64,000 bases of DNA. Source: Calothrix brevissima NIES-22 (GTDB lineage: Bacteria > Cyanobacteriota > Cyanobacteriia > Cyanobacteriales > Nostocaceae). The notes below the pieces were generated by a model. That model was not told the DNA's origin. It saw only the letters and a program-made list of their open reading frames with translations, and made no database searches. Made by a program: the position numbers and the translations under genes. The stretch lies in NCBI RefSeq assembly GCF_002367995.1, contig NZ_AP018207.1, positions 5,135,963 through 5,199,962 on the forward strand. Reading direction: 5' to 3'. The first letter of the stretch is position 1; every line of letters starts with the position of its first letter. Positions 1-64,000 of this stretch are shown here, one piece after another.

Positions 1-1230
1 CCGGTACTGGTAGTCATTAATCAATCTTGGGTGGATGATCCCAAAGGGACTGAGTGGGATAGTGAAGGAAGAGCTACTAAATCTACAACAGATTTTACTC
101 CTCTGGATAAAGACGGTAAAGTAGGTTTACTCAACATTTCCGAAGATGATGTCACTATTTATGCATTAGATGGTCAACATCGCCTGATGGGTGTACAAGG
201 TTTAATGGAGTTAATTAAAACAGGAAAACTTCAGCGTTACAGAAAAGATAAAAGTGCTGATGATAGTTTTATCAAAATAAATGATTTGATTGAGCAGTAT
301 CAAGTAGACCCTGCTTATTTGCAAAGCTTACCCAAAGAAAAAATTGGGATTGAGTTCATTTGTGCTGTTGCGCCTGGGGAAACTCGCACCCAAGCGCGGC
401 GAAGGGTGAGATCAATTTTTGTTCATGTCAACCTGATGGCTGCACCTTTAACTAAAGGTCAGTTAGCACAATTAAATGAAGATGATGGTTTTGCAATTGT
501 GGCACGAAAAATCGCTACAAACCATCCACTTTTAGAACAACGGCCAGGTCGCAAACCTCGCGTTAATTGGAATAGTTCAACAGTTGCAACAAATTCCACA
601 GTGTTAACAACTTTGCAAGCTATTCAAGATATGTCGGAAAGATATTTAGGGCAAAAATTTCCTCATTGGAAACCTTTAGAAAAAGGTTTAATTCCCATGC
701 GCCCAGAAGATGATGAAATTGAAGAGGGGATTAAAGACTTTGAAAAGCTATTTGATAATTTAGCCGACCTTCCTAGTTATAAACTTCTTGATGAAGAAGA
801 GACCACAGCTTTAAGACGCTTCAGCTTTGAAAAAGATGGCGGAGAAGGAAATATGCTTTTTCGTCCTGTTGGTCAAGTAGCATTAGCTCAAGCTTTAGGA
901 ATTTTACTATTTAAAAAAGGTTTGGCGTTGGGAGATACTTTTAAGAAATTGCGGAAGTTTGACCAACAAGGCGGGTTTAGTGGAATGGAGTATCCACAAT
1001 CTCTTTGGTATGGTGTTTTGTATGACCCTAATAAAAAAAGAGTACAAGTTGCTGGTCGGGAATTAGCTGCGAAGTTACTAATATATATACTTGGTGGTAT
1101 TCAGGATCAGATGGAACGTGCAGAAATTCGCAAAGCCTTGGCTGATGCTAGAACTCTAGAAAATCAAACCATAGGTTTTGATGGCAAATTTGTTGAACCC
1201 AAGCAAGTAGGATTGCCACCTTTGTTGTAA
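1..1230 (+). CDS. dndB: DGQHR-domain protein, DndB-type (5' end outside window)
   Basis: The reading frame is open from the first base, so the start lies left of the window; the GTG at 31 is internal. The signature DGQHR lies at about nt 166-183, followed by a long alpha/beta body as in DndB proteins. DndB is the negative regulator of DNA phosphorothioation operons. The Dnd assignment is supported by neighbours: a Dnd-associated small protein, dndD and a Dnd-type restriction helicase all lie within 9.5 kb. The gene is convergent with the HNH nuclease gene, and the two stop codons abut at 1230/1231 with no room for a terminator. Other DGQHR proteins exist outside Dnd systems, so the symbol is probable rather than certain. 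Confidence 0.75.
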   Translation, partial: PVLVVINQSWVDDPKGTEWDSEGRATKSTTDFTPLDKDGKVGLLNISEDDVTIYALDGQHRLMGVQGLMELIKTGKLQRYRKDKSADDSFIKINDLIEQYQVDPAYLQSLPKEKIGIEFICAVAPGETRTQARRRVRSIFVHVNLMAAPLTKGQLAQLNEDDGFAIVARKIATNHPLLEQRPGRKPRVNWNSSTVATNSTVLTTLQAIQDMSERYLGQKFPHWKPLEKGLIPMRPEDDEIEEGIKDFEKLFDNLADLPSYKLLDEEETTALRRFSFEKDGGEGNMLFRPVGQVALAQALGILLFKKGLALGDTFKKLRKFDQQGGFSGMEYPQSLWYGVLYDPNKKRVQVAGRELAAKLLIYILGGIQDQMERAEIRKALADARTLENQTIGFDGKFVEPKQVGLPPLL

Positions 1231-2178
1231 TTACGCTTGAAATATATTTTGGCGATGCCATTGTAGCGCTTCAATTCCTGGAAAGAATTGCTCGGTTTGA
1301 GGCAACAATAGTTTTTCGCCATGAAAATCTTTCATGGGTTTAGTATGGGGAGATACTTCTTCTAAATTATTGGTAATTATAATTTTGTATTGTTCATCTA
1401 CAGCAAACCAACCTCTATCAAATGCCCAATGATGATTTTTACAAAGTGCTATTCCATTATGTATTTTATTATCAAAAAATTGTGAAAAAGGTTTGATGTG
1501 TGCGCCATCAACAATATTTTGTTTCACTGTTTTACTTACTTTTAGCCCACAGAAAGCACATCTGTAATCATAAATCTGTACAATTGCTTTCCGAAAAAAA
1601 GCATTTCTAATAGCTACTCGTTTCAAGCTCCACCTTAGATTTGTATCTGAATTTGCTGATTCAAGCAAATTGTCTATCTCGAACGGTTCATCTTGAAAAG
1701 TTTGGTTTATTTTTAAAATCTCTTCTAGAGCATTTTCGCTATCACAAAAGAAAGCTGATACTAATGCATCTATTAGTTCTAGTCTAATAATCCCGTCTTG
1801 TAAGAAGTTAAATAATTCATTGTCTAGATATGCATATTTAACAGCATCTTTGAGTTTATTAATTGTTTTTGGCTGCAAACCATTAAAGTTTGGCTGAAAT
1901 TTTAGGTGCCAAAAGCCTTCATTTTGTAGATGAAAAAATGGATAATGTAATCCACCTTTGTAAGATGGAGAACCTATTACTTTCCAGTAATTCTCAAAAG
2001 TTTTAATCAATTCATCTGAAACTAAAATTTCATTAGTATTAATCAAACCTCGTGCCATCAAATCAATTACAGATAAAATTAATATGGGTTTATATTGAGC
2101 ATTACCTCTTTTTTGGCTACTACTCACCTTCAGTTCAGAAAAACGTTGACAATAGTATTCTATATTTTTCATAGTCAA
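1231..2178 (-). CDS. HNH endonuclease with N-terminal sulfur-binding-like domain (phosphorothioate-dependent restriction type)
   Basis: A 315-residue protein. The C-terminal third is an HNH nuclease: Cys207 and Cys210 (CAFC), His227 in GAHIKP, Asn241 in HNGIALC, Cys246, and His249-His250 followed by WAFD. The N-terminal half carries the pattern HYPFFHLQ-x-x-GFWHL (about 78-92), resembling the DNA-sulfur binding domain of ScoMcrA-type nucleases that cleave phosphorothioated DNA. It lies in a Dnd cluster, 47 bp downstream of the Dnd-associated small protein gene and on the same strand, so the two may be co-transcribed. Two in-frame ATGs (2178 and 2172) are possible starts. The HNH call is secure; sulfur binding is inferred from motif resemblance and context. 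Confidence 0.8.
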   Translation of the reverse strand: MTMKNIEYYCQRFSELKVSSSQKRGNAQYKPILILSVIDLMARGLINTNEILVSDELIKTFENYWKVIGSPSYKGGLHYPFFHLQNEGFWHLKFQPNFNGLQPKTINKLKDAVKYAYLDNELFNFLQDGIIRLELIDALVSAFFCDSENALEEILKINQTFQDEPFEIDNLLESANSDTNLRWSLKRVAIRNAFFRKAIVQIYDYRCAFCGLKVSKTVKQNIVDGAHIKPFSQFFDNKIHNGIALCKNHHWAFDRGWFAVDEQYKIIITNNLEEVSPHTKPMKDFHGEKLLLPQTEQFFPGIEALQWHRQNIFQA

Positions 2179-2225
2179 TTACTCTATTTAGAAGTAGCAA
2201 TATAATTAACAGACTCTTATATATT

Positions 2226-2696
2226 TCAAGTTAAAAACTTACTTAGATTAAATTCTTCTTCCCACTGTTCTTTATTTCCCCGTTCAGAAATTAAAACTAA
2301 CAGAAGTCGCTCTGAGTAATCAACGGCTCCTCGTAACTCATTTTGTAAAATTTCAAGTCCTCCATTAGCATACTCTTCAAATATTTGAGTACGCTGATCC
2401 TCATATTCTTCTTCTCTGGAAGAGAGTATATTGATATCTTGTATTTCAGTCAGTGCTAATAATTTGATGATTAGGTCATGACCCAGTGAAGCGAAATTTT
2501 CTTGAGGAATAGGAGATGGTTCTCTTTTGGAGGTCTCTTCCAGGGGAATACGCTTTTTGTTTTTAATTCCCAAAGCTGCTGCAAACACCATTACTTCTAC
2601 ATAAGTCTGAAAAGGCCCGGTTGTGTCTTTTGACGCAAGTAAAGCGTTAACTAACTCAGCTTTATCTTTTGCAACCCTGATTCTGTTTGCAGCCAT
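2226..2696 (-). CDS. Dnd system-associated protein 4-like
   Basis: A 156-residue basic-to-acidic soluble protein. The N-terminus (RIRVAKDKAELVNALL, then TYVEVMVFAAALGIKNKKRIPL) matches my memory of the Dnd-associated family 4 proteins that accompany phosphorothioation clusters. The C-terminus (about 110-150) is helical and charged. Family function is unknown; it is used as a marker of Dnd islands. It lies just upstream of the HNH nuclease gene on the same strand. The assignment rests on the N-terminal pattern and on the neighbours, not on a search. Confidence 0.7.
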   Translation of the reverse strand: MAANRIRVAKDKAELVNALLASKDTTGPFQTYVEVMVFAAALGIKNKKRIPLEETSKREPSPIPQENFASLGHDLIIKLLALTEIQDINILSSREEEYEDQRTQIFEEYANGGLEILQNELRGAVDYSERLLLVLISERGNKEQWEEEFNLSKFLT

Positions 2697-2818
2697 TGAT
2701 TTGCATATCTACATTGTGGCAATTTTAACCGAAAGCAAAGAGCGATTGCACTACTTTATTGCCACATCCAAGCGATCGCTCTTTCTTCCCACCGCACCTG
2801 CTACAATTTCAAAAAGCC

Positions 2819-3406
2819 CTACGTAGGAAATTGCACATTTTCATATAGCAAAGCTATGGGAAAGCGAAAATCAACGCTGGTTAACTGAACTTCATCCCCT
2901 GCTTCATAAGGATGTAACTCCCAAAGTCCTCTATCATTTAAGCGAAAACAATCTACACCAATTTTTTCAGCATCAATCAGCACATATTCTTGCAAAGTTT
3001 CAATTCGGCGATACCGCGTAAATTTAGCACCTCTGTCGTTAGCTTCCGTACTTGGGGAAAGGACTTCCACAATTAAACAAGGATACTGGATAAATTGAAT
3101 CGCTTGTTTATCTCGTTCATCGCAACTCACTACAACATCAGGATAATGAAAAGGCCCCTTTTCTGATACAGCTACTTTTGCATCCGCCATGTAAGGAAGA
3201 CAAGGACTCCCTCGCAGATGACTTTTTAAAGCTGAAGCCAAGTTTAAAGCAATGGTTGTATGGGGAAGAGTACCCCCAGTCATGGCGAAAACTTCACCAT
3301 CAATATATTCGTATTTAATTTCTTGACGTACTTCCCATTCCAGATATTCTTGAGGAGACATATACTTACTGTCTGGACTCGCAACCATAAACTTACTCCC
3401 TCTCAA
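2819..3406 (-). CDS. Uma2-family (DUF820) putative restriction-like endonuclease
   Basis: A 195-residue protein of the very common cyanobacterial DUF820/Uma2 family, with a restriction-endonuclease-like fold. The visible core is YEYIDGEVFAMTGG near the start, then HYPDVVVSCDE and CLIVEVLSPST, giving the Asp and Glu-x-Val (PD-(D/E)XK-like) acidic residues. ATG at 3406 may be preceded in function by the internal MVASPDSKYMSPQEYL start a few residues later. It stands alone in orientation with its neighbours. These genes are frequent passengers near mobile or repeated DNA, and their biological role is not established. Confidence 0.85.
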   Translation of the reverse strand: MRGSKFMVASPDSKYMSPQEYLEWEVRQEIKYEYIDGEVFAMTGGTLPHTTIALNLASALKSHLRGSPCLPYMADAKVAVSEKGPFHYPDVVVSCDERDKQAIQFIQYPCLIVEVLSPSTEANDRGAKFTRYRRIETLQEYVLIDAEKIGVDCFRLNDRGLWELHPYEAGDEVQLTSVDFRFPIALLYENVQFPT

Positions 3407-3430
3407 AAGCCACCTTTTTTAACTCTAACT

Positions 3431-3466
3431 AAAAAACTCTGCGCCTCTGCGTCTCTGCGTGAGACA
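3431..3466. repeat. CTCTGCG-type dispersed repeat
   Basis: A stretch of reiterated CTCTGCGCC / TCTGCGTC / TCTGCGTGAG units directly after the stop of the SLH gene. A related CGCGAAACTTTGCGC...CTTTGCG stretch lies at about 5424-5463 on the other side of the same gene, so that gene is bracketed by related repeats. Confidence 0.6.
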
Positions 3467-3467
3467 T

Positions 3468-5357
3468 TTACCCCTCAGTCCTCACCGTCACTACCTGCGG
3501 CGGCGTAGAATCAGGCGGATACAAAAAATCCACCTGTACTTGTCGCTTCTCCCCTGCTAACATCTTCAACCTCACCAAAGGTTCACCCATTTGTCCCCGA
3601 CGTTGTACTAAATGTACATAGCGCGTCTTTTCCTCGCCATTATCATCGGTGTAACGCACCCTCACAGTACCGCGAAAAAATATTTGTTCCACCTTTGGCT
3701 TTAAAAATAGTAGTCTATCAGTTCCCCCTTCATCTTTTAAAGGTGTATGCATTGATACGGTAACTATCTGACTTTGATTACTACTATTACGTAACGGCAA
3801 AGTCAGATTGTACTCGACACCATAGTTACTGTGAGCAAAATACGCTGTATCAGGGTAGCGTTTCAACATTGGCGCACTCTGTATTTGTCCGGTGCTGAGG
3901 GTGATTAAATGCACAGTGCCTAAAGGATAGGCAAAGGCTTTTCCGGGTTGGGGTATGGTTAACTCGGACACATTAGCATTATCCGTTAGATTAGCTTGCC
4001 ATTGCGTCCCTTGGGAGACACCAGCGACGCGGCTAAATACTGTTGGTTCTGTGGGTGGGTCGAGAGGGGTGGGAATGGGGTCGCGTTTTCCTGCTAAACT
4101 ACCTGTATCTAAAAGCCTTTGCCATTCAGCCACAGTGGGGGGTATAGGGCTATTTTTAGCTAAGTTTGCCAGATAAATTGGGCGATCGCTCGCTAATCGC
4201 ATCATCGTTGTGCGACCATTAGAAGAGGGAGCTTGTACAGGTATGGGTAAATTGGCTAATATTTGGGTTTTTCCTGGTTCAATTACCAACTTTTCGGGAA
4301 AATTACTCTGTCTAATTCCCCGTAGTACATCATTCATTGTTCTGCTACCAGGGCCAGCGTAAACTGTACTTTGGGAATTGTCTACCATATCTGGTAAAGT
4401 AATAAACGGTGCTTCTGTAGATAAATAACTGGCGGCTTGTAATACTTGCAGTGTGACAGGTTCATTCCCCGGATTGTAGACAATAATTCCTTGGTAAACA
4501 GTGCGGTTTTGGGCTGGAGTTTCCGCCCTGACGATATGATGGGCAAATACATCAAATCTGCCAGAGAAGGGATAATTGAGGTGTGCTTCTGGAGATTGTT
4601 TACCATCTGGGGGGAAGGTAGAAAGTAAAATTCCTTCAGTAGTGACTAATTCTGGACTATTACTATTAAAAGTGGGGATATTATCGAGTTTTCCCGGTAA
4701 AGGGCGGACTTCTTGCGGTTGGATTTCGACACCAGCTATATATTGTGGGGGTACGGTGTAGATATTTAACGCCCGACATATCAAAGCTGCAACTTCGCCT
4801 CTGGTGGCGCTTTGCTGGGGTTTTAGCTGTTTAACTTGGGGATAGTTGACGACAATACTGTTGATTGTAGCGGATGCGATCGCACTTTGAGCATAGTTAG
4901 GAATTTGCAACCCATCGTCAAAATATTGTTGTAATGTCTGCGCTGGGTTAGATACAGAACTATAATTTTTCCCCCCAGCCACAACACCGATAATTTGGGC
5001 GCGGGGAATTGGTTGATTCGGTTGAAAAACTCCCCCCGGATACCCAGAGAAAAAGCCTTTTTGATAAGCTGTGTTAATTGCTTTATTTGCCCAATAATTC
5101 CCAGGTACATCTGTAAATGTAGTCGCACTGCGTTTGATTGCTGCATCGGGGAAAGCATTCAACATTAAAACTGCTGCTTCCGCCCTTGTTACCGTTGCTT
5201 CTGGGCGAAAACTACCATCCGGATAGCCTGTAATTAATTTTCTTTCTCCTAGTTCTTGAATGCAATTATTAGCCCAATGTTTTTGTGTATCAGAAAAGGC
5301 AAGAATGATTGTATTTTGTAACGTAAAAAGCGAGGCGAATATCAATGGTATAAGCAT
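3468..5357 (-). CDS. SLH-domain and DUF3370-domain envelope protein
   Basis: A 629-residue protein. A short hydrophobic N-terminus (LIPLIFASLFTLQNTIILAF) looks like a signal peptide. S-layer homology modules follow: about 21-60 (SDTQKHWANNCI...GYPDGSFRPEATVTRAEAA), 79-125 (FTDVPGNYWANKAI...), and a weaker third near 145-195. The rest (about 220-629) matches the cyanobacterial DUF3370 type, a beta-rich region (FAHHIVRAETPAQNRTVYQGIIVYNPGNE...). SLH domains bind peptidoglycan-linked polymer in the periplasm, so this is probably an outer-envelope protein. It has no obvious connection to the phosphorothioation genes on either side. Confidence 0.85.
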   Translation of the reverse strand: MLIPLIFASLFTLQNTIILAFSDTQKHWANNCIQELGERKLITGYPDGSFRPEATVTRAEAAVLMLNAFPDAAIKRSATTFTDVPGNYWANKAINTAYQKGFFSGYPGGVFQPNQPIPRAQIIGVVAGGKNYSSVSNPAQTLQQYFDDGLQIPNYAQSAIASATINSIVVNYPQVKQLKPQQSATRGEVAALICRALNIYTVPPQYIAGVEIQPQEVRPLPGKLDNIPTFNSNSPELVTTEGILLSTFPPDGKQSPEAHLNYPFSGRFDVFAHHIVRAETPAQNRTVYQGIIVYNPGNEPVTLQVLQAASYLSTEAPFITLPDMVDNSQSTVYAGPGSRTMNDVLRGIRQSNFPEKLVIEPGKTQILANLPIPVQAPSSNGRTTMMRLASDRPIYLANLAKNSPIPPTVAEWQRLLDTGSLAGKRDPIPTPLDPPTEPTVFSRVAGVSQGTQWQANLTDNANVSELTIPQPGKAFAYPLGTVHLITLSTGQIQSAPMLKRYPDTAYFAHSNYGVEYNLTLPLRNSSNQSQIVTVSMHTPLKDEGGTDRLLFLKPKVEQIFFRGTVRVRYTDDNGEEKTRYVHLVQRRGQMGEPLVRLKMLAGEKRQVQVDFLYPPDSTPPQVVTVRTEG

Positions 5358-5542
5358 GAATAATAGTCAGTATAAACTTAATACACAATTTCATTAATTC
5401 ATAGCAAATTAGCTTAGAAAATACTCCGCGAAACTTTGCGCTAACCTCCGCGCTCCTTTGCGTTTAAAAACTTATAAACTTATACAAAGCAGTAATTACG
5501 ATATTAAAGCATATAAGGATAAAAATCTTCATACTCTCTCTT

Positions 5543-7615
5543 TTACCAATCTCGCTTCACCTCAACAACTTCTGTATACTCAAATTCATTGGGACTTTGC
5601 TTCACTAAAGGGTATCTTTCCCCACCTAATTCAATATAATCTTGTTCGCAATCTGGCTTGGAAGAAAAATAAGTCAACACATATTCTCTACCAATTCTAT
5701 CTGCCATTTCCTCTTCAACTTCACCCCGCCATTGAGTTTTCGTCACCAACACAATTAACTGATTGGCTAATTTGGGAATTGTCTGCGCAATATGTCGGCG
5801 GGAAATTTCATCTAAACTTCCAAAAGGCGAATCCATGACAATAGGAAAGGTGCTGCTTTCAGGTAGCATCAGCATTTTTCTTTTTTCGCTCCATTCCCGC
5901 ACTCTGTCAATAATACTGGCGATAAAAGATAAACTAAGTATCTGATTTTCACCAGTGGAAGCGGCTACAGGTGCTTCGACTCCAGCAGTATTTTCTATGA
6001 GTGTTAATTCATATTTTTCGCTGATTTTGGGAATATAGGGAGTAAAGGAGATTTCCGCAAATATTTCTTGTACGCGCTGTTCTAATTGCAGGCGAAATTG
6101 CTTTTCTTGACGGTTTCTGACTTCTGTTAAGCGTTCAATTGCATCTTGGGTAGCGTTAATTCTGCGCTGTGCTAATGCTTGACGTTCTTCATTGAGTTTT
6201 TGCTTGGCGATTTGTTTACCTAATGCTTCAAGTTCTGTATTAAAATAGGCGATTTGTTGTTGGTTTGCACCTTGTTCGCGATGTAATTCATCAATCTTAT
6301 TTTCAATTTCGTCTAAGCGTTTCTGCAAACTGCTAATTTCTTCATTCGCATCTTTTCTCAATCTGTCTTGAATGTTATCTAATTCGCTTTCAATTTGCGA
6401 TATATTTTGCTTTAATTGCTGAATCCTGGCTTGTTCTCTATCTACTTCTTGCCAAAAAGCCGTTGCTTGTTTATCAATTTCATCAACTTGCGCACTCATC
6501 CGAAAAGCCATTTCTTCTACTGCTGAAGAACCTGCTTGATTTAACCAGAGAGTCACATTTGTATGGGGATGACTACCGACATTTAAATCTGTACCGCAAA
6601 TACAACGTTGGGAATTCAGTAACTCGTTGATAAATTCCCGCGAAATTCCCGCAGTTAATTCACCGCGCTGCTTCAAATCATGCATAATGTCCCGAAACTG
6701 GGATGTGGTTTCTGCTAAGAGTACTGTATAACCCCGCGCAGAAATAATTTTTTTCAGAGCTTCGCGAGTTTTTTTATATTCTTCTTTATATCCTTGGTTC
6801 TGGGTTTCCAAATTTTGACAGCGTTCTTGTAATTCTTTCGCCGCACTTAGTTCGCGCAGGCGGTTACTTGTCTCTTTTTTAAATGTTTGCTGATATTCTA
6901 ATTCTTGTTTAATTTCTGTTTGGCGTTGCGCAATAGTTTCAATTTCTCTTTCTATCTTCTGTTGCTGGCGTAAAAGCTGTTTAATTTCCGAATCACCGAT
7001 AGCTTTTAAGTCATTCTCTAAACTTTTTTTCGCGTCTCCCAAATGTTTAATCGAACGGTTAATTACCTCCACACCTAAGAATATCTTGGTAGCTTCGGCA
7101 ATTTCGGCTTTTTTATCAGAACGCACAATTTCTTCAATGCGTTCGCCATCAAAGAAAAAATATTGATGCAAACTCGCAGGTAAAATTTGATTGATAATTT
7201 CTTCTGGTTGCTGGGGTGGGAAATACCATTTACCATCATCACCACCCACCCACATAGTTAATTGGGTTTTACCTGCTTCAAAATCACTCTCATTTTTGTA
7301 AACTCGACTCGAACGTTTGACGCGATAGCGTTTACCTTCATGTTCCCAGCCAATCTCTACCCAACATTCCACAGCTTGCTTGTTTTTCGCTTCCGCGATC
7401 GCTCTTTTATTAACTAGCTGTTCTACCGAGGCAAAAGCAGCACTAAACTTCTCATATAATACCCAAGTAAAGGCATTAAGTAAACTGGTTTTTCCAGAAC
7501 CATTATTGCCATGAATGATCGTTGTGTTAAGTACCTCTCCCCCAGACAGAATTATCTCTGGTGTGATGCCATAAAAGGAGCGAAAGTTGCACAACTTGAT
7601 GGAAGTTAGCTTCAT
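5543..7615 (-). CDS. dndD: DNA sulfur modification ATPase DndD
   Basis: A 690-residue SMC/Rad50-like ATPase. The Walker A motif GNNGSGKTS is at about 36-44, with the N-terminal signature KLCNFRSFYG. Long coiled coils (about 175-320 and 385-510) flank a Cys-x-Cys apex (SQRCICGTDL, near 340) like a zinc hook. Walker B is MDSPFGSLDE near 600. DndD supplies ATP hydrolysis during insertion of phosphorothioate into the DNA backbone, working with DndC and DndE, which are not visible in this window. The ATG overlaps the TGA of a 57-residue upstream ORF as ATGA, so the two are translationally coupled. Length and motif order fit DndD well. Confidence 0.9.
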   Translation of the reverse strand: MKLTSIKLCNFRSFYGITPEIILSGGEVLNTTIIHGNNGSGKTSLLNAFTWVLYEKFSAAFASVEQLVNKRAIAEAKNKQAVECWVEIGWEHEGKRYRVKRSSRVYKNESDFEAGKTQLTMWVGGDDGKWYFPPQQPEEIINQILPASLHQYFFFDGERIEEIVRSDKKAEIAEATKIFLGVEVINRSIKHLGDAKKSLENDLKAIGDSEIKQLLRQQQKIEREIETIAQRQTEIKQELEYQQTFKKETSNRLRELSAAKELQERCQNLETQNQGYKEEYKKTREALKKIISARGYTVLLAETTSQFRDIMHDLKQRGELTAGISREFINELLNSQRCICGTDLNVGSHPHTNVTLWLNQAGSSAVEEMAFRMSAQVDEIDKQATAFWQEVDREQARIQQLKQNISQIESELDNIQDRLRKDANEEISSLQKRLDEIENKIDELHREQGANQQQIAYFNTELEALGKQIAKQKLNEERQALAQRRINATQDAIERLTEVRNRQEKQFRLQLEQRVQEIFAEISFTPYIPKISEKYELTLIENTAGVEAPVAASTGENQILSLSFIASIIDRVREWSEKRKMLMLPESSTFPIVMDSPFGSLDEISRRHIAQTIPKLANQLIVLVTKTQWRGEVEEEMADRIGREYVLTYFSSKPDCEQDYIELGGERYPLVKQSPNEFEYTEVVEVKRDW

Positions 7616-7785
7616 CGCACCTCTTCTTTAATAATCAGCAAAATCTCTTCGTTAATGTGGCTGTTAATTCTCTTATCTAGTCTGCCTTTTTCTAGCTTCC
7701 ATACCCGCTCAATAATCTGTCTCACTTCCGGCGGGGCGCTGGTAATTGGCTCCTGCACATCATCAATATTTTGCTCTGGTGACAT
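7612..7785 (-). CDS. 57-residue ORF translationally coupled to dndD
   Basis: A small reading frame starting at ATG 7785 and ending in TGA that overlaps the dndD start by 4 bp (ATGA). The protein begins MSPEQNIDDVQEP and ends with a charged helical stretch (VWKLEKGRLDKRI...EEILLIIKEEV). I do not recognise a family. The tight overlap strongly suggests real translation, with a product that may act with DndD. In many systems dndC occupies this upstream position; here only this short gene is found. Its pI looks near neutral, and there is no cysteine and no membrane segment. Confidence 0.7.
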   Translation of the reverse strand: MSPEQNIDDVQEPITSAPPEVRQIIERVWKLEKGRLDKRINSHINEEILLIIKEEVR

Positions 7786-7908
7786 GGGGAATGGTAGATA
7801 CTTGTTTATTTATTGTACTGCTTGTTAGTTGTTAGTTGTTAGTTGTTTGATTTTTTTAAAATTAAGGGCTTGATTTTTAGGTAATGACTTGTTATATTTA
7901 GTCTATAT

Positions 7909-7957
7909 TATAATGGGGTGTTTGCAAAATTTTTAGAATTGCAAACACCCCATTATA
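7909..7957. repeat. Perfect 19-bp inverted repeat (hairpin) upstream of the dndD pair
   Basis: Arms 7909-7927 (TATAATGGGGTGTTTGCAA) and 7939-7957 are exact reverse complements around an 11-nt loop. It lies between the restriction helicase stop (8048) and the 57-residue ORF start (7785). It could terminate helicase transcription or be a small palindromic repeat element. The preceding 7825-7850 holds a short GTTAGTTGTTAGTTGTTAG run. Confidence 0.75.
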
Positions 7958-8047
7958 TTAGGGTCAATAACACTATTATTTCATAAATTGGCACACCTAA
8001 TTCACTATTACGAAAAATTTTACAAAAATCTATAAAAAAACAGCGTT

Positions 8048-9529
8048 TCAAATATCTAATAAACCATACCGCTTTTGTAAAGCAAGTAGCTTCATTCTCG
8101 CTTCACCGGCATTATCAGCTAAATCGGCAAACTCGACAAAGCGCCGCAATTCTTTCTTTAATAAATTGCGTTCTACTTCCATAGTTTCCCTTTCTAAATC
8201 TGGCGGTAAGACAATCATGTCGTAAATAATGGCGCGTTCTTTTCCTGGATGGGGACGTAAAACGCGCCCGCGACGTTGGATAAACTGACGGGGATTACCA
8301 GAACTTGATAAAATCACCGCAGTTTGAATTGCGGGGATATCTACACCTTCATCTAAACAGCGAATGGCTACTAATCCTTGCAATTCTCCACTTTCAAATT
8401 GACGGCGTAAAACCTCCCTTTCTTCTAAAGAAGTATGGGTTGTATAGGTACTAACTTTATACCCCAATTCCACACCAAGAATTTTGGCTACGGCTTTGAG
8501 TTGACGCAAGGAAGAACGCTCTCCCGCTTCTTGAGAACCATCACTGCAATAAAATAAAGTGTGGGTGGTATCTTTGCGAGTCGCCATTAATTCCCGCAAA
8601 GCAGTTAACTTGTTTGATGCTGCACCAATTAATCGAGCGCGTTGCATTAACAACGGTTTTAAATCTTCGTTATTTTCAAAATCTCCCGCTTCACCATTTT
8701 CCCGTTCTCGGTACAATAAAGATCGCCCAATTCTGCGAGTTAACTTTAAATAGGCAATACTTTCGGCTTCTGTTAATTCCACCAAAATCGGATAATACAG
8801 ATAATGTACCAAAGCACCTTGAGCGATCGCATCTCTCAAAGTAAATTCAGGCTGTAGCACCGCGCCGAAATAATCAAGCAAACATTGAGTACCATCATCA
8901 TCAAAGTACCTTTCTGGCGTCGCAGATAACGCCAGCCGTAAACCAATGCGACGGGGTAAACTTTCCTCTAACTTGGGTGCGCCTAAATTATGGGCTTCAT
9001 CGCCAATAATTAAAGTTCTGTCGGGAAAATATTTCAGCTGCGACTGAAACCCCTCGCCAATTAATGTCGAATTGGTGGTAATCACCGTGACAAATTTTTG
9101 CGAACCAGAACGCAGATTATAAATTTGGGTAGAGAGTTGACTTTGCCAATTGCGGACATCAAGGAATGCTAAAATCGGCTGCAAGTTAAATTTTTCGCAT
9201 TCTCGCGCCCATTGAGTGACAAGATGACGATAGGGACATACCACCACCAAGACTTGTAAGTTAATCTGCTGGTATAATTCACAAGCGATCGCTAAAGCTG
9301 CGATCGTTTTACCACTACCAGTAGCCATTTTTAGCGTCCCTCTACCATTATTAGCAAACCAGCTTGTTATCGCTTGGCGCTGATATCCCCGCAGTTGCAG
9401 AGATTGGGGCATTTTTGGGCATCCTGGTAATGGTTTCTGCGTTTGATAACTGCCCCGATTTTCCCTTAACAATGGCAATCGTAAGCGAAAACCGGGTAGT
9501 GGCTGCACTCGATTTGGCGTCAGGTACAT
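8048..9529 (-). CDS. SF2 helicase, DNA phosphorothioation system restriction type
   Basis: A 493-residue superfamily 2 DNA helicase/translocase. Motifs in order are LRGYQRQAI (Q-like), ATGSGKT (Walker A), IIGDEAHN (DEAH box), ALSATPERYFDD (motif III), and QFIQRRGRVLRPHPGKERAIIYD (motif VI). The compact single-polypeptide layout and the N-terminal PLPGFRLRLPLLRENRGSYQT segment fit the helicase family found with Dnd modification genes, thought to act in restriction of unmodified DNA. It is on the dndD strand, about 260 bp upstream of the small ORF. The start codon ATG 9529 is preceded only 5 bp away by a heptamer array, leaving no recognisable ribosome binding site. Confidence 0.85.
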   Translation of the reverse strand: MYLTPNRVQPLPGFRLRLPLLRENRGSYQTQKPLPGCPKMPQSLQLRGYQRQAITSWFANNGRGTLKMATGSGKTIAALAIACELYQQINLQVLVVVCPYRHLVTQWARECEKFNLQPILAFLDVRNWQSQLSTQIYNLRSGSQKFVTVITTNSTLIGEGFQSQLKYFPDRTLIIGDEAHNLGAPKLEESLPRRIGLRLALSATPERYFDDDGTQCLLDYFGAVLQPEFTLRDAIAQGALVHYLYYPILVELTEAESIAYLKLTRRIGRSLLYRERENGEAGDFENNEDLKPLLMQRARLIGAASNKLTALRELMATRKDTTHTLFYCSDGSQEAGERSSLRQLKAVAKILGVELGYKVSTYTTHTSLEEREVLRRQFESGELQGLVAIRCLDEGVDIPAIQTAVILSSSGNPRQFIQRRGRVLRPHPGKERAIIYDMIVLPPDLERETMEVERNLLKKELRRFVEFADLADNAGEARMKLLALQKRYGLLDI

Positions 9530-9533
9530 AACA

Positions 9534-9570
9534 AGTCAAAAGTCAAAAGTCAAAAGTCAAAAGTCAATGG
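9534..9570. repeat. Heptanucleotide tandem array (AAAAGTC type)
   Basis: Five tandem copies of a 7-bp unit (AAAAGTC/AATGGT), a short tandemly repeated repetitive (STRR) sequence typical of Nostocales. It begins 4 bp upstream of the helicase start codon. Confidence 0.9.
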
Positions 9571-9638
9571 TAAGTTGTCTACCTCATCCCTCCCTAGCCC
9601 CTAACCCCTTTAGGCTGAGCGGAGCCGAAGCCTAGCCT

Positions 9639-10244
9639 CTAGTTATAATCACGCCAAACGGCGACTAAAGAACCTTGTACCTGTACGTGAACAGCTGGAA
9701 CTTCAATCGGCTGGTATTTTGCATTAGCGGGTTTGAGGGTAACGCGATCGCCACTGCGATAAAAGCGCTTTAATGTAGTACCATGTCCGTCAACTCTTGC
9801 AGCGACAATCGTGCCATTTTTGAGTTGATTTGGTTCTGGTACTGGACGCAAAAATACTAAATCGCCATCAGCAATTAAATCTTCAATCATGCTGTCTCCA
9901 GCTACCCGCAAAGCATAACTTTGGGGAGGTAAGGCAAAATTACTAATGTCTAAATGTTCTACAGCATCGGTAAAAGGTTCAATTAAACCTCCAGCAGCAA
10001 TCGTACCTAAAATGGGTACACCAGTAGCAACAGGACGCAAAATTCTAATAGTTCGCGCCTTACCTTCAGTCCATTCAATATAGCCTTTAGTCCGTAAATG
10101 TTCTAACCGGCTTTGAATTGGTGCTGGTGACTTTAAATTCATCGCTTGCATCATTTGCCGAATTGAAGGCGAATGCTGATGAGTGCGGATGTATTCTCCC
10201 AGCCATTCATACAATTCTTGTTGAGCTTCTGTTAAACGTTCCAT
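9639..10244 (-). CDS. lexA: LexA repressor/peptidase
   Basis: A 201-residue LexA. The N-terminal winged-helix domain covers about 1-70 (SPSIRQMMQAMNLKSPAPIQSRLEHL). The S24 peptidase domain has the self-cleavage bond Ala84-Gly85 (TIAAGG), nucleophile Ser118 in GDSM and general base Lys159 in TTLKRF. All catalytic parts are present, so RecA-stimulated autocleavage is plausible, unlike some cyanobacterial LexA proteins that have lost it. A LexA-box-like dyad lies 33-46 bp upstream of the start, suggesting autoregulation. The TAG stop sits at the edge of CCTAGCCTCTAG heptamers. Confidence 0.95.
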   Translation of the reverse strand: MERLTEAQQELYEWLGEYIRTHQHSPSIRQMMQAMNLKSPAPIQSRLEHLRTKGYIEWTEGKARTIRILRPVATGVPILGTIAAGGLIEPFTDAVEHLDISNFALPPQSYALRVAGDSMIEDLIADGDLVFLRPVPEPNQLKNGTIVAARVDGHGTTLKRFYRSGDRVTLKPANAKYQPIEVPAVHVQVQGSLVAVWRDYN

Positions 10245-10276
10245 AATTTTGTTGGGAAGTATTTACAAATGTCCCT

Positions 10277-10290
10277 AGAACATTAGTACT
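10277..10290. promoter_or_regulatory. Candidate LexA box upstream of lexA
   Basis: AGAACATTAGTACT; on the lexA strand this reads AGTACTAATGTTCT, which fits the cyanobacterial LexA consensus RGTAC-N3-DGTWCB as I recall it. It lies 33-46 bp upstream of the lexA start codon, suiting autoregulation. Confidence 0.65.
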
Positions 10291-10520
10291 ACATAAAATC
10301 CCATATAAGCAAGATGAAAGTGAAAATATATCTGGTAAATCTCTTTAACTTTGAAAATTGATTGATGAAGCTAGGTAAAAGTAAAGAAACCAGATAATGG
10401 ATGAGTTCGTTTATAAGAAGTTATTTAAGACTACTGTAGCAGTTTTGTTGGGAATGAAAGATATATTAAAAAAATAAAAGGCAAAAGCATGATATTTTTA
10501 CCATGTCCTTTGCCTTTTCC
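10291..10520. other. Intergenic DNA upstream of lexA
   Basis: AT-rich, probably holding the lexA promoter. No gene, RNA or strong hairpin was recognised. Confidence 0.5.
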
Positions 10521-10580
10521 AGTCGTCAACAGTCAACAGTCAACAGTCAACAGTCAACAGTCAACCGTCAACCGTCAACA
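10521..10580. repeat. Heptanucleotide tandem array (CAACAGT type)
   Basis: About eight tandem GTCAACA units with GTCAACC variants at the end, close to the argF stop codon (10592). Confidence 0.95.
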
Positions 10581-10591
10581 TTCTTCATTCT

Positions 10592-11512
10592 TTATTCTGC
10601 GCCTAAAATACTAGCTAACAAAGCCTTTTGGGCGTGCATTCGATTTTCCGCCTGATCCCAAACCCGTGATTGAGAACCTTCGATAACTGCTTCGGTAATT
10701 TCTTCACCGCGATGGGCTGGTAAGCAGTGTAAAACAATAGCTTTGGGGTCAGCAAGACTTAATAAATGCTCAGAAATTTGGTAAGGTTGGAAAATCGGGA
10801 AGCGATCGTCTGCTTCTGCTTCTTGTCCCATACTTGCCCAAACATCAGTGTAAAGTACAGCTGCACCTTTAGCGGCGATTTCTGGGTCATGGGTGAGGAG
10901 AACTTCAGTTTGATGATTAGCGATCGCTCTGGCTTGTTCTACAATGGCGCTATCGGGTTCATAACCTTGAGGCGTCGCGATTCTCACATTCATTCCCGCC
11001 AAAGCACAACCCAACATTAAAGAATTGGCGACATTATTACCATCGCCTACATAGGTTAAAGTCAACCCTTTCAGGCTACCAAAACACTCTTGAATCGTCA
11101 TTAAATCTGCCAATATCTGACAAGGATGTTCCGCATCAGTCAGCGCATTAATTACCGGAATCTTGGCATAGTTAGCAAAAGTTTCCAACTCATGTTGTGC
11201 AAAAGTGCGAATTGCTAATACATCTAGGTATCGATCCAACACCCTAGCTGTATCTTGTACTGGTTCTCCACGGCTCACTTGGGTAACATTAGGATTGAGA
11301 TCAATTACCTGTCCACCCAATTGATACATTGCTACTGTAAAACTCACTCGCGTGCGAGTTGAAGCTTTAGAAAACAACAATCCCAAAACCTTATTACAAT
11401 GCAACTTGAGCTTTTGGGATTTGAGTTGAGATGCTAATTGCAGAAGTTCCTGAAGTTCTGTAGAACTCAGATCCGCCAGACTTAATAAATCTCGTCCGTT
11501 CAACGCTACCAT
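10592..11512 (-). CDS. argF: Ornithine carbamoyltransferase
   Basis: A 306-residue enzyme that makes citrulline from ornithine and carbamoyl phosphate in arginine synthesis. The carbamoyl-phosphate loop is STRTR at 51-55, with HPCQILAD further on, and the ornithine loop HCLPAHRGEEIT sits near 264-275. These distinguish it from aspartate carbamoyltransferase. The length is usual for bacterial ArgF. It is a single gene: the upstream neighbour is a divergent tRNA-Thr, and an STRR array follows the stop codon. Confidence 0.96.
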   Translation of the reverse strand: MVALNGRDLLSLADLSSTELQELLQLASQLKSQKLKLHCNKVLGLLFSKASTRTRVSFTVAMYQLGGQVIDLNPNVTQVSRGEPVQDTARVLDRYLDVLAIRTFAQHELETFANYAKIPVINALTDAEHPCQILADLMTIQECFGSLKGLTLTYVGDGNNVANSLMLGCALAGMNVRIATPQGYEPDSAIVEQARAIANHQTEVLLTHDPEIAAKGAAVLYTDVWASMGQEAEADDRFPIFQPYQISEHLLSLADPKAIVLHCLPAHRGEEITEAVIEGSQSRVWDQAENRMHAQKALLASILGAE

Positions 11513-11621
11513 GCTTTGTGAATCTGTAAAGAACCAGTGATGTTTTTCTATGCCTTGAGCCAGCTCTATGAAAAATTATCGCTTTAAAACTCTACCAGAT
11601 ATTCTGGTGTTGGGGGGAGAT

Positions 11622-11650
11622 GGTCAACAGTCAACAGTCAACAGTCAACA
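11622..11650. repeat. Heptanucleotide tandem array (CAACAGT type)
   Basis: Four GTCAACA units between argF and the tRNA-Thr gene. Confidence 0.9.
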
Positions 11651-11737
11651 AAAAATTTTCTGAGCTTTTGCTAGACAATAAACTTGTTTATGCTATAATT
11701 CAAAATCGGTGAGTGCTTAAAGCGCTTCGCAAAAAAC

Positions 11738-11809
11738 GCCAGCATAGCACAGTGGTAGTGCATCCGACTTGTAATCGGAAGGTCGTCGGTTCAAATCCGA
11801 CTGCTGGCT
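11738..11809 (+). tRNA. trnT: tRNA-Thr (anticodon TGT)
   Basis: A 72-nt cloverleaf. The acceptor GCCAGCA pairs with TGCTGGC (11802-11808), with discriminator T at 11809. The D stem is GCAC/GTGC, the anticodon stem TCCGA/TCGGA encloses loop CTTGTAA (anticodon TGT at 11770-11772), and the T arm is GTCGG-TTCAAAT-CCGAC. CCA is not encoded. The anticodon reads ACA and related Thr codons. Confidence 0.97.
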
Positions 11810-12328
11810 TTATTTGTACATTCTGTCGATTGCCAAATTATTTGTCCGCGTTGACAGATTCCTGTGTTGTGACAAACAATAGTGAACCAGCATTTTAATT
11901 AATTATAAGCTTCATCAGTTTTAAACCGACAACTTTGCAATCTTTCAACCCGCCTTAAACTGTCAAGTCCTCATACTAGACTGGGGAAAATTTTTTATGT
12001 TCTTTTTTGCCTCCACAGAAAATCGAGCAACTAGAGAAGATTTTATGGCGCAGCCTTCCCCAGTTGCGTCAATGTTCACAGTCTCGGTTTTTTGTTAACT
12101 ATCGCTTGATATTCAAGACAGTCGCTACTAGCGCAGCAAGCCTAATTTATTGGATTGAGTAATCATAGACTATGTTTATGGTTTATCGATTTTCTAGATG
12201 GTTTGAACCCAACATTTTCAGCTTGCGGCGCTACTTTTTTCTCTTTCCTTCCTGTTCTTTGTGTACTACCCTCCGGGTTTTGCTTTGCAGTACGCGGTTG
12301 GTTTTTCCACCCGTAAGTGTTGATAGTT
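11810..12328. other. 519-bp intergenic stretch
   Basis: Between tRNA-Thr and the end of metH. I see no supportable ORF, RNA or strong hairpin. It includes runs such as CCCTCCGGGTTTTGC near 12270. Confidence 0.5.
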
Positions 12329-15300
12329 CTAAGCGCTAAAGTACTTCGCTACTGGGTGATAAGTAATAATCGCCGTTGTAGACTGTTCTGGATAAAGCTG
12401 TTCGCTCTCATCCATATAGAGATTAATCCTATCAGTCCCCAACAACTCCAGCTGCTTGTATTGATCCTGAATATTCGGACAAGCCGGATAGCCAAAACTA
12501 TACCGCGAACCCCGATAACGTTGCGCCAAAATATCCCGAATATTATTCGGTTCCTCAGCCGTAAAGCCTAACTCCTGACGAATCCTAGCGTGTGTCCATT
12601 CCGCCAAAGCTTCCGCTACCTGCACCGCCAAACCGTGGAAATACAGATAATCTGTGTATTGATTATCTGCAAATAACTTCTGCGCGTACTCCGTCGCAAT
12701 CTCTCCCACAGTTACCGCTTGCATGGGGAACACATCAATGATTCCCGATTCCTTCGGTGCAAAGAAATCTGCAATACACAGTCTGCTAAAAGACTTCTGT
12801 CTAGGAAACTCAAAACTTGCTTTTACCTCTGTGTTCTCTACGCCTCTGTGGTTTGATTCATAAACATACAAAGTATTCCCCTCAGCCTGACAAGGAAAAT
12901 ACCCATAAACTACCTGAGGATGCAACAAATTTTCCTCAATAATCCGCCGTTTCCATTGTTCCAAAACTGGATAAACCTTCTCAGCTAAAAAAGCTTGATA
13001 TTCTTCCTTAGTTTGCTCCTTAGGTTTGCGGAATTGCCATTGTCCAGCTATCAAAGCTTGCAAATCTAAATACCAGAATAATTCTTCTAAAGAAATATCG
13101 CTAGGCTGTAATAACTTCGTTCCCCAAAAAGGCGGTGTGGGACGTTCAATATCTACCGCTACAGCTTCAGAACGTCTGGTATCTGCTGCAATTTTCTCCC
13201 CTGAATTTTGAGTATTCTTGGTAGATTTCTTAGACTGAGATTCTGACTTTTTGGTAGTAACTGCTGCATCATCGCCAATTTCATCCAAAAAGCCTTGTAA
13301 ATTATCCCATTTACCTGCTGCTTTGGCTGGCATTAATTTATCCATGAAATGCAAGTCAGAGAACGCATCTTTGCCATAAATAACTTTACCTTTATAGGTA
13401 TTTTGGCAATCTTGATGGACAAATTTCGGAGTCAGCGCTGCACCACCTAAAATCACCGGGACAGTAATTCCTTTTTCGTTAAATACCTCCAAATTTTCTT
13501 TCATGAAGGCGGTAGATTTTACCAGCAACCCACTCATAGCAATACAATCAGCTTGATGCTGTTCGTAAGCTTGAATGATGTTTTCTACTGACTGTTTGAT
13601 GCCCAAATTAATGACTTTGTAGCCATTATTAGAAAGAATGATATCCACGAGGTTTTTACCAATATCATGGACATCCCCTTTAACTGTGGCAATAATCACA
13701 CTTCCTTTAGCATTATTCCCTGCCTCCGACTTTTCCATGAACGGTTCGAGATAAGCTACCGCCGCTTTCATGGTTTCCGCCGATTGCAAGACAAAGGGTA
13801 GCTGCATTTGTCCGGAACCGAACAACTCACCCACAACTTTCATCCCATCTAGGAGAAAGGTGTTGATAATTTCCAAGGGGGGATATTGTTCTAAGGCTTT
13901 AGTTAGCTGCGCTTCTAAACCAATGCGTTCGCCATCAATAATATGACGTTTGAGGCGTTCTTCGATGGGGAGGCTTTCATCCACACCTTTGTTGCGTTTT
14001 GTCGTCACCCCAGCAAAAACTGTAGTCAGTTCTCCTAAAGGATCGTACACGCAGACATCACCCTCAAATCGCCGTTCATCATAAATCAACTGGCGACAAA
14101 CTTCTTGATGTTGTGGTTCAATCTTCGCTAATGGTAAAATCTTGCTAGCGCTGACAATGGCTGCATCCATTCCCGCAGTCATCGCCTCGTGTAAAAACAT
14201 CGAGTTGAGCACAATCCGCGCGGCTGGATTTAAACCAAAGGAAATATTTGATACGCCCAAAATTACATGACATCCGGGCAATTCTTGACGAATTCTGCGA
14301 ATTGCTGCAATTGTCGCTTTGCCATTCTCCCTATCTTCTTCAATCCCGGTAGAAATAGGTAAAGCTAAGGTGTCAAAGAAAATTTCTGTCGGCGGGATAC
14401 CATATTCTACAGCTTGACGATAGGCACGTTGGGCGATCGCAAATTTTTTCTCAGCAGTTCGCGCCATCCCCTCTTCGTCTATTGTGCCAATTACTACCCC
14501 CGCACCGTATTTCTTCGCTAATTCCAGCACCTTCAAGAAACGCGGTTCCCCATCTTCGTAGTTAGTCGAGTTGAGTAAGCACTTACCACCAGCAACTTTT
14601 AAACCCGCTTCCATTTTTTCCCATTCGGTGGAATCGAGCATCAAGGGTAATGTAACATTATTCACAATGCGCGAAACGAGTTCGTGCATATCCTTGACAC
14701 CATCGCGCCCTACGTAATCGACGTTAACATCAAGCACATGGGCACCTTCTTTCACCTGGGATCTCGCCATTGATACCAAGCCATCCCAATCTTCCGCATT
14801 CAGCAATTCACGGCATTTTTTGGAACCGCTAGCGTTGAGGCGTTCGCCGACAATTAAGAAAGAATTATCTTGGTCGTAAGGCTGAGTCGTATAAATTGAT
14901 GCTGCCGCAGGTTCTAAACTCGGCTGTCTTACCTTCGGCTTTAAATCTTGGGCAATTTCTGCTAATTGTTGAATGTGTTCTGGTCTTGTCCCACAGCAAC
15001 CCCCAATCACTTGGACACCCAAATCTTCAACAAAGTGCATCAACGCCATCCGTAATTCCATCGGTGTCAAGCGGTAATGTGCTTGACCGCCGACATTCTC
15101 CGGTAAACCCGCATTAGGAATACAAGAAACCACAAAAGGCGAATGTTCTGCCAAATATTTAATATGTGGCTTCATTAAATCCGGGCCTGTGGCACAGTTT
15201 AATCCCAGAATATCAATAGGGTATGGTGCCAAAATTGTCAGTACGGCACTGATTTCCGTACCTACCAACATTGTCCCCATACTTTCCATTGTCACCGATA

Positions 15301-15877
15301 CCATCAACGGCCGGCGATCGCCTTTTTTGGCAAAAACCTCTTCAATCCCATTCAGCGCGGCTTTAATTTGCAATACATCCTGACAAGTTTCCACAAGAAA
15401 GATATCAACCCCGCCATCCCACAAAGCCTCTGCTTGTTCGGCAAAAGCAGTCTTTAAGGTGTCAAAGTCAATATGTCCCAAGGTAGGAAGTTTAGTAGTA
15501 GGGCCAATGGAACCCGCCACAAACCGGGGTTTTTCTGGTGTAGAAAATTCCGCCGCTACAGATTTGGCTAGTTCAGCAGCTTTCTTGTTGAGGTAATATG
15601 TCTGTTCTGCTAAGTCATATTCTGCCAAAACAATCGAAGTCGCACCAAAAGTATCCGTTTCAATCACATCTGCACCAGCAGCGAGAAAATCGCGGTGAAC
15701 CTTGGCGACAGCTTCCGGTTTAGTGTGGACTAAATATTCATTACAACCTTCATACTGAGGGCCACCAAAGTCATCAGCCGTCAGGTTTTGTGTTTGCAAA
15801 TTAGTCCCCATCGCACCGTCAAAGACGATAACCGGGCTATCTGGACTATGTAAGCGTTCAAGAAAAGGATGTTTCAT
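12329..15877 (-). CDS. metH: Cobalamin-dependent methionine synthase
   Basis: A 1182-residue, four-module MetH that transfers methyl from 5-methyltetrahydrofolate to homocysteine. The homocysteine domain (about 1-320) has the zinc cysteines NCATG and GGCCGT. The pterin-binding domain spans about 335-620. The B12 domain (about 650-890) has DVHDIGKN, whose His ligates cobalt. The C-terminal activation (AdoMet) domain follows after a low-complexity Ser/Lys linker (about 870-910). The peptide [11 protein letters not shown] in the activation domain is encoded by CTCTGTG-type repeat sequence (see findings). Length fits cyanobacterial MetH. I saw no riboswitch in the 200 bp upstream. Confidence 0.97.
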
Positions 15878-15998
15878 GTTTTCCGTGCGGAAATAATGTT
15901 AGTCGTGTTTTATGAGACTTAACTTATTATTTCTAAAATTTACAAACTTTTGCCACCTTGGAATAAATTTGCACAGGGTGAAAGAAAATTATGGTTAG

Positions 15999-16075
15999 GA
16001 GTCAAGAGTCCATAGTCAAAAGTCCATAGTTGAGAATTGATTGACCATTGACTGTTGACTGTTGACTGTTGACCA
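15999..16075. repeat. Heptanucleotide tandem array (mixed GTCAAAA / GACTGTT)
   Basis: GTCAAGAGTCCATAGTCAAAAGTCC units on the left, then TTGACTG units on the right, ending just before the stop of the alpha/beta hydrolase at 16079. Confidence 0.85.
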
Positions 16076-16078
16076 ACA

Positions 16079-16978
16079 TCAATTATCCCTGGATCGCTCG
16101 TTAATCCAATCTTGTAAAATCGGATTGACTAATTCCGGTGCTTCATCTTGGGGGCAATGTCCTACCCCTTCTAAAGGAATAAACTTCAATACTTGGGGAT
16201 AATCAGCTAACTCTCTACCTAAATCTACTGGTTCCCAAGGGTCAGATGTTCCCCAAATAATCATAGCCGGACAAGGTAGCACGGGAAGTAAATCTTCCGG
16301 TAAGGGGCCGCGAGAATAACTGGTAAAGGCTAAAAATACAGCTACTGCACCAGGATCTTGCGCTGGGGCGGTTAAAATATCTACTAACTCGTCTGTGACT
16401 GCTTCAGAGTTAGCGTAGGCTTGGAGGAGAATTTTCCTAACTGTTGTGGGTTTGGCAATTTGATTAAAAAAGAACTTGCCAATGGGTTTGAGCGATAATA
16501 TATTTTGCAATAAAGGTGCGCCCAGGCGACGAGATAAGGGTAAAGTTGCTCGTTTGCGATCGTGTAATAGTCTTAAAGAACAGTTAATTAATGCTAATCC
16601 TAAGGCAATCTCTGGGTTGCTGACTGCTGCTTGCATCGCCACAATACAGCCAATGGAATTTCCCACTAAAAATGCAGGTTCCCCTACTACTTCCCGACAA
16701 AAATCCGCTACTTGCTGTCCCCAGGTTTCTAGGGTGTAGTTAATTTTTTTACCTGGTTCTGGTTTAGCTGAACTGCCAAAGCCGATCAAATCTATGGCAT
16801 AAACGCGACAATTTTCTGCTAACACTGGTATATTTTGCCGCCAATGCTGCCAGGAAGCGCCAAAACCATGTACTAATACTACAGCCGGGCCAATACTTCC
16901 TTGGCTTTGGTAGCAGATGGGGAAACCTTGCCAAATCCAAGTTTTTGTGGCGGTAAATGTGGTTTGAAGATTTGTCAT
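16079..16978 (-). CDS. Alpha/beta-fold hydrolase
   Basis: A 299-residue alpha/beta hydrolase. The oxyanion-hole motif HGFG is at 37-40 and the nucleophile elbow GNSIG has Ser108. The acid lies in WGTSDPWEP (near 245) and the histidine in GVGHCPQDE (near 272), so the triad is complete. It resembles cyanobacterial hydrolases related to chlorophyll-handling esterases, but the substrate cannot be read from the sequence. It stands alone. The stop codon lies immediately next to an STRR array. Confidence 0.9.
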   Translation of the reverse strand: MTNLQTTFTATKTWIWQGFPICYQSQGSIGPAVVLVHGFGASWQHWRQNIPVLAENCRVYAIDLIGFGSSAKPEPGKKINYTLETWGQQVADFCREVVGEPAFLVGNSIGCIVAMQAAVSNPEIALGLALINCSLRLLHDRKRATLPLSRRLGAPLLQNILSLKPIGKFFFNQIAKPTTVRKILLQAYANSEAVTDELVDILTAPAQDPGAVAVFLAFTSYSRGPLPEDLLPVLPCPAMIIWGTSDPWEPVDLGRELADYPQVLKFIPLEGVGHCPQDEAPELVNPILQDWINERSRDN

Positions 16979-17962
16979 AATAGTTGATAAATTATGTATT
17001 TCACAATTAGACCGAAATGTCTTACCGCAGCTATTTTTCAGGATTTAAAATCATTTTGATGCTGAGGCTGTGCTGCTAGTACGGCTAGCTCTGAATTTGT
17101 CATTACTTGCTCATAGGGATTTTATGAATTTGTAAATTAGTAGCTGATGGCAGCCGCTTTGTACTAGCTCTCATGAAGTTGTATACATAAATTTATGTGT
17201 AAAATATAACATGGTACTATAATTTTTTCCTACTACTTCAAATTTAGTAAAGTAGTTAGTAAGACAATATTTATACTTTAAAATTAACCGCTATCAAACA
17301 GAACTGTCTGCATAACAGAGTATTTATCTTGGCTGGCAGCAGTTAAATATCTCACAAAATTATGTTGATGATGTGTAATTTATCATCGCCATCAGGTCAA
17401 TAGATAGTATTATTGCTATAGGTATATAGTAATTGGTAAATTTATTACAAAGGTTTTGATGGTCAATGATACCACGGAAATCTAGCGAAAATTGCCAATT
17501 ATTTGGGTTTAATCGCGGAATTTATTGCTAATCTGCTCTAATATAATAACGCTCGCTAGGAAAAAGGTAATTGCAACAAGCAACTAGATTATTCATTAAA
17601 TTCCCTACATTAACCTACAATTAAGTTTTCGTAAAGAATGAATTAATCATGCTTGGTACAGAGCAACTATTGCTAGTATTGATTACAGCAATTCTACGGT
17701 AATTATAAAACTTCTACATTAGCTCAGATTCTGCGATCGCGACCTAGTTGTTTTAGCTGCGTAAAACTGCCAATGATATCTAGTTCAATTTTCCAGGATT
17801 AGTATCAGTATGAGATTCAGTAGTTTTACAATTTACGCTAGCGAGATTAGTCCATAAAATGAGGACTTATTGAGCATCTGCCAAGGAGTGGTTTGCAACT
17901 AGGAAACTGACGCTGAATTTGCCGCAATTTTTTTTGTTGCTAGTTCCTCCAAACCTAAACCC
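16979..17962. other. 984-bp intergenic stretch with no supportable gene
   Basis: AT-rich with one HIP1-like GCGATCGC near 17738. I see no ORF with coding character and no RNA or strong hairpin. It may carry divergent promoters for the hydrolase and the redoxin gene. Confidence 0.5.
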
Positions 17963-18517
17963 ATGACTATACTAGAATCTATTGATACTCCTGTTGGGAG
18001 CTATGCACCAGACTTTGAACTGCCAGGAATAGATAATCAAGTACATCATCTGAGTCGTTATCTAAATAAGTTCCGTGCAGTTGCTGTGATTTCCATGTCT
18101 AATAGCTGCCCTTATGTAACTTTATATTTAGACAGACTCAAAAAAATTCAAGCAGAATTTGCCAAAATAGGTTTTACATTAATTGGAATGAATGGCTGTG
18201 GCGCAATGGGACAGCCAAAAGAAAGTTTGGAAAATATGAGAATTTTTGCCCAGTCCCATCAGTTAAACTTCCCTTATATATGGGACTCAACTCAAGATGT
18301 AACTCAGAGTTTGGGGGCGAATAAAACACCAATGGCTTTCTTAATCGATAATACAGGTATTTTACGCTACAGGGGCGCGATTGACGATTATCCCCAAAAC
18401 TCCTTAGCAGCAGGAGAAGATTATTTAAAAAATGCGATCGCGGCGCTGCTAAAAGGCCATAAAATAAATACACCAGAAACTGAGGCGGTAGGTACTTCAT
18501 TAATCTGGCATAACTAG
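17963..18517 (+). CDS. Thioredoxin-fold redoxin (AhpC/TSA-like)
   Basis: A 184-residue thioredoxin-fold protein. APDFELPGIDNQVHHLSRY is a typical peroxiredoxin/redoxin opening. The active-site stretch is MSNSCPYVTLYLDRL, with a single Cys before Pro (SCPY) instead of CxxC, so a classical dithiol exchange is unlikely from this motif alone. Later hallmarks are TPMAFLID and GILRYRGAIDD. It is probably a thiol peroxidase-like or redox-sensing protein of the cytoplasm. pyrH follows 70 bp downstream on the same strand. Confidence 0.88.
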   Translation: MTILESIDTPVGSYAPDFELPGIDNQVHHLSRYLNKFRAVAVISMSNSCPYVTLYLDRLKKIQAEFAKIGFTLIGMNGCGAMGQPKESLENMRIFAQSHQLNFPYIWDSTQDVTQSLGANKTPMAFLIDNTGILRYRGAIDDYPQNSLAAGEDYLKNAIAALLKGHKINTPETEAVGTSLIWHN

Positions 18518-18587
18518 ACAGAGATAGCCATTGTACTGCTATCTTAAGTTGGAGGCAATTGCAACTGTTTCGACAAAGCGTAACTTC

Positions 18588-19316
18588 ATGGGAACGAATT
18601 ACCGACGGGTTTTACTTAAACTGAGCGGTGAAGCTTTAATGGGCAACATGGGCTATGGCATTGATCCAGAAGTGGTCAAGGAAATAGCCCAAGAAGTAGG
18701 AGAGGTGGTAGCCACCGGCGTGCAGATCGCGATCGTGGTGGGCGGCGGCAATATTTTTCGTGGTGTAAAGGCAGCATCGGCGGGTATGGATCGCGCCACT
18801 GCTGACTACATCGGGATGATTGCCACGGTAATGAATGCCATGACGCTGCAAGATTCCCTAGAACGAATAGGGGTGCAGACGCGAGTGCAAACTGCGATCG
18901 CTATGCAAGAATTAGCCGAACCTTATATCCGTCGTCGTGCCATCCGTCATCTTGAAAAAGGGCGGGTGGTAATTTTTGGCGCTGGTTCGGGGAATCCCTT
19001 CTTTACCACAGATACCACGGCGGCATTAAGAGCAGCAGAAATCGATGCCGAAGTAATTTTTAAAGCCACCAAGGTAGACGGAGTATATGATGCCGATCCT
19101 TTTGTCTATCCAGATGCTAAACGTTATACCAGCCTCACATACGCCCATGTTTTGGCGCAAGATTTACGGGTAATGGATACTACAGCGATTGCCTTATGTA
19201 AAGAAAATAATATCCCAATTCTGGTTTTTGACTTAACGGTGCGAGGTAATATCCATCGGGCAGTCATGGGAGAATCCATCGGCACCCTTGTGGGAGGTTC
19301 TTGTGAAATTAGCTGA
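18588..19316 (+). CDS. pyrH: UMP kinase
   Basis: A 242-residue bacterial UMP kinase (amino acid kinase fold) making UDP from UMP. I chose ATG 18588 ([19 protein letters not shown]), because the usual family start has the KLSGEAL loop near residue 10; the longer frame upstream adds a non-conserved extension. GGGNIFRG and [11 protein letters not shown] are family motifs. The stop codon overlaps the start of frr by 14 bp, and pyrH-frr is a widely conserved pair. Confidence 0.96.
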
Positions 19317-19851
19317 AGCTCAGAGTAAAATGCAACATACCGTTGAGGCAACTCAACGCGCTTTTAATACGATTCGTACTGGTCGCGCCAATGCGAGTCT
19401 CTTAGATAAAGTACAAGTGGAATATTACGGAACACCAACGCCATTAAAATCACTGGCAAATATCAGTACACCTGATGCCTCAACCATTTTAATTCAACCT
19501 TACGATCGCAGTAGCTTGAATATTGTGGAAAAGGCAATTTCCTTGTCAGATGTGGGTTTAACCCCCAGTAATGACGGTTCTGTCATCAGGCTGAATATCC
19601 CGCCCCTAACAAGCGATCGCCGCAAAGAACTCGTCAAACTGGCTGCTAAATATGCCGAAGAAGGGCGTGTAGGGATTCGTAACATTCGCCGCGATGCCAT
19701 AGAATCGATTCGCAAGCAGGAAAAAAACGCGGAAATTTCTGAAGATGAATCCCGCGATCAACAAGACGAACTGCAAAAATTAACTAATAAATACACTGCC
19801 AGAATTGACGAATTATTGGCAGAAAAAGAAAAGGACATTACGACTGTTTAG
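19303..19851 (+). CDS. frr: Ribosome recycling factor
   Basis: A 182-residue RRF that splits post-termination ribosomes together with EF-G. Conserved parts are [25 protein letters not shown] and the C-terminal [18 protein letters not shown]. The start is GTG 19303, preceded by GGAGG at the right distance (GGGAGGTTCTT-GTG); the TTG at 19288 is less likely. It overlaps pyrH by 14 bp, suggesting translational coupling. Confidence 0.96.
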
Positions 19852-19981
19852 GGCATTGGGGAGGCAGTGCGTTGGACGGTTTTCGCGGCTTAAAGCAACT
19901 GCCGTCATTGGGCATTGGGCATTGCTCAGTCTTAAGGTCAATTTTCCACACCTGACAACTGACAACTGACTTTTGACTGTA

Positions 19982-20029
19982 AAAACCACAGATATTCATC
20001 GTGATGTTTCGGTGTTTATCTGTGGTTTT
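19982..20029. terminator. Hairpin downstream of frr
   Basis: Arms AAAACCACAGATA (19982-19994) and TATCTGTGGTTTT (20017-20029) form a 13-bp perfect stem with flanking A and T runs, 130 bp after frr. It is likely the pyrH-frr terminator. Confidence 0.75.
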
Positions 20030-20079
20030 ACTTAATCAGTGAGAATTTTTGATGCGCGCTAAGTATACACTAGTCTAGG

Positions 20080-21264
20080 GTGGACACTGCCACTCGATCA
20101 AGTTTTGCTGGGCTAAGTGAGGAGCAAGAATTCAGCAATATGTACGATTGTATTATTGTGGGAGCCGGGCCATCGGGGGGAACTGCTGCCTATCATTTGG
20201 CCAAGCAGGGTCGTTCAGTCTTAATTTTAGAAAAAGCATCTCTACCTAGATATAAACCCTGTGGTGGCGGAGTGTCACCGGCGATCGCTCAATGGTTTGA
20301 TTTTGATTTTAGTCCAGCGATTTCTGTCAAGGTAGACTCTTTGCGCTTTACCTGGAACTTAGAAGATCCAGTAGAAGCAAAAATCGGCGTGAAAGAACCG
20401 ATTTGGATGGTAAGACGGGATGTTTTTGACCATTTCCTCGTCCAACAAGCAAAGATACAAGGGGCGAAACTGCAAGATAATACAGAAGTAACAGGTATTG
20501 AGTTTACAGGCGATGCTTGGCAGGTGAATACAGCCAATGGCTCGTTTACAGGTCGCTATTTAATCGCTGCTGATGGTGCGAAAGGGCCGATGGCTAAATG
20601 GTTGGGCTTTAAAGACCGCAAACGTCACTTAGCTGGCGCATTAGAAGCAGAAGTTCCCGCCAATGTGGAAAATACGTCTCTGGCTCATTTTGAATTTGGC
20701 TTGGTCAAAAATGGCTATATTTGGAACTTCCCCAAAGCGGACGGGTATTCTCTAGGTGTGGGTACCTTTATTGGCGGCGCACCTCCCCAAGACTTTAAGA
20801 AAATTTTAGATGAGTATGCCCAATCTTTTAATGTCGATGTGAAAGTTTGTCAGCAATACGGTCATCCGATTTGCTTGTGGAATGGGAATCAAAAGCTACA
20901 TACTCAAAATGCTGTTTTGGCTGGGGAAGCAGCTTGTGTAGTTGACCCGATGACGGCGGAAGGTATTCGCCCTTCGATTTTTAGCGGTTTGCTAGCAGCC
21001 AGTGCTATTAATCGGGCGCTATCGGGCGATATTAACGCTGTAGAAGAATATACCAATGCCATTAACGAACAATGGGGAACGGATATGGCTTGGGCGCAAA
21101 AATTAGCTAATGCATTTTATCGCTTTCCCAAAATGGGTTATGGCGTGGGTGTTAAGCGTCCTTCGGGTGCGCAAATCATGGGTAAAATTCTCTGTGGTGA
21201 AATGCGCTATGGTGAAGTGGTTAATCGGGCGCTCAAGCGTTTGATTCCTGGTTTTGGTGGGTGA
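20080..21264 (+). CDS. Geranylgeranyl reductase-family FAD-dependent oxidoreductase
   Basis: A 394-residue flavoprotein. The FAD Rossmann motif GAGPSGGTAAYHLAKQG, then CGGGVSP, the ISAADGAKGPMAKWLG-like stretch, and GEAACVVDPMTAEGIRPSIFSG (the second FAD motif) mark the geranylgeranyl-reductase superfamily. It could be a second ChlP-like enzyme reducing prenyl chains or a related monooxygenase. The GTG at 20080 gives an N-terminal extension; the ATG at 20140 (MYDCIIVGAGPSG), preceded by GAGGAG, is an equally good or better start. Start is uncertain; family is secure. Confidence 0.9.
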   Translation: MDTATRSSFAGLSEEQEFSNMYDCIIVGAGPSGGTAAYHLAKQGRSVLILEKASLPRYKPCGGGVSPAIAQWFDFDFSPAISVKVDSLRFTWNLEDPVEAKIGVKEPIWMVRRDVFDHFLVQQAKIQGAKLQDNTEVTGIEFTGDAWQVNTANGSFTGRYLIAADGAKGPMAKWLGFKDRKRHLAGALEAEVPANVENTSLAHFEFGLVKNGYIWNFPKADGYSLGVGTFIGGAPPQDFKKILDEYAQSFNVDVKVCQQYGHPICLWNGNQKLHTQNAVLAGEAACVVDPMTAEGIRPSIFSGLLAASAINRALSGDINAVEEYTNAINEQWGTDMAWAQKLANAFYRFPKMGYGVGVKRPSGAQIMGKILCGEMRYGEVVNRALKRLIPGFGG

Positions 21265-21357
21265 ATTAATTTTGCATGAATGCCCTCAATGGTTGCGAGA
21301 AAATCAGGAAAAGAGCTTTGAGTATATTTTATGTTGCCTTGCTGCGAATTTAAAATT

Positions 21358-21414
21358 AAGGGCATGGCAATGCCATGCTCCTACTGTTGCATTTTCGGTT
21401 TAAATTGGTATGAG
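21358..21414. repeat. Dispersed palindromic repeat copy (GGGCATGGCANTGCCATGC family)
   Basis: The core GGCATGGCAATGCCATGC is followed by GTTGCATTTTCGGTTTAAATTGGTAT. Related copies lie at 33257-33345, 45330-45417 and 47735-47818. It lies in the 355-bp gap after the FAD oxidoreductase, where I see nothing else. Confidence 0.8.
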
Positions 21415-21618
21415 TTTCACTGTTTTAGAAAAATAAAATCGGTTAATTCGACTCACTAAGTTAAAAAATATGTTTTAAATTGCTGCTAAACCTACCTCTT
21501 TACCAATGAGGTTGAGAAATGCAGTGCCAAAGTGTTAAATTTCTAAAAAACTTGCTTGTTCTGGTACAGTTTTATAAATTCTAAATGTTATCATAATTGC
21601 CAAAGTTGCTGCGCTTTC

Positions 21619-21867
21619 TCAAGAACTAATAAAACTCGTATCGCGGTCAAGAAAATAAGGTTGATTAGCCCAATGAGCCATTTGATCGGCATTTAAAAAA
21701 TAGCAACCAGCATGGTGATTAAGCACGCGACGAAATTTAATTGGCATTCCCATTATTTTACCCTCAATTTTGGGATTTTCATGGAAATTTTGAAAATTTG
21801 CCGTGATTTTAGGTAATATTCCTCTTCTGTAACTTTCCGGATATTCTGAATAAAATAATAAAATCAA
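21619..21867 (-). CDS. Uncertain small hypothetical or gene remnant
   Basis: An open frame of at least 82 residues with only a TTG start (21867). Read upstream, the frame stays open to a TAA at about 21922, adding LLDIVPEISIKYATNAAG, which looks protein-like. The C-terminus has FRRVLNHHAGCYFLNADQMAHWA. No family is recognised. The absence of a good start codon and the position directly after the response regulator gene suggest a 5'-truncated remnant. Confidence 0.3.
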   Translation of the reverse strand: MILLFYSEYPESYRRGILPKITANFQNFHENPKIEGKIMGMPIKFRRVLNHHAGCYFLNADQMAHWANQPYFLDRDTSFISS

Positions 21868-21921
21868 ACCCGCAGCATTTGTTGCATATTTTATGCTAAT
21901 TTCTGGGACTATATCTAGTAA

Positions 21922-22605
21922 TTACACTAATCCCGATCGCAAGGCAACAACTGCGGCTTGTACGCGATCGTCTACTGCTAATTTATTCATAATTCCCCGG
22001 ACATGGGTTTTGACTGTATTCGGGCTAAGATAGAGTCTTGTGGCAATTTCTGGATTACTTAAACCATCTACCATGAGTTTTAAGACTTCCAACTCCCGCG
22101 CCGAAAGATTTGCGGTGTTTCCTTTTGCGGTTGGGGGACGGAGATTTTCTATGACTCGTCGCGCAATTTGGGGATCGAGATAAGTTGCGCCATCAATAGC
22201 AGCTGCGATCGCACTTAATAACCGCTCTACACTCGCGCCTTTGATACAATAGGCATCTGCACCGCTAGATAATGCGGCAATAATTTCTGTTTCTGTTTGA
22301 TGAGATGTCAGCATGACTACATGAGTTTCTGGTAATGCAGCCTTAATTTGCTGTGTCGCTGCAATTCCATCAAGTCTTGGTAACCCGATATCCATGACTA
22401 CTAAATCGGGTTTAAGTTTTAGTGCTGCTTGTACGCCTAAATAGCCATCTTCTGCTTGTCCGACAATTTCTAACTGGGGATGAACCATTAAAGATTGTTC
22501 TAGCCCCAGTTGCATCATCGGATCGTCTTCTACAATTAAAATGCGCAATGGCGGCGCATCTGTGGGCAAATTGAAGAAGGAACTATTATCTGAAGACATT
22601 TTCAT
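21922..22605 (-). CDS. NarL/LuxR-family response regulator
   Basis: A 227-residue two-domain response regulator. The receiver (about 15-135) has the acidic pair EDD, the phosphoacceptor Asp in VVMDIGLPRLDG and the Lys in YCIKGAS. The C-terminal LuxR helix-turn-helix spans about 158-222 (LSARELEVLKLMVDGLSNPEIATRLYLSPNTVKTHV). It acts as a phosphorylation-dependent transcription factor. No partner kinase gene is adjacent, so its signal is unknown. Confidence 0.94.
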   Translation of the reverse strand: MKMSSDNSSFFNLPTDAPPLRILIVEDDPMMQLGLEQSLMVHPQLEIVGQAEDGYLGVQAALKLKPDLVVMDIGLPRLDGIAATQQIKAALPETHVVMLTSHQTETEIIAALSSGADAYCIKGASVERLLSAIAAAIDGATYLDPQIARRVIENLRPPTAKGNTANLSARELEVLKLMVDGLSNPEIATRLYLSPNTVKTHVRGIMNKLAVDDRVQAAVVALRSGLV

Positions 22606-22616
22606 CGTTAGTGCTT

Positions 22617-22738
22617 AAGAGTCAAGAGTCCATAGTCAAAAGTCAACAGTCTCTAGTCCAAAATTTAATCACTCATGACCATTGACCATTGACCATTGAC
22701 CATTGACCATTGACCATTGACCATTGACTAATGACTAA
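22617..22738. repeat. Heptanucleotide tandem array (GTCCATA / TTGACCA types)
   Basis: GTCAAGAGTCCATAGTCAAAAGTCAACAG units, then at least seven TTGACCA units, filling the gap between the response regulator and era. Confidence 0.9.
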
Positions 22739-22741
22739 TTT

Positions 22742-23716
22742 CTATTCTTCCACGCGATACCCTAACTCTGCTAAACTTACGCGAGATTGTCGCCATTTTG
22801 GTTGGACTTTGACGAATAATTCCAGGTAGACTTTACCGGAAATTAGCTTTTGAATTTGTTCGCGCGCCGCACTTCCAATGGCTTTGAGCATTGAACCACC
22901 TTTACCGATGAGAATTCCTTTTTGGGAATCTCGTTCTACGTTAATGGTGGCGAGAACGCGGGTAATACTTGGGGTTTCTTCTACTAGATCAATTGCGATC
23001 GCTACTGAATGGGGTACTTCTTCGCGGGTTAATAGTAAAATCTGTTCGCGAATCAATTCGCCCATAATAAAGCGTTCTGGTTGATCTGTGACTAAATCTG
23101 GCGGATAGTAAAAGGGGCCGTTGTCTAAATTTTCAATCAGTAAATTTTGTAATTCTGGCAATCCCACGCCAGTTTTGGCAGAAAATTTGACTGTTTGCCA
23201 TTGATATGATTCAGCTAAGTGTGTGTAACTATCATCTATCTGCTGGGAATCTGTGGGTTGTTGATCGACTTTGTTCAATCCCAAAATTACTGGTGTTTGA
23301 CTGCGACTGAGCAATTCTGCAATAAAGCGATCGCCTGCACCACAAGCTACTGTACCATCAACCACAAATAGCACTACATCCACTGATTCGATGGCGATTT
23401 TAGCATTTTGTACCAGTACCTCTCCCAATTGATGATGGGGTTTATGTATTCCTGGTGTATCGACAAAGATTAACTGTGCTTCTGGTGTAGTTAAAATCCC
23501 TCTTAAGCGATTACGTGTAGTCTGAGCTACCGGGGATGTAATCGCTATTTTTTGCCCTACCAATTGATTCATTAAAGTAGATTTACCGACATTAGGGCGA
23601 CCGATAATGCCGATGAAACCTGACTTAAACTCAGGAGGAGCTTGGGGAATCGATACTTCTTCTGAAAAAGAGAAGATGTGATTATCAATACTAGTCACCT
23701 TTAGCTCCACCGTCAT
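22742..23716 (-). CDS. era: GTPase Era
   Basis: A 324-residue Ras-like GTPase with a C-terminal KH domain, acting in 16S rRNA maturation and 30S assembly. GTPase motifs are GRPNVGKS (G1), FVDTPG (G3), LNKVD (G4) and SAKTG (G5). The KH part has GKGGSMLKAIGSAAREQI. An N-terminal extension of about 30 residues precedes the G domain (FKSGFIGIIGRPNVGKS), as in other cyanobacterial Era proteins. It is a single gene; the TAG stop lies next to an STRR array. Confidence 0.96.
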   Translation of the reverse strand: MTVELKVTSIDNHIFSFSEEVSIPQAPPEFKSGFIGIIGRPNVGKSTLMNQLVGQKIAITSPVAQTTRNRLRGILTTPEAQLIFVDTPGIHKPHHQLGEVLVQNAKIAIESVDVVLFVVDGTVACGAGDRFIAELLSRSQTPVILGLNKVDQQPTDSQQIDDSYTHLAESYQWQTVKFSAKTGVGLPELQNLLIENLDNGPFYYPPDLVTDQPERFIMGELIREQILLLTREEVPHSVAIAIDLVEETPSITRVLATINVERDSQKGILIGKGGSMLKAIGSAAREQIQKLISGKVYLELFVKVQPKWRQSRVSLAELGYRVEE

Positions 23717-24070
23717 ATTTTATAGTTGGGGTAAGTTGTTTTTTTTCTTAGACAAGTAAGAAACATAAGATCACCCTGGCATTTTTTAGGGATTGCCTCT
23801 GCTTAAGTTTAATCTACTACTAAATATATTGTGTTCCAATATCCAAAAAAGAGATAGGACTATACAAACTAGTTGAGTTTTTCTCTCTTGTTGGGTATTG
23901 CTTTTATGATAACACTGTGCTGCAATGATATTTCCTTGTGCCATGAATACGGACTGTCGAGAAGTCAAACCCCTTGGGGGGAATTCAAAATTCAAAATTG
24001 AAATTCTGGGACTTTTTTCTTTGCATAAATCAACAATAGTGCTAATGTCTAATTTCTCACTGAGCGGTAA

Positions 24071-25210
24071 CTACTGAATCATTCTCAGGACTAATTCGCC
24101 TTGATTCACAGCTTGATTAGTGGAAATTTCATATACTAAGCCATCATTTTCGGCAAAGATATCTATCGTCTGAGGTAATTGGCTTTCTTTATTGAAACTC
24201 AGAATTTGATAAAGTCTATCGTTAGCATTGATTTTACTACCTACTTTCACTCTAGATTGAATCATGCCGCCGGCGATCGCATAATATTTAATAATTTTAC
24301 TGGATGTAGAAAAAGTCATTTGCTGATTGCTGGTGTTTGCTTGGGGAAATTCTGGTATTTGCAATACGCCTTTTTGGGCTAAATAATTTTTTATACCTAA
24401 AATACCCTTGGCTACTGAATCAGGATGCATCTGCATTCCTGAACCTAGTTCAATTGTCCAAGCTTCGATATCAAATTGAATATTTCTCCCCAATTTTTGA
24501 AAGCAAGCTTCTAGCGCTAACCAAGGTTTGATAAACGCTTCGTCAAAGGCATCACCATCATAATTATCTAGTAAAATGCCGTAATCTAGGAGAAAATATT
24601 TGGCGCTTTCTTGGCGATTTCGGAAGTAATAAAGGTAGTCTATAGCTTGATTTGTCGAACTATGTAAATCAATTAAATAGTCTGCATCTATACACATAGA
24701 CTGCAATTTATAGGCAAATTGTTCAGTATAAGGTAATCCAGAGGGGGAATTAATTTTTTCTAAAATTTTGGCGAATTTTTCTCTAATCGTAGTTAGATAA
24801 TTGAGTCGGACGACCTCTCTATCAAGCTGAAGTTGAGATTTAGTAAAAGCTACTAAATCATCAGCTTCTTTTTCGTAGTCCCAGAATATCCGATTCCAGT
24901 CTTTCGCTTCGTAAACACAATATCTACCAGGGGAAAAATGGTGCGATCGCTCATTTACTCCCATTGGATTGCAAACCGGAACTAACCAAATCTCTCCCAC
25001 TAAGTTTGTATCATTGATGGTGAGCAAAAAGTCAATGAATTGATGAATAACTGCATTACCAGCTATTTCTGCGCCGTGTAAGTTAGATTGAATGTAAACT
25101 TTTTTACCAGGCTTTGCGCCAATAAATTTATAAACTTGTAAAGATAAGCGATCGCCTGAAGCCATTTGGCGTAAAAAAACTGTTTCAATAATTGGTTGCA
25201 TAAAAATCAA
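24071..25210 (-). CDS. Succinylglutamate desuccinylase/aspartoacylase-family (M14-like) protein
   Basis: A 379-residue zinc-dependent deacylase-like protein. Metal ligands are His45 and Glu48 in SNLHGAEIAGNA, with DLHSSTN giving the third His near residue 170. PVCNPMGVNER is a family hallmark. The C-terminal segment (about 320-379: IKYYAIAGGMIQSRVKVGSKINANDRLYQIL) looks biotinyl/lipoyl-like, as in related deacylases. Substrate is unknown. The second start ATG (residue 4, MQPIIETVF) is also plausible. It stands alone on its strand. Confidence 0.82.
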   Translation of the reverse strand: MIFMQPIIETVFLRQMASGDRLSLQVYKFIGAKPGKKVYIQSNLHGAEIAGNAVIHQFIDFLLTINDTNLVGEIWLVPVCNPMGVNERSHHFSPGRYCVYEAKDWNRIFWDYEKEADDLVAFTKSQLQLDREVVRLNYLTTIREKFAKILEKINSPSGLPYTEQFAYKLQSMCIDADYLIDLHSSTNQAIDYLYYFRNRQESAKYFLLDYGILLDNYDGDAFDEAFIKPWLALEACFQKLGRNIQFDIEAWTIELGSGMQMHPDSVAKGILGIKNYLAQKGVLQIPEFPQANTSNQQMTFSTSSKIIKYYAIAGGMIQSRVKVGSKINANDRLYQILSFNKESQLPQTIDIFAENDGLVYEISTNQAVNQGELVLRMIQ

Positions 25211-25232
25211 TGTAGTTCAGTTAAGGATAATT

Positions 25233-25307
25233 GTAGGTTGAGTAGAGCGTCAGCGAAACCCAACATCAAAGCGGTTTTGTTGGGTTTCGTCCCTCAACCC
25301 AACCTAC
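25233..25307. repeat. 75-bp palindromic repeat (GTAGGTTGAG...CTCAACCCAACCTAC)
   Basis: A near-perfect inverted repeat with GAAACCCAAC / GTTGGGTTTC arms inside GTAGGTTG / CAACCTAC ends. This type is common between cyanobacterial genes. It lies upstream of the M14-like gene; the rest of the 400-bp gap (25211-25610) holds a heptamer array and no gene. Confidence 0.8.
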
Positions 25308-25498
25308 ACAAAATCATGTTTTTGACGCTAATACCAAGCCTATTTGCATAAAAATTCCAAATTCACAAATAAAATAAGTATGATAGGCAATGCCCATCAT
25401 ACCCATATTGCACAAATCAAGTATTAATGTGTTGTTCTGTTTTTTCAATGCTGACTAAATTAGAACTTACGCACCGAACACAAAAACCCTGACAAGGG

Positions 25499-25567
25499 TG
25501 GTCAAAAGTCAAAAGTCAATGGTCAAAATTCATGTTTTTGGACTATGGACTATTGACCATTGACAAA
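25499..25567. repeat. Heptanucleotide array (GTCAAAA / TTGACCA)
   Basis: Short runs of GGTCAAAAGTCAAAAGTC and later CTATTGACCATTGAC, downstream of the alpha/beta hydrolase gene. Confidence 0.75.
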
Positions 25568-25610
25568 AAGCATAAAAAATTTGTGACACTACGTAAGTTC
25601 TATAAATAAT

Positions 25611-26507
25611 TTAGGAATTCAGCAGAGGTAAAAACTGACGAATTAAGCCAATAGTGACTGCTGGTAATTCTAACTGTGGTGTTAATCCCACATCTTCAAG
25701 ATGTTGAAAAATTTTAATGGCTTGGGGATTGAGATCCGCCAAACGTCTACCGATTTCTGGCCCGGTAAATTGGGATTTTTCTCCCCATATAATAGCAGTA
25801 GGAGTGGTCAATTGTTGAATATATAACGATAAATCAAAGCACAAATCGCCACGTACAAAAGACAGCGCTGTGTATTCTGCATTTGGCTGTTGTGCAGATT
25901 CGAGATAAGCATCGACAATTTCTTGGTAAACTCGGCTAGACTCGGCAAATTGTCGTTGTTCTAAAAAGGTGCGAATCCCGTTACTAGTGGCAACTCCCGT
26001 ACTATACAACAAGCGATCGACAATGGGAACGCTGGCTAATTGCGCAAAAAAACTGCGGGAATAGTCTTCACCAAAATCAGAGAGTCCCGCAGGAGTGGTG
26101 AGGATAAGAGATTTAAATAGATCGGGATGAGCGATCGCTAATCGAATTACCATAGCTGCAGTTAAAGAAGATGCGATCGCTGTAACTGGATGGATACAAG
26201 TCTGCTGTAAAAATTCCTGAATCGTTTTTAAGTAATCTTCAACTTGATAATTGCGTCCTAAATGCTCAGATCTACCCCAACCGAGTAAATCCGGTGCAAT
26301 AATTTGGTAGTCGCTAGCGAATGCTGGATAAACTTTAGACCATTCATAAGCCGAAGAACCACCACCAAATCCGTGAAGAAACACTAAAGTATCCCTTTCG
26401 TCTTGAGCAGTATCATCTTGCCAAAGTGAACCTGTGTTCGTGTAGTAAACTATTCTTCCTAGAGAGGTAATTATCGAGCGTTGTTCAAATCCTAGTGGCT
26501 GAAACAT
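25611..26507 (-). CDS. Alpha/beta-fold hydrolase-like protein, probably lacking a full catalytic triad
   Basis: A 298-residue alpha/beta-fold protein. The oxyanion loop HGFGGGSSAYEW and the elbow AIASSLTAAMVIRLA (nucleophile Ser) are present. At the acid position the sequence reads WGEKSQFTG, where Asp is usual in the family (WGxxD), and the late His position is occupied by Leu (EDVGLTPQLELP instead of GH). So two of three triad residues appear replaced; it may be a scaffold or bind rather than hydrolyse. I recall similar cyanobacterial proteins with these same substitutions, but cannot verify that. Confidence 0.8.
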   Translation of the reverse strand: MFQPLGFEQRSIITSLGRIVYYTNTGSLWQDDTAQDERDTLVFLHGFGGGSSAYEWSKVYPAFASDYQIIAPDLLGWGRSEHLGRNYQVEDYLKTIQEFLQQTCIHPVTAIASSLTAAMVIRLAIAHPDLFKSLILTTPAGLSDFGEDYSRSFFAQLASVPIVDRLLYSTGVATSNGIRTFLEQRQFAESSRVYQEIVDAYLESAQQPNAEYTALSFVRGDLCFDLSLYIQQLTTPTAIIWGEKSQFTGPEIGRRLADLNPQAIKIFQHLEDVGLTPQLELPAVTIGLIRQFLPLLNS

Positions 26508-27097
26508 AAATATTGTGATTCACGTTTGTGTTTGTTGGGCAAAGGTAAAAATTTAGTCAATCTTAAGTATTTATACTAAATTAAATTCCGGAATAGCACT
26601 AAGTAATCAAGTATTAGCATAAAGAATCAACAAATATGGGGAGAATTTTTTAGCGTTTCCCCAGATACCTGTATGCGTGACTATCTAGGATCGCAGTTTG
26701 GTATTACCTGTTGATCTGCAAATCTCTCTCATTATGGATGAATCTATGATGCTAAGACTTCTGTCCAACGTCAGATTAAGTGGATGTAAAATTGCCAGAT
26801 TATCTATGAAGATATGATGATTTTTTTATGACAAACTTGGGCTGTTTTTGCCTCTATTTACTGCCCCATGAGGATTTAGGTTTGTAGTCAGGATAACTTA
26901 GACATTAATTATGGCATTGCTTTTGTATGGTAATCTATCAGAAAGATTACGGATACTTTTTCTAAGTTAACTCTCAGTCAAAACCCTGAGATAAACAAAC
27001 GTTTATTTTATTACTGGCAACAAAAAACCAACTTTGCTCGTAATTATGACGAATCATTAAATTAATTATTCTTGAGAAAATTTAAAGGCGGAGTGTG
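26508..27097. other. 590-bp intergenic stretch
   Basis: AT-rich divergent promoter region between the hydrolase-like gene and the next hypothetical gene. No RNA or hairpin was recognised. Confidence 0.5.
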
Positions 27098-27682
27098 ATG
27101 GTAAAGGAAGCAATTCTTAAATCAGATAAAATCCCCAAGTTTCACAATAGTGAATTTGCGGTTGATAGTAGTCAGATTCATCACCAAACTCTAGCTACAG
27201 AATGGCAAGGTTCTGTCAAAGAAGTTTATGAAGCTGCATCAGCAAATACACCGAGTTGTATTGCTTTAAACTTTGAGGATTTAAAATGTTTTGAAACCGT
27301 AGAACGCCAGTATGAATCCTGGGGTGTAATTTTTAATAACTCTATAGCTATACAGCCATCAAACCCAGCATTTCCCGCACACTCAGGTTCAACAGTATTG
27401 ATGGGATCGCCAAATAGTGGATCGTTAGAAGTAAGTTTTTTGCAACCCGTGAATTGGGTAAGTGCTTTTGTTACCAGTTCACAACGGCTAATACTCACAG
27501 CTTACGATCGCGATCGCCAAATGCTAGCGCAAACAGTCTTACCAGCAGCCAATCTCGCTAATTCTGACTCTTCCATAGCGCCTAACGCTTTATTATCTAT
27601 AGCCGCAAATAATATTTGTCATCTGACCTTCAGTGCATTTGACGGTCAATTTACTCTAGATAATTTTCGCTTTTGTGTTTAA
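27098..27682 (+). CDS. Conserved-looking hypothetical protein
   Basis: A 194-residue protein starting at ATG 27098; the GTG three bases earlier adds one residue, and GGAG (GGCGGAGTGTG) lies upstream. Composition is soluble and beta-rich in the second half: SGSTVLMGSPNSGSLEVSFLQPVNWVSAFVTS...LDNFRF, resembling the beta-sandwich of secreted PEP-CTERM-type proteins, but no signal peptide or anchor is seen. I recognise no named family. It stands alone, and a long STRR array begins at its stop codon. Confidence 0.6.
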   Translation: MVKEAILKSDKIPKFHNSEFAVDSSQIHHQTLATEWQGSVKEVYEAASANTPSCIALNFEDLKCFETVERQYESWGVIFNNSIAIQPSNPAFPAHSGSTVLMGSPNSGSLEVSFLQPVNWVSAFVTSSQRLILTAYDRDRQMLAQTVLPAANLANSDSSIAPNALLSIAANNICHLTFSAFDGQFTLDNFRFCV

Positions 27683-27836
27683 TTGGTCAATTGTCAGTGG
27701 TCAGTGGTCAGTGGTCAACAGTCAATAGTCAACAGTCAACAGTCAACAGTCAACAGTCAACAGTCAATAGTCAATAGTCAATAGTCAACAGTCAATAGTC
27801 AATAGTCAATAGTCAACAGTCAACAGTCAACGGTCA
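27683..27836. repeat. Longest heptanucleotide array in the window (about 150 bp)
   Basis: About 21 tandem 7-bp units of GTCAACA, GTCAATA and GTCAGTG, in phase. It starts at the base after the TAA of the hypothetical gene. The unit variants are grouped, suggesting expansion by local duplication. The remaining 165 bp to 28001 hold no gene. Confidence 0.95.
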
Positions 27837-28001
27837 AATAAGGTATTATTAATTCTCGATGGCAGCTTGAGGTAACTCTCATAGCTGGCATCTCTATACC
27901 CATAAGCATTGAACGCCTTAATCAACAATGGGTGTCCCATCCTTTCCTTATATAAAGTAAAACTATAAACTGATAATCTTGTAATCTAGTAGGTAAAAAC
28001 C

Positions 28002-28769
28002 GTGGCGCAGGCTTTGTCTTCATGGCAGCAATTAATTAACCAGCTTTCTCACTGGTCGCTTCCAGATCTTAAGACAGGAGCCTCAAAGCAACGAAAATAT
28101 CGGCAGTTTTCTGGCCCTGGTGGCGTGCTAGGATTGCTGACAATTATCGTGGCGATGCTGTTGTGGAACTGGAAACTGCTGTTGGCGCTGCTAATTGGGA
28201 TTGGCGTCATGTTATCAGTCTACTTAATGCAGAAGTGGGACTGGCAACAACGTTTGTCTCAAATGCAGGGGTTTGTCCATGCTCCCAACCGTCAGTTAAT
28301 CTTGGCAGTTAGTAGCGGTGGAATTGCAACTTTTACCAGTTACATAGCAGCAGCGATTTGGTTTGACTCTAACAGTCCTTGGATTGCTGCGGGTGTGATT
28401 TTCCAAGGTTTAGGAACTTTATTAAGTTTAATTTTGCTGGTTTCTCAAATTGTCAATTTTTATGGAATTCGTCAAGAAGACCAATGCGATCGCTTGTTAG
28501 ATAACTTAACAGAAGCAGACCCCTTAAAGCGTCTGGTAGCTGTACGTCAACTAACTAAACTTGTCAGTCGCAAACGGGTTGATGCAAGTGTAAAACAAAA
28601 TGTAATTGAATGTTTGCAATTGTTATTAACTCAGGAACAAGAAGCAGTAATTCGCGAAGCAGCTTTTGCAAGTTTACAAACTTTAGATAGCGCACAAGTA
28701 CTTCCAACCAATACATCTGGCATTTTTATTCCTGTTTCTAATAAAGTTAAAACTCCAATTCCTTCTTAA
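28002..28769 (+). CDS. Membrane protein with C-terminal armadillo/HEAT-like region
   Basis: A 255-residue protein starting at GTG 28002. Four hydrophobic segments are visible: about 43-58 (GLLTIIVAMLLW), 59-78 (LLALLIGIGVMLSVYLM), 98-117 (LILAVSSGGIATFTSYIAAA) and 125-150 (WIAAGVIFQGLGTLLSLILLVSQI). The rest (about 165-245) is helical with LKRLVAVRQLTKLV repeats like an armadillo fold. Function is unknown. It lies about 95 bp before the gluconokinase gene, on the same strand. Confidence 0.8.
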   Translation: MAQALSSWQQLINQLSHWSLPDLKTGASKQRKYRQFSGPGGVLGLLTIIVAMLLWNWKLLLALLIGIGVMLSVYLMQKWDWQQRLSQMQGFVHAPNRQLILAVSSGGIATFTSYIAAAIWFDSNSPWIAAGVIFQGLGTLLSLILLVSQIVNFYGIRQEDQCDRLLDNLTEADPLKRLVAVRQLTKLVSRKRVDASVKQNVIECLQLLLTQEQEAVIREAAFASLQTLDSAQVLPTNTSGIFIPVSNKVKTPIPS

Positions 28770-28863
28770 CTGATATCTTGCACCTACACCCTATAAGGGT
28801 GAGGCTATACAAACAAAGCCTGCCTATGCAGGCTTGTCTGCTGACTTCAAAACTGCTTTGTTT

Positions 28864-29349
28864 ATGATTATTATCATCATGGGTGTTTCTGGCTCTGGTA
28901 AAACCACTGTAGGCAAACTTTTGGCAGAGTCTTTAGGCTGGAATTTTAGCGATGCTGACGCTTTTCATTTACCAGAGAATGTGGAGAAAATGCGGAATGG
29001 TATTCCTTTAACTGAGGCTGACAGAAAACCTTGGTTAGAAGCTTTACAAGCAGTTATTAAACAATGGTTGCAAGAAAATACAAATGTGGTGTTGGCTTGT
29101 TCGGCGTTAAAAGACAGCTATCGTCAATTTTTGCTAGTGGATAGCGAACGCATTCAGCTAGTCTACCTCAAAGGCTCTTACGATTTGATTCAAAAACGCT
29201 TACAAGAGCGTCAAAATCACTATATGCCAGTAATCTTACTCCAGAGCCAGTTTGATGCCTTAGAGGAGCCTTTAAACAATGTATATATAGATATTGCTCA
29301 ATCACCCCAAGCTATTGTGCAAAACATTAAAACGATGTTGCAAATTTAG
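28864..29349 (+). CDS. gntK: Gluconokinase
   Basis: A 161-residue P-loop kinase phosphorylating gluconate to 6-phosphogluconate. Walker A is GVSGSGKTT near the N-terminus, followed by DADAFHLPENVEKMRNGIPLTEADRKPWL, a typical gluconokinase lid and substrate region, and LACSALKDSYRQFL. ATG 28864 (MIIIIMGVSGSGKT) is the start that matches family length; the longer frame adds non-conserved residues. It would feed the oxidative pentose phosphate pathway. Confidence 0.9.
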   Translation: MIIIIMGVSGSGKTTVGKLLAESLGWNFSDADAFHLPENVEKMRNGIPLTEADRKPWLEALQAVIKQWLQENTNVVLACSALKDSYRQFLLVDSERIQLVYLKGSYDLIQKRLQERQNHYMPVILLQSQFDALEEPLNNVYIDIAQSPQAIVQNIKTMLQI

Positions 29350-29678
29350 TTTTTACAAAATTTAATAAATAGGCGGATTCGCATTACCAATGGTATCCGC
29401 CTGACAGACAAACAACAATACTATGAACTTACCCATCATTACAGCTGATGACTAGCGATCGCCGGAATAAATTGTCATAATGTCATAAAATTTATGAAAA
29501 ATTAGCATTTCGGATCGCGATCGCTAATTACAACATGCAGATATGCTGCTGATTGATGCCATGATGAATGCGATCGGGCGATTCAATACTTTGGTAGTTC
29601 GATTGAACTGTTTTTTCTATGTTAAACTTCGTCCATGTTGAAACCTGGAGCGGGACAGAAAGCCCCCTACTACCAGCA

Positions 29679-29695
29679 GGGAGCAAGATGCTCCC
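29679..29695. repeat. Short hairpin (GGGAGCA-aga-TGCTCCC)
   Basis: A perfect 7-bp stem inside a 409-bp gap (29350-29758) after gluconokinase, next to GCCCCCTACTACCAGCAGG. It may be part of a dispersed palindromic repeat. Nothing else is supportable in that gap. Confidence 0.5.
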
Positions 29696-29758
29696 ACTAC
29701 CATGAAAAACTATGGTTCTCAAAATAGATGTGGTTTATCAAAGTATTTACTAAAGTAT

Positions 29759-30049
29759 TTATGCCTGAATGCGTTCTTCTCTCAACTGAGATATAAAGTT
29801 ATTAATATCAAAATTTTCTGGTAATTCTGCTTCTACAACTAAAATTCCATCTTGGCGATAAAGGTTTGCTGGTTGATTATTCAATAAATTATTCAATTGG
29901 GAATTTGGCTGAGTATTTTCTTCAGTTACTTGCTGACTTAGAAGCTCTATTTTTTCTGTAATGGCTTGCAAAATAAATTCTTCAGTCGATATTCCTTGAC
30001 TGCTTGCCCATTTTTCAATTTTTTGTTGCAGTTGGGGAGGAACGTTCAT
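29759..30049 (-). CDS. Small ribbon-helix-helix-like protein (antitoxin-like)
   Basis: A 96-residue protein from ATG 30049 (MNVPPQLQQKIEKWA); an upstream ATG gives three more residues. VPPQLQQKIEKWASSQGISTEEFILQAITEKI resembles the CopG/RHH or antitoxin N-terminal fold. The C-terminal part (LYRQDGILVVEAELPENFDINNFISQLREERIQA) resembles the short tail of cyanobacterial antitoxins. No toxin gene is visible next to it. Confidence 0.55.
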   Translation of the reverse strand: MNVPPQLQQKIEKWASSQGISTEEFILQAITEKIELLSQQVTEENTQPNSQLNNLLNNQPANLYRQDGILVVEAELPENFDINNFISQLREERIQA

Positions 30050-30129
30050 AAAAATCAAGAGAAATCAAACTTTAATACTTTAATTGTAAAAGGCGATCGC
30101 TTAGTTGATATTCACCTTGGTAGCGATTC

Positions 30130-30162
30130 AGATCCCCGACTTCTTAAAGAAGTCGGGGATCT
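30130..30162. repeat. Palindromic repeat AGATCCCCGACTTCTT / AAGAAGTCGGGGATCT
   Basis: Perfect 16-bp arms around one base. A second member lies at 34991-35023 with a different arm centre, so it is a dispersed family. This copy sits just after the stop of the deoxyhypusine-synthase-like gene and may act as its terminator. Confidence 0.85.
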
Positions 30163-30179
30163 AGCAACCCGAAACTTGA

Positions 30180-31355
30180 TTATGGGGTGTTAGGAATTAA
30201 TCTACCGCAAGGATAGGTAGCTGCTTGCTGGTTTGCACTTTCAACTACAGCCGCAGGGATTTTATCTGATGGTTGCGCTTTTGCTGCAAGATAATCTTGG
30301 CGGAGTTTTTCGACAATTGTTTCTCGCTTGTCGTATAGCCGCTTTAATTGGCGTGGCTGGTTTTTTTGCATAACGTATGCTGTTACTAATGGTAAAGCGA
30401 TCGTGCTATCGGTGTAACAAACAATTGTGCTGGGTAATTCTTCTGGGTCAATTTTACCCCAGCTAACCGCTTCTGAAGGCGTCGCCCCGGACAAACCACC
30501 TGTATCAGGACGCGCATCGGTAAACTGGACAAAGTAGTCATGTCCCCGTTCTTCTAAGCCTAGTACCTCGTGAAGTTGCGGTTGAGTTTGTAGCAAAAAG
30601 TTCTTCGGGCTACCGCCACCAATAATCACAGCTGCGCTTTTACCTTCTTCTTCTCGTGCATTGTAGGCGATCGCAGCTGTTTCGTTAACATCAATAGAAG
30701 GATCGATAACTAATTGCGAACCTTCTAAGGCTAAAGCGGCGACATTCATTCCAATGGAACTATCCCCAGGAGAAGAAGTGTAAATCGGTACGCCACATTC
30801 ATAAGCTGTTGCTAGCAAACAGGAATTTTTCACCCCTAATTGCTTTTCAATTTCCCAAACATACTTACCCAGCAAATGGTGAAATTCAGCCGTTCCCATG
30901 CGCTTTTGAAAAGCTTCTGCTTGCAGTATCTTGCGGATAAATGCATCAGTTTCTAGCAGCACATCATAGCCGAAAATAATGTCATAAATGCGGATAGTTC
31001 CTTGTTGACGTAGTTTTACATCATCTAAAAAGGGATTACCCGCAAATAATTCAAAACCCAAGCCATAGTGCATATCGTGATAAAGATTTGCACCAGTGCT
31101 AATCATCCAGTCAATAAAGCCGTTGCGAATTAAAGGCGCAAGGGCGGAAACGCCAAATCCGGCTGGTGTCATCGCCCCAGAAAGACTTACACCGACTGTG
31201 ACACCAGGGGTTAACACTTCACGACTCAGCAGTTGACATATTTCCCGCAACCGCGCGGAGTTGTAAGCGGTAAAGTAATTATCAATCAAATCAACTACGC
31301 CGATCTCCGTTGACATGGGAATCGGTGCAATTTTTTGACCTAGTTGTTTTGACAT
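30180..31355 (-). CDS. Deoxyhypusine synthase-like protein
   Basis: A 391-residue protein of the deoxyhypusine synthase/homospermidine synthase-like family, NAD- and spermidine-using in eukaryotes and archaea. Bacteria lack eIF5A, so the product here is probably a homospermidine-type or unknown polyamine reaction. Visible hallmarks: [52 protein letters not shown] and [21 protein letters not shown]. The ATG at 31355 is used; [15 protein letters not shown] may be the true start. Confidence 0.85.
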
Positions 31356-31403
31356 TCTGAGAATCCCGAAAAGTAAATACGCCGAATCTAATGTTATCGA
31401 GGA

Positions 31404-32345
31404 TTACGTTAATTCTCGTATAACTTTTAGATAACAATCGTAAGCACTTTGTCCAAAACAGACAAAAATCACTTGTTCGATAGACTTATGGCTGTGTAAA
31501 AACTTGTTAACTTCCGAAACTGCAATTTTGCAGGCGCGTTCCATTGGAAACCCATAAACGCCAGTGCTAATCGCCGGAAAAGCAATGGTTTTAAGTTGAT
31601 ACTGTGCTGCTAAAGCCAAACTATTGCGGTAACATCGCCCTAACATTTCATCTTCACCGCGATCGCCACCATACCACACAGGGCCGACGGTGTGAATTAC
31701 CCACTTTGCGGGAAGTTGATAACCTTTGGTAATTTTCGCTTCCCCAGTAGCACAACCATTTAACAGACGACATTCAGCTAATAATTCCGGCCCCGCAGCG
31801 CGATGAATTGCGCCATCCACACCGCCACCACCCAATAAAGAGTTTTTTGCAGCATTCACAATTGCATCGACTGGTAGCTGGGTAATATCACCTTGAATAA
31901 CTGATGTTTGCTGGCTCATTTTCGCTTCACCATGATTGTGATTATTTTCTAACATCCCAGCTGCATAAATTGCTTGTAATCTTTGGAATATTGCTAATAA
32001 GTGTTTATTGTCAATCATCCTAGCTAAATGACCGCTACAAAATCGCTCTTGGCGAATGTGCGTTGTGAACAATTTTTGTAATGTAGAAATATCTGCTACA
32101 GTTAATAGTTCAGGATTAGTAATAAAACTATCTGCTGATTGTTTCCAAGCTAACCAATCAAAAGAAATGATAAAGTTTTCTTGATAAAGTGCTGTAATAA
32201 GCTCGTTAAATTCTTTAGAATAGCAATATGGTTCAAAAGTCAATGGTTCAGTTTGGATGTCATATAGCTTAACTTCTTGATTCGTCAATAATGTGACAAA
32301 ACCTAATATATTTTCCAGATTTTTTATTGTAATTTGAGTAGACAT
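31404..32345 (-). CDS. DUF6508-macrodomain fusion, predicted ADP-ribose hydrolase
   Basis: A 313-residue two-domain protein. Residues 1-133 ([17 protein letters not shown]...[13 protein letters not shown]...[28 protein letters not shown]) match my memory of DUF6508. Residues 143-313 are a macrodomain: [80 protein letters not shown]. This is the YmdB-type O-acetyl-ADP-ribose deacetylase or ADP-ribosylglycohydrolase core with its NAAN and GGGGVDGAI loops intact. A Met at residue 143 offers an internal start for the macrodomain alone. Confidence 0.85.
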
Positions 32346-32443
32346 ATATAGGAATCTAGCTGCGTATTCTTAATTAATGGGCATTAGGCATTCTTGTACA
32401 GACGCGATTCATCGCGTCTCTAGCAACTGACAAATAATAATTG

Positions 32444-33121
32444 ATGAAAAACGATAACCCACAACAATTAGATTCAGATCAAGAGATTGCACGTGTAATT
32501 GACGAGGTGATGTCCTCATCTTTGAGTAACGAACAGTATCGCCAAAAGATGCAGCGACGTAAAGAAGTCCAAGATAAGCGGATAGCACAAGCTGTCCCCG
32601 AAAAGGGATTAGTAATTGTCAATACTGGTAACGGGAAAGGGAAAACCACTGCGGCTTTAGGAATGGTATTGCGATCGCTTGGTCATGGGTATAAAGTGGC
32701 GATCGTCCAGTTTATCAAAGGTGCTTGGGAACCCTCAGAGAAAAGGGTGTTTAGTAGTTGGCAAGATCAGTTAGAATTTCATGCTATGGGCGAAGGCTTT
32801 ACCTGGGAAACCCAAGATCGCGATCGCGATTTAGATAAAGCACAAGCAGCTTGGGAAAAATCCTTAGAATATATTTGCAACCCAGAGTTTAGATTAGTCT
32901 TATTAGATGAAATTAATATTGCTCTGAAAATGGGTTACTTACAAGTTGAGCAAGTATTAGCCGGTTTAGCTACAAAACCTGCTGGTACGCACGTAATTCT
33001 TACAGGTAGAGGCGCACCACCAGCCTTAATTGAACGCGCCGACTTAGTCACCGAAATGACATTAGTGAAGCATCCTTTCCGCGATCAAGGTGTAAAAGCG
33101 CAACCAGGAATTGAATATTAA
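32444..33121 (+). CDS. cobO: Cob(I)yrinic acid a,c-diamide adenosyltransferase
   Basis: A 225-residue CobO/BtuR-type enzyme adenosylating cobalamin precursors. The P-loop is GNGKGKTTAALG, with AIVQFIKGAWEPSE, a WETQDRDRD stretch and LVLLDEINIALKMGYL as family hallmarks, and HVILTGRGAPPALIERADLVTEM near the end. The start is ATG 32444, one codon inside the open frame. A strong hairpin with a T run follows at 33149-33180. Confidence 0.95.
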   Translation: MKNDNPQQLDSDQEIARVIDEVMSSSLSNEQYRQKMQRRKEVQDKRIAQAVPEKGLVIVNTGNGKGKTTAALGMVLRSLGHGYKVAIVQFIKGAWEPSEKRVFSSWQDQLEFHAMGEGFTWETQDRDRDLDKAQAAWEKSLEYICNPEFRLVLLDEINIALKMGYLQVEQVLAGLATKPAGTHVILTGRGAPPALIERADLVTEMTLVKHPFRDQGVKAQPGIEY

Positions 33122-33148
33122 AATCATCAATTTATCGTCAATAACGGC

Positions 33149-33180
33149 AAACTCCATCCAAAAAAAGATGGAGTTTTTTA
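33149..33180. terminator. Rho-independent terminator of cobO
   Basis: AAACTCCATC (33149-33158) pairs with GATGGAGTTT (33167-33176), followed by a T run, 28 bp after the cobO stop. Confidence 0.9.
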
Positions 33181-33187
33181 TTATAGC

Positions 33188-33222
33188 TGTTGACTGTTGA
33201 CTGTTGACTGTTGACTGTTGAC
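33188..33222. repeat. Heptanucleotide array (TTGACTG type)
   Basis: Five TTGACTG units directly behind the cobO terminator. Confidence 0.9.
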
Positions 33223-33256
33223 AGAGTTGAAAGCCTATTATTGTCAGGGTTTTATC

Positions 33257-33345
33257 TTATACCAATTGGAAAAAAGAATGCGACAGATTAGTAGGGGCAC
33301 TGGCACTGCCATGCCCTCTAGAATATATTGATGTAGCGCAAATAT
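33257..33345. repeat. Dispersed about 85-bp repeat copy with palindromic core
   Basis: Begins ATACCAATTGG, then AAGAATGCGACAG, and a core GGGGCACTGGCACTGCCATGCCC ending near ATTGATGTAGCGC. The reverse complement of 45330-45417 matches it closely; shorter relatives are at 21358 and 47735. Confidence 0.85.
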
Positions 33346-33359
33346 GATTTAATTTACTA

Positions 33360-34500
33360 GACATCTCCGAAAACGTTCAAAGCCTTTATGTAGCTAGGCT
33401 ATAGTCCATAAATGCAACCATCCTAAATTAGGTAGTCTGTACGAAAAAATAAGGCTTTGAGATATTTACTGTTGATAATTAGGCAAAAACATCTAGTTAT
33501 ATGCGTTAATTTTAACCTCATGACATAGCAGATATTTCTAATGGTAATATTAGCGCTCTAATTCGTAGTCTGACTAATCCACAAATTGTCATAATCACCT
33601 CAGCATACTTTTTTGGATTTAACCTAAATCTGTCTTGAACAACTCGAAATATTTTTACCGAACGGATTCGATGTTCGACAAATATTCGTTTAGAGGAAAA
33701 CTCCTTGTTTGATTTTTTCTGGTCTGTTGTTAACTCTTTATTTTTTGGTTTCTTAATTGGAGTATCAATTAAATCTTCTCCTAAATAACCTAAATCTCCC
33801 TTAAAACTTTGTTTTGGGTCAAAGTTATCTCGATTTGCTCGAAACAAAGTTATATCGCTTATTGGTCCAGGTTCTCCTGCTACAACATCAACGATATCTC
33901 TACCATCTGGCATGATAATCATTTGGCTTTTGAATGTATGATTACTTTTCTTACCTGAAAAATATTTTTCTTGTTCATCCTTGTCTCCAGGCCTTTCTCT
34001 AACTTGTTCATAGCTATCTACTATTAATTCATATTCTGTCAAAACTTCTTTTACTATTTCATGATCAGCAGCGTTTTTTTTTACTTGCTCAAGTAAACTA
34101 GATGGTAGTAGTTCTCGTAAAGTAGGCAACCAATAATTAAACGTATCATTAGCTGTAGATTCACTTACTGCAAACTGGATACCCAGAAGTTGAAAGGTTG
34201 TCATGTGTCGGAGATAAACTAAAGTTAAAATTATTTGTTCAGCTATAGATAGTTTTGGTTTACGACCTCCACCACCAGAAATAATTCTCACTTTTTTTGA
34301 TTCTAAGACCGCTTGTTTTTCGTGATGTAATCGTTCCGCATTTTGGATTAACTGTTGTAACTGCTCATACTCCAGACCAATTAAGCGCTGTGTTTCTTTT
34401 TTGTTCCCTTCAATATAATTTAGGATCTCGCTCATGTTTCTGCGTCTAAAAATCTCTTTAATGTTCTATTACCACAGAACGTTACTATTTTGGAGATGTC
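33360..34500 (-). mobile_element. IS5-superfamily insertion sequence (1141 bp), apparently intact
   Basis: Ends GACATCTCC (33360-33368) and GGAGATGTC (34492-34500) are inverted; with one mismatch the match runs to about 13 bp (GACATCTCCRAAA). A TA dinucleotide abuts both ends (33358-33359 and 34501-34502), fitting a TA target duplication. It contains one full-length transposase gene read from the right end. It sits between the cobO region and the minisatellite. Confidence 0.88.
33518..34435 (-). CDS. IS5-type transposase (HTH + DDE superfamily)
   Basis: A 305-residue transposase. N-terminal helix-turn-helix (about 50-110: GGGGRKPKLSIAEQIILTLVYLRHMTTFQLLGIQFAVSESTANDTF) precedes a DDE core: VDSYEQVRERPG, KYFSGKKSNHTFKSQMII, DGRDIVDVVAGEPGPISDITLF, GDLGYLGED, and SKRIFVEHRIRSVKIFRVVQDRF near the C-terminal Glu. 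The arrangement fits the HARBI1-like DDE_Tnp_4 group of IS5. It is open over its whole length with no visible frameshift, so it may be active. Confidence 0.92.
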   Translation of the reverse strand: MSEILNYIEGNKKETQRLIGLEYEQLQQLIQNAERLHHEKQAVLESKKVRIISGGGGRKPKLSIAEQIILTLVYLRHMTTFQLLGIQFAVSESTANDTFNYWLPTLRELLPSSLLEQVKKNAADHEIVKEVLTEYELIVDSYEQVRERPGDKDEQEKYFSGKKSNHTFKSQMIIMPDGRDIVDVVAGEPGPISDITLFRANRDNFDPKQSFKGDLGYLGEDLIDTPIKKPKNKELTTDQKKSNKEFSSKRIFVEHRIRSVKIFRVVQDRFRLNPKKYAEVIMTICGLVRLRIRALILPLEISAMS

Positions 34501-34658
34501 TACTATTAGTTTAAACTTGTTCCCCCGCTACATTTCTAATCACTTCCACATCTAACTCTAATATTTCACCTAAGTAAGTCAGGATTATTAAGCATAAGTA
34601 TTAAATATGGCAATTTTGCCCATTATACTCTCGGTAATAGTCCCTAATACTCATTAAT

Positions 34659-34952
34659 GAGCCTCGAAACCTCGTCCACGAGCAAAATAGCCTCGTCCAC
34701 GAGCAAAATAGCCTCATTCACGAGCAAAATAGCCTCGTCCACGAGCAAAATAGCCTCATTCACGAGCAAAATAGCCTCATTCACGAGCAAAATAGCCTCA
34801 TTCACGAGCAAAATAGCCTCGTCCACGAGCAAAATAGCCTCATTCACGAGCAAAATAGCCTCACTCACGAGCAAAATAGCCTCGTTCACGAGCAAAATAG
34901 CCTCATTAATGACCCTCAGAACCTCATTAATGAAGAAAAAAGCCTGATTAAT
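34659..34952. repeat. 21-bp minisatellite, 14 units
   Basis: Fourteen contiguous 21-bp units; units 1-11 from 34680 are nearly identical (GAGCAAAATAGCC then TCRTYCAC), with degenerate units at both ends. Variation is confined almost entirely to TCGTCC / TCATTC / TCACTC / TCGTTC. Because 21 is divisible by three and the unit lacks stops, frames stay open on both strands (96 codons plus, 109 codons minus, the latter reading VNEAILL heptads). Open frames here are therefore not evidence of coding. No recognisable gene is otherwise present in 34501-35385. Confidence 0.9.
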
Positions 34953-34990
34953 AGATGTATGGTGGGATGTCACTTGCTTTAACGAGATTT

Positions 34991-35023
34991 AGATCCCCGA
35001 CTTTTTCAAAAAGTCGGGGATCT
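34991..35023. repeat. Palindromic repeat AGATCCCCGACTTTTT / AAAAAGTCGGGGATCT
   Basis: Perfect 16-bp arms around one base; the second member of the family also seen at 30130-30162. Confidence 0.85.
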
Positions 35024-35385
35024 GGGCAGCACGCACCATCAAACATTAATAGTGTTGTACCCTTCCTTCCGTACCCAGCACTGTCACAATCGGTTATTAC
35101 TGAGGTTGATTCATCAATAGAGAATAAAAGAACACATTAAATGAGTAAAAAAGATATTTTAAGAAGTTTTAGAGGCATTTAGACTATTCTCAATAAGAAG
35201 TAATAAAAAATTCAAGCAACTTGAGGAGCTGATAATAATCAGATATTATAATTTTTATTTAATGATTAATTAAAGCTTATATAAATGTCAAACTAAGTAG
35301 GGTTTTCAGCATAATAATTCAGGACTAATAATGAAATTAAATAGTCCGGTTAAACATAGTAGCACCCTTAAGAATCTAGATAAAA

Positions 35386-37227
35386 TTAAGTTATGCAGGT
35401 GTAGTAACGGCGGCAATCTTCTGGTAAGAATGTCAGAATAAAATTTCTCTCGCTCGTTAAATTAGAAATATCCGTTTCCTGGTTTAATGTGACAAGATAA
35501 ATTGATTCAAAGCATTGAAATATCCACCTTAATGTGGGGTTATTGATTGATTTACCCAGTTGATTTTTAATGGTTGATTTTGACGCTGATAAAGCTGCCC
35601 TCATTTGTCTTTGTGCCAGTGTGTAGACTAGTAAGCATAACCCCATTATCATAGCCAATGCTTCTATTCTTTCGGGGCTTTTAATGAAAATACTATCTGT
35701 AAAAAACAATGGGTCTTTCAAAAAGCCAAAGCCTCTTTCACATGATTGCTGTGCTTTGTATTCTTTAATCATTTTATCAAGAAAGGCAGAGGGCAGGAGG
35801 CAGAAGGCAGAAGGGAATTCTGATTCCTGCCCTCTGCCACGACCGAAGGGAGTAAGGGTTTAAGACCCCCACCAAATTGAAAATTTGGTGGCTCTTGTTT
35901 AGGAGGGGTCAGAATCCCCTTCTAAACAAAACCTTCTGCCCTCTGCCCTCTGCCTTCTGCCTTCTTCAATATTGTCAAGTTGCTTAGATTCTAAGACATT
36001 TGTGGCAATAATAAAACGCCCAGCACTTTTGGTTTCGATAGCAATTGCATTGTCATTTTGTGAGACAGTTGCTGAAATCTGATAATAGTTGTCTGTCCTT
36101 TCATATTTGGCATCTGGTGTTTTTTCAGTGATTTCAATCTTGTCTATTTGATGGTGTTTAAATTGTTTAGATATTTTTGATAATGCCTTCATGGCATCAG
36201 ATGAACATGCAAACTTCTCTTGTGATAATGTTTTTAACTTGGCTTTGGAACTAGAGAGATTTTTTTCAATAGCTTGTGATAATTTATGTAAGTCTGATTT
36301 TCTTCTGGCATGACTTTGTACTACTAACCATCTTTGCTCTATGCCTGCGTAGCTGACTTTTTTCTCAACATATGAATATCCATCTAGTTCACTGTTAATG
36401 AATTCTGATTCTGGCAAGGTTGTGACTAAGGATTTTGCTAATTTTAGAGTTAAAGGCACTCGAGACAACCACTTAATATTAGACATCAATTTGATATTTT
36501 CTTCTGTATATAATGCACAATCTGCCACTATCAAACTATCGACTTTTATTTGATTGAGATATGACACGGCAATTTCTCCAAAACATGCTGAGTCAGCTTG
36601 GTTTCCGGATGCTGCTTTCAAAAATATTGGTACATCTCCGTCTCCTGAACATATCAATTCCATAATAAATTGTTTTAAATCTGGTCTATGGTCACGAGAA
36701 TAACCATATGTAATTTTTATAGCTTCCGGTGATTTTATCTCTGATTCTTCGGGAACCTGAATATTACCAATTTTTGGAAATATCACCTCTGGCAAACTAG
36801 TTTTATATTCTCCATGTAGATGAAATGATGATGAGTCTAAATGCGATGATGCTAAAGATATTTCAAATTTTTTCACCACATTTAAACTAATTGCTAAAAA
36901 TATTGTATCTAGACCTTTTATAAATAATTTATCCATCACTCTGCCGAGTTTATCGTCGTTCAGATATTCTGGTTTGACTCCGGCTCCAATTAAATGCTCG
37001 CAAGCTATCGATTCAAAAAACTTGGGAAACATATACAATGGTTTTGAAACCATCCCCAATCCATTTAAAATCATTGCTTTTACTACATGTCCAGCACTAA
37101 CTTTTTCTCCGGCTTCTGACCCGATTAAATTATTAATTATTGACACCAAACCAATTGAGTCTACTATTCCTGCCACTATACCCAAATGGTCAATATTCTT
37201 GATTTCAATATCTTTGATATTCAACAT
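35386..37227 (-). pseudogene. IS1634-type transposase interrupted by a 185-bp repeat element
   Basis: Two pieces of one transposase. The N-terminal part (35966-37227) has the DUF4277-like start and DDE core (HLDSSSFHLHGEY, TYGYSRDHRPDLKQ, VADCALYTEEN). The C-terminal part (35386-35776) has KMIKEYKAQQSCERGFGFLKDPLFF and FLPEDCRRYY. Removing 35781-35965 and one TCAA copy restores an unbroken frame reading QLDNIDKMIKEYK, about 550 residues, the expected family length. As it stands, the upstream piece runs into the insert, and a stop follows 22 codons later. I could not define the terminal inverted repeats of the parent IS. Confidence 0.88.
35781..35965. mobile_element. 185-bp palindromic (MITE-like) element flanked by TCAA
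   Basis: Ends are imperfect inverted repeats about 34 bp long (roughly 28 of 34 matching) made of GGCAGAGGGCAG-type motifs. Inside are a CCACCAAATT-GAAA-ATTTGGTGG hairpin and a GTTTAG-GAGGGG...CCCCTTCTAAAC palindrome. TCAA abuts both sides (35777-35780 and 35966-35969), consistent with a 4-bp target duplication. A related element is seen at 63536-63722. No ORF is present, so transposition would need an enzyme in trans. Confidence 0.85.
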
Positions 37228-37363
37228 GATTGGAAAGTAACTAAAACCATATCAGTTAAAATTTTCACATTTTTGGACAGCCTTTGTGCGATAAATTTCA
37301 GTTGCTTATACAAATACCTCTATCCACCCGAAAATTGAATCATTATTGAATTAAAAAACATGA

Positions 37364-37400
37364 GGAAAGGAGAGGCTGCCAATGGCAGCCTCTCCTTTCC
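37364..37400. repeat. Perfect 17-bp stem hairpin
   Basis: GGAAAGGAGAGGCTGCC (37364-37380), AAT loop, then its exact complement (37384-37400). It lies in the gap between the IS1634-type transposase start and moeB's stop; perhaps a terminator or small repeat. Confidence 0.8.
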
Positions 37401-37577
37401 TACCCCCCCCCATATGAGAATGATTATTATTCTTTTGTTACACAGATATCTGAACTTAATAGAAGTTATTCTTATTTAGCTGGAATAAGCTCTACTAGAA
37501 GCTAGTTCTTATGTACTATATCTATCCGGTTTTTTGGGTGTGACAGTTCTGGGTGCGGAAGATAGGTTGTACAAAAA

Positions 37578-37674
37578 CCCTCGCCCTCATCCCCTAACCC
37601 CTTCTCCCGCAGGAGAAGGGGAATTAAATCTCTTGCTCCCCTCTCCTGCTGGGAGAGGGGTTGGGGTTGAGGGC
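37578..37674. repeat. 97-bp dispersed palindromic repeat (CCCTCATCCCCTAACCCC type)
   Basis: Pyrimidine-rich CCCTCGCCCTCATCCCC at the left pairs with GGGGTTGGGGTTGAGGGC at the right, with an inner CTTCTCCCGCAGGAGAAG hairpin. Such repeats are common in cyanobacterial intergenic DNA. An open frame of 66 residues overlying it is not supported. Confidence 0.75.
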
Positions 37675-37789
37675 AAAAACCTTGCAACCAAGCGGGTTTC
37701 ACGTTAAGACAAAATAAGGGTACAGCATTGCTGTACCCTTATGAATCGCTGATATTTTATCTCAGTCAGAATTGTGGATATCTAGGAAT

Positions 37790-38965
37790 TTAATATTCGG
37801 GAACGGAAGAATCTACTTCTCGACTCCAAGCGGTGATTCCGCCTTTAACGTTTGTACCGACAATTCCTGCATCTTTAAGAATGCTCAGGGCTTTTGCCGA
37901 TCGCCCGCCCATTTTACAATGAGCAATTAAGCGGTGTCCGTTGAGGATTTCTTTGACTTGTTGCACGCCATTGCCATTTTCAATATCTGGTAATGGAACT
38001 AATACTGAACCAGGTATTTTGGCGATTTCGTATTCATGGGGATTGCGCACATCTAACAGTACAAAATCTTTTGCACCGCTATCTAATAACTGTTTCAATT
38101 CTGTCACAGTCATTTCTTGAATTTCTTGCTGCTGTTTGGCTTCCTCGGCTTTCGCTTGGGGAATACCGCAGAATTCTTCGTAGTCTATCAGTTTTTCAAT
38201 TACTGGGCGAATCGGGTTTGGACGCAGTTTCAATTCGCGGAATTTCATTTCCAATGCATTGTATAGCAGCAGTCTTCCGCTTAAGGTGTTACCTTGTCCG
38301 AGGATAATTTTGACAGTTTCTGTGGCTTGGATCACGCCAATAATTCCCGGCAATATGCCTAACACCCCACCTTCTGCACAGGAGGGAACCATTCCTGGTG
38401 GTGGTGGTTCGGGATACAAGTCACGATAATTCGGCCCGCCTTCATAGTTAAATACGGTGGCTTGTCCTTCAAAGCGGAATATGGAACCGTAGACGTTAGG
38501 CTTGTTGAGCAGTACGCAAGCGTCGTTAACTAAATATCTGGTGGGGAAGTTATCAGTTCCGTCAACGACAATATCATAGGGTTCCAAAATACTCAGGGCA
38601 TTTTCGGAACTCAGGCGCACTTCATGCAAATCAACTTGACAAAAGGGGTTAATTTCGAGAATTCTATCTTTAGCTGATTGAATTTTCGGTTTACCTACCC
38701 AGGATGTACCGTGAATTACTTGGCGTTGCAAGTTCGATGTATCAACCACATCGAAATCAACTATACCAATGCGTCCTACACCCGCAGCTGCTAAATATAA
38801 CAGCAGTGGCGCACCGAGTCCACCTGTACCGATACAGAGTACACTGGCGGCTTTGAGGCGTTTTTGCCCTTCTAGCCCTACTTCCGGCAAAATTAGGTGA
38901 CGGGAGTAACGTTCGTAATCGTCTTTGGTTAACTGGATTTCTTCCAGATTGGGATTGAGCGACAT
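37790..38965 (-). CDS. moeB: MoeB/ThiF-type adenylyltransferase with C-terminal rhodanese domain
   Basis: A 391-residue E1-like enzyme. Residues 1-270 are the ThiF/MoeB core: GTGGLGAPLLLYLAAAGVGRIGIVDFDVVDTSNLQRQVIH, DGTDNFPTRYLVND. Residues about 285-391 are a rhodanese domain (FVLLDVRNPHEYEIAKIPGS; catalytic Cys in HCKMGGRSAKALS). It activates a ubiquitin-like sulfur carrier such as MoaD or ThiS. The start ATG at 38965 (MSLNPNLEEIQL) lies just outside an 18-bp repeat (38943-38960) that is also at 43601-43618; the start codon itself is supplied by the inserted integrative element. Confidence 0.94.
   Translation of the reverse strand: MSLNPNLEEIQLTKDDYERYSRHLILPEVGLEGQKRLKAASVLCIGTGGLGAPLLLYLAAAGVGRIGIVDFDVVDTSNLQRQVIHGTSWVGKPKIQSAKDRILEINPFCQVDLHEVRLSSENALSILEPYDIVVDGTDNFPTRYLVNDACVLLNKPNVYGSIFRFEGQATVFNYEGGPNYRDLYPEPPPPGMVPSCAEGGVLGILPGIIGVIQATETVKIILGQGNTLSGRLLLYNALEMKFRELKLRPNPIRPVIEKLIDYEEFCGIPQAKAEEAKQQQEIQEMTVTELKQLLDSGAKDFVLLDVRNPHEYEIAKIPGSVLVPLPDIENGNGVQQVKEILNGHRLIAHCKMGGRSAKALSILKDAGIVGTNVKGGITAWSREVDSSVPEY
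38943..38960. other. attL-like 18-bp core at the moeB 5' end
   Basis: TCCAGATTGGGATTGAGC, identical to 43601-43618. On the coding strand it encodes LNPNL of MoeB codons 3-7. Sequences on either side differ from the other copy, as expected for a site-specific recombination core. The true exchange point within it is unknown. Confidence 0.85.
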
Positions 38966-39203
38966 AATGTATACCAATACTTTCAGCGTTTAATCTAGTA
39001 TTTCTAGTACCAAAATAGTAATTTAAGCATTAAAGCAGTTTTAAACGCCTTGTGTCGTAGCTTTTTGGCTAGTAATATTCTAGTTTACTACTAGGTAGTA
39101 CATATCTCACCCTCAACCCTAAGAACTGAGGTTAAAGGTATATCTCTCAACCGCTTAAGCATTAGCAATATTTTCACTCAACACAAGCACTCTGGACAGT
39201 TCA

Positions 39204-39235
39204 ATCAAACGTTTTGATTTTGTTACACATTCAAG
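39204..39235. repeat. 32-bp direct repeat, copy 1
   Basis: ATCAAACGTTTTGATTTTGT followed by TACACATTCAAG; 28 of 32 bases match copy 2 at 39606-39637. Both are upstream of the 140-residue ORF in the integrative element, possibly a regulator binding site. Confidence 0.8.
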
Positions 39236-39540
39236 CTAGAATAGTAAAGGCTAGAACAAGCCAGTAAATTGAATAATTTCTCCCATGCCACGACCGGGAT
39301 GAGATTTTTCATAGAGTTATAGAGATACAGAATACGGGATATGGTAATTGCGATTTATGAGTCGTGGTTAGTGTGATGTAGAAATTTGTTGCACAAACTT
39401 GTTTCACAGTTTCATAGCCATTAATAGATAAGCATTGTGAGCATTTTAGTAGTGATGCCACTAGCACTTAGTTATCTGTTATCTGCTATAGGGAAGATAT
39501 TCTAATTACCTGCTATATAGCCATATAAAGCTTATGTCTG

Positions 39541-39570
39541 GATTTGTTAGACAAATTGTTTAACAATTTT
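39541..39570. repeat. Double-dyad repeat, copy A (inverted orientation)
   Basis: Contains ATTTGTTAGACAAAT and AAATTGTTTAACAATTT, two overlapping dyads. It is the reverse complement, with one mismatch, of copies B (40119-40147) and C (42169-42197). It lies about 105 bp upstream of the 140-residue ORF. Confidence 0.85.
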
Positions 39571-39605
39571 CTATATAAGCTAAACATAGTCACCTGGATG
39601 GTTAT

Positions 39606-39637
39606 ATCAAACGTCTTGATTCTGTTACAGAATCAAG
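39606..39637. repeat. 32-bp direct repeat, copy 2
   Basis: ATCAAACGTCTTGATTCTGT then TACAGAATCAAG; it includes the near-perfect dyad TTGATTCTG-T-TACAGAATCAA. It ends 37 bp before the start of the 140-residue ORF, a good position for an operator. Confidence 0.8.
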
Positions 39638-39674
39638 TTAATGTATTTACAGGATACATTACAACGTTGAATCA

Positions 39675-40097
39675 ATGAATAAATACCTAGTGGAGTTAAA
39701 GCACTCTACCACTGATGACATGCTACTTGTCCAGCTAGAAAGTGACTCACTAGAGAATGCTGGCGACAATGCATTAAAAGCTAATCCTGATTATGAATTA
39801 GTCAAGGTTAAGCATACTCATGGTGGTAAAAGAACTGGCGCTGGTAGGGCTGGTAAGTGGGGCGATGGCGTTAAGACTCAGGTTTACAGATTACCGCCTA
39901 CTATTGGTGACAAAGCTGAAGATATAGTTAGTGAACTGGAGATGATTAACCATATCCTTGAAAGCTGGCAATCAGAAGTTGATAGATCAAAATCCAGGTC
40001 AGATAGTGGTCAGCCTTCAGCGCGTTATGAACATGTTGCTCAACTGCTAGATGACTTAAAAAAGGCTATGAAAGTAACTGGTGAGAAGCTAGTGTAA
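39675..40097 (+). CDS. 140-residue hypothetical protein of the integrative element
   Basis: ATG 39675; protein begins MNKYLVELKHSTTDD. A central stretch HGGKRTGAGRAGKWGDGVKTQVYRLPPTIGDKAEDIVSELE resembles the GGxRxGAGRK motif seen in small DNA-binding phage/plasmid proteins followed by a short basic-to-hydrophobic helix. The C-terminus is charged. No catalytic motif is visible. Operator-like direct repeats lie upstream, and copy B of the double-dyad repeat lies 21 bp after its stop. Possibly a small regulator; function unknown. Confidence 0.6.
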   Translation: MNKYLVELKHSTTDDMLLVQLESDSLENAGDNALKANPDYELVKVKHTHGGKRTGAGRAGKWGDGVKTQVYRLPPTIGDKAEDIVSELEMINHILESWQSEVDRSKSRSDSGQPSARYEHVAQLLDDLKKAMKVTGEKLV

Positions 40098-40118
40098 GTT
40101 GCAGTAACAGTTATCTCT

Positions 40119-40147
40119 AAAATTGTTAAACAATTTGTTTAACAAAT
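40119..40147. repeat. Double-dyad repeat, copy B
   Basis: 29 bp identical to copy C (42169-42197): AAATTGTTAAACAATTT dyad overlapped by ATTTGTTTAACAAAT. Located 21 bp after the 140-residue ORF. Confidence 0.9.
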
Positions 40148-40228
40148 ATCACTAACAGAGATACAGCTAAAGGCTAACAATTCTTATATAGCTAACTAGT
40201 TATATTGAAGACATTTAAACCAACAAAT

Positions 40229-40263
40229 AATAACCCCGTCTTATGTTGCTAGACGGGGTTATT
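40229..40263. terminator. Strong 13-bp stem terminator between convergent element genes
   Basis: AATAACCCCGTCT (40229-40241) pairs exactly with AGACGGGGTTATT (40251-40263). It lies between the plus-strand 140-residue ORF and the minus-strand small ORF and could serve both directions. Confidence 0.9.
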
Positions 40264-40280
40264 TAATGTGTACAGATGGA

Positions 40281-40421
40281 TTAATTGCAGTATAGCTTAC
40301 TTAGCAAGATATCCTTTACTAAAGATATTTGTTGCTTATTTTCACGTTTTAATTCAGCTAATTCTTTTTCAATTTCAGCTATTTGTTTAAGTTGTTCAGG
40401 CGACAAGGTTTTAGCTTTCAT
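40281..40421 (-). CDS. 46-residue small ORF after the KfrA-like gene
   Basis: ATG 40421, stop TAA 40281: protein MKAKTLSPEQLKQIAEIEKE then a Leu/Glu/Lys-rich helix ending in LSKLYCN. Predicted as a single amphipathic coiled coil. It is on the same strand and 19 bp downstream of the KfrA-like gene stop (40441), so it may be co-transcribed. Its short size makes the call tentative; no family is recognised. Confidence 0.5.
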   Translation of the reverse strand: MKAKTLSPEQLKQIAEIEKELAELKRENKQQISLVKDILLSKLYCN

Positions 40422-40440
40422 TTTTTAATTCCTGTTTTTA

Positions 40441-40929
40441 CTAGCTTGCGGACATTCCGTTTAATATTGCTTTTATGTGAGATTCTAAGCTGTCTATTTT
40501 AGCTTGCTTCTCTTCAGACCTTTCTAGGAGTTCATTATAAAGTCTTCTCAATTCATCCAATCTAAAAACACTTTGCTCTGATATTTCCAATCTCTCTTGA
40601 TATGATTCAATTACTTTTTCTAATTCAACAATTTTTTCATTGTCAGATATTAGTTCATATTTTTGACAGAAAGTATTCCAGAGTGCCTGACTCAATTCAC
40701 CTTCTCCAATCAGTTTTTTAATTGCTTCAGGCATAGGATAATTTTTTGCTGGAGCATCGTTGTCTTCTCTGTCTTTCCATTCCTTCAGAAACTTGCCAAT
40801 AGTGGTATATGAACCATAACCAGTCTCTTTTCTAATCTTCTCTTGAGTAACTATCACTCCTTTTGCAAATAGCTCATCGGCAACTTTCCAGACTAATTCT
40901 TTTGTGACTCTTTGGCTTGACCTTTCCAT
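40441..40929 (-). CDS. KfrA-like DNA-binding protein
   Basis: A 162-residue protein. The N-terminal DNA-binding domain (about 1-65: SSQRVTKELVWKVADELFAKGVIVTQEKIRKETGYGSYTTIGKFLKEWKDRE) matches the KfrA_N pattern from plasmid-encoded KfrA. The C-terminal half (about 95-155) is a coiled coil (NEKIVELEKVIESYQERLEISEQ). KfrA autoregulates its promoter on plasmids; here it is inside an integrated element. Operator-like dyads lie upstream at 40944-40975 and 40991-41017. Function in this element is inferred, not shown. Confidence 0.8.
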   Translation of the reverse strand: MERSSQRVTKELVWKVADELFAKGVIVTQEKIRKETGYGSYTTIGKFLKEWKDREDNDAPAKNYPMPEAIKKLIGEGELSQALWNTFCQKYELISDNEKIVELEKVIESYQERLEISEQSVFRLDELRRLYNELLERSEEKQAKIDSLESHIKAILNGMSAS

Positions 40930-40943
40930 GTCTTTCCATCTGT

Positions 40944-40975
40944 AGTGTATTGTATTATACGTATTTTAATACACT
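40944..40975. promoter_or_regulatory. Candidate KfrA operator dyad 1
   Basis: Ends AGTGTATT and AATACACT are inverted around a GTATTATACGTATTTT centre, 15-46 bp upstream of the KfrA-like start codon. A second dyad (40991-41017) shares the motif AGTGTATTGTATT. Confidence 0.55.
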
Positions 40976-40990
40976 TGTACTATGATGTCT

Positions 40991-41017
40991 AGTGTATTGT
41001 ATTGTATTACATACACT
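40991..41017. promoter_or_regulatory. Candidate KfrA operator dyad 2
   Basis: AGTGTATTGTATTGTATTAC with ATACACT completing an inverted repeat, about 62-88 bp upstream of the KfrA-like start. The neighbouring gap to 41459 has no further gene; a short GGAGCC/GGCTCC hairpin is at about 41105-41125. Confidence 0.5.
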
Positions 41018-41459
41018 TTGATACAGTTCTGAGATGCGACTTTAGCTATCTGCCAGTTAAGCGTCACTCTTAGCCTTATTCGTTATATCCCCATAAATAA
41101 ACAAGGAGCCTTTGTGTCAGGCTCCCCTTGAGCAATTCTGTAAGGTACATTCCATTTCTATGATACTGGAATTTCCGCTATAAGCTAGAGCCATAATGAG
41201 TAATATTGCTTAATATTGATTTAATCTGTGCTAAATAGTGTTTTATTGCCCTATTTACTATTAATTAGCTTTTTTATGAATATTTCTACTTGAGGAACTG
41301 TACTGTACTGTACTACACACAGTTAATACAGTTTGTGAGTGAGCTTATGGTAAAAACTACCATTATTATTTGGCGACTGTTGGCTACTTGATGGTTAACG
41401 CAGTGTTTTTTACGCCGGAATGGGTAAACCGTTCGGGTGTTTTTCCGTGGTTATTGTAG

Positions 41460-41645
41460 CTAGCCTTCTGATTGCTTGTTTCTGTCCAGTTTCTCTTGTA
41501 TGGCATCCCGGCAAAACTGAGCAGGGTTATCTTGTTGCTGTATTGCTTCCTTCATTTCCTTAGTTGCCCTAAAAGTCACATTCTCTGTTAAATCCCTACT
41601 CGGTGGATTGTCAAAATTTTCTGGTTTACCCTTGCGTCCTGACAT
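41460..41645 (-). CDS. Small ribbon-helix-helix-like protein
   Basis: A 61-residue protein: SGRKGKPENFDNPPSRDLTENVTFRATKEMKEAIQQQ then DNPAQFCRDAIQEKLDRN. The ENVTFRATKEMKEAI...FCRDAI pattern resembles an RHH DNA-binding fold, as found in small regulators or antitoxins on mobile elements. No toxin is next to it. The divergent SAP-like ORF starts 58 bp away, so it may regulate a shared promoter. Confidence 0.55.
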   Translation of the reverse strand: MSGRKGKPENFDNPPSRDLTENVTFRATKEMKEAIQQQDNPAQFCRDAIQEKLDRNKQSEG

Positions 41646-41703
41646 TGTTTAGAAAAGTAAATATGACTTTAATTCGGTGCTTGCGTCGGTTTACAGTTAT
41701 TAA

Positions 41704-42153
41704 TTGGTAGGTAAACCAGCCTGGAAAACTTGTTACCTACCAAATCCACCATTAGAAAATGGACAGTACCATTTTATGTTTACAAGGGAAGAATTAGAAG
41801 GCTTAAGCGTCAGGAAGTTGCGCAACTTGTGCCATCGCTATCACATGCAGAATGTGAACTCGACACTTAGTAAAAATAAAATCATCTATCTGATGACATT
41901 CTGCCAGACTGCTATCAATCAGTTCCGACAAGGTAAAGGTTTAAAATCGCCTGGATTAGCTAGCATCGAATCTCTCGCCAAGATAATTGAGCAAATGAAT
42001 ACACCTACTGATGAACAGAAGGGACTAGTTAATTTTTCACTTGATGATGACCGGAGAATGCAAGGGCAAGATGGAATAGACCAAGAGAAATTAATCAGAT
42101 TGGGTACTGCGCATATCTTACTTGAGAAGGCTTATAAGCTGCTAAGTGAGTAG
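41704..42153 (+). CDS. SAP-like hypothetical protein of the integrative element
   Basis: A protein of 149 residues from a TTG at 41704, or 125 from ATG 41776 (MFTREELEGLSVRKLRNLC). The segment LEGLSVRKLRNLCHRYHMQNVNSTLSKNKIIYLMT resembles a SAP/LEM-like DNA-binding helix-loop-helix. The C-terminal part is helical. Copy C of the double-dyad repeat begins 15 bp after its stop. Function unknown. Confidence 0.55.
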   Translation: MVGKPAWKTCYLPNPPLENGQYHFMFTREELEGLSVRKLRNLCHRYHMQNVNSTLSKNKIIYLMTFCQTAINQFRQGKGLKSPGLASIESLAKIIEQMNTPTDEQKGLVNFSLDDDRRMQGQDGIDQEKLIRLGTAHILLEKAYKLLSE

Positions 42154-42168
42154 GGAGAGATGATCTAA

Positions 42169-42197
42169 AAAATTGTTAAACAATTTGTTTAACAAAT
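42169..42197. repeat. Double-dyad repeat, copy C
   Basis: 29 bp identical to copy B (40119-40147), in the same orientation, 15 bp after the SAP-like ORF. Confidence 0.9.
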
Positions 42198-42224
42198 CTA
42201 GAAAACAGTTCTAGAGACACAAAA

Positions 42225-42250
42225 AAAGAGAGTAGAAATACTCTCTTTAA
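42225..42250. terminator. Bidirectional terminator
   Basis: AAAGAGAGTA, GAAA loop, TACTCTCTTT (42225-42248), A-rich on the left and T-rich on the right. It separates the SAP-like ORF from the integrase gene, which end here from opposite directions. Confidence 0.85.
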
Positions 42251-42270
42251 GTTTTTATGCTTAGTTAGGT

Positions 42271-43521
42271 TTAAATATCCGCTAATTCTCTTTGCTTATC
42301 TGGTTGTAAATAATGTTTCATTATCTTATCTACACTTGTCCCACAAACATCAGCTATTAATGCTAAGTCTGTACCATTATTGGCTTGAATACTGATGAAA
42401 GTATGCCTAGTTGAGTATGGTTTAAGATATTGAAGTTTCCCCTCGTTAGCTAATGTTGTAACAATTCCGTTGTAAACTCTTCCTTCACTGTATTTTTTAT
42501 CCCAAACTCCAGCTAAAGTATCTAATGAAACTCGTTTACCATTTAGTTTTGTAAACAACAAATCTGTATCAGAACAGTTATTAGTAGCTGTTTTTAACCT
42601 ATCTATTAACATGGCTAAACGGGAATTTTTCTTGAACTTAAAAATGCGAATAACATTAGTTTTTGTCTCTTTAATTTCTTTGCTAACAGAACTATAAGCA
42701 TCCTCAAAGCGTATCCAACCCTTGTCTAAATTAATATGTCTCCATTCAAGGGCAAAGGCTTCGCCAGGTCTACAACCTGTAAGAAATAAAAATTCTATTA
42801 ATTCTGCTAATTTTCTGAATGATGGTTTTTGAGAAGAATAAAAAGAGTTAATTATCAAATCTCTTTCTTTGATAGTATATGCTCTACAATCTTCTTCTTC
42901 TTGTAATTGCTTTGATTTTTTTTGTGGTTTATAAAATTTCTTTATTTCTGCAAAATAATCTTTTTTTAGTGTGCCGTTATTTATGGCTCTTTGGGACATT
43001 GAACTTAAAGCACCAAATAGTTTACCGATTGAATCGGAGTTAGTGCGTCTAGCACACAAATCATCTATTATTGTTTGGGCTAAATCTTCTGTGAGTGGTT
43101 TATTTAAATAGTTTTTTAACAAGGAACCAAAACTTCCTTCATATCTTCCTATGCGTGTACCGTTTGATATCTGCTTAGTGTCAATCTTCCAATCTACATA
43201 CTCTTGCCAAAGTTCTTTAAGAGTAGGAATGGGAAGGCTACCTGGAAGATTTACAACATTGCTTTTGAGTTCAAGATACTTGTTTAAAGTAGGGTCAAAA
43301 TTAATACCATTCTGGTAATCAATATCTTCTTGAATTCGTCGTGTTATTCCTTCAGCCCAATTTCTATTATCATCTGTATCACTTCTTCCCAGTCCTATAT
43401 ATTTTTGTCTTTTTCCGTAAAACTGTTGAGAGACACGACTGCTAAATTGTAATCGTAGAGAACCTTTGTCAACTCCTAATCTCACATCTGTTTGCTTGCT
43501 GGATTCTTGCTTACTGTACAT
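42271..43521 (-). CDS. Tyrosine site-specific integrase
   Basis: A 416-residue phage-type integrase. Catalytic residues: Arg251 in TGCRPGEAFALEW, Lys287 near KTN, the box YSTRHTF with Arg372 (Tyr369 replaces the usual His), His373, and nucleophile Tyr404 in IMKHYLQP. The N-terminal half (about 1-200) holds the arm/core-binding regions. The start is 80 bp inside the right-hand att repeat, typical for an integrase beside its attachment site. It is the enzyme expected to have placed the element in moeB. Confidence 0.93.
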   Translation of the reverse strand: MYSKQESSKQTDVRLGVDKGSLRLQFSSRVSQQFYGKRQKYIGLGRSDTDDNRNWAEGITRRIQEDIDYQNGINFDPTLNKYLELKSNVVNLPGSLPIPTLKELWQEYVDWKIDTKQISNGTRIGRYEGSFGSLLKNYLNKPLTEDLAQTIIDDLCARRTNSDSIGKLFGALSSMSQRAINNGTLKKDYFAEIKKFYKPQKKSKQLQEEEDCRAYTIKERDLIINSFYSSQKPSFRKLAELIEFLFLTGCRPGEAFALEWRHINLDKGWIRFEDAYSSVSKEIKETKTNVIRIFKFKKNSRLAMLIDRLKTATNNCSDTDLLFTKLNGKRVSLDTLAGVWDKKYSEGRVYNGIVTTLANEGKLQYLKPYSTRHTFISIQANNGTDLALIADVCGTSVDKIMKHYLQPDKQRELADI

Positions 43522-43600
43522 TGCTAGTATTTTTCTAGTATTAGAGTACAGAAACTATTGTATAGCAAAGGCTTTCCATTGATTATTATTATTTGCTAAA

Positions 43601-43618
43601 TCCAGATTGGGATTGAGC
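43601..43618. other. attR-like 18-bp core with stranded moeB start
   Basis: TCCAGATTGGGATTGAGC, identical to 38943-38960. With the next two bases the minus strand reads ATG CTC AAT CCC AAT CTG, the apparent original moeB start (MLNPNL). The frame then departs from MoeB and stops within about 16 codons, so this is a stranded 5' gene scrap. Confidence 0.85.
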
Positions 43619-43686
43619 ATAGCAATTTTCAGTGGAGGGCGGATTATTTATCGTAGCGAAAAATGATATCCGTATCGATCGGTTGT

Positions 43687-44145
43687 TTAAATTATGTTGT
43701 TAATTACTTCTGGTTGGAATTGATGGTTGTCGTCTAGACTCCAGCTTTGGAGTGTTTCCGCTTTGCCTTTTTGAACGGAAACTATTATATACGAGTATTC
43801 CGGCCAAGCATAGAGGCGATCGCATTCTGAAGGTATGGCGGGTGCGTCGGGGTGGGAATGGTAAATCCCGATGATATTCAAAGCACAATCGCGGGCTGTT
43901 CTTTGTGCTTGTAACATAACTTGAGGTGCGATCGCATATCGTCGTCTTGGGGTATCCTGAGTGCGATCGCCTGGGAAATCATCTATAGTATTATTCCAGG
44001 CATTTTCTGTGGGTATCACTTCCACTACAGTTTTGCTTTCACTCATCCCGTGACCCAGGATTATACCGCAACATTCATCGGGGTAAGTACTTTCGGCGTG
44101 GCTGCGGATAATTTCTAGGTGTTGGGGAAGAATTCGCAGAATCAT
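43687..44145 (-). CDS. JAMM/M67-family metallopeptidase (Mov34/MPN/PAD-1 type)
   Basis: A 152-residue zinc peptidase domain: YPDECCGIILGH supplies the Glu, and YHSHPDAPAIPSECDRL gives the HxHx10D zinc motif. Such enzymes trim C-terminal extensions from small sulfur-carrier proteins. The stop is 66 bp before the stranded moeB start, so it was probably co-transcribed with moeB before the integrative element arrived. The start at 44145 abuts the four-helix-bundle gene stop. Confidence 0.93.
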   Translation of the reverse strand: MILRILPQHLEIIRSHAESTYPDECCGIILGHGMSESKTVVEVIPTENAWNNTIDDFPGDRTQDTPRRRYAIAPQVMLQAQRTARDCALNIIGIYHSHPDAPAIPSECDRLYAWPEYSYIIVSVQKGKAETLQSWSLDDNHQFQPEVINNII

Positions 44146-44504
44146 TAAAAATTGCGGCTAAGTTTCTCAATCGTATGTTCTAGTAATTCTTTCACTTCCA
44201 CGATACTGCTGACAAGGCGATCGTAATCTGAAGGTTGCACCAGTTCTAACTCATAACAAAGTAGCAGATAATATTCTAATTCTATGGCTGAATCTCTAGC
44301 CATTTCTAAAAAATCTAGTTTTTCCTCGATTTCTTCGCGGTGACTTCCCTGAGCAATTTTAATTGGAACAGCAGAAGCAGCTAAACGTATTTGTTGGGTT
44401 AAACCCAGTAATTCATCGTCGGGAAAATTTCTGGTTAAATCATAAATTGCTACTGTAAGTTCGTGGGCTTTATCCCAATCTGGAAGAGTTCTAAATTCTG
44501 ACAT
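44145..44504 (-). CDS. Four-helix-bundle protein (23S rRNA intervening-sequence type)
   Basis: A 119-residue helical protein: WDKAHELTVAIYDLTRNFPDDELLGLTQQIRLAASAVPIKIAQG, a typical four-helix-bundle family opening, and EKLDFLEMARDSAIELEYYLLL. Family members occur inside rRNA intervening sequences or alone, with no known enzymatic activity. Its stop touches the JAMM peptidase start, suggesting co-transcription. Confidence 0.88.
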   Translation of the reverse strand: MSEFRTLPDWDKAHELTVAIYDLTRNFPDDELLGLTQQIRLAASAVPIKIAQGSHREEIEEKLDFLEMARDSAIELEYYLLLCYELELVQPSDYDRLVSSIVEVKELLEHTIEKLSRNF

Positions 44505-44754
44505 CTTAAATTTATTAAAACTGCTGGTTGATAATGTGAGTCATGGTAGTGCTAAAAAACAGGATGTAATTCCTGAATACGAAATTATACTCACTGCTAA
44601 TACCCAGATTAACACTATGACACGCATGGTTAATGAGGCTTTGATTCTCAGATACATATTTTAATTGCATTCTATATATGTTAAAAAATTGACGTATTTT
44701 TTAACATACAGTTGATTGTAGGGATATCTTGGGTGTCACTACTTTTTAGGTGTC

Positions 44755-44879
44755 TATAGCAATCCTAAATCATTTATGAAATTTGCTAACTCTCAGTTTT
44801 TTCTCTCAACCTTGGCGTACTTGGCGTCTTGGCGGTTCATCAAAAAAAATATTTTCACAACTCAGATAGGATTGCTATA
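44755..44879. mobile_element. 125-bp MITE-like element
   Basis: Ends TATAGCAATCCTA (44755-44767) and TAGGATTGCTATA (44867-44879) are perfect 13-bp inverted repeats. The interior has CTTGGCGTACTTGGCGTC-type repeats. No ORF and no clear target duplication. It lies in the 986-bp gap between the four-helix-bundle gene and the carbonic anhydrase. Confidence 0.7.
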
Positions 44880-45008
44880 CATTCAATTACCAATTTGATT
44901 TGAGGATAAGTGCGTAGGCGTAACCTGCCTTCGGCATCGTAAAAAACAACAAAGCCTAGCTACACAGCCGCTTATTGTAAGACAGCGCCATTTTTGAGCC
45001 AGTAATCT

Positions 45009-45290
45009 GGCTTTTTACCTGCGGAAAACACCTTTAGGAGTGCGCGATTTACCGAATTGGGTAAGCAATATGGCTTTTTACTTGCGGAAAACACTAAAAC
45101 TAGTGCGCGATTTACCGAAATGAGTCAGCGATAAGACTTTTTGAGTAGGTAAAATAGTATTTTACTTGCGGAAAACACCATAATGAGAAAGCGTTAAGGC
45201 TTAACGAGAAGGTGAAATGGCTTTTTGCTTACTGAAAACAGGAAAATGAGTACTTGATTTAGATAAATGAGAAGGCGATCGCCATTTATC
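45009..45290. repeat. Degenerate tandem repeat block (about 63-84 bp units)
   Basis: GGCTTTTTACCTGCGGAAAA at 45009, GGCTTTTTACTTGCGGAAAA at 45072, TATTTTACTTGCGGAAAACA near 45157, and a decayed GGCTTTTTGCTTACTGAAAA near 45219. The second half of units 1 and 2 shares GTGCGCGATTTACCGAA. No coding frame is supported. Confidence 0.75.
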
Positions 45291-45329
45291 TTTACTAAAA
45301 TTATAAAAATGTGCGCTTAATATGTGTAA

Positions 45330-45417
45330 ATGATAAAGCGACACATCAATCTATTCTAGAGGGCATGGCAGTGCCATGCCCCTACCATCTGTCGCATTCT
45401 TTGTTCAAATTGGTATT
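45330..45417. repeat. Dispersed about 85-bp repeat, reverse copy
   Basis: Its reverse complement begins AATACCAATTTGAACAAAG and matches 33257-33345 closely through GCATGGCACTGCCATGCCC to ATTGATGTGTCGC. Confidence 0.85.
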
Positions 45418-45490
45418 AACATTTTTTTCACTGACTTATTTAACTTCTCAAATCAGGCATAACTTTATGTATATTCATATTGAATTGGTA

Positions 45491-46231
45491 TTAGGAAAGC
45501 ATTGTCACTTTCCCGGTAGCTAAATCATAATAGCCACCAACAATTTTCAATTTACCTTGCTGAATTAAATTGCCTAAAATTGCCGAGCGTTCAGCTAAAT
45601 GATCGGCTTGATATTGCACATTAGCAATCACAGTATTTGCTTCTAAACTGCCGTTTTTCTTTTTAGCAATTTCTACAGCCGGTTTAATTTCTTCGACAAA
45701 AGCGCCTATTCTACCAGGAAGCGGTTTACCTTCAACAGCTGCGTGAACTGCGCCACATTTTGTATGCCCTAAAACTAAAATAAGTTGCGTACCTAGTATT
45801 GATGCTGCATATTCTAAACTACCTATCGCTTCTGGGGAGGCGACATTACCAGCTACACGCACTACAAATAAATCGCCTAATCCTTGATCGAAGACAATTT
45901 CTGCGGGTACTCGCGAATCAGCACAACCTAATATAGCCGCGAATGGATATTGCGCTGCAACAGTTTCTTGCAAGCGAAATTTAGATTGGCGGGGAAGAAG
46001 ACGCTTTCCTTGAACAAATCGTTGATTTCCTGTTAGTAACCGATTTAATGCTGTTTGCGGATTAACTGGTTTTGGTTTTGTGACAGCATCATTAGATGGA
46101 TCTTCAGCTAACGATGGTTCTTTATTCCAGAGTACACCACCAGTACCAATAATAGCCCCAAGACCAATACTACCCAACCCAGCTAAATGTAAAAAATTAC
46201 GCCGCCCAATAAATCCATTAATTCTAGCCAT
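45491..46231 (-). CDS. ecaB: Tat-exported beta-carbonic anhydrase
   Basis: A 246-residue protein. N-terminal twin-arginine signal: GRR (residues 9-11) followed by the hydrophobic LHLAGLGSIGLGAIIGTGG. The beta-carbonic anhydrase core has Cys103, Asp105 and Arg107 in CADSR, and His156 and Cys159 in GHTKCGAV, i.e. the zinc ligands plus the Asp-Arg pair. It resembles the periplasmic EcaB of Anabaena, acting on extracellular/periplasmic CO2-bicarbonate exchange. Stop codon region holds no terminator hairpin that I can see. Confidence 0.9.
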   Translation of the reverse strand: MARINGFIGRRNFLHLAGLGSIGLGAIIGTGGVLWNKEPSLAEDPSNDAVTKPKPVNPQTALNRLLTGNQRFVQGKRLLPRQSKFRLQETVAAQYPFAAILGCADSRVPAEIVFDQGLGDLFVVRVAGNVASPEAIGSLEYAASILGTQLILVLGHTKCGAVHAAVEGKPLPGRIGAFVEEIKPAVEIAKKKNGSLEANTVIANVQYQADHLAERSAILGNLIQQGKLKIVGGYYDLATGKVTMLS

Positions 46232-46331
46232 TCATCTACCTGGCAACGTTTCGTTGTTGCCTGGAAGATAGCAAAATTCAGCCAGATGGAAGAGTACTCG
46301 CTGACACTGTTTAAGAGTGATTTAAGTTTTT

Positions 46332-46371
46332 GTCAATGGTCAATGGTCAATGGTCAATGGTCAATGGTCAA
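46332..46371. repeat. Heptanucleotide array (GTCAATG type)
   Basis: Five GTCAATG units between the carbonic anhydrase start and the ABC ATPase gene. Confidence 0.9.
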
Positions 46372-46420
46372 TTGTTTTTTCTCCTTGTCCTCTCTGTCCC
46401 CCTTCCCTTGTCTCCCTTCT

Positions 46421-46458
46421 TTAGCTCCTAGCCCCTAGCCCCTAGTCCCTAGCCTCTA
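46421..46458. repeat. Heptanucleotide array (CCCCTAG type)
   Basis: Reiterated CCTAGCCCCTAGCCCCTAG, CCCTAGCCTCTA units; the last CTA is the TAG stop codon of the ABC ATPase gene on the minus strand. Confidence 0.9.
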
Positions 46459-47181
46459 ATGTTTCCCCGCGCCTAGATACAGTTCTGCGACTTTGGGATC
46501 GTTTAACAATTCTTGACCGGGGCCTGTGATAGCATCGCGTCCTGATTCTAGAACATAACCGCGATCGGCCATTTCTAAGGCTTTACGGGCATTTTGTTCT
46601 ACGAGGACAATGGCTGTACCAGCTTGGTTAATTTGTTTAATTTGCTCGAATACTTGTGTTACCAGGATGGGCGATAAGGCGGCGGAAGGTTCATCTAAAA
46701 GCAGTAAACTTGGTTCTAGCATTAAAGCTTTACCCATTGCCAACATCTGCCGTTCTCCACCGGAAAGGGTACCAGCGCGTTGACGACGGCGATCGCTTAA
46801 TCGGGGAAACATGGTAAATATTTTATCTTTGAGGGGCTTTAGAGGCACATTCCGCACAAAAGCCCCCATTTCTAAATTTTCTTCAATACTCAAGGATGGG
46901 AAAACATTGGCAATTTGCGGAACGTAACACATTCCCCTTTGCACAATTTGATTTGACTTTAAGCCAGCAATATTTTCACCTTTAAAGGTAATTGTGCCTG
47001 TATGGGGAGTTAATAATCCAAAAATGGTTTTTGCTAAGGTCGATTTACCCGCACCATTAGGGCCGATGACGGTTACCAATTCCCCTGCTTCCACCCGAAA
47101 ATTTACACCTTGCAGGATATCTACATCTTTAATATATCCGGCATGAACATTTTGTACTTCTAGTAAATAGTCAATAGTCAT
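46456..47181 (-). CDS. livF: Branched-chain/neutral amino-acid ABC transporter ATPase (LivF/NatE type)
   Basis: A 241-residue ABC ATPase: Walker A GPNGAGKST, Q-loop region, signature LSGGERQML, Walker B LLLLDEPSAAL, and H-loop region VEQN(A)RKAL. The motifs YVPQIANVFPSLSIEENLEMGA and the VEQNARKALEMADRGYVLESG end are typical of LivF. In Anabaena the equivalent is NatE. Partner permease and LivG genes are not in this window. Its stop codon is formed inside CCCCTAG-type heptamers. Confidence 0.88.
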   Translation of the reverse strand: MTIDYLLEVQNVHAGYIKDVDILQGVNFRVEAGELVTVIGPNGAGKSTLAKTIFGLLTPHTGTITFKGENIAGLKSNQIVQRGMCYVPQIANVFPSLSIEENLEMGAFVRNVPLKPLKDKIFTMFPRLSDRRRQRAGTLSGGERQMLAMGKALMLEPSLLLLDEPSAALSPILVTQVFEQIKQINQAGTAIVLVEQNARKALEMADRGYVLESGRDAITGPGQELLNDPKVAELYLGAGKH

Positions 47182-47406
47182 TTGTCAATAGTCATTTGTT
47201 ATTGGGCATGGGGTATGGGGCATGGGGCATTGAAACAATTTTGGATTTTGGATTTTAAATTTTAGATTGGAATCCAAAATCGCAAATCTAAAATCTAAAA
47301 TTCTTTGTCCTCCTTGTCCTCCTTGTCCCCTTTGTCCTCCTTGTCTCCCTTGTCTCCCTCCCCCATCTCCCACGCCCCTTTGCTTACCTTAACCCTGAAC
47401 TATGGA

Positions 47407-47634
47407 CTATTCTGGCGTTTTTTGCAAGTCTGGGCGTTCTTCGGGAACGATCGCGCCTTCTACCGGGCATACTTGGAGACAGATGCCACAATCAATGCAG
47501 GTAGCAAAGTCAATCCAGTACCAATCGGTTCCTTTGACGTTTTTACCGGGCCCGTCATGAATACAGGCTACTGGACAAGCTTCTACGCAGTCAGCAATGC
47601 CTTCACAGACATCGGTAACAATTGTATGTGGCAT
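47407..47634 (-). CDS. Bacterial-type 2[4Fe-4S] ferredoxin
   Basis: A 75-residue ferredoxin: first cluster motif CEGIADCVEACPVACI, second CIDCGICLQVCPVEGAIVPEE. The extension between them (HDGPGKNVKGTDWYWIDFAT) fits a FdxB-like group common in cyanobacteria. It carries electrons in the cytoplasm; partner is unknown. A dispersed repeat at 47735-47818 lies upstream. Confidence 0.9.
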   Translation of the reverse strand: MPHTIVTDVCEGIADCVEACPVACIHDGPGKNVKGTDWYWIDFATCIDCGICLQVCPVEGAIVPEERPDLQKTPE

Positions 47635-47734
47635 TTTCTTGATTCCCTCTGTTTAAAATCGGCCATTTCTAGCCTAGCAATTAGTGATGTTTGGTAGTGA
47701 AGGTATCATCAAGAAGGCAGGGGGCAGGGAGAGT

Positions 47735-47818
47735 GTGACAAATGGTAGGGGCATGGCATTGCCATGCCCTCTGGTATATATTGATGTGCCGCAAACATTC
47801 TTGAAATTGGTATAAGTA
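47735..47818. repeat. Dispersed palindromic repeat copy
   Basis: GGTAGGGGCATGGCATTGCCATGCCC with flanking ATATTGATGTGCCGC and ATTGGTATAAG; a variant of the family at 33257 and 45330. Confidence 0.8.
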
Positions 47819-47844
47819 ATCAAGCGGACATCATCTCAGAAATA

Positions 47845-47878
47845 AACCCGACACTATCATGTAATTAAGTGTCGGGTT
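47845..47878. terminator. Terminator hairpin after cpcF
   Basis: AACCCGACACT (47845-47855) pairs with AGTGTCGGGTT (47868-47878), 49 bp after the cpcF stop on the minus strand. Confidence 0.8.
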
Positions 47879-47926
47879 GAATTTGCATAAACAGTACAAT
47901 TCAAGACTGAAGTTTTGGGAAGAAAA

Positions 47927-48748
47927 TTAATCATCCGAATTTTCAGCGATCGCTACTGCGAGTTTTTCATAACGCCGAGGATCGCCTTCGGCAAATACCT
48001 GCCGTTCTTGTCCTTTACGCCCATACAAACCTTCCATGATTTTTTGCCAGTCCATAGAAGATAACGGTGAGGGGCTATCTTCTACAGTTTGCTGTTGCTC
48101 AATTGCAGTCTGTTTCTGGAGATGTTGCTGTGCCAGTAAGACACGTGCTTTCACTGCCCAGCTATCATCTTTGGCGAGGATTTGCTCAAATTGGGACTGA
48201 ATTTGCGATCGCCATTCTGGATAAGTTACGGTTACAGCATCAGCCAGAAACTCTAAGCCCACAACTGCTGAATAGCGGACTACCCACTCGTCGTCTTCTT
48301 GCGCTACAAACAATAAGGCATCCATTGCTTCTGCTTGGGCGATTTCTAGCAAATCTTCGGGGAACCAATGCCACTTCATCATTCCTAAACCCTTAGCAGC
48401 AGCGCGTCTGACGCTGAGGGCAAAGTCTGCTGTGGCTGCGCCTAATAAGGTGACTAATCCTCGCGGATCGCCAATTCCTGCTAAGGCACGGATTGCCCAA
48501 GATCTAGCGGTGTAGTTATGCAGATCGAGTAGCTCTAACAGTGCTGGTACTGCGGGTTCACCAATTTGGATTAGCCCATCCACAGCAGCTACGGCTGCAC
48601 CGGGATTGTTATAGCTGAGTGAGGCAATTAAGGTGGGAATGGCTCCTTCTAAACGAGATGCTGCTAAGTGTTTCACAGCTTCTTGCAACCGAAGAGAAGA
48701 ATCTGCGTCTTCTACTGCACGAATTAGAGAATTAAGGTAATCTGCCAT
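47927..48748 (-). CDS. cpcF: Phycocyanin alpha lyase subunit CpcF
   Basis: A 273-residue HEAT-repeat lyase subunit; start ATG 48748 (MADYLNSLIRAVEDADSSL), since the longer frame only reaches a TTG. HEAT motifs: LRLQEAVKHLAASRLEGAIPTLIASL, YNNPGAAVAAVDGLIQIG, RSWAIRALAGIGDPRG, VRRAAAKGLGMMKW. It pairs with CpcE to attach phycocyanobilin to Cys84 of alpha-phycocyanin. A C-terminal extension (PLSSMDWQKIMEGLYGRKG...) is longer than in some CpcF. cpcE lies 51 bp upstream on the same strand. Confidence 0.92.
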   Translation of the reverse strand: MADYLNSLIRAVEDADSSLRLQEAVKHLAASRLEGAIPTLIASLSYNNPGAAVAAVDGLIQIGEPAVPALLELLDLHNYTARSWAIRALAGIGDPRGLVTLLGAATADFALSVRRAAAKGLGMMKWHWFPEDLLEIAQAEAMDALLFVAQEDDEWVVRYSAVVGLEFLADAVTVTYPEWRSQIQSQFEQILAKDDSWAVKARVLLAQQHLQKQTAIEQQQTVEDSPSPLSSMDWQKIMEGLYGRKGQERQVFAEGDPRRYEKLAVAIAENSDD

Positions 48749-48799
48749 GAGGGAGAAGAGAAGCAATAAGTTCTACCTTTTACATTGTCCCTCTTTCTG

Positions 48800-49630
48800 C
48801 TACAATAGCGCATCCATTAATTGCATTACTTTGATCGCCCCAGGAGATAAATCCGGTGCTGTGGTTTGTGGTAATTGCTTTTCGAGTAAGCCTTTGAGGG
48901 ATATCAGCTTTAAGCTATTTTCTGCTAAAGTTTCGGCGATCGCATCAGCAGCTGGCAAATATCCAATCGCTCCTAAATCTGCTAGCACAGCTCGACGTAA
49001 TTGTAAATCATCGTTAGCTAATGCTTGAATTAGGCGATCGCCATACTGATTTGATGTTTCTGTTGCTTTATAGGTAAGCTGATACATTGCTCTAGCTGCT
49101 GCAAACTGAATCCGGGGAATAGGGTGATCTAAAAAGGATTCAATTGCAGGAATGGCTTCAACTGCTCCCAAAGTTCCCAAAGCTTCAATAATCGCGTCAA
49201 AAGGTTGGGCTAACTGGGGCGGTTCTGGTGCGGGTAAGGTTCCGGAAATGCGATCGCTCAGTAAATCAATCAACCGATGAAGACAAGATGTGTCCCCCAA
49301 CATTTCTAGAGATTGGGCTGCGGCTTCCCGGACATAAAAATCAGAACATTCCAGCGCTTTGACTAAGGCGGGAACTGCTCTATTTTCGCCTAGTTTACCC
49401 AAGGCTCTAGCTGCATTGCGACGTAGGGGATAACCACCAGCATGAGTGCGATCATCTTCATCTTCTAAGGCAGTAATTAATACATCAATCGCTTCTGGCG
49501 CATCCACCCGAAAGCGTCCTAACCACCAAGCGGCGTATACCCGTAATCCCAAATCTTCACCTTGGAGATTAGCGATCGCCTGTTCCACAGTTAATTGGCT
49601 ATCATCCTGAATATTAGCTTTGTTTTCCAT
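48800..49630 (-). CDS. cpcE: Phycocyanin alpha lyase subunit CpcE
   Basis: A 276-residue HEAT-repeat protein. Hallmarks: VEQAIANLQGEDLGLRVYAAWWLGRFRVDAPEAID, GGYPLRRNAARALGKLGE, VREAAAQSLEMLGD. With CpcF it forms the heterodimer that ligates phycocyanobilin to CpcA Cys84 and can also remove it. It lies downstream of cpcB1A1 on the same strand; a strong hairpin at 49804-49859 and an STRR array separate the two pairs, so some readthrough is expected to express cpcEF. Confidence 0.95.
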   Translation of the reverse strand: MENKANIQDDSQLTVEQAIANLQGEDLGLRVYAAWWLGRFRVDAPEAIDVLITALEDEDDRTHAGGYPLRRNAARALGKLGENRAVPALVKALECSDFYVREAAAQSLEMLGDTSCLHRLIDLLSDRISGTLPAPEPPQLAQPFDAIIEALGTLGAVEAIPAIESFLDHPIPRIQFAAARAMYQLTYKATETSNQYGDRLIQALANDDLQLRRAVLADLGAIGYLPAADAIAETLAENSLKLISLKGLLEKQLPQTTAPDLSPGAIKVMQLMDALL

Positions 49631-49672
49631 AGAAAATCGCTCTCAACGAGATGAAGGGTTAGGAAACTTTTG

Positions 49673-49766
49673 ACTGTCGATTAGTTGACTGTTGACTGTT
49701 GACCGTTGACTGTTGACTGTTGACCGTTGACTGTTGACTGTTGACTGTTGACTGTTGACTGTTCAC
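49673..49766. repeat. Heptanucleotide array (TTGACTG type)
   Basis: About twelve TTGACTG/TTGACCG units between cpcA1 and cpcE, next to the cpcBA1 terminator hairpin. Confidence 0.95.
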
Positions 49767-49803
49767 CAATGACAACTGACCAATGACAAATGACCAAAAC
49801 AAT

Positions 49804-49859
49804 ACCCGGAGGGGTAAACAATCACTAACTGCTGTCAGTCATTGTATACCTCTCCGGGT
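49804..49859. terminator. cpcBA1 terminator/attenuator hairpin
   Basis: ACCCGGAGGGGTAAACAAT at the left and ATTGTATACCTCTCCGGGT at the right form a long stem, 17 bp after the cpcA1 stop. It would limit cpcEF to a fraction of cpcBA transcripts, which fits the stoichiometry of a lyase. Confidence 0.85.
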
Positions 49860-49875
49860 CATACCATCTAAAAAA

Positions 49876-50364
49876 TTAGCTTAATGCGTTGATGGCGTAG
49901 TCGATGTAGGAGTTAGCTTCAACAGCAGGATCGCCGCTCAAACCGTGGTTAGCTTTGACATATTTCAGAGCTTCAACATACCAGCTAGGAGACAAATCGA
50001 AGGTGCGGTTGATTTCTGCAATACCACCGATGAGGTAATCATCCAATGGGCCTGTACCACCAACAACTAGGCAGTAGGTAACCATGCGCAGGTAGTAACC
50101 GATGTCACGAACGCACTTGTCTTTGCCTGTTTGAGTAGAAGCAAAGTTAGGTCCTGAAGTGCTGGTTGTGTAGGGATATTTGCTGTATACAGCGTTAGCA
50201 GCACCAGCAGCTAGGCTAGAAGCTTTATCGCTTAAAGCTTTTGCAGCTTCTAAGCTAGCTTTAGCTTGACGGAAACGACCAAATGCGGTTTGGATTTCGG
50301 TGGAGCTTAAGAAGCGTCCTTGAGAATCAGCAGCAGCTACTGCTTCGGTTAAAGGGGTTTTCAT
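49876..50364 (-). CDS. cpcA1: C-phycocyanin alpha subunit (constitutive-type cpc1 operon)
   Basis: A 162-residue phycocyanin alpha chain with the chromophore Cys84 (KDKCVRD) and the usual [24 protein letters not shown] start. It absorbs light in phycobilisome rods, with phycocyanobilin attached by CpcE/CpcF. cpcB1 lies 95 bp upstream, and it is followed by a strong terminator and then cpcE-cpcF: the arrangement of the constitutive cpc1 operon in type III strains. Its sequence differs from cpcA2 (55175) at many positions. Confidence 0.97.
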
Positions 50365-50459
50365 GTCAGATTTTCTCCCAATATCTTATTGATGAAAGAG
50401 CTTTTAGCAATTGTTGTCAGCTATGTGCAGCCGATCGGAAAAAACTGGTAAGTCTGTGG

Positions 50460-50978
50460 TTATGAAACCGCAGCAGCAGCTCTATCAAAATAGCTAGCTA
50501 CTTCAGACATTAAGCTTGCACAGTCGCCTCTGGTAACACCGTTGGTGTCGCCAGCAATAGCTAGTGCAGCGTCTTTCATCTTGGAAACGCCAACTGCTAC
50601 GGAAGCGCCGGGGGTTCCTAAAGCCAAGTAGGTTTCTTTCAAACCGTTGAGGCAGCGATCGTCGAGGATGCTTGCATCGCCAGAGAAGATAGCGTATGTG
50701 ATATAGCGTAAGATGATTTCCATGTCACGCAGACAAGCAGCCATACGACGGCTGGTGTAAGCGTTACCACCAGGAGCGATCAACTGGGGCTGTTCTGCAA
50801 ACAAAGAACGAGCTGCATTAGCAACGATTGTGGAGGAATTGCCGGTGATGCGGTTAACAACGTCCATACGCTTGTTGCCATCAGCAACCATAGCGCTCAG
50901 GGCATCAATTTGAGAAGCACTCAGATATTCACCGCGTGCATCAGCTTGGGAGACTACTTTTGCAAATGCGTCAAACAT
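50460..50978 (-). CDS. cpcB1: C-phycocyanin beta subunit (cpc1)
   Basis: A 172-residue beta chain with both bilin cysteines, Cys82 (AACLRD) and Cys153 (GDCASLMS), and the methylated-type Asn72. Start [16 protein letters not shown]. Beta first, then alpha, as in all cpc operons. The 730 bp upstream (to 51709) should hold the cpc1 promoter; I found no L box there. Confidence 0.97.
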
Positions 50979-51568
50979 ACACTCTATGTCCTAATTCGTT
51001 TAGTCGAGTATGGCTTGGATTAGGTTACAACCCAATTTGATTCGGCTGATAGCCAAATCAACTCAAAGCAGTAGGTTGAATAACTGCTGAAACCTTTCCG
51101 ATATTTTCCCTGAGGAATTTGGGAAGATTTCTGATTTCTTTAATAATTGAAGAGTTTTTCTCATCTATGATGAACGACTAAGCGATCGCCTGGTCTGTTG
51201 ATCTCTTCATTGTTGTTTATACTATATCGTTGGATCGTTTGTTTATTACAAATTGTCAACTTAATGGTGTCATGGACGGAAACGCTTATTCATCAAGCTT
51301 TTCATTCTTATTAGCATTTATATTTTTCTTAGCATTTCTTAATCATCCCTCAGTTTTGTCTAGCTAATCTACCTAGCTCTACTGCCATTACAGATAGATA
51401 TTGCCGATCTACAGCCGAGCTAAACATGATCGAAAGATTAATAAATATTAAAAAAACTGAGTTTTTCTCATCTGGGTGTTATCGGCGCACAACGCTCAAG
51501 CAAGCAATAGGCAATTAATGTCTGCAATGAGTAAGCTATTGTGCTTTTAAGTTCCAAAGTCCATCATG
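50979..51568. other. cpc1 promoter and leader region
   Basis: AT-rich, with GCGATCGCC near 51183 and a TTAAT/TAATA-rich stretch. No L-box sequence (TTGCACA-N4-TTGCACA) is visible, in keeping with non-red-light control. Confidence 0.5.
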
Positions 51569-51610
51569 ACGGCTGTTGACTGTTGACCGTTGACTGTTGA
51601 CCGTTGATCG
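51569..51610. repeat. Heptanucleotide array (TTGACCG type)
   Basis: TTGACTG/TTGACCG units between the cpc1 leader and the next small gene. Confidence 0.85.
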
Positions 51611-51709
51611 TAGAGGCGGGTTTATTTAGATCTTTGTTGATCAATGCGGATATCCCTGAACCCGCCCGCATAAAAGTTAACAGCCCTGATTATGTAGTTG
51701 TGTAATTTA

Positions 51710-51916
51710 TCACGACTTAGTTGCTGTCCAATCTTTTTTGAGCAAGGCGAGAAAGGTAGCAATTCCTTTAGAAAATCCTTGGGGGTCAGGTAAAGCATAC
51801 TGGGGAAATTCCTCATAAGGCCGCCACGGCTCTGAGGAGTTATGACGCAGGTACAAAACGCGCTCATCTCCTTCAAGTTTCCAGAGCATTTGACCGCCAG
51901 TGGGAATTTCAGCCAT
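51710..51916 (-). CDS. 68-residue conserved-looking hypothetical
   Basis: MAEIPTGGQMLWKLEGDERVLY then LRHNSSEPWRPYEEFPQYALPDPQGFSKGIATFLALLKKDWTATKS. Short soluble protein with a Trp/Tyr-rich middle; a good ATG with GGAGAAC-like sequence upstream (GTTCTCC on the plus strand). I recognise no family. The overlapping frame at 51622-51876 is a shadow. Position upstream of cpc1 does not prove a phycobilisome role. Confidence 0.6.
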   Translation of the reverse strand: MAEIPTGGQMLWKLEGDERVLYLRHNSSEPWRPYEEFPQYALPDPQGFSKGIATFLALLKKDWTATKS

Positions 51917-52149
51917 GTTGTTCTCCTAAATATAGTGCAAACAAAAACTTGCCAAATTCTGCCAGAATTCCGTGATTCTCAATATTAATTTACGTCAACT
52001 TTGCTACAATACCTCTAGACTATTGCGTTGAATTGTTGTAATAGCATGGATACATTATACTTGCCAATTGCTAAGTTAGCCATCACTCAAATAAGTAGCC
52101 ATCATTCGCGAGAAAATCCCATAACCAAATATGAAAATATCTCTTAAGA

Positions 52150-52197
52150 GTCAATAGTCAATAGTCAACAGTCAACAGTCAATAGTCAATAGTCAAC
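52150..52197. repeat. Heptanucleotide array (GTCAATA / GTCAACA)
   Basis: Six 7-bp units in the 452-bp gap between the small hypothetical and the Uma2 gene. Confidence 0.9.
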
Positions 52198-52250
52198 GCT
52201 ATTTTCAAGTTAGTCCTTCATGGGAAAAACACACAACCAAATATGAAAAT

Positions 52251-52290
52251 CTCTAGCCCCTAGTCCCTAGTCCCTAGCCCCTAGCCCCTA
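52251..52290. repeat. Heptanucleotide array (CCCCTAG type)
   Basis: CTAGCCCCTAGTCCCTAG units; the second array in the same gap. Confidence 0.9.
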
Positions 52291-52368
52291 TTTTCAAGCT
52301 AGTTTTGTTCTCTATCAAGCGATATGAAAAATTTAAACTAGAGTTATCCTGCAAGACCAAAATCAATC

Positions 52369-52941
52369 ATGATTAAATTAAACAGCCAACTTACGTTAGA
52401 AGAATTCCTTGCACTTCCACAAGGTGATATCATTTACGAACTAATTGATGGCGCAGCTGTCCCTAAATTTACCAATGATGATATGGCACCAAAATATTTT
52501 CATAGTTCCGTAACAGGTGCGCTATTTATCTTATTGTCTGCATGGGCGCAAGGAAAAGGACGGATAGTAATTGAATGGGCAATTAAGCTCATCAGAAATC
52601 AACAAGACTGGGTTCCGGTAGCAGATTTGACCTATATTTCTTATAATCGTCTTCCTGCTGATTGGTTACAGGATGAGGCATGTCCAATTGCACCTGAATT
52701 AGTAATTGAAATTATATCTCCTGGTCAAACTTTTGGAGAAATGACAGAAAAAGCCACTGATTATTTACAAGCTCAAGTTCAAAGAGTTTGGATTGTAGAT
52801 ACCAAAGCCAAAACTATGACGATTTTTTGCCCGAATACTCTTCCCCAAACTAAGCGCGATCGCGATATTTTGACAGATTCTCTGTTTCCAGGGCTACAAA
52901 TTACACCTCACCAAATCTTCCAAACAGCAGGGATTATCTAA
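52369..52941 (+). CDS. Uma2-family (DUF820) protein
   Basis: A 190-residue protein with the usual opening (TLEEFLALPQGDIIYELIDGAAVPK) and core (VPVADLTYISYNRLP, APELVIEIISPGQ, FGEMTEKATDYLQAQVQRVWIVD). It is on the opposite strand to both flanking phycocyanin operons and separates them; it is probably a late insertion of a repeated family. Confidence 0.88.
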   Translation: MIKLNSQLTLEEFLALPQGDIIYELIDGAAVPKFTNDDMAPKYFHSSVTGALFILLSAWAQGKGRIVIEWAIKLIRNQQDWVPVADLTYISYNRLPADWLQDEACPIAPELVIEIISPGQTFGEMTEKATDYLQAQVQRVWIVDTKAKTMTIFCPNTLPQTKRDRDILTDSLFPGLQITPHQIFQTAGII

Positions 52942-53069
52942 ACTTAATCATTTATTTTATTTTTTAACTTTGATTTTTCATAGCAATAAAGGGGCGGAGA
53001 AAGGTAAACTTTCCCACGCCCTTACATTCCAAAATTAAATACTACTGCTGTCAGATATGCGATGCGATT

Positions 53070-53321
53070 TCAGTTTTCCGATGAAGTTTCCGCAGTCGCA
53101 GAACGAATGCCGACAATTTTACCGCCTAAACGGCTGATGCGACGCATTTCTTCATTCATCCGGCTGTAAGGCACTTGAATGAGAATTGTGCTGCTATTGC
53201 GAATTTGATAGCGATTGTTGTCGGTTTGCTCGCTCTGGCGCAATCCTTCTACTTCATAGATAAAAACGCGATCTTCTGAGCTGGTGCTTGACCCTCTTGT
53301 CAATGCAGATTTACCCAACAT
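53070..53321 (-). CDS. cpcD2: Phycobilisome rod-capping linker CpcD2
   Basis: An 83-residue CpcD domain (RVFIYEVEGLRQSEQTDNNRYQIRNSSTILIQVPYSRMNEEMRRISRLGGKIVGI). It caps the distal ends of phycocyanin rods. It is the last gene of the cpc2 operon, 14 bp after cpcI2. A GGGGCG...CGCCC hairpin at about 52991-53020 may end the operon. Confidence 0.95.
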   Translation of the reverse strand: MLGKSALTRGSSTSSEDRVFIYEVEGLRQSEQTDNNRYQIRNSSTILIQVPYSRMNEEMRRISRLGGKIVGIRSATAETSSEN

Positions 53322-53335
53322 AATGGTTTTATCTC

Positions 53336-54208
53336 CTATTGTGCCAAGGTAATGCTAGCAATCTTACCGCCCAGCTTATTGATTTGCTGTAGGGTGCTAG
53401 ATAGCTGTTCGTAGGGAACGATAAATTCTTTATTGCTCCGACGAACTTTGGGATATCTGGGTAAGCTGATACCGGTCACTTCAATCCGGTATAAACCTGA
53501 GGTAGAACCAGCAGAAGATCTGCCAAAGGTGCGGCTGGGTGCAGTTCCTAGCTTGGAGGGGAGGTAAGAGAAACCTTGAGAACCACCAGAAGGAGCGATA
53601 ATCGCAGAGGCGCTGTTTTTAGCTAAGTCAGCAGCCAGACGAGAACTAGTACCAGCAAGCTGAGAGCGATCGCTATTAGCATAACCGCGATAGAGGCGGA
53701 ACATGCGCGTAAAACCAACGGTTCTTTGACCAACGCCTGTGGTGACAAAGTCACGGTAGTAAGGAACGATCGCATCGCCAAAGTAAGTATCATATTCAGC
53801 AGAATCAACATAAGAATCGATATCTGCATCGAAGCCTTGATTTTGATAGCGATCGAGATGCTCGATTACTTCCGACTCATCGTAGGGTGCCCGTCCTAGC
53901 AGGTGTTTAATGTTTAATTCAATTACCCGAGTGTGGAAGTTCGGATAAAGGAATTTAGTTTTGTATAGTTCGGATTTAGCCACTGCGCGCACAAAATCCC
54001 GGACGCTGAGTTTACCATTGGTCAATAACGACTCTAAGCTGGTGAGACGTTCTGACTGCATTAGGTAGTCGTTACCTAATACTTGACGATAAACTGCTGC
54101 AATGACAGCCTTGGCATCTTCTGCTGTCCAATTGGGACGCAATTCAACTGGGCGTGATGAATCGAAAGCCGAAGTTCCTAAACGAGACGCGGCGGTTGTA
54201 ATTGCCAC
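53336..54208 (-). CDS. cpcI2: Rod linker polypeptide (CpcC-type, cpcI2)
   Basis: A 290-residue rod linker. GTG 54208 (translated [18 protein letters not shown] as M at first) is chosen because GGAGAG lies 6 nt upstream and the family begins [10 protein letters not shown]. The N-terminal Pfam linker domain (about 20-150: [39 protein letters not shown]) and a C-terminal CpcD-like domain (about 220-290) are present. It joins phycocyanin hexamers into rods. Confidence 0.93.
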
Positions 54209-54252
54209 TAATAGCTCTCCTTGTAGACTTGGATATTGCAAATTGGACTGAT

Positions 54253-55062
54253 TTAGGCAGGAGAAATATTTACTACCCGGTTACCTCTTTGATTCAGTCT
54301 TTGCAGGGTGGGTGAGAGTTGATCGTAAGCCACCAAAGACTCTCTCATACTACGGCGGACTTGAGAATTCTGCCCGCTATTTGCTTGAATAAAGCGCACT
54401 CGGTAAAGCTGTCCGCGATCGCCTGCGACTGTTCCGGTTAGTCCCTTACCAAAGTTCGGGGTTTGAATGGCTGTCGCTAAATTCAAGGCGAGATCCTGGG
54501 TTAACCAAGCAGATTTATTTTTCCCTTGGGCGCGATCGCTGTTTGCATAACCGCGATAGATTTGAAACATCCGGCTAAAACCGACTGTTTTTTGTCCTGT
54601 TTGGGTAGCAAATCCGCGATAATAGGGGACAATTGATTCGCCAAAGTTTTCTTGATATTCCAAAGAATCAATATAAGAATTGATTTCTGCCTCGTATCCT
54701 TTTTGCGTATAGAGATCGACATGGTAGGCAATCTCTGCTTCATCATAGGGCGCACGACCAAGGAGGTGCTTATAGTTGAGTTCGATGAAGCGGACTTGAG
54801 GTGTAGAGTAAAAGAATTTTTGCCGATACAGTTCGGATTGTGCTAATGCCCGCACAAAATCGCGAACGCTAATGTTACCTTGTTGCAATAGCGATTCGGC
54901 ACTGGTGAGACGTTCGCTTTGCATCAGGTGATCGTTGCCAAAAACTTGACGATAGGCAGCATGAATCACTGCTTTTACGTCTTCACTTGCTCTTAATTCT
55001 ATAGGAGCTGTGCCGGCAAATGGCTCAAATCCTAACTGACTGGCGGCCTGGGAACTAGTCAT
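54253..55062 (-). CDS. cpcH2: Rod linker polypeptide (CpcC-type, cpcH2)
   Basis: A 269-residue rod linker starting at ATG 55062 ([24 protein letters not shown]), with GAGGAG 7 nt upstream; the longer frame is not needed. The linker domain (about 20-150) and C-terminal CpcD-type domain (about 200-269) are present. It precedes cpcI2 with a 44-bp gap in the cpc2 operon. Confidence 0.93.
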
Positions 55063-55095
55063 GACCATTCTCCTCAAGTTCAATCAGAAAAAACA

Positions 55096-55163
55096 TGCCC
55101 AGAACCCCATCAAACTGTTCATGCCAGAAAATTAGCATCCACAGCCTTTAGTTGTTCTGGGCA
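55096..55163. promoter_or_regulatory. Intercistronic hairpin between cpcA2 and cpcH2
   Basis: TGCCCAGAAC (55096-55105) pairs with GTTCTGGGCA (55154-55163) around a 48-nt loop. A stem between alpha-subunit and linker genes often lowers linker expression or stabilises upstream mRNA. Confidence 0.6.
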
Positions 55164-55174
55164 AAAATCAACTC

Positions 55175-55663
55175 TTAGCTTAAAGCGTTGATTGCATAGT
55201 CAATGTAGGAGTTAGCTTCAACAGCTGGGTCGCCGCTCAAGCCATGATTAGCTTTGATGTGCTTGAGAGCTTCAACATACCAGCTAGGAGATAGATCGAA
55301 GGTACGGTTGATTTCTGCCAAACCACCAATTAAGTAGTCGTCTAGAGGGCCTGTACCACCAGCGATTAAACAGTAAGTGATAATGCGGATGTAGTAACCG
55401 ATGTCACGTGCACACTTGTCTTTACCGCGTTGGTCAGCAGCAAAGTTCTTACCTTGCATTTGGGTAGTGTAGGGGAACTTTTGGTATACTGCATTCGCAG
55501 CACCAGAAGCTAGGCTAGAAGCCTTTCCGCTTAATGCTTTAGCTGCATCCAAGCTAGCAGATGCTTGACGGAAACGTCCAAATGCTACTTGAATTTCTGT
55601 AGAGCTCAGAAACCGACCTTGAGAATCTGCGGTAGCGACTGCTTCGGTTAAAGGGGTTTTCAT
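55175..55663 (-). CDS. cpcA2: C-phycocyanin alpha subunit (red-light cpc2 operon)
   Basis: A 162-residue alpha chain ([21 protein letters not shown]) with Cys84 in KDKCARD. It is similar to but distinct from cpcA1. It follows cpcB2 by 75 bp and precedes linker genes, matching the inducible operon of chromatic acclimators. Confidence 0.97.
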
Positions 55664-55738
55664 GCTGATTATCCTTTCAACAAATTATGTAAAGGTGTGC
55701 GTTAGAAATAAGAAAGATTGAGCTAGTTGAGGATTTTC

Positions 55739-56257
55739 CTAGCCTACAGCCGCAGCCGCACGATCGAAGTAGCTGCTTAATTCAGACATTAAGGAGCTAC
55801 AGTCACCACGGGTAACACCGTTGGGATCGTTAGCGATCGCGATCGCTGCTTCTTTCATCTTAGAAACGCCAGTCGCTACAGAAGCGCCAGGAACGCCCAG
55901 AGCCAAGTAGGTTTCGCGCAAACCGTTTAAGCAGCGATCGTCTAAAACGCTAGCATCGCCTGCAAATACAGCGTAGGTTACATAGCGCAAAATGATTTCC
56001 ATGTCGCGCAAGCAAGCAGCCATACGACGGTTGGTGTAAGCATTACCACCTGGTTGAATTAACTGGGGTTGCTCTTCAAATAGTGCCCGAGCTGCATTAG
56101 CTACAATTGTGGATGCATTACCGGTGATGCGGTTTACAACATCCATCCGTTTAGCACCAGCGGCTACCATATCTTTCAATGCATCGATTTCAGAATCGCT
56201 AACGTAAGAGCCTCTTGTATCAGCTTGGGAAACTACTTTGGTAAAAGCGTCAAGCAT
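55739..56257 (-). CDS. cpcB2: C-phycocyanin beta subunit (red-light cpc2 operon)
   Basis: A 172-residue beta chain starting at ATG 56257 ([16 protein letters not shown]); GGAGATGCTGGA precedes it. Cys82 (AACLRD) and Cys153 (GDCSSLMS) are conserved, and Asn72 is present. It is the first gene of cpcB2-A2-H2-I2-D2, whose promoter region carries an exact L box 380 bp upstream of the start. Confidence 0.97.
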
Positions 56258-56636
56258 TCCAGCATCTCCTAAATAATTACTATGCTGTGGATTCAAATTA
56301 GGTTCAAAATTCTGAATCTTGATGTGAACAAGCAGCATAATTTGTTGAAAGATAACCACGCTATCATCTGTAAATTAGCAAACAGTAACTAGCAAGTTTT
56401 CATGCCTTGCAAATCCGGGCAAATTCCACCCGAAACTGTTAGCTATTTAAAGTTAACTAACGGTACAGTTATCCATCAATTCAATACTGCGAATATCCAT
56501 AACAACTACTTCTCTAAGACTCACAAGCTCAGATCGTGAAATAGTTGAGCCTCAATTTTTCAGAAACTGAACTCTTCCATCCAGGTTAAAGAGTTCAGTG
56601 GTTTTTTGAACCTGCAATTGATTAAAGCAATCCAAT
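56258..56636. promoter_or_regulatory. cpcB2 5' leader and core promoter region
   Basis: The 380 bp between the L box and the cpcB2 start codon. The long leader matches the known long 5' UTR of red-light cpc operons. I cannot fix the transcription start by eye. Confidence 0.5.
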
Positions 56637-56654
56637 TGTGCAAATTTTGTGCAA
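56637..56654. promoter_or_regulatory. L box upstream of cpcB2 (RcaC binding site)
   Basis: On the cpcB2 strand the sequence is TTGCACA, AAAT, TTGCACA: an exact TTGCACA-N4-TTGCACA L box, the direct repeat bound by RcaC in Fremyella diplosiphon to activate cpc2 in red light. It predicts type III chromatic acclimation in this organism. I saw no second L box near pcyA. Confidence 0.9.
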
Positions 56655-56954
56655 ATTTTTATTTGGGTTCAAAGATTTAGTTACGAAATATTAAGAAAAC
56701 CCGCAAACCTTGTACAGTCAAGGATTTATTTTATTTTAATCTTGTCTTTAGATTTAAATTATCGTTACATTTAGCAATATTTGGCAACATTGGGATTAAG
56801 GAAAATTTTTTTGTCCCATTTTTTCCCATCAAAGTGGTTGCTATCAGTGCCATTACTTTTAATATTTATTCAAATAAGTTAATAAATGTCTTGCTTACTT
56901 TTGCTTGTACAGAAAATTATTTAATTTAGCATTCTTAAGCAAAATCAGGATAAC

Positions 56955-57003
56955 TAGGGGCTAGGGCGTATTTGCAAACCCTAGCCCCTAACCCCTAGCC
57001 CCT
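56955..57003. repeat. Heptanucleotide array (CCCCTAG type) abutting the pcyA stop
   Basis: AACTAGGGGCTAGGG on the left and CCCCTAACCCCTAGCCCCTA on the right; the last CTA supplies the TAG stop of pcyA on the minus strand. Confidence 0.9.
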
Positions 57004-57733
57004 ATGCTACATAGTCAAATAGCATCGTGTTCATATAGCGATCTGTCCACTCTGTTCCAAAGGATTTTTCGAGAACTCGGCGGGTTTTATCATTCTGTTG
57101 TTGTTTTGTACAGTAATAGCGTTGACCTGCTAGCACTCTAGAGATGTCAAGATTTGATGTCAGGGGAGTTTCTGTACTGGCAATTTGACAATGAACTGTT
57201 AAAAATTCTCGCACGCGGTGGAGAAACTTATCTTCTTCAGCAGGATTTTCGGGACGTACAAACAGACAAAATTCTGAAAAGATATCGCCCCACTCTGGTA
57301 AAGCCCGTGGTTGGGAAAACTCCACAGGAGATAGAACAGATAACTGTTGATAATAAAGTGGGGGGAGAGTGCGATCGCTACTTACAGGAGACAAATCCGC
57401 GATCGCCGCACTAATTGCGCCGCCTCGCCCGCCTACCAAATCTGTGCCAAAAATGGGAATAGCATATTCAGGATTGGGAAACATGACACAGTGGAGAATA
57501 TCCAATCCATTACCGACTCGCGCCAATTCCAAATGTAGTTTACGAAATTGCGGCGTTTGGTAACAATGATTTTCAATGATCAGCCGTTCACCTTCCAGGT
57601 GTCCCTCCACATAACCTAAACCTTCAGGGACAGAGTAAGGGGAGAGATCCAAGTACTGATGCCAAATTTCTTCAATGGCATCCGCCAATTTGTGGATGAG
57701 AGAATGCTGATGGCTTCTTATCGATGTTTGCAT
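57002..57733 (-). CDS. pcyA: Phycocyanobilin:ferredoxin oxidoreductase
   Basis: A 243-residue PcyA, which reduces biliverdin IXalpha to phycocyanobilin with ferredoxin. The start is ATG 57733 (MQTSIRSHQHSLIHKLADAI). Key residues equivalent to Synechocystis His88, Asp105 and Glu76 are His81, Asp98 and Glu69 (offset 7). It supplies the chromophore for the phycocyanins encoded next to it; placement beside cpc2 and rcaC suggests co-regulation, although no L box is seen here. Confidence 0.95.
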   Translation of the reverse strand: MQTSIRSHQHSLIHKLADAIEEIWHQYLDLSPYSVPEGLGYVEGHLEGERLIIENHCYQTPQFRKLHLELARVGNGLDILHCVMFPNPEYAIPIFGTDLVGGRGGAISAAIADLSPVSSDRTLPPLYYQQLSVLSPVEFSQPRALPEWGDIFSEFCLFVRPENPAEEDKFLHRVREFLTVHCQIASTETPLTSNLDISRVLAGQRYYCTKQQQNDKTRRVLEKSFGTEWTDRYMNTMLFDYVA

Positions 57734-57886
57734 AATAATCAGGAATGATAATAGGTCAATAGGTATTAGCTGACAGTCCCCTACTCCGATCTCTGGCAAT
57801 TACCTGCTATATAAATCCTAGACAAGTCTAGACATTTATTTCTTACTTCACTGGGAGCATGGGAGCAGTTATCCCTCAGTAAGCTT

Positions 57887-58075
57887 TCAAGGTTTAGCCA
57901 ACCTCGATATGTTAATTGCGGCGTTTAAATCCCGATCAATTGAGATACCGCAATTTTTACAGTTGTATGTTCTTTGTTTGAGTGGCATATCTTGAATATG
58001 TCCACAATGGGAACAAGTTTTACTGGATGGATACCATCTATTTATAATCTCCAATTCACAACCAAATAAAAACAC
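57887..58075 (-). pseudogene. Truncated TnpB (IS200/IS605) C-terminal fragment
   Basis: A 62-residue frame with the TnpB zinc-ribbon end: RWYPSSKTCSHCGHIQDMPLKQRTYNCKNCGISIDRDLNAAINI. Only the C-terminal zinc finger and the catalytic-Asp segment DRDLNAAINI are left; the N-terminal part is missing. It is a remnant of an insertion between pcyA and rcaC. Confidence 0.88.
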
Positions 58076-58225
58076 CTATAGCTTGACATTTTTGTCTATA
58101 AGTGTATGGATTTGTCTATTGAGGCAGTTCAGCGACCAAAAGTATTTTCCTATGCGTTGGTTTCCCTCACAACTATTCATGCTTCCATCACCAATGCCCA
58201 ATGCCCCATGTCCCATGCCCTATAA

Positions 58226-60157
58226 TTAACTTGCCCAAGTTTTAACTCTTTGTAACCGCCGCAGAATTCGGTTAGCAAGTTCGACTCCTTTGACTGGCTT
58301 ACATAAATAGTCATCAGCACCCACAGTAAAGGCTTGATTTTGGCTGGCGGCATCTGTGAGTACGCTCAGAAATAATACAGGTAACCGTTGCCAATGAGGG
58401 TCACTGCGGAGAATTTGGCACAGTTCAAAGCCGTTGATTTGTGGCATATTCACATCTAATACTAAAGCATCGGGAGTGACTGCTTGCAGTACTGTCCAAA
58501 ATTGTTGTGGATCGGCTAGAGTTGTGACTTTAAATCCCCAAGGTTTGAGCAGAGTAGGGAGAGTGCGTAACCATTCTTGATCGTCGTCAAGAATCATCAC
58601 TTTCTTGGCTGCTTCCGTACCGCGTAATAGGTTAACGGCGGTGTCAATTACTTGTTCAGCAGAAATTGGTGCGGCTAAAAACAATTTTCCACCCCGGCGC
58701 ATGACTTCTAAGCGATCGCTTAATTCATTGCGATCGCTCATCACGACAATCGGTAATTCCGGGTAACGCTGTGCTAATATCTGCAATATTTCCCAAATAT
58801 TATTGTCTGAATCTGATAAACTAGTTGATAATCTTAACAACACAACATCAGGATTTTGACCAACAGCATCAAAAACCGATTCGGTTGTGAGTAAAGTTTT
58901 AGCCATATCCAACAACGGCGCAATCTCAATCCGAATTCCCTTAGTTGCGGCTACATCTGTTAAAGATTGGTTAAACTCGCTGTCTGAACTGACAATTAAT
59001 AATAACGGCGATTGCCCATTGGGAATTTGCGACATCTGAATCAGTGTAGTCTGCTCAATGTCTTGTTGCAGAGCCATCACCAAAGTTTTCATTAATGGTG
59101 CATGTTTTGGTTGTAGCGGTTCTCGACCACCTAACCAATACTCTAACTGTCTGGCGATGTGAATTGTTTTTGTTAACCCAAAAATTCCCAGAGTACCCGC
59201 TAGTTTATGGGCTAGTTGTTGCGCCTGTGCTTGTTGTTGAGTTTTGAGTTGATTTGCTTGTAAGTCCCTGACGGTTTGTAATAATACTCCAATCTGGTCT
59301 AGGATTTTGGCTTTGCTAGACTTCCATGTATCGTTGAGAAAAGCGAGATATTGTTGCTGGTAATCACTTGGAGGGCGATAATTTTCCCCATCGCTCAACT
59401 TTTGTGGAGATAACGCTATTGATTCCTCATCCGTATAATTACCAATATTATTGGTAGCCAATTGTGTAGAAGATTCTTCTGTATTGATGGCTTTTAAGTA
59501 ATAGCCCCGTCCATGCATGGTAGCAATAAAATCATGGGGCGCGCCTGCTGCAACTAACTTGTGTCTTACCCGCCGGATATGGGAACGGACTGTAGCTTCC
59601 GAAGGAAATTCTTCCGAAGACCATAAGCGATCGAGAAGTTCTTCCGTGCTGAATACATGCTGACAATCCCGCAACAATAATTCTAGCAGATCGTATTCCA
59701 TCGTAGTTAAATTTAGGGGGCGACCATTATAAGTCACTTCACAAGTACTGGGGTTAAGCAGCAAATCGCCCCAAGTCAGTAAAGGAAAAGGATTATTACT
59801 ACCGCGTCTCAGCAAGGCGCGAATCCTGGCGATTAATTCTATAGGGTCGAAAGGCTTAACCATGTAGTCGTCTGCACCAGCATCCAAGCCCTGAACTTTG
59901 GCAGTAATATTATCTTGTGCTGTAAGTAGTAAAATTGGGAAACTATATCCATTTGTGCGGAAGCGCTTGCATAAGCTGATACCATCCAACTTCGGCAGCA
60001 TGATATCTAGTACGATCAGGTCATACTCAAAGGTAGAGCCATAAGTCCAACCCATTTCCCCATCTTTAACCACATCTACAACATAGTTATGGGTTGTCAG
60101 ATTTCTGTTGAGAACTTTAATTAATAAATCATCATCTTCTACAAGCAAGATTTTCAT
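58226..60157 (-). CDS. rcaC: RcaC: chromatic acclimation response regulator
   Basis: A 642-residue multidomain regulator (start ATG 60157, MKILLVEDDD; an in-frame ATG at 60172 adds five residues). Order: receiver 1 (about 1-118, Asp51), OmpR/PhoB winged helix (about 125-225), HPt domain (about 265-370, His317 in LAHKLAGTLG), a receiver-like segment without the Asp (about 382-512), and receiver 2 (about 518-640, Asp568). This matches RcaC of Fremyella, where the first Asp is also residue 51. RcaC binds the L box; one lies 3.5 kb away upstream of cpcB2. The partner RcaE and RcaF genes are not in the window. Confidence 0.93.
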   Translation of the reverse strand: MKILLVEDDDLLIKVLNRNLTTHNYVVDVVKDGEMGWTYGSTFEYDLIVLDIMLPKLDGISLCKRFRTNGYSFPILLLTAQDNITAKVQGLDAGADDYMVKPFDPIELIARIRALLRRGSNNPFPLLTWGDLLLNPSTCEVTYNGRPLNLTTMEYDLLELLLRDCQHVFSTEELLDRLWSSEEFPSEATVRSHIRRVRHKLVAAGAPHDFIATMHGRGYYLKAINTEESSTQLATNNIGNYTDEESIALSPQKLSDGENYRPPSDYQQQYLAFLNDTWKSSKAKILDQIGVLLQTVRDLQANQLKTQQQAQAQQLAHKLAGTLGIFGLTKTIHIARQLEYWLGGREPLQPKHAPLMKTLVMALQQDIEQTTLIQMSQIPNGQSPLLLIVSSDSEFNQSLTDVAATKGIRIEIAPLLDMAKTLLTTESVFDAVGQNPDVVLLRLSTSLSDSDNNIWEILQILAQRYPELPIVVMSDRNELSDRLEVMRRGGKLFLAAPISAEQVIDTAVNLLRGTEAAKKVMILDDDQEWLRTLPTLLKPWGFKVTTLADPQQFWTVLQAVTPDALVLDVNMPQINGFELCQILRSDPHWQRLPVLFLSVLTDAASQNQAFTVGADDYLCKPVKGVELANRILRRLQRVKTWAS

Positions 60158-60165
60158 GGATGCAG

Positions 60166-60486
60166 CTACCAATGGAGAATTCTCATAATTTGCTCTGCCA
60201 GATCTAGCGAGTTAAAATCTTTGCTAATTCCATTACTCACTCGCAAATCAGAAAACTGAAGCTTTGTCGCCATAAATTCCCCTGATTGAAGATTGGCTGA
60301 CTCAAGATTAAGCAATGTCAGCGCAAATTTACTTCCACACCCCAGATGACTTTCTGTCCAAGTTCTATCGCTGTGCTGCTCAATCGGTTGCTCACTAATG
60401 GTGAGTGCTAAACCAGTGCTACCTTGTTTGGGTTCATCTGACGAATCTACTGGTTGAAATCGGTTTTTGCGCCGGATTGCGAACAT
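60166..60486 (-). pseudogene. Histidine-kinase C-terminal (HATPase) remnant upstream of rcaC
   Basis: A 106-residue frame whose middle, GSTGLALTISEQPIEQHSDRTWTESHLGCGSKFALTLL, matches the end of a histidine-kinase ATPase domain (usual form GTGLGLAI...ESxxGxGSxFxFTL), with several conserved glycines changed. No N or F box or sensor domain precedes it. It ends 8 bp before the rcaC start. It may be a relic of a kinase gene once linked to rcaC. The remainder of the gap to 60759 holds nothing recognised. Confidence 0.6.
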
Positions 60487-60759
60487 TGCTGAAAAGAACG
60501 TTTTGACGACTAAATCAATATTTCAGGGGAAATTTCCCATTCTTTACTTAACTTAGCGAAAGTTTAAATCTTATGAAGTTAATGTTGGAAAAATTAACAT
60601 TTTTGCTATGGAAACTCAAGTAAAAACGAGCAAGCGATCGCGCCAACTTCTCAACCACCCCAAGCCTGAAGCTATTTCCATCAATAATTAAGCGATCGCT
60701 CTTGGTTATCTCTGCGATCGCTTTTCAATCTGACTCAATGGATTCTCGATCCCTTATAT

Positions 60760-61779
60760 TTAACGTCGATATTCATCGCCGCAATCACCGATTAACTGAT
60801 ACAAATCGCGCGATTTTTGCGAGACAGCATCAATCTTTTCTAAATCTTCCGCATCTAAATTAACACTAAATACCTTGGCGTTATCTTCTAAGTGTTCCGA
60901 TATTCCCAATCTTGCGCCGACAATTACACCACCGACAACAGGCTTATCTAAAATGTAACGCACTGCAACATTAGAAATACTCACTCCATGCTTATCGGCG
61001 ATAGATTTCAAGGTAGAAAGCAACTCTTGAAATAATCGCCAACCACCCCAAGCATCGACCATATTTTTATACTTTTTCAAGCTAACTGTAGTTAAATCAA
61101 ATCCTCTCGGTTCTGGTTTACCTAAGTATTTTTCTGATAGTAATCCACCGCATACTGTCCCATAAGTAAATAGTTTAATATCGTGCTGTTGACAGAAATT
61201 TATCATATTTACTTCTGGACGACGGTCAACTAGAGAAAATTGCACTTGATTAGAAACGATTTTGATGCCAGCTTCAGTGATAATTTGCAGATGTTCAGTG
61301 TCAAAATTCGTCAAAGCTAAATGTTTAATTTTGCCTTCAGTTTGCAGTTCTGCCATATATTTGAGGGCATCAAGATAGTTTTTATCTTGATATTCCCACC
61401 AATGAAACTGCATTAAATCTAGTGATTCTACATCCATCCGGCGCAGGGAGATATTAATATTATCTTCGACTATTTTTTTAGTCATTTTCCCTGGACGGGG
61501 TACCCATTTGGTAAATGCTTGAATATTTGCTAAAGCTGCTTTACCACGAGTAGCAATAACTTGACGGCGGAATTCACCAATTAAGTCTTCAGCAGGGCCA
61601 TAATGGTCTGCTAAATCCCAAGTTGTAAAACCTGCATCTACATATTTAAACATGGTTTGAATGGCAAATGTGGAATTAATGCGTCCATGTCCGCCAGAAA
61701 CTTGCCACATACCGTTTAAAATGCGACAAATTTTTAAATCGGGGGTAAATTGCAGATAGCTTGCTGTTGGTAAAGTCAT
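60760..61779 (-). CDS. Aldo/keto reductase
   Basis: A 339-residue TIM-barrel oxidoreductase using NADPH. Visible parts: TTWDLADHYGPAEDLIGEF (Asp and Tyr of the catalytic tetrad), AFTKWVPRPGKMTK (Lys region), MQFHWWEYQDKNYLDAL (His), and NVAVRYILDKPVVGGVIVGAR (NADP-binding C-terminal). The substrate is unknown. It stands alone before the c6-like cytochrome gene. Confidence 0.9.
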   Translation of the reverse strand: MTLPTASYLQFTPDLKICRILNGMWQVSGGHGRINSTFAIQTMFKYVDAGFTTWDLADHYGPAEDLIGEFRRQVIATRGKAALANIQAFTKWVPRPGKMTKKIVEDNINISLRRMDVESLDLMQFHWWEYQDKNYLDALKYMAELQTEGKIKHLALTNFDTEHLQIITEAGIKIVSNQVQFSLVDRRPEVNMINFCQQHDIKLFTYGTVCGGLLSEKYLGKPEPRGFDLTTVSLKKYKNMVDAWGGWRLFQELLSTLKSIADKHGVSISNVAVRYILDKPVVGGVIVGARLGISEHLEDNAKVFSVNLDAEDLEKIDAVSQKSRDLYQLIGDCGDEYRR

Positions 61780-61857
61780 GGTGAATGATGAATTATGAAT
61801 GATAAATTATGAAAAAATTGGCGGGGTTTAAACACAATTGTTGTGACATAATTAGCT

Positions 61858-62208
61858 TTATTTTCGCCAATCTTTCTCAGCTTGTTCGAGAACGTAAGCA
61901 GCAACGTTTTCAATTTCTTCTGTTGTTAAACGGTCTTTATAGGCTGACATATTACTTTTACCATTGGTGACAATAGATGTTATTGCCTCTAAAGAATCCA
62001 TATTATATTTCTTCAGTGCTTTCTTTTTTAAAGTCTTACCGCGTCTGATAATATTACCGCCGTTTTCATGACAACCAGCACATTGAATATCAAAGATTTT
62101 CGCCCCGTTGGTTATATCTGCGGCTGTTGCAGGTTGTGTCACCATACTTGTGAAAATTAGGCAAGTAATTAATATCAATTTGATGATTGAAAAAAATTGT
62201 ATTTTCAT
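61858..62208 (-). CDS. Cytochrome c6-like protein
   Basis: A 116-residue c-type cytochrome with a signal peptide (hydrophobic 8-30, ending TQPATAA). The haem site is CAGCH (Cys43, Cys46, His47), and the axial Met is likely Met87 in GKSNMSAYKDRL, where cytochrome c6 usually has MPAF. A Lys-rich insert (KTLKKKALKKY) is notable. It is a c6-type lumenal or periplasmic electron carrier variant rather than the main PetJ. Confidence 0.85.
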   Translation of the reverse strand: MKIQFFSIIKLILITCLIFTSMVTQPATAADITNGAKIFDIQCAGCHENGGNIIRRGKTLKKKALKKYNMDSLEAITSIVTNGKSNMSAYKDRLTTEEIENVAAYVLEQAEKDWRK

Positions 62209-62234
62209 ATAATCAAGTTAAATTTCTGCTGATT

Positions 62235-62456
62235 TCAAGATTCAAAGTAGGCTGTAAATCCTGGGAATTTTTGACATTCTTCTGTAAAAGTTTCGGCATC
62301 GCTGACATCGGCGATTTTATATACCATAATCCGTTGACCATCAGGCAGTTTTTTAGAGGTAATGCAATCGCCTGGATATTTATCAGCGAGTGCTTTAAAT
62401 GCAGCACCATAGCTTTTCCAAGCATCGCCTGAACAATTGATGTTTACTTGCCACAT
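62235..62456 (-). CDS. 73-residue hypothetical protein
   Basis: Start ATG 62456 (MWQVNINCSGDAWKSY); 73 residues, soluble, two-to-three cysteines (NC, DC, EC). It ends GFTAYFES. I do not recognise the family. It precedes the c6-like cytochrome gene on the same strand by 26 bp, so the two may be co-transcribed. Confidence 0.6.
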   Translation of the reverse strand: MWQVNINCSGDAWKSYGAAFKALADKYPGDCITSKKLPDGQRIMVYKIADVSDAETFTEECQKFPGFTAYFES

Positions 62457-62734
62457 AATAGATTTATTTACTATCAACAGATATTCATCATCTCATAAAA
62501 GGGAAATTGCAATACATATTAATTCCTCTGGATATCTATTTAAAGTATCGATAAAAGACTAAGTACGGCAATTACGCCAAAAAGAAGAGTATTTTCTGGG
62601 TAGTAGGCAGACTGATAAGTAATTTGGCAGTAATTTCTATCTAAAGGAAGTGTCTGGTGGAAAAGGGCTAGGTCATAATGACAATAGAGGATGATGTCTA
62701 GAAAATTTTATTAGCTAAATACCCAGAATTGAAA

Positions 62735-63532
62735 ATGAGTAACAATATCAAAGAAAAAATTCAAACTGACCTACAACAAGCTAAAGCAACTGGACAATTG
62801 AGAAGCGATCGCATTCGTGAAATTGTCAAAGCTGCTGTTTCTCAGGTAGCATCTGAATTTAAGGCAGGTTCTATCGAACTACGGACTATTGTTAAGGATG
62901 CAGTTTCAGCTGTGATGGAAACTGCGCAAGAACGTGGTAGCGAAATCAAAGAAGAGGTGACAGCTTCCATTGAAGGTGTGTTAGAAGGAGTCAATAGCCA
63001 ACGCCACGAAAATATTGCGAAAACGCAAACAGAAATTAAAAGATTACAGTCGCAATTAGATAGCGAAGAAGAACAACTGCAAAAAGATGTTGATGTAATT
63101 TTGGCAGAAATTGAAGAGACAGGAAAGGAAACTTCTACGAGTACAAAGAGTGTTCTTGATTCTGTAATTAACGGAATTAAAGATAGCGAAGAAGCAACTT
63201 TATTAAAGAAACGCTATGCACAATTGCAAGCACAACTGGCGATTGTACGCGCTAATTTAGCTGCGCGTTATGGCGGACGTTCTGAGGAAGTACAAAATTA
63301 TTTAGAAGACGCTAAACACTGGTATAATCAGGCGCGTCCCCAAGCAGAAAATATCGCAGCCCAAGTAGAACAAAAGCGATCGCAGCTGGATGATAAACTA
63401 GGAGAAGCGGGAAGTGCGATCGCAAAAAAAGAACGTCAGCTAAAACAGACTTTAAGAGAGGTACTTTTAGCTGCGGCTGATTTGTTTAAAGATAAAGATC
63501 ATTCCGATCAACCAAAACTTCCTCCCAGGTAA
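62735..63532 (+). CDS. Coiled-coil hypothetical protein
   Basis: A 265-residue, highly charged, almost all-helical protein, start ATG 62735 (MSNNIKEKIQTDLQQAKATG). The heptad patterns in about 95-130 (IAKTQTEIKRLQSQLDSEEEQLQKD) and 180-240 suggest long coiled coils. It resembles apolipoprotein-like or DUF-type stress proteins of cyanobacteria, but I cannot name the family. No signal peptide or membrane segment. Confidence 0.7.
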   Translation: MSNNIKEKIQTDLQQAKATGQLRSDRIREIVKAAVSQVASEFKAGSIELRTIVKDAVSAVMETAQERGSEIKEEVTASIEGVLEGVNSQRHENIAKTQTEIKRLQSQLDSEEEQLQKDVDVILAEIEETGKETSTSTKSVLDSVINGIKDSEEATLLKKRYAQLQAQLAIVRANLAARYGGRSEEVQNYLEDAKHWYNQARPQAENIAAQVEQKRSQLDDKLGEAGSAIAKKERQLKQTLREVLLAAADLFKDKDHSDQPKLPPR

Positions 63533-63535
63533 TTT

Positions 63536-63722
63536 TTAAAGGCAAGAGGCAGGGGGCAGACGGCAGAAGGGATTATAATTTTCATGATGTAGGTAAGCTG
63601 TAACCTGAAAAAGTTATTTCGCCTTTCTCCTCATCTCCTTTTATTCCTTTCATACTCAAACATAGTGATAGTGATGAAAATCATTGTTTCATACTTCTGC
63701 CATCTGCCCTCTGCCCTCTGCC
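63536..63722. mobile_element. Second 187-bp GGCAGAGGGCAG-type palindromic element
   Basis: Left end AAGGCAAGAGGCAGGGGGCAG and right end CTGCCATCTGCCCTCTGCCC are imperfect inverted repeats like those of the element at 35781-35965. It ends exactly at the stop codon (TTA, 63723-63725) of the methyltransferase gene. No target duplication is clear. Confidence 0.75.
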
Positions 63723-64000
63723 TTATTCACTCCAAATCCTTTCCGCCGTCCAATGGCGATGAGAATTTTGATAAATTTTGACATCTGATAACCCAGCTTG
63801 AGAAAATAACTCTGTCACTTCATCAAGAGTAAAAGCAGCATAGAGAGAATCGCGGAAGCATTTTGTCTGCATGGCGTTAAATTCTCCCCCAATACTGTTA
63901 ACTAGATCGTTAATTGTCCCTTCATCCGCCGGACGAAATAAATCTCTAATCAAAATTCCCCCACGAGGTTTTACCACTCGCTTAAGTTCTCGCAAGAATG
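63723..64000 (-). CDS. Class I SAM-dependent methyltransferase (5' end outside window)
   Basis: The frame runs off the right edge; the visible 92 codons are the C-terminal part. FLRELKRVVKPRGGILIRDLFRPADEG is the typical post-Rossmann segment of a class I methyltransferase (usually RVLKPGG). The rest (FTLDEVTELFSQAGLSDVKIYQNSHRHWTAERIW) is the usual lid. Its stop codon is at the border of a repeat element. Confidence 0.8.
   Translation of the reverse strand, partial: FLRELKRVVKPRGGILIRDLFRPADEGTINDLVNSIGGEFNAMQTKCFRDSLYAAFTLDEVTELFSQAGLSDVKIYQNSHRHWTAERIWSE

Follow-up and report, generated by a model that had tools for sequence, protein, structure and literature searches.

According to the available portion of PMC8409611, dusA-associated islands (DAI; IMEVchUSA3) insert into the start of a conserved gene, whose 5′ end they exchange for sequence of their own. 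In heterocystous cyanobacteria, the nifD, fdxN and hupL elements encode recombinases and carry direct repeats that lie inside genes, as summarized in the accessible part of PMC4874684. The principle of a 5′-end insertion with the gene restored has already been published for dusA islands and for SXT in prfC, as far as the available texts describe them. Within the accessible parts of the literature on moeB with integrase, attB or prophage insertion, moeB was not found as an attachment site, nor is it described as one in the portions available of PMC10383233, PMC6385640, PMC5406005 and PMC12843858. A Dickeya prophage with MoeB to its right, listed in PMC6385640, has a different, longer repeat, which looks to us like a tRNA end. 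The element family described here was likewise not found in the accessible literature on cyanobacterial integrative elements (including PMC4482086), Nostoc genomic islands and KfrA.

We analysed a locus of Calothrix brevissima NIES-22 (contig NZ_AP018207.1) within a window of 64,000 nucleotides, the whole stretch of DNA under study. Very probably, a small site-specific element has inserted here at the start of moeB, between this gene and a JAMM peptidase gene, with an arm that gives moeB a new ATG and probably a promoter. The features, in window coordinates, are as follows.

37790–38965, minus strand: moeB, molybdopterin-synthase adenylyltransferase with rhodanese domain (PF00899, PF00581; NF005646, 819.8 bits), the target, frame intact.
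38943–38960, minus strand: attR-like core, the 18-bp repeat within moeB (exact repeat).
38961–43600, no strand: integrative element, a 4,658-bp unit counting one core (empty sites in relatives).
38961–39121, minus strand: distal arm, on the moeB side, carrying ACTAGA repeats and the motif GCTGAAAGTATTG(A/G)TAT; a proposed outward-facing promoter (arm conservation).
38963–38965, minus strand: the ATG that now starts moeB, contributed by the element (sequence; not here in relatives' empty sites).
39675–40097, plus strand: conserved element protein of 140 aa (with homologues in the L072, L075, L077 and L120 elements, partial in L071).
40441–40929, minus strand: KfrA_N-type DNA-binding protein (PF11740, E 5.5e-18).
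41460–41645, minus strand: 61-aa ribbon-helix-helix-like (RHH-like) protein, label unproven (similar ORFs by eye in 6/7 elements above 4 kb).
41776–42153, plus strand: conserved all-helical protein of ~125 aa, SAP-like label unproven (alignment of 11).
42271–43521, minus strand: tyrosine integrase, 416 aa (PF00589, E 1.6e-13; phrog_1, 8.2e-36).
43522–43600, minus strand: integrase-side arm (69/79 identical to the G130 element).
43601–43618, minus strand: attL-like core (exact repeat).
43618–43620, minus strand: native moeB start codon, severed from moeB, opening a 21-codon leader (MLNPNLDLANNNNQWKAFAIQ and stop) before the integrase.
43621–43675, minus strand: the native region from upstream of moeB (ATCATTTTTCG...GATAAATAATCC), left behind next to JAMM (same sequence just upstream of genus mates' moeB).
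43687–44145, minus strand: JAMM (Prok-JAB) peptidase gene (PF14464), adjoining moeB on its upstream side where the site is empty.

A repeat search of the window placed TCCAGATTGGGATTGAGC exactly at both core positions, with 4658 bp from start to start, and the integrase-side copy begins 97 bp ahead of the integrase start codon. Direct repeats are thus present at both ends, one of them beside the integrase, as expected of a tyrosine-integrase element. Allowing up to 3 mismatches, 3 copies were found, versus a mean of 0.04 in dinucleotide shuffles; the third, inverted and with 2 mismatches, lies at 44467–44484. The GC content of the element is 0.349, versus 0.403 for the window. In the present moeB, the core spans the coding strand from codon 2 (base 3) to codon 8 (base 2), and it starts at the G of the native ATG. 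The protein start has changed from M-LNPNL to M-SLNPNL, so that MoeB gains a single residue and is otherwise whole; the gene stays intact because the element arm brings its own in-frame ATG. This is a 5′-end insertion in which element sequence restores the reading frame, as in other 5′-end-targeting elements, and the former moeB upstream region is now directed toward the integrase.

The predicted empty site, moeB adjoining the JAMM gene without the segment, was found in 7/7 genus mates. When the two flanks of the window's element were joined with one core, 156–186 of 203 bases were identical to the genus-mate moeB region in all seven. An earlier note, made from the sequence alone, had proposed an integrative element targeting the 5′ end of moeB, and had suggested looking for relatives that lack the 4.66-kb segment; the repeats and the empty sites both bear this out. 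Its 18-bp repeat, 4658 bp apart and beside the integrase gene, is confirmed by exact matches, and its placement at codons 3–7 was right in substance, the actual span being codon 2 to codon 8. A repeat arising by chance in an ancestral gene order, a reading toward which the inverted copy could point, retains hardly any probability: the seven empty sites already refute it, and both core copies of a second genome, G130, have one variant base in common.

That genome also answers the note's other check, for the same integrase beside another moeB. In G130 (L059), a same-clade integrase with 96% amino acid identity lies between JAMM and moeB. In Nostoc linckia z4 (G191), a same-clade integrase (84% amino acid identity) lies beside JAMM (L060) while the arm and moeB open another contig (L061); the continuity of this element across the contig break is inferred, since it is split over two contigs. 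Between the window's genome (G000) and G130, DNA identity is 1185/1251 (94.7%) for the integrase and 151/161 for the arm, versus 978/1169 (84%) for moeB and 317/441 (72%) for JAMM. As integrase and arm (about 94–95%) are closer than either flanking gene, sequence comparison indicates horizontal transfer of the moeB element between genera.

Across the alignment of 9 integrases, the columns of R251, R372, H373 and Y404, which we take to be the catalytic Arg, Arg-His and Tyr residues, are invariant, and the integrase profile retrieved one PDB sequence, 3nkh. As for the gene content given in the earlier note, the tyrosine integrase and the KfrA-like protein are upheld by Pfam, and the RHH-like and SAP-like labels remain unproven, because the 61-aa protein matches nothing in PHROG, Pfam or NCBIfam within the limits applied and the SAP-like protein has no SAP match in Pfam, only a single weak unrelated one (E 0.052). 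The model of the latter (pLDDT 79.5, pTM 0.51) found nothing at E 0.001 in a fold search, and its PHROG matches are weak, including one excisionase (E 0.29); the model of the 140-aa protein is poor in the middle. Among the five element proteins, no excisionase, transfer or replication gene was recognised with PHROG, Pfam and NCBIfam, and no relaxase or conjugation gene matched in these collections.

Other classes of element were considered and rejected. There is no tRNA near the element, as would be found in a tRNA-linked island, the sole tRNA of the window lying at 11738. A prophage or phage satellite finds no virion or packaging PHROG among the element proteins; the KfrA-like protein gave one chance-level spanin match (E 0.13), no relative turned up in the collection of viral contigs, and the best phage integrase among the 10 of 16 matches listed was 30.1% identical. 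A plasmid-borne relative was rejected as well, a search with the integrase and two accessory proteins other than the KfrA- and RHH-like ones giving only three plasmid integrases at 28–31% identity and two weak plasmid matches for each of the two accessory proteins.

Related elements occupy other genes. Each multi-member integrase clade holds to one target, moeB, yraN, DUF3110 or thiE, and elements at unrelated genes have an arm of the type seen at moeB, again with ACTAGA repeats and a motif resembling GCTGAAAGTATTG(A/G)TAT. The thiE-type relatives yielded no distal arm and no empty site. A relative in Calothrix sp. NIES-4105 encodes a P4-primase-like protein (D5_N above the cut-off, TIGR01613 below its own). 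A further relative, in G039, splits a DAHP synthase gene and resembles an interruption element.

Conservation of the distal arm extends to elements at other targets and to moeB genes that begin M-S-L. We read 98 moeB upstream regions, 96 ranked by MoeB similarity (of 192 genomes) and two added for an arm match. The M-S-L start was present in 13 (11/96 by rank plus the two added); all 13 have the arm in register and none the native motif, versus 0/85 and 73/85, respectively, for the remaining regions. No integrase was found at the locus in 10 of these 13 genomes. A profile made solely from the arms of 7 non-moeB elements matched in register in 11/13 M-S-L regions and 0/25 others, at E < 0.01 in 3 of the 11 and at E 0.2 to 21 in the other 8; nothing was in register in G052 and G083, both M-S-L, and an out-of-register match in one M-L region reached 6.4 bits, as high as several of the eight weaker ones. 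G197 retains a decayed element in which no integrase was found: JAMM, native motif with half a core, RHH- and SAP-like genes, arm, and M-S-L moeB. The integrase-free arm is, on this evidence from sequence, a footprint that still provides the start of moeB.

In some lineages, these arms could instead be the native promoter of moeB in its ancestral form, a donor piece of which the element captured as a spare 5′ end. The lack of a detected integrase in most M-S-L genomes would fit, as would the grouping of 11/13 of them in one well-supported 16-row clade of the moeB tree. We nevertheless regard this as very unlikely: the same arm type occurs in elements at unrelated genes, the profile built from those elements matches in register, in G197 the native motif survives together with half a core on the JAMM side, and the moeB tree needs 5 changes of start type (gains or losses), at least 3 of them forced by well-supported branches.

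Insertion at moeB is itself compatible with the element now being a degenerate, immobile remnant that arrived long ago and is intact in appearance only, a reading we consider less likely than not. Its five proteins include no recognised transfer, replication or excisionase gene, and in the moeB tree the window's copy forms the sister of five M-L genomes and does not nest within them, so that the insertion could be old; yet the integrase frame is open, the core copies are identical, and the integrase shares its high DNA identity with G130 across genera. Highly improbable, in turn, is an interruption element excised during development like those in nifD, fdxN or hupL. Nostocaceae are a related host group, an internal site-specific recombinase and direct repeats recur in the accessible account of those elements (PMC4874684), and the G039 relative splits its gene, but the reading frame of moeB is unbroken while the element is there.

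Under the preferred explanation, insertion at the moeB start, the element's own integrase would recombine the 18-bp core lying right at the beginning of the gene. Integration would cut off the native promoter and ATG and join moeB to the distal arm, with a new in-frame ATG two bases before the core, leaving the native upstream region to read toward the integrase. The arm is probably a promoter for moeB, as its conservation suggests; a promoter scan detected no sigma-70-like site in it. In the excised circle, the arm promoter would lie before the integrase, and the element is presumably still able to move. Its interior may later decay while the arm remains upstream of moeB as a footprint, because loss of the arm would remove the start of the gene.

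More tentatively, and with some doubt, the family could represent a heritable promoter swap, in which the arm promoter drives the integrase in the circle (through attP) and the host gene after integration. If so, a host promoter would be passed to the integrase and an element promoter and start to a conserved host gene, retention of the element would be tied to expression of that gene, and domesticated element-derived starts (moeB, thiE) would be left across the family.

The earlier note had called a coding start uncommon as attB. We agree, with dusA and prfC as precedents in the available texts; a sulfur-transfer gene now joins these gene starts, with an element of only 1.6 to 4.7 kb, and insertion leaves a lasting mark, an element arm and start codon, at 13/98 moeB upstream regions. 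With a single target per multi-member integrase clade, the family offers a natural series on target change of integrases and on the tolerance of gene starts.

Among known systems, P4-type and plasmid-like elements are approached only through the likeness of the P4-primase-like protein in Calothrix sp. NIES-4105, and the window's element differs from them in having no recognised replication gene. The moeB element resembles the SXT ICE in prfC, as far as the latter is described in the available text, in its 5′-end target and in a frame restored by element sequence; SXT is conjugative, whereas no conjugation gene was recognised here. With the nifD, fdxN and hupL elements, as the accessible account presents them, it shares a recombinase, direct repeats within a gene and the host group, but those elements break their gene until excised, whereas the moeB frame is whole with the element present. 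Like the dusA islands in the available description, it puts sequence of its own in place of a conserved gene's 5′ end. Those islands target dusA and comprise islands and prophages of Proteobacteria, whereas the moeB element occurs in cyanobacteria and measures 4.7 kb or 1.6 kb; unlike the dusA islands as described there, it alters the protein by one residue and leaves integrase-free footprints.

An 18-bp core repeat, which the earlier note had placed at the start of moeB and again 4658 bp away, is present in the window in two exact copies with precisely that start-to-start spacing. The outer copy does lie just outside the gene for the 416-aa tyrosine integrase, beginning 97 bp before its start codon. 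The features concerned are:

38943-38960, core repeat, copy at moeB
38961-43600, the element, between the JAMM peptidase gene and moeB
38961-39121, distal (moeB-side) arm of the element
43601-43618, core repeat, outer copy beside the integrase gene

When the flanks are joined with a single core, the result is the JAMM gene, the native upstream region and the start ATG CTC AAT CCC AAT CTG GA, the first base of the core being the G of the native moeB ATG. In the window, moeB starts ATG TCG CTC AAT CCC, to which the element contributes ATG and TC, so that a native M-LNPNL start (M-L) is read as M-SLNPNL (M-S-L). The window protein is MoeB by NCBIfam (NF005646, 819.8 bits), with a match starting at residue 3, the leucine after M-S, and carries a rhodanese domain (Pfam). 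Separately, an inverted core copy with 2 mismatches at 44467-44484, within the neighbouring 23S rRNA-intervening-sequence-type gene, is probably due to chance, and a 63-nt direct repeat in four imperfect copies occupies 44994-45266.

The predicted empty junction, with moeB beside the JAMM gene as the earlier note had anticipated for relatives, is present in all seven genus mates of the window's genome (G000, 9.26 Mb), at 156-186 of 203 bases identical to the joined window flanks, and G058, from another genus, matches at 179/203. The lowest identity among the genus mates is that of G007, where the divergence lies on the JAMM side (62/97), into which other sequence has entered. The same genome holds, away from moeB, a short integrase fragment 71% identical to window integrase residues 1-79 (L089, G007:C1:7814501-7814752).

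Integrases at E ≤ 1e-100 were found in 18 of 217 family genomes, and, in keeping with the expectation of further copies beside moeB, three of these lie at that gene: the window's, G130 and G191. In G130, which belongs to another genus, the integrase is 96% identical to the window's in amino acids, and the element spans only ~1.6 kb, comprising integrase and arms, with one variant base common to both its cores. The G191 integrase is 84% identical; one contig holds the JAMM gene, the native upstream sequence, a core, the integrase gene and a match to the KfrA region, and another starts with the arm and moeB. Between G000 and G130 the integrase (1185/1251 bases) and arm (151/161) are more alike than moeB (978/1169) and JAMM (317/441), which indicates that the element has moved horizontally. 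In G130, SAP-like and RHH-like sequence also lies directly downstream of moeB, outside the small element (L059 1-576; L091 16636-17198).

A census covered 98 moeB upstream regions. It comprised 96 regions from the top half of a 192-genome similarity ranking, 11 of them M-S-L (6 of these fetched early since their match began at residue 1), together with G197 and G213, which joined on account of an arm match. All 13 M-S-L regions have the arm in register and none has the native motif; among the other 85, the arm is in register in none, the native motif is present in 73 and neither was called in 12, with a weak, out-of-register arm match in G181. Because the census arm profile was built with six moeB arms included, a second profile, derived from seven elements located at genes other than moeB, provides an independent test of whether the arm is native or the element's: it matched in the same register in 11/13 M-S-L regions and 0/25 others, with E below 0.01 in only 3 of the 11 and the other eight individually weak (E 0.2 to 21). 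One M-L region matched it out of register (6.4 bits), and the two M-S-L regions that it missed, G052 and G083, both match the window arm by BLAST. A tree of moeB from 38 genomes requires the start to have switched 5 times between the M-L and M-S-L forms, whether by gain or by loss; branches with good support force at least 3 of these switches.

In 10 of the 13 M-S-L genomes, tblastn of the stretch fetched around moeB detected no integrase, and the arm stands there as a footprint of the element. G197 illustrates the decay, with JAMM, native motif with half a core, RHH- and SAP-like genes, arm and M-S-L moeB, and a leftover element gene persists in G083 (SAP-like) and G213 (RHH-like). JAMM is still 0.4 to 2 kb upstream of moeB in G183, G052 and G039, where element genes were not found, and in G113, G155, G172 and G175 the sequence retrieved around moeB yielded no JAMM either.

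Related integrases of ~50-59% identity occupy other genes. A genome_contigs scan returned 77 loci, 76 with cyanobacterial titles and one a Gracilibacteria MAG. The UPF0102/yraN gene is the target in G191 (core at codons 3-8) and lies beside an integrase in G155, where the distal arm was not found. The DUF3110 gene start is the target in four genomes, with imperfect repeats; its junction, scanned in 53 genomes, is continuous in 47, split in 5 (G202, G188, G169, G180, G012) and weakly matched in G192, and G012, split by ~2.8 kb at G012:C1:1271471-1274534, is a possible fifth member. The thiE start is used in six genus mates (L082-L088), at whose loci the distal arm was not found and of which G005 has an integrase broken by stops. 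By eye, the ThiE N-terminal start (MTITRI...) lies within an element-like arm at these loci, and a similar thiE start region is kept beside an apparent integrase stub in the window's genome (L216, G000:C1 near 7598024). A 25-integrase tree places those at moeB (3), yraN (2), DUF3110 (4) and thiE (6) each in a single clade with 100/100 support.

Further sites are more varied. The G002 element sits 77 bases upstream of a phosphoketolase/transketolase-family gene, its cores differing by one mismatch; the junction is uninterrupted in six other non-window genus members and partly matched across in G000. In G039, a related 5.8-kb element lies inside DAHP synthase with a 16-bp repeat (L075, G039:C1:3948000-3964000); that junction is matched in 146/208 genomes, a few partial matches falling short of it, and is in two pieces only in G039. 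A second G039 insertion lies close to where an alpha/beta hydrolase gene ends (3' side), and others are found after a putative signal peptide (Calothrix sp. NIES-4105) and in a putative helicase gene (G165, 14-bp repeat).

Among seven related elements >4 kb, sequence resemblance identifies RHH- and SAP-like genes in 6, the 140-aa gene in 4, plus a partial copy in the Calothrix element, and the KfrA-like gene in 2. Variable cargo includes ParA-type ATPase and SprT-like proteins (Pfam), a P4-primase-like protein with DUF3854 and, by reading, putative AlkB-like and methyltransferase-like genes. Within the window's element, palindromes on TTGTTAAACAA / TTGTTTAACAA lie at 39532-39586, 40111-40165 and 42161-42215; the element contains five occurrences of these two words and the surrounding 15.3 kb none, and they are possible regulator sites.

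The element's own integrase probably recombines the core. At moeB-, DUF3110-, DAHP- and G002-type sites the integrase shares the target's direction and comes after its native upstream portion, with the distal arm turned towards the gene; at yraN-type sites the arm turned towards the gene start is the integrase-side one. In a circular form the distal arm would sit directly before the integrase, and the arm is proposed to act as promoter of the integrase in the circle and of the target once integrated; a simple promoter scan found no sigma-70 site in the arm. Since an in-frame ATG just before the core occurs in moeB-type arms and, by eye, not in the DAHP synthase, yraN, hydrolase or G002-site arms, the comparison suggests that the moeB-type arm is fitted to its target.

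Neither moeB as an attachment site nor the present element family was found in the literature searched, which was thin on subscription journals. The principle of gene-start insertion is already known from published precedent, namely the dusA-associated islands and, cited in the same source, SXT in prfC.
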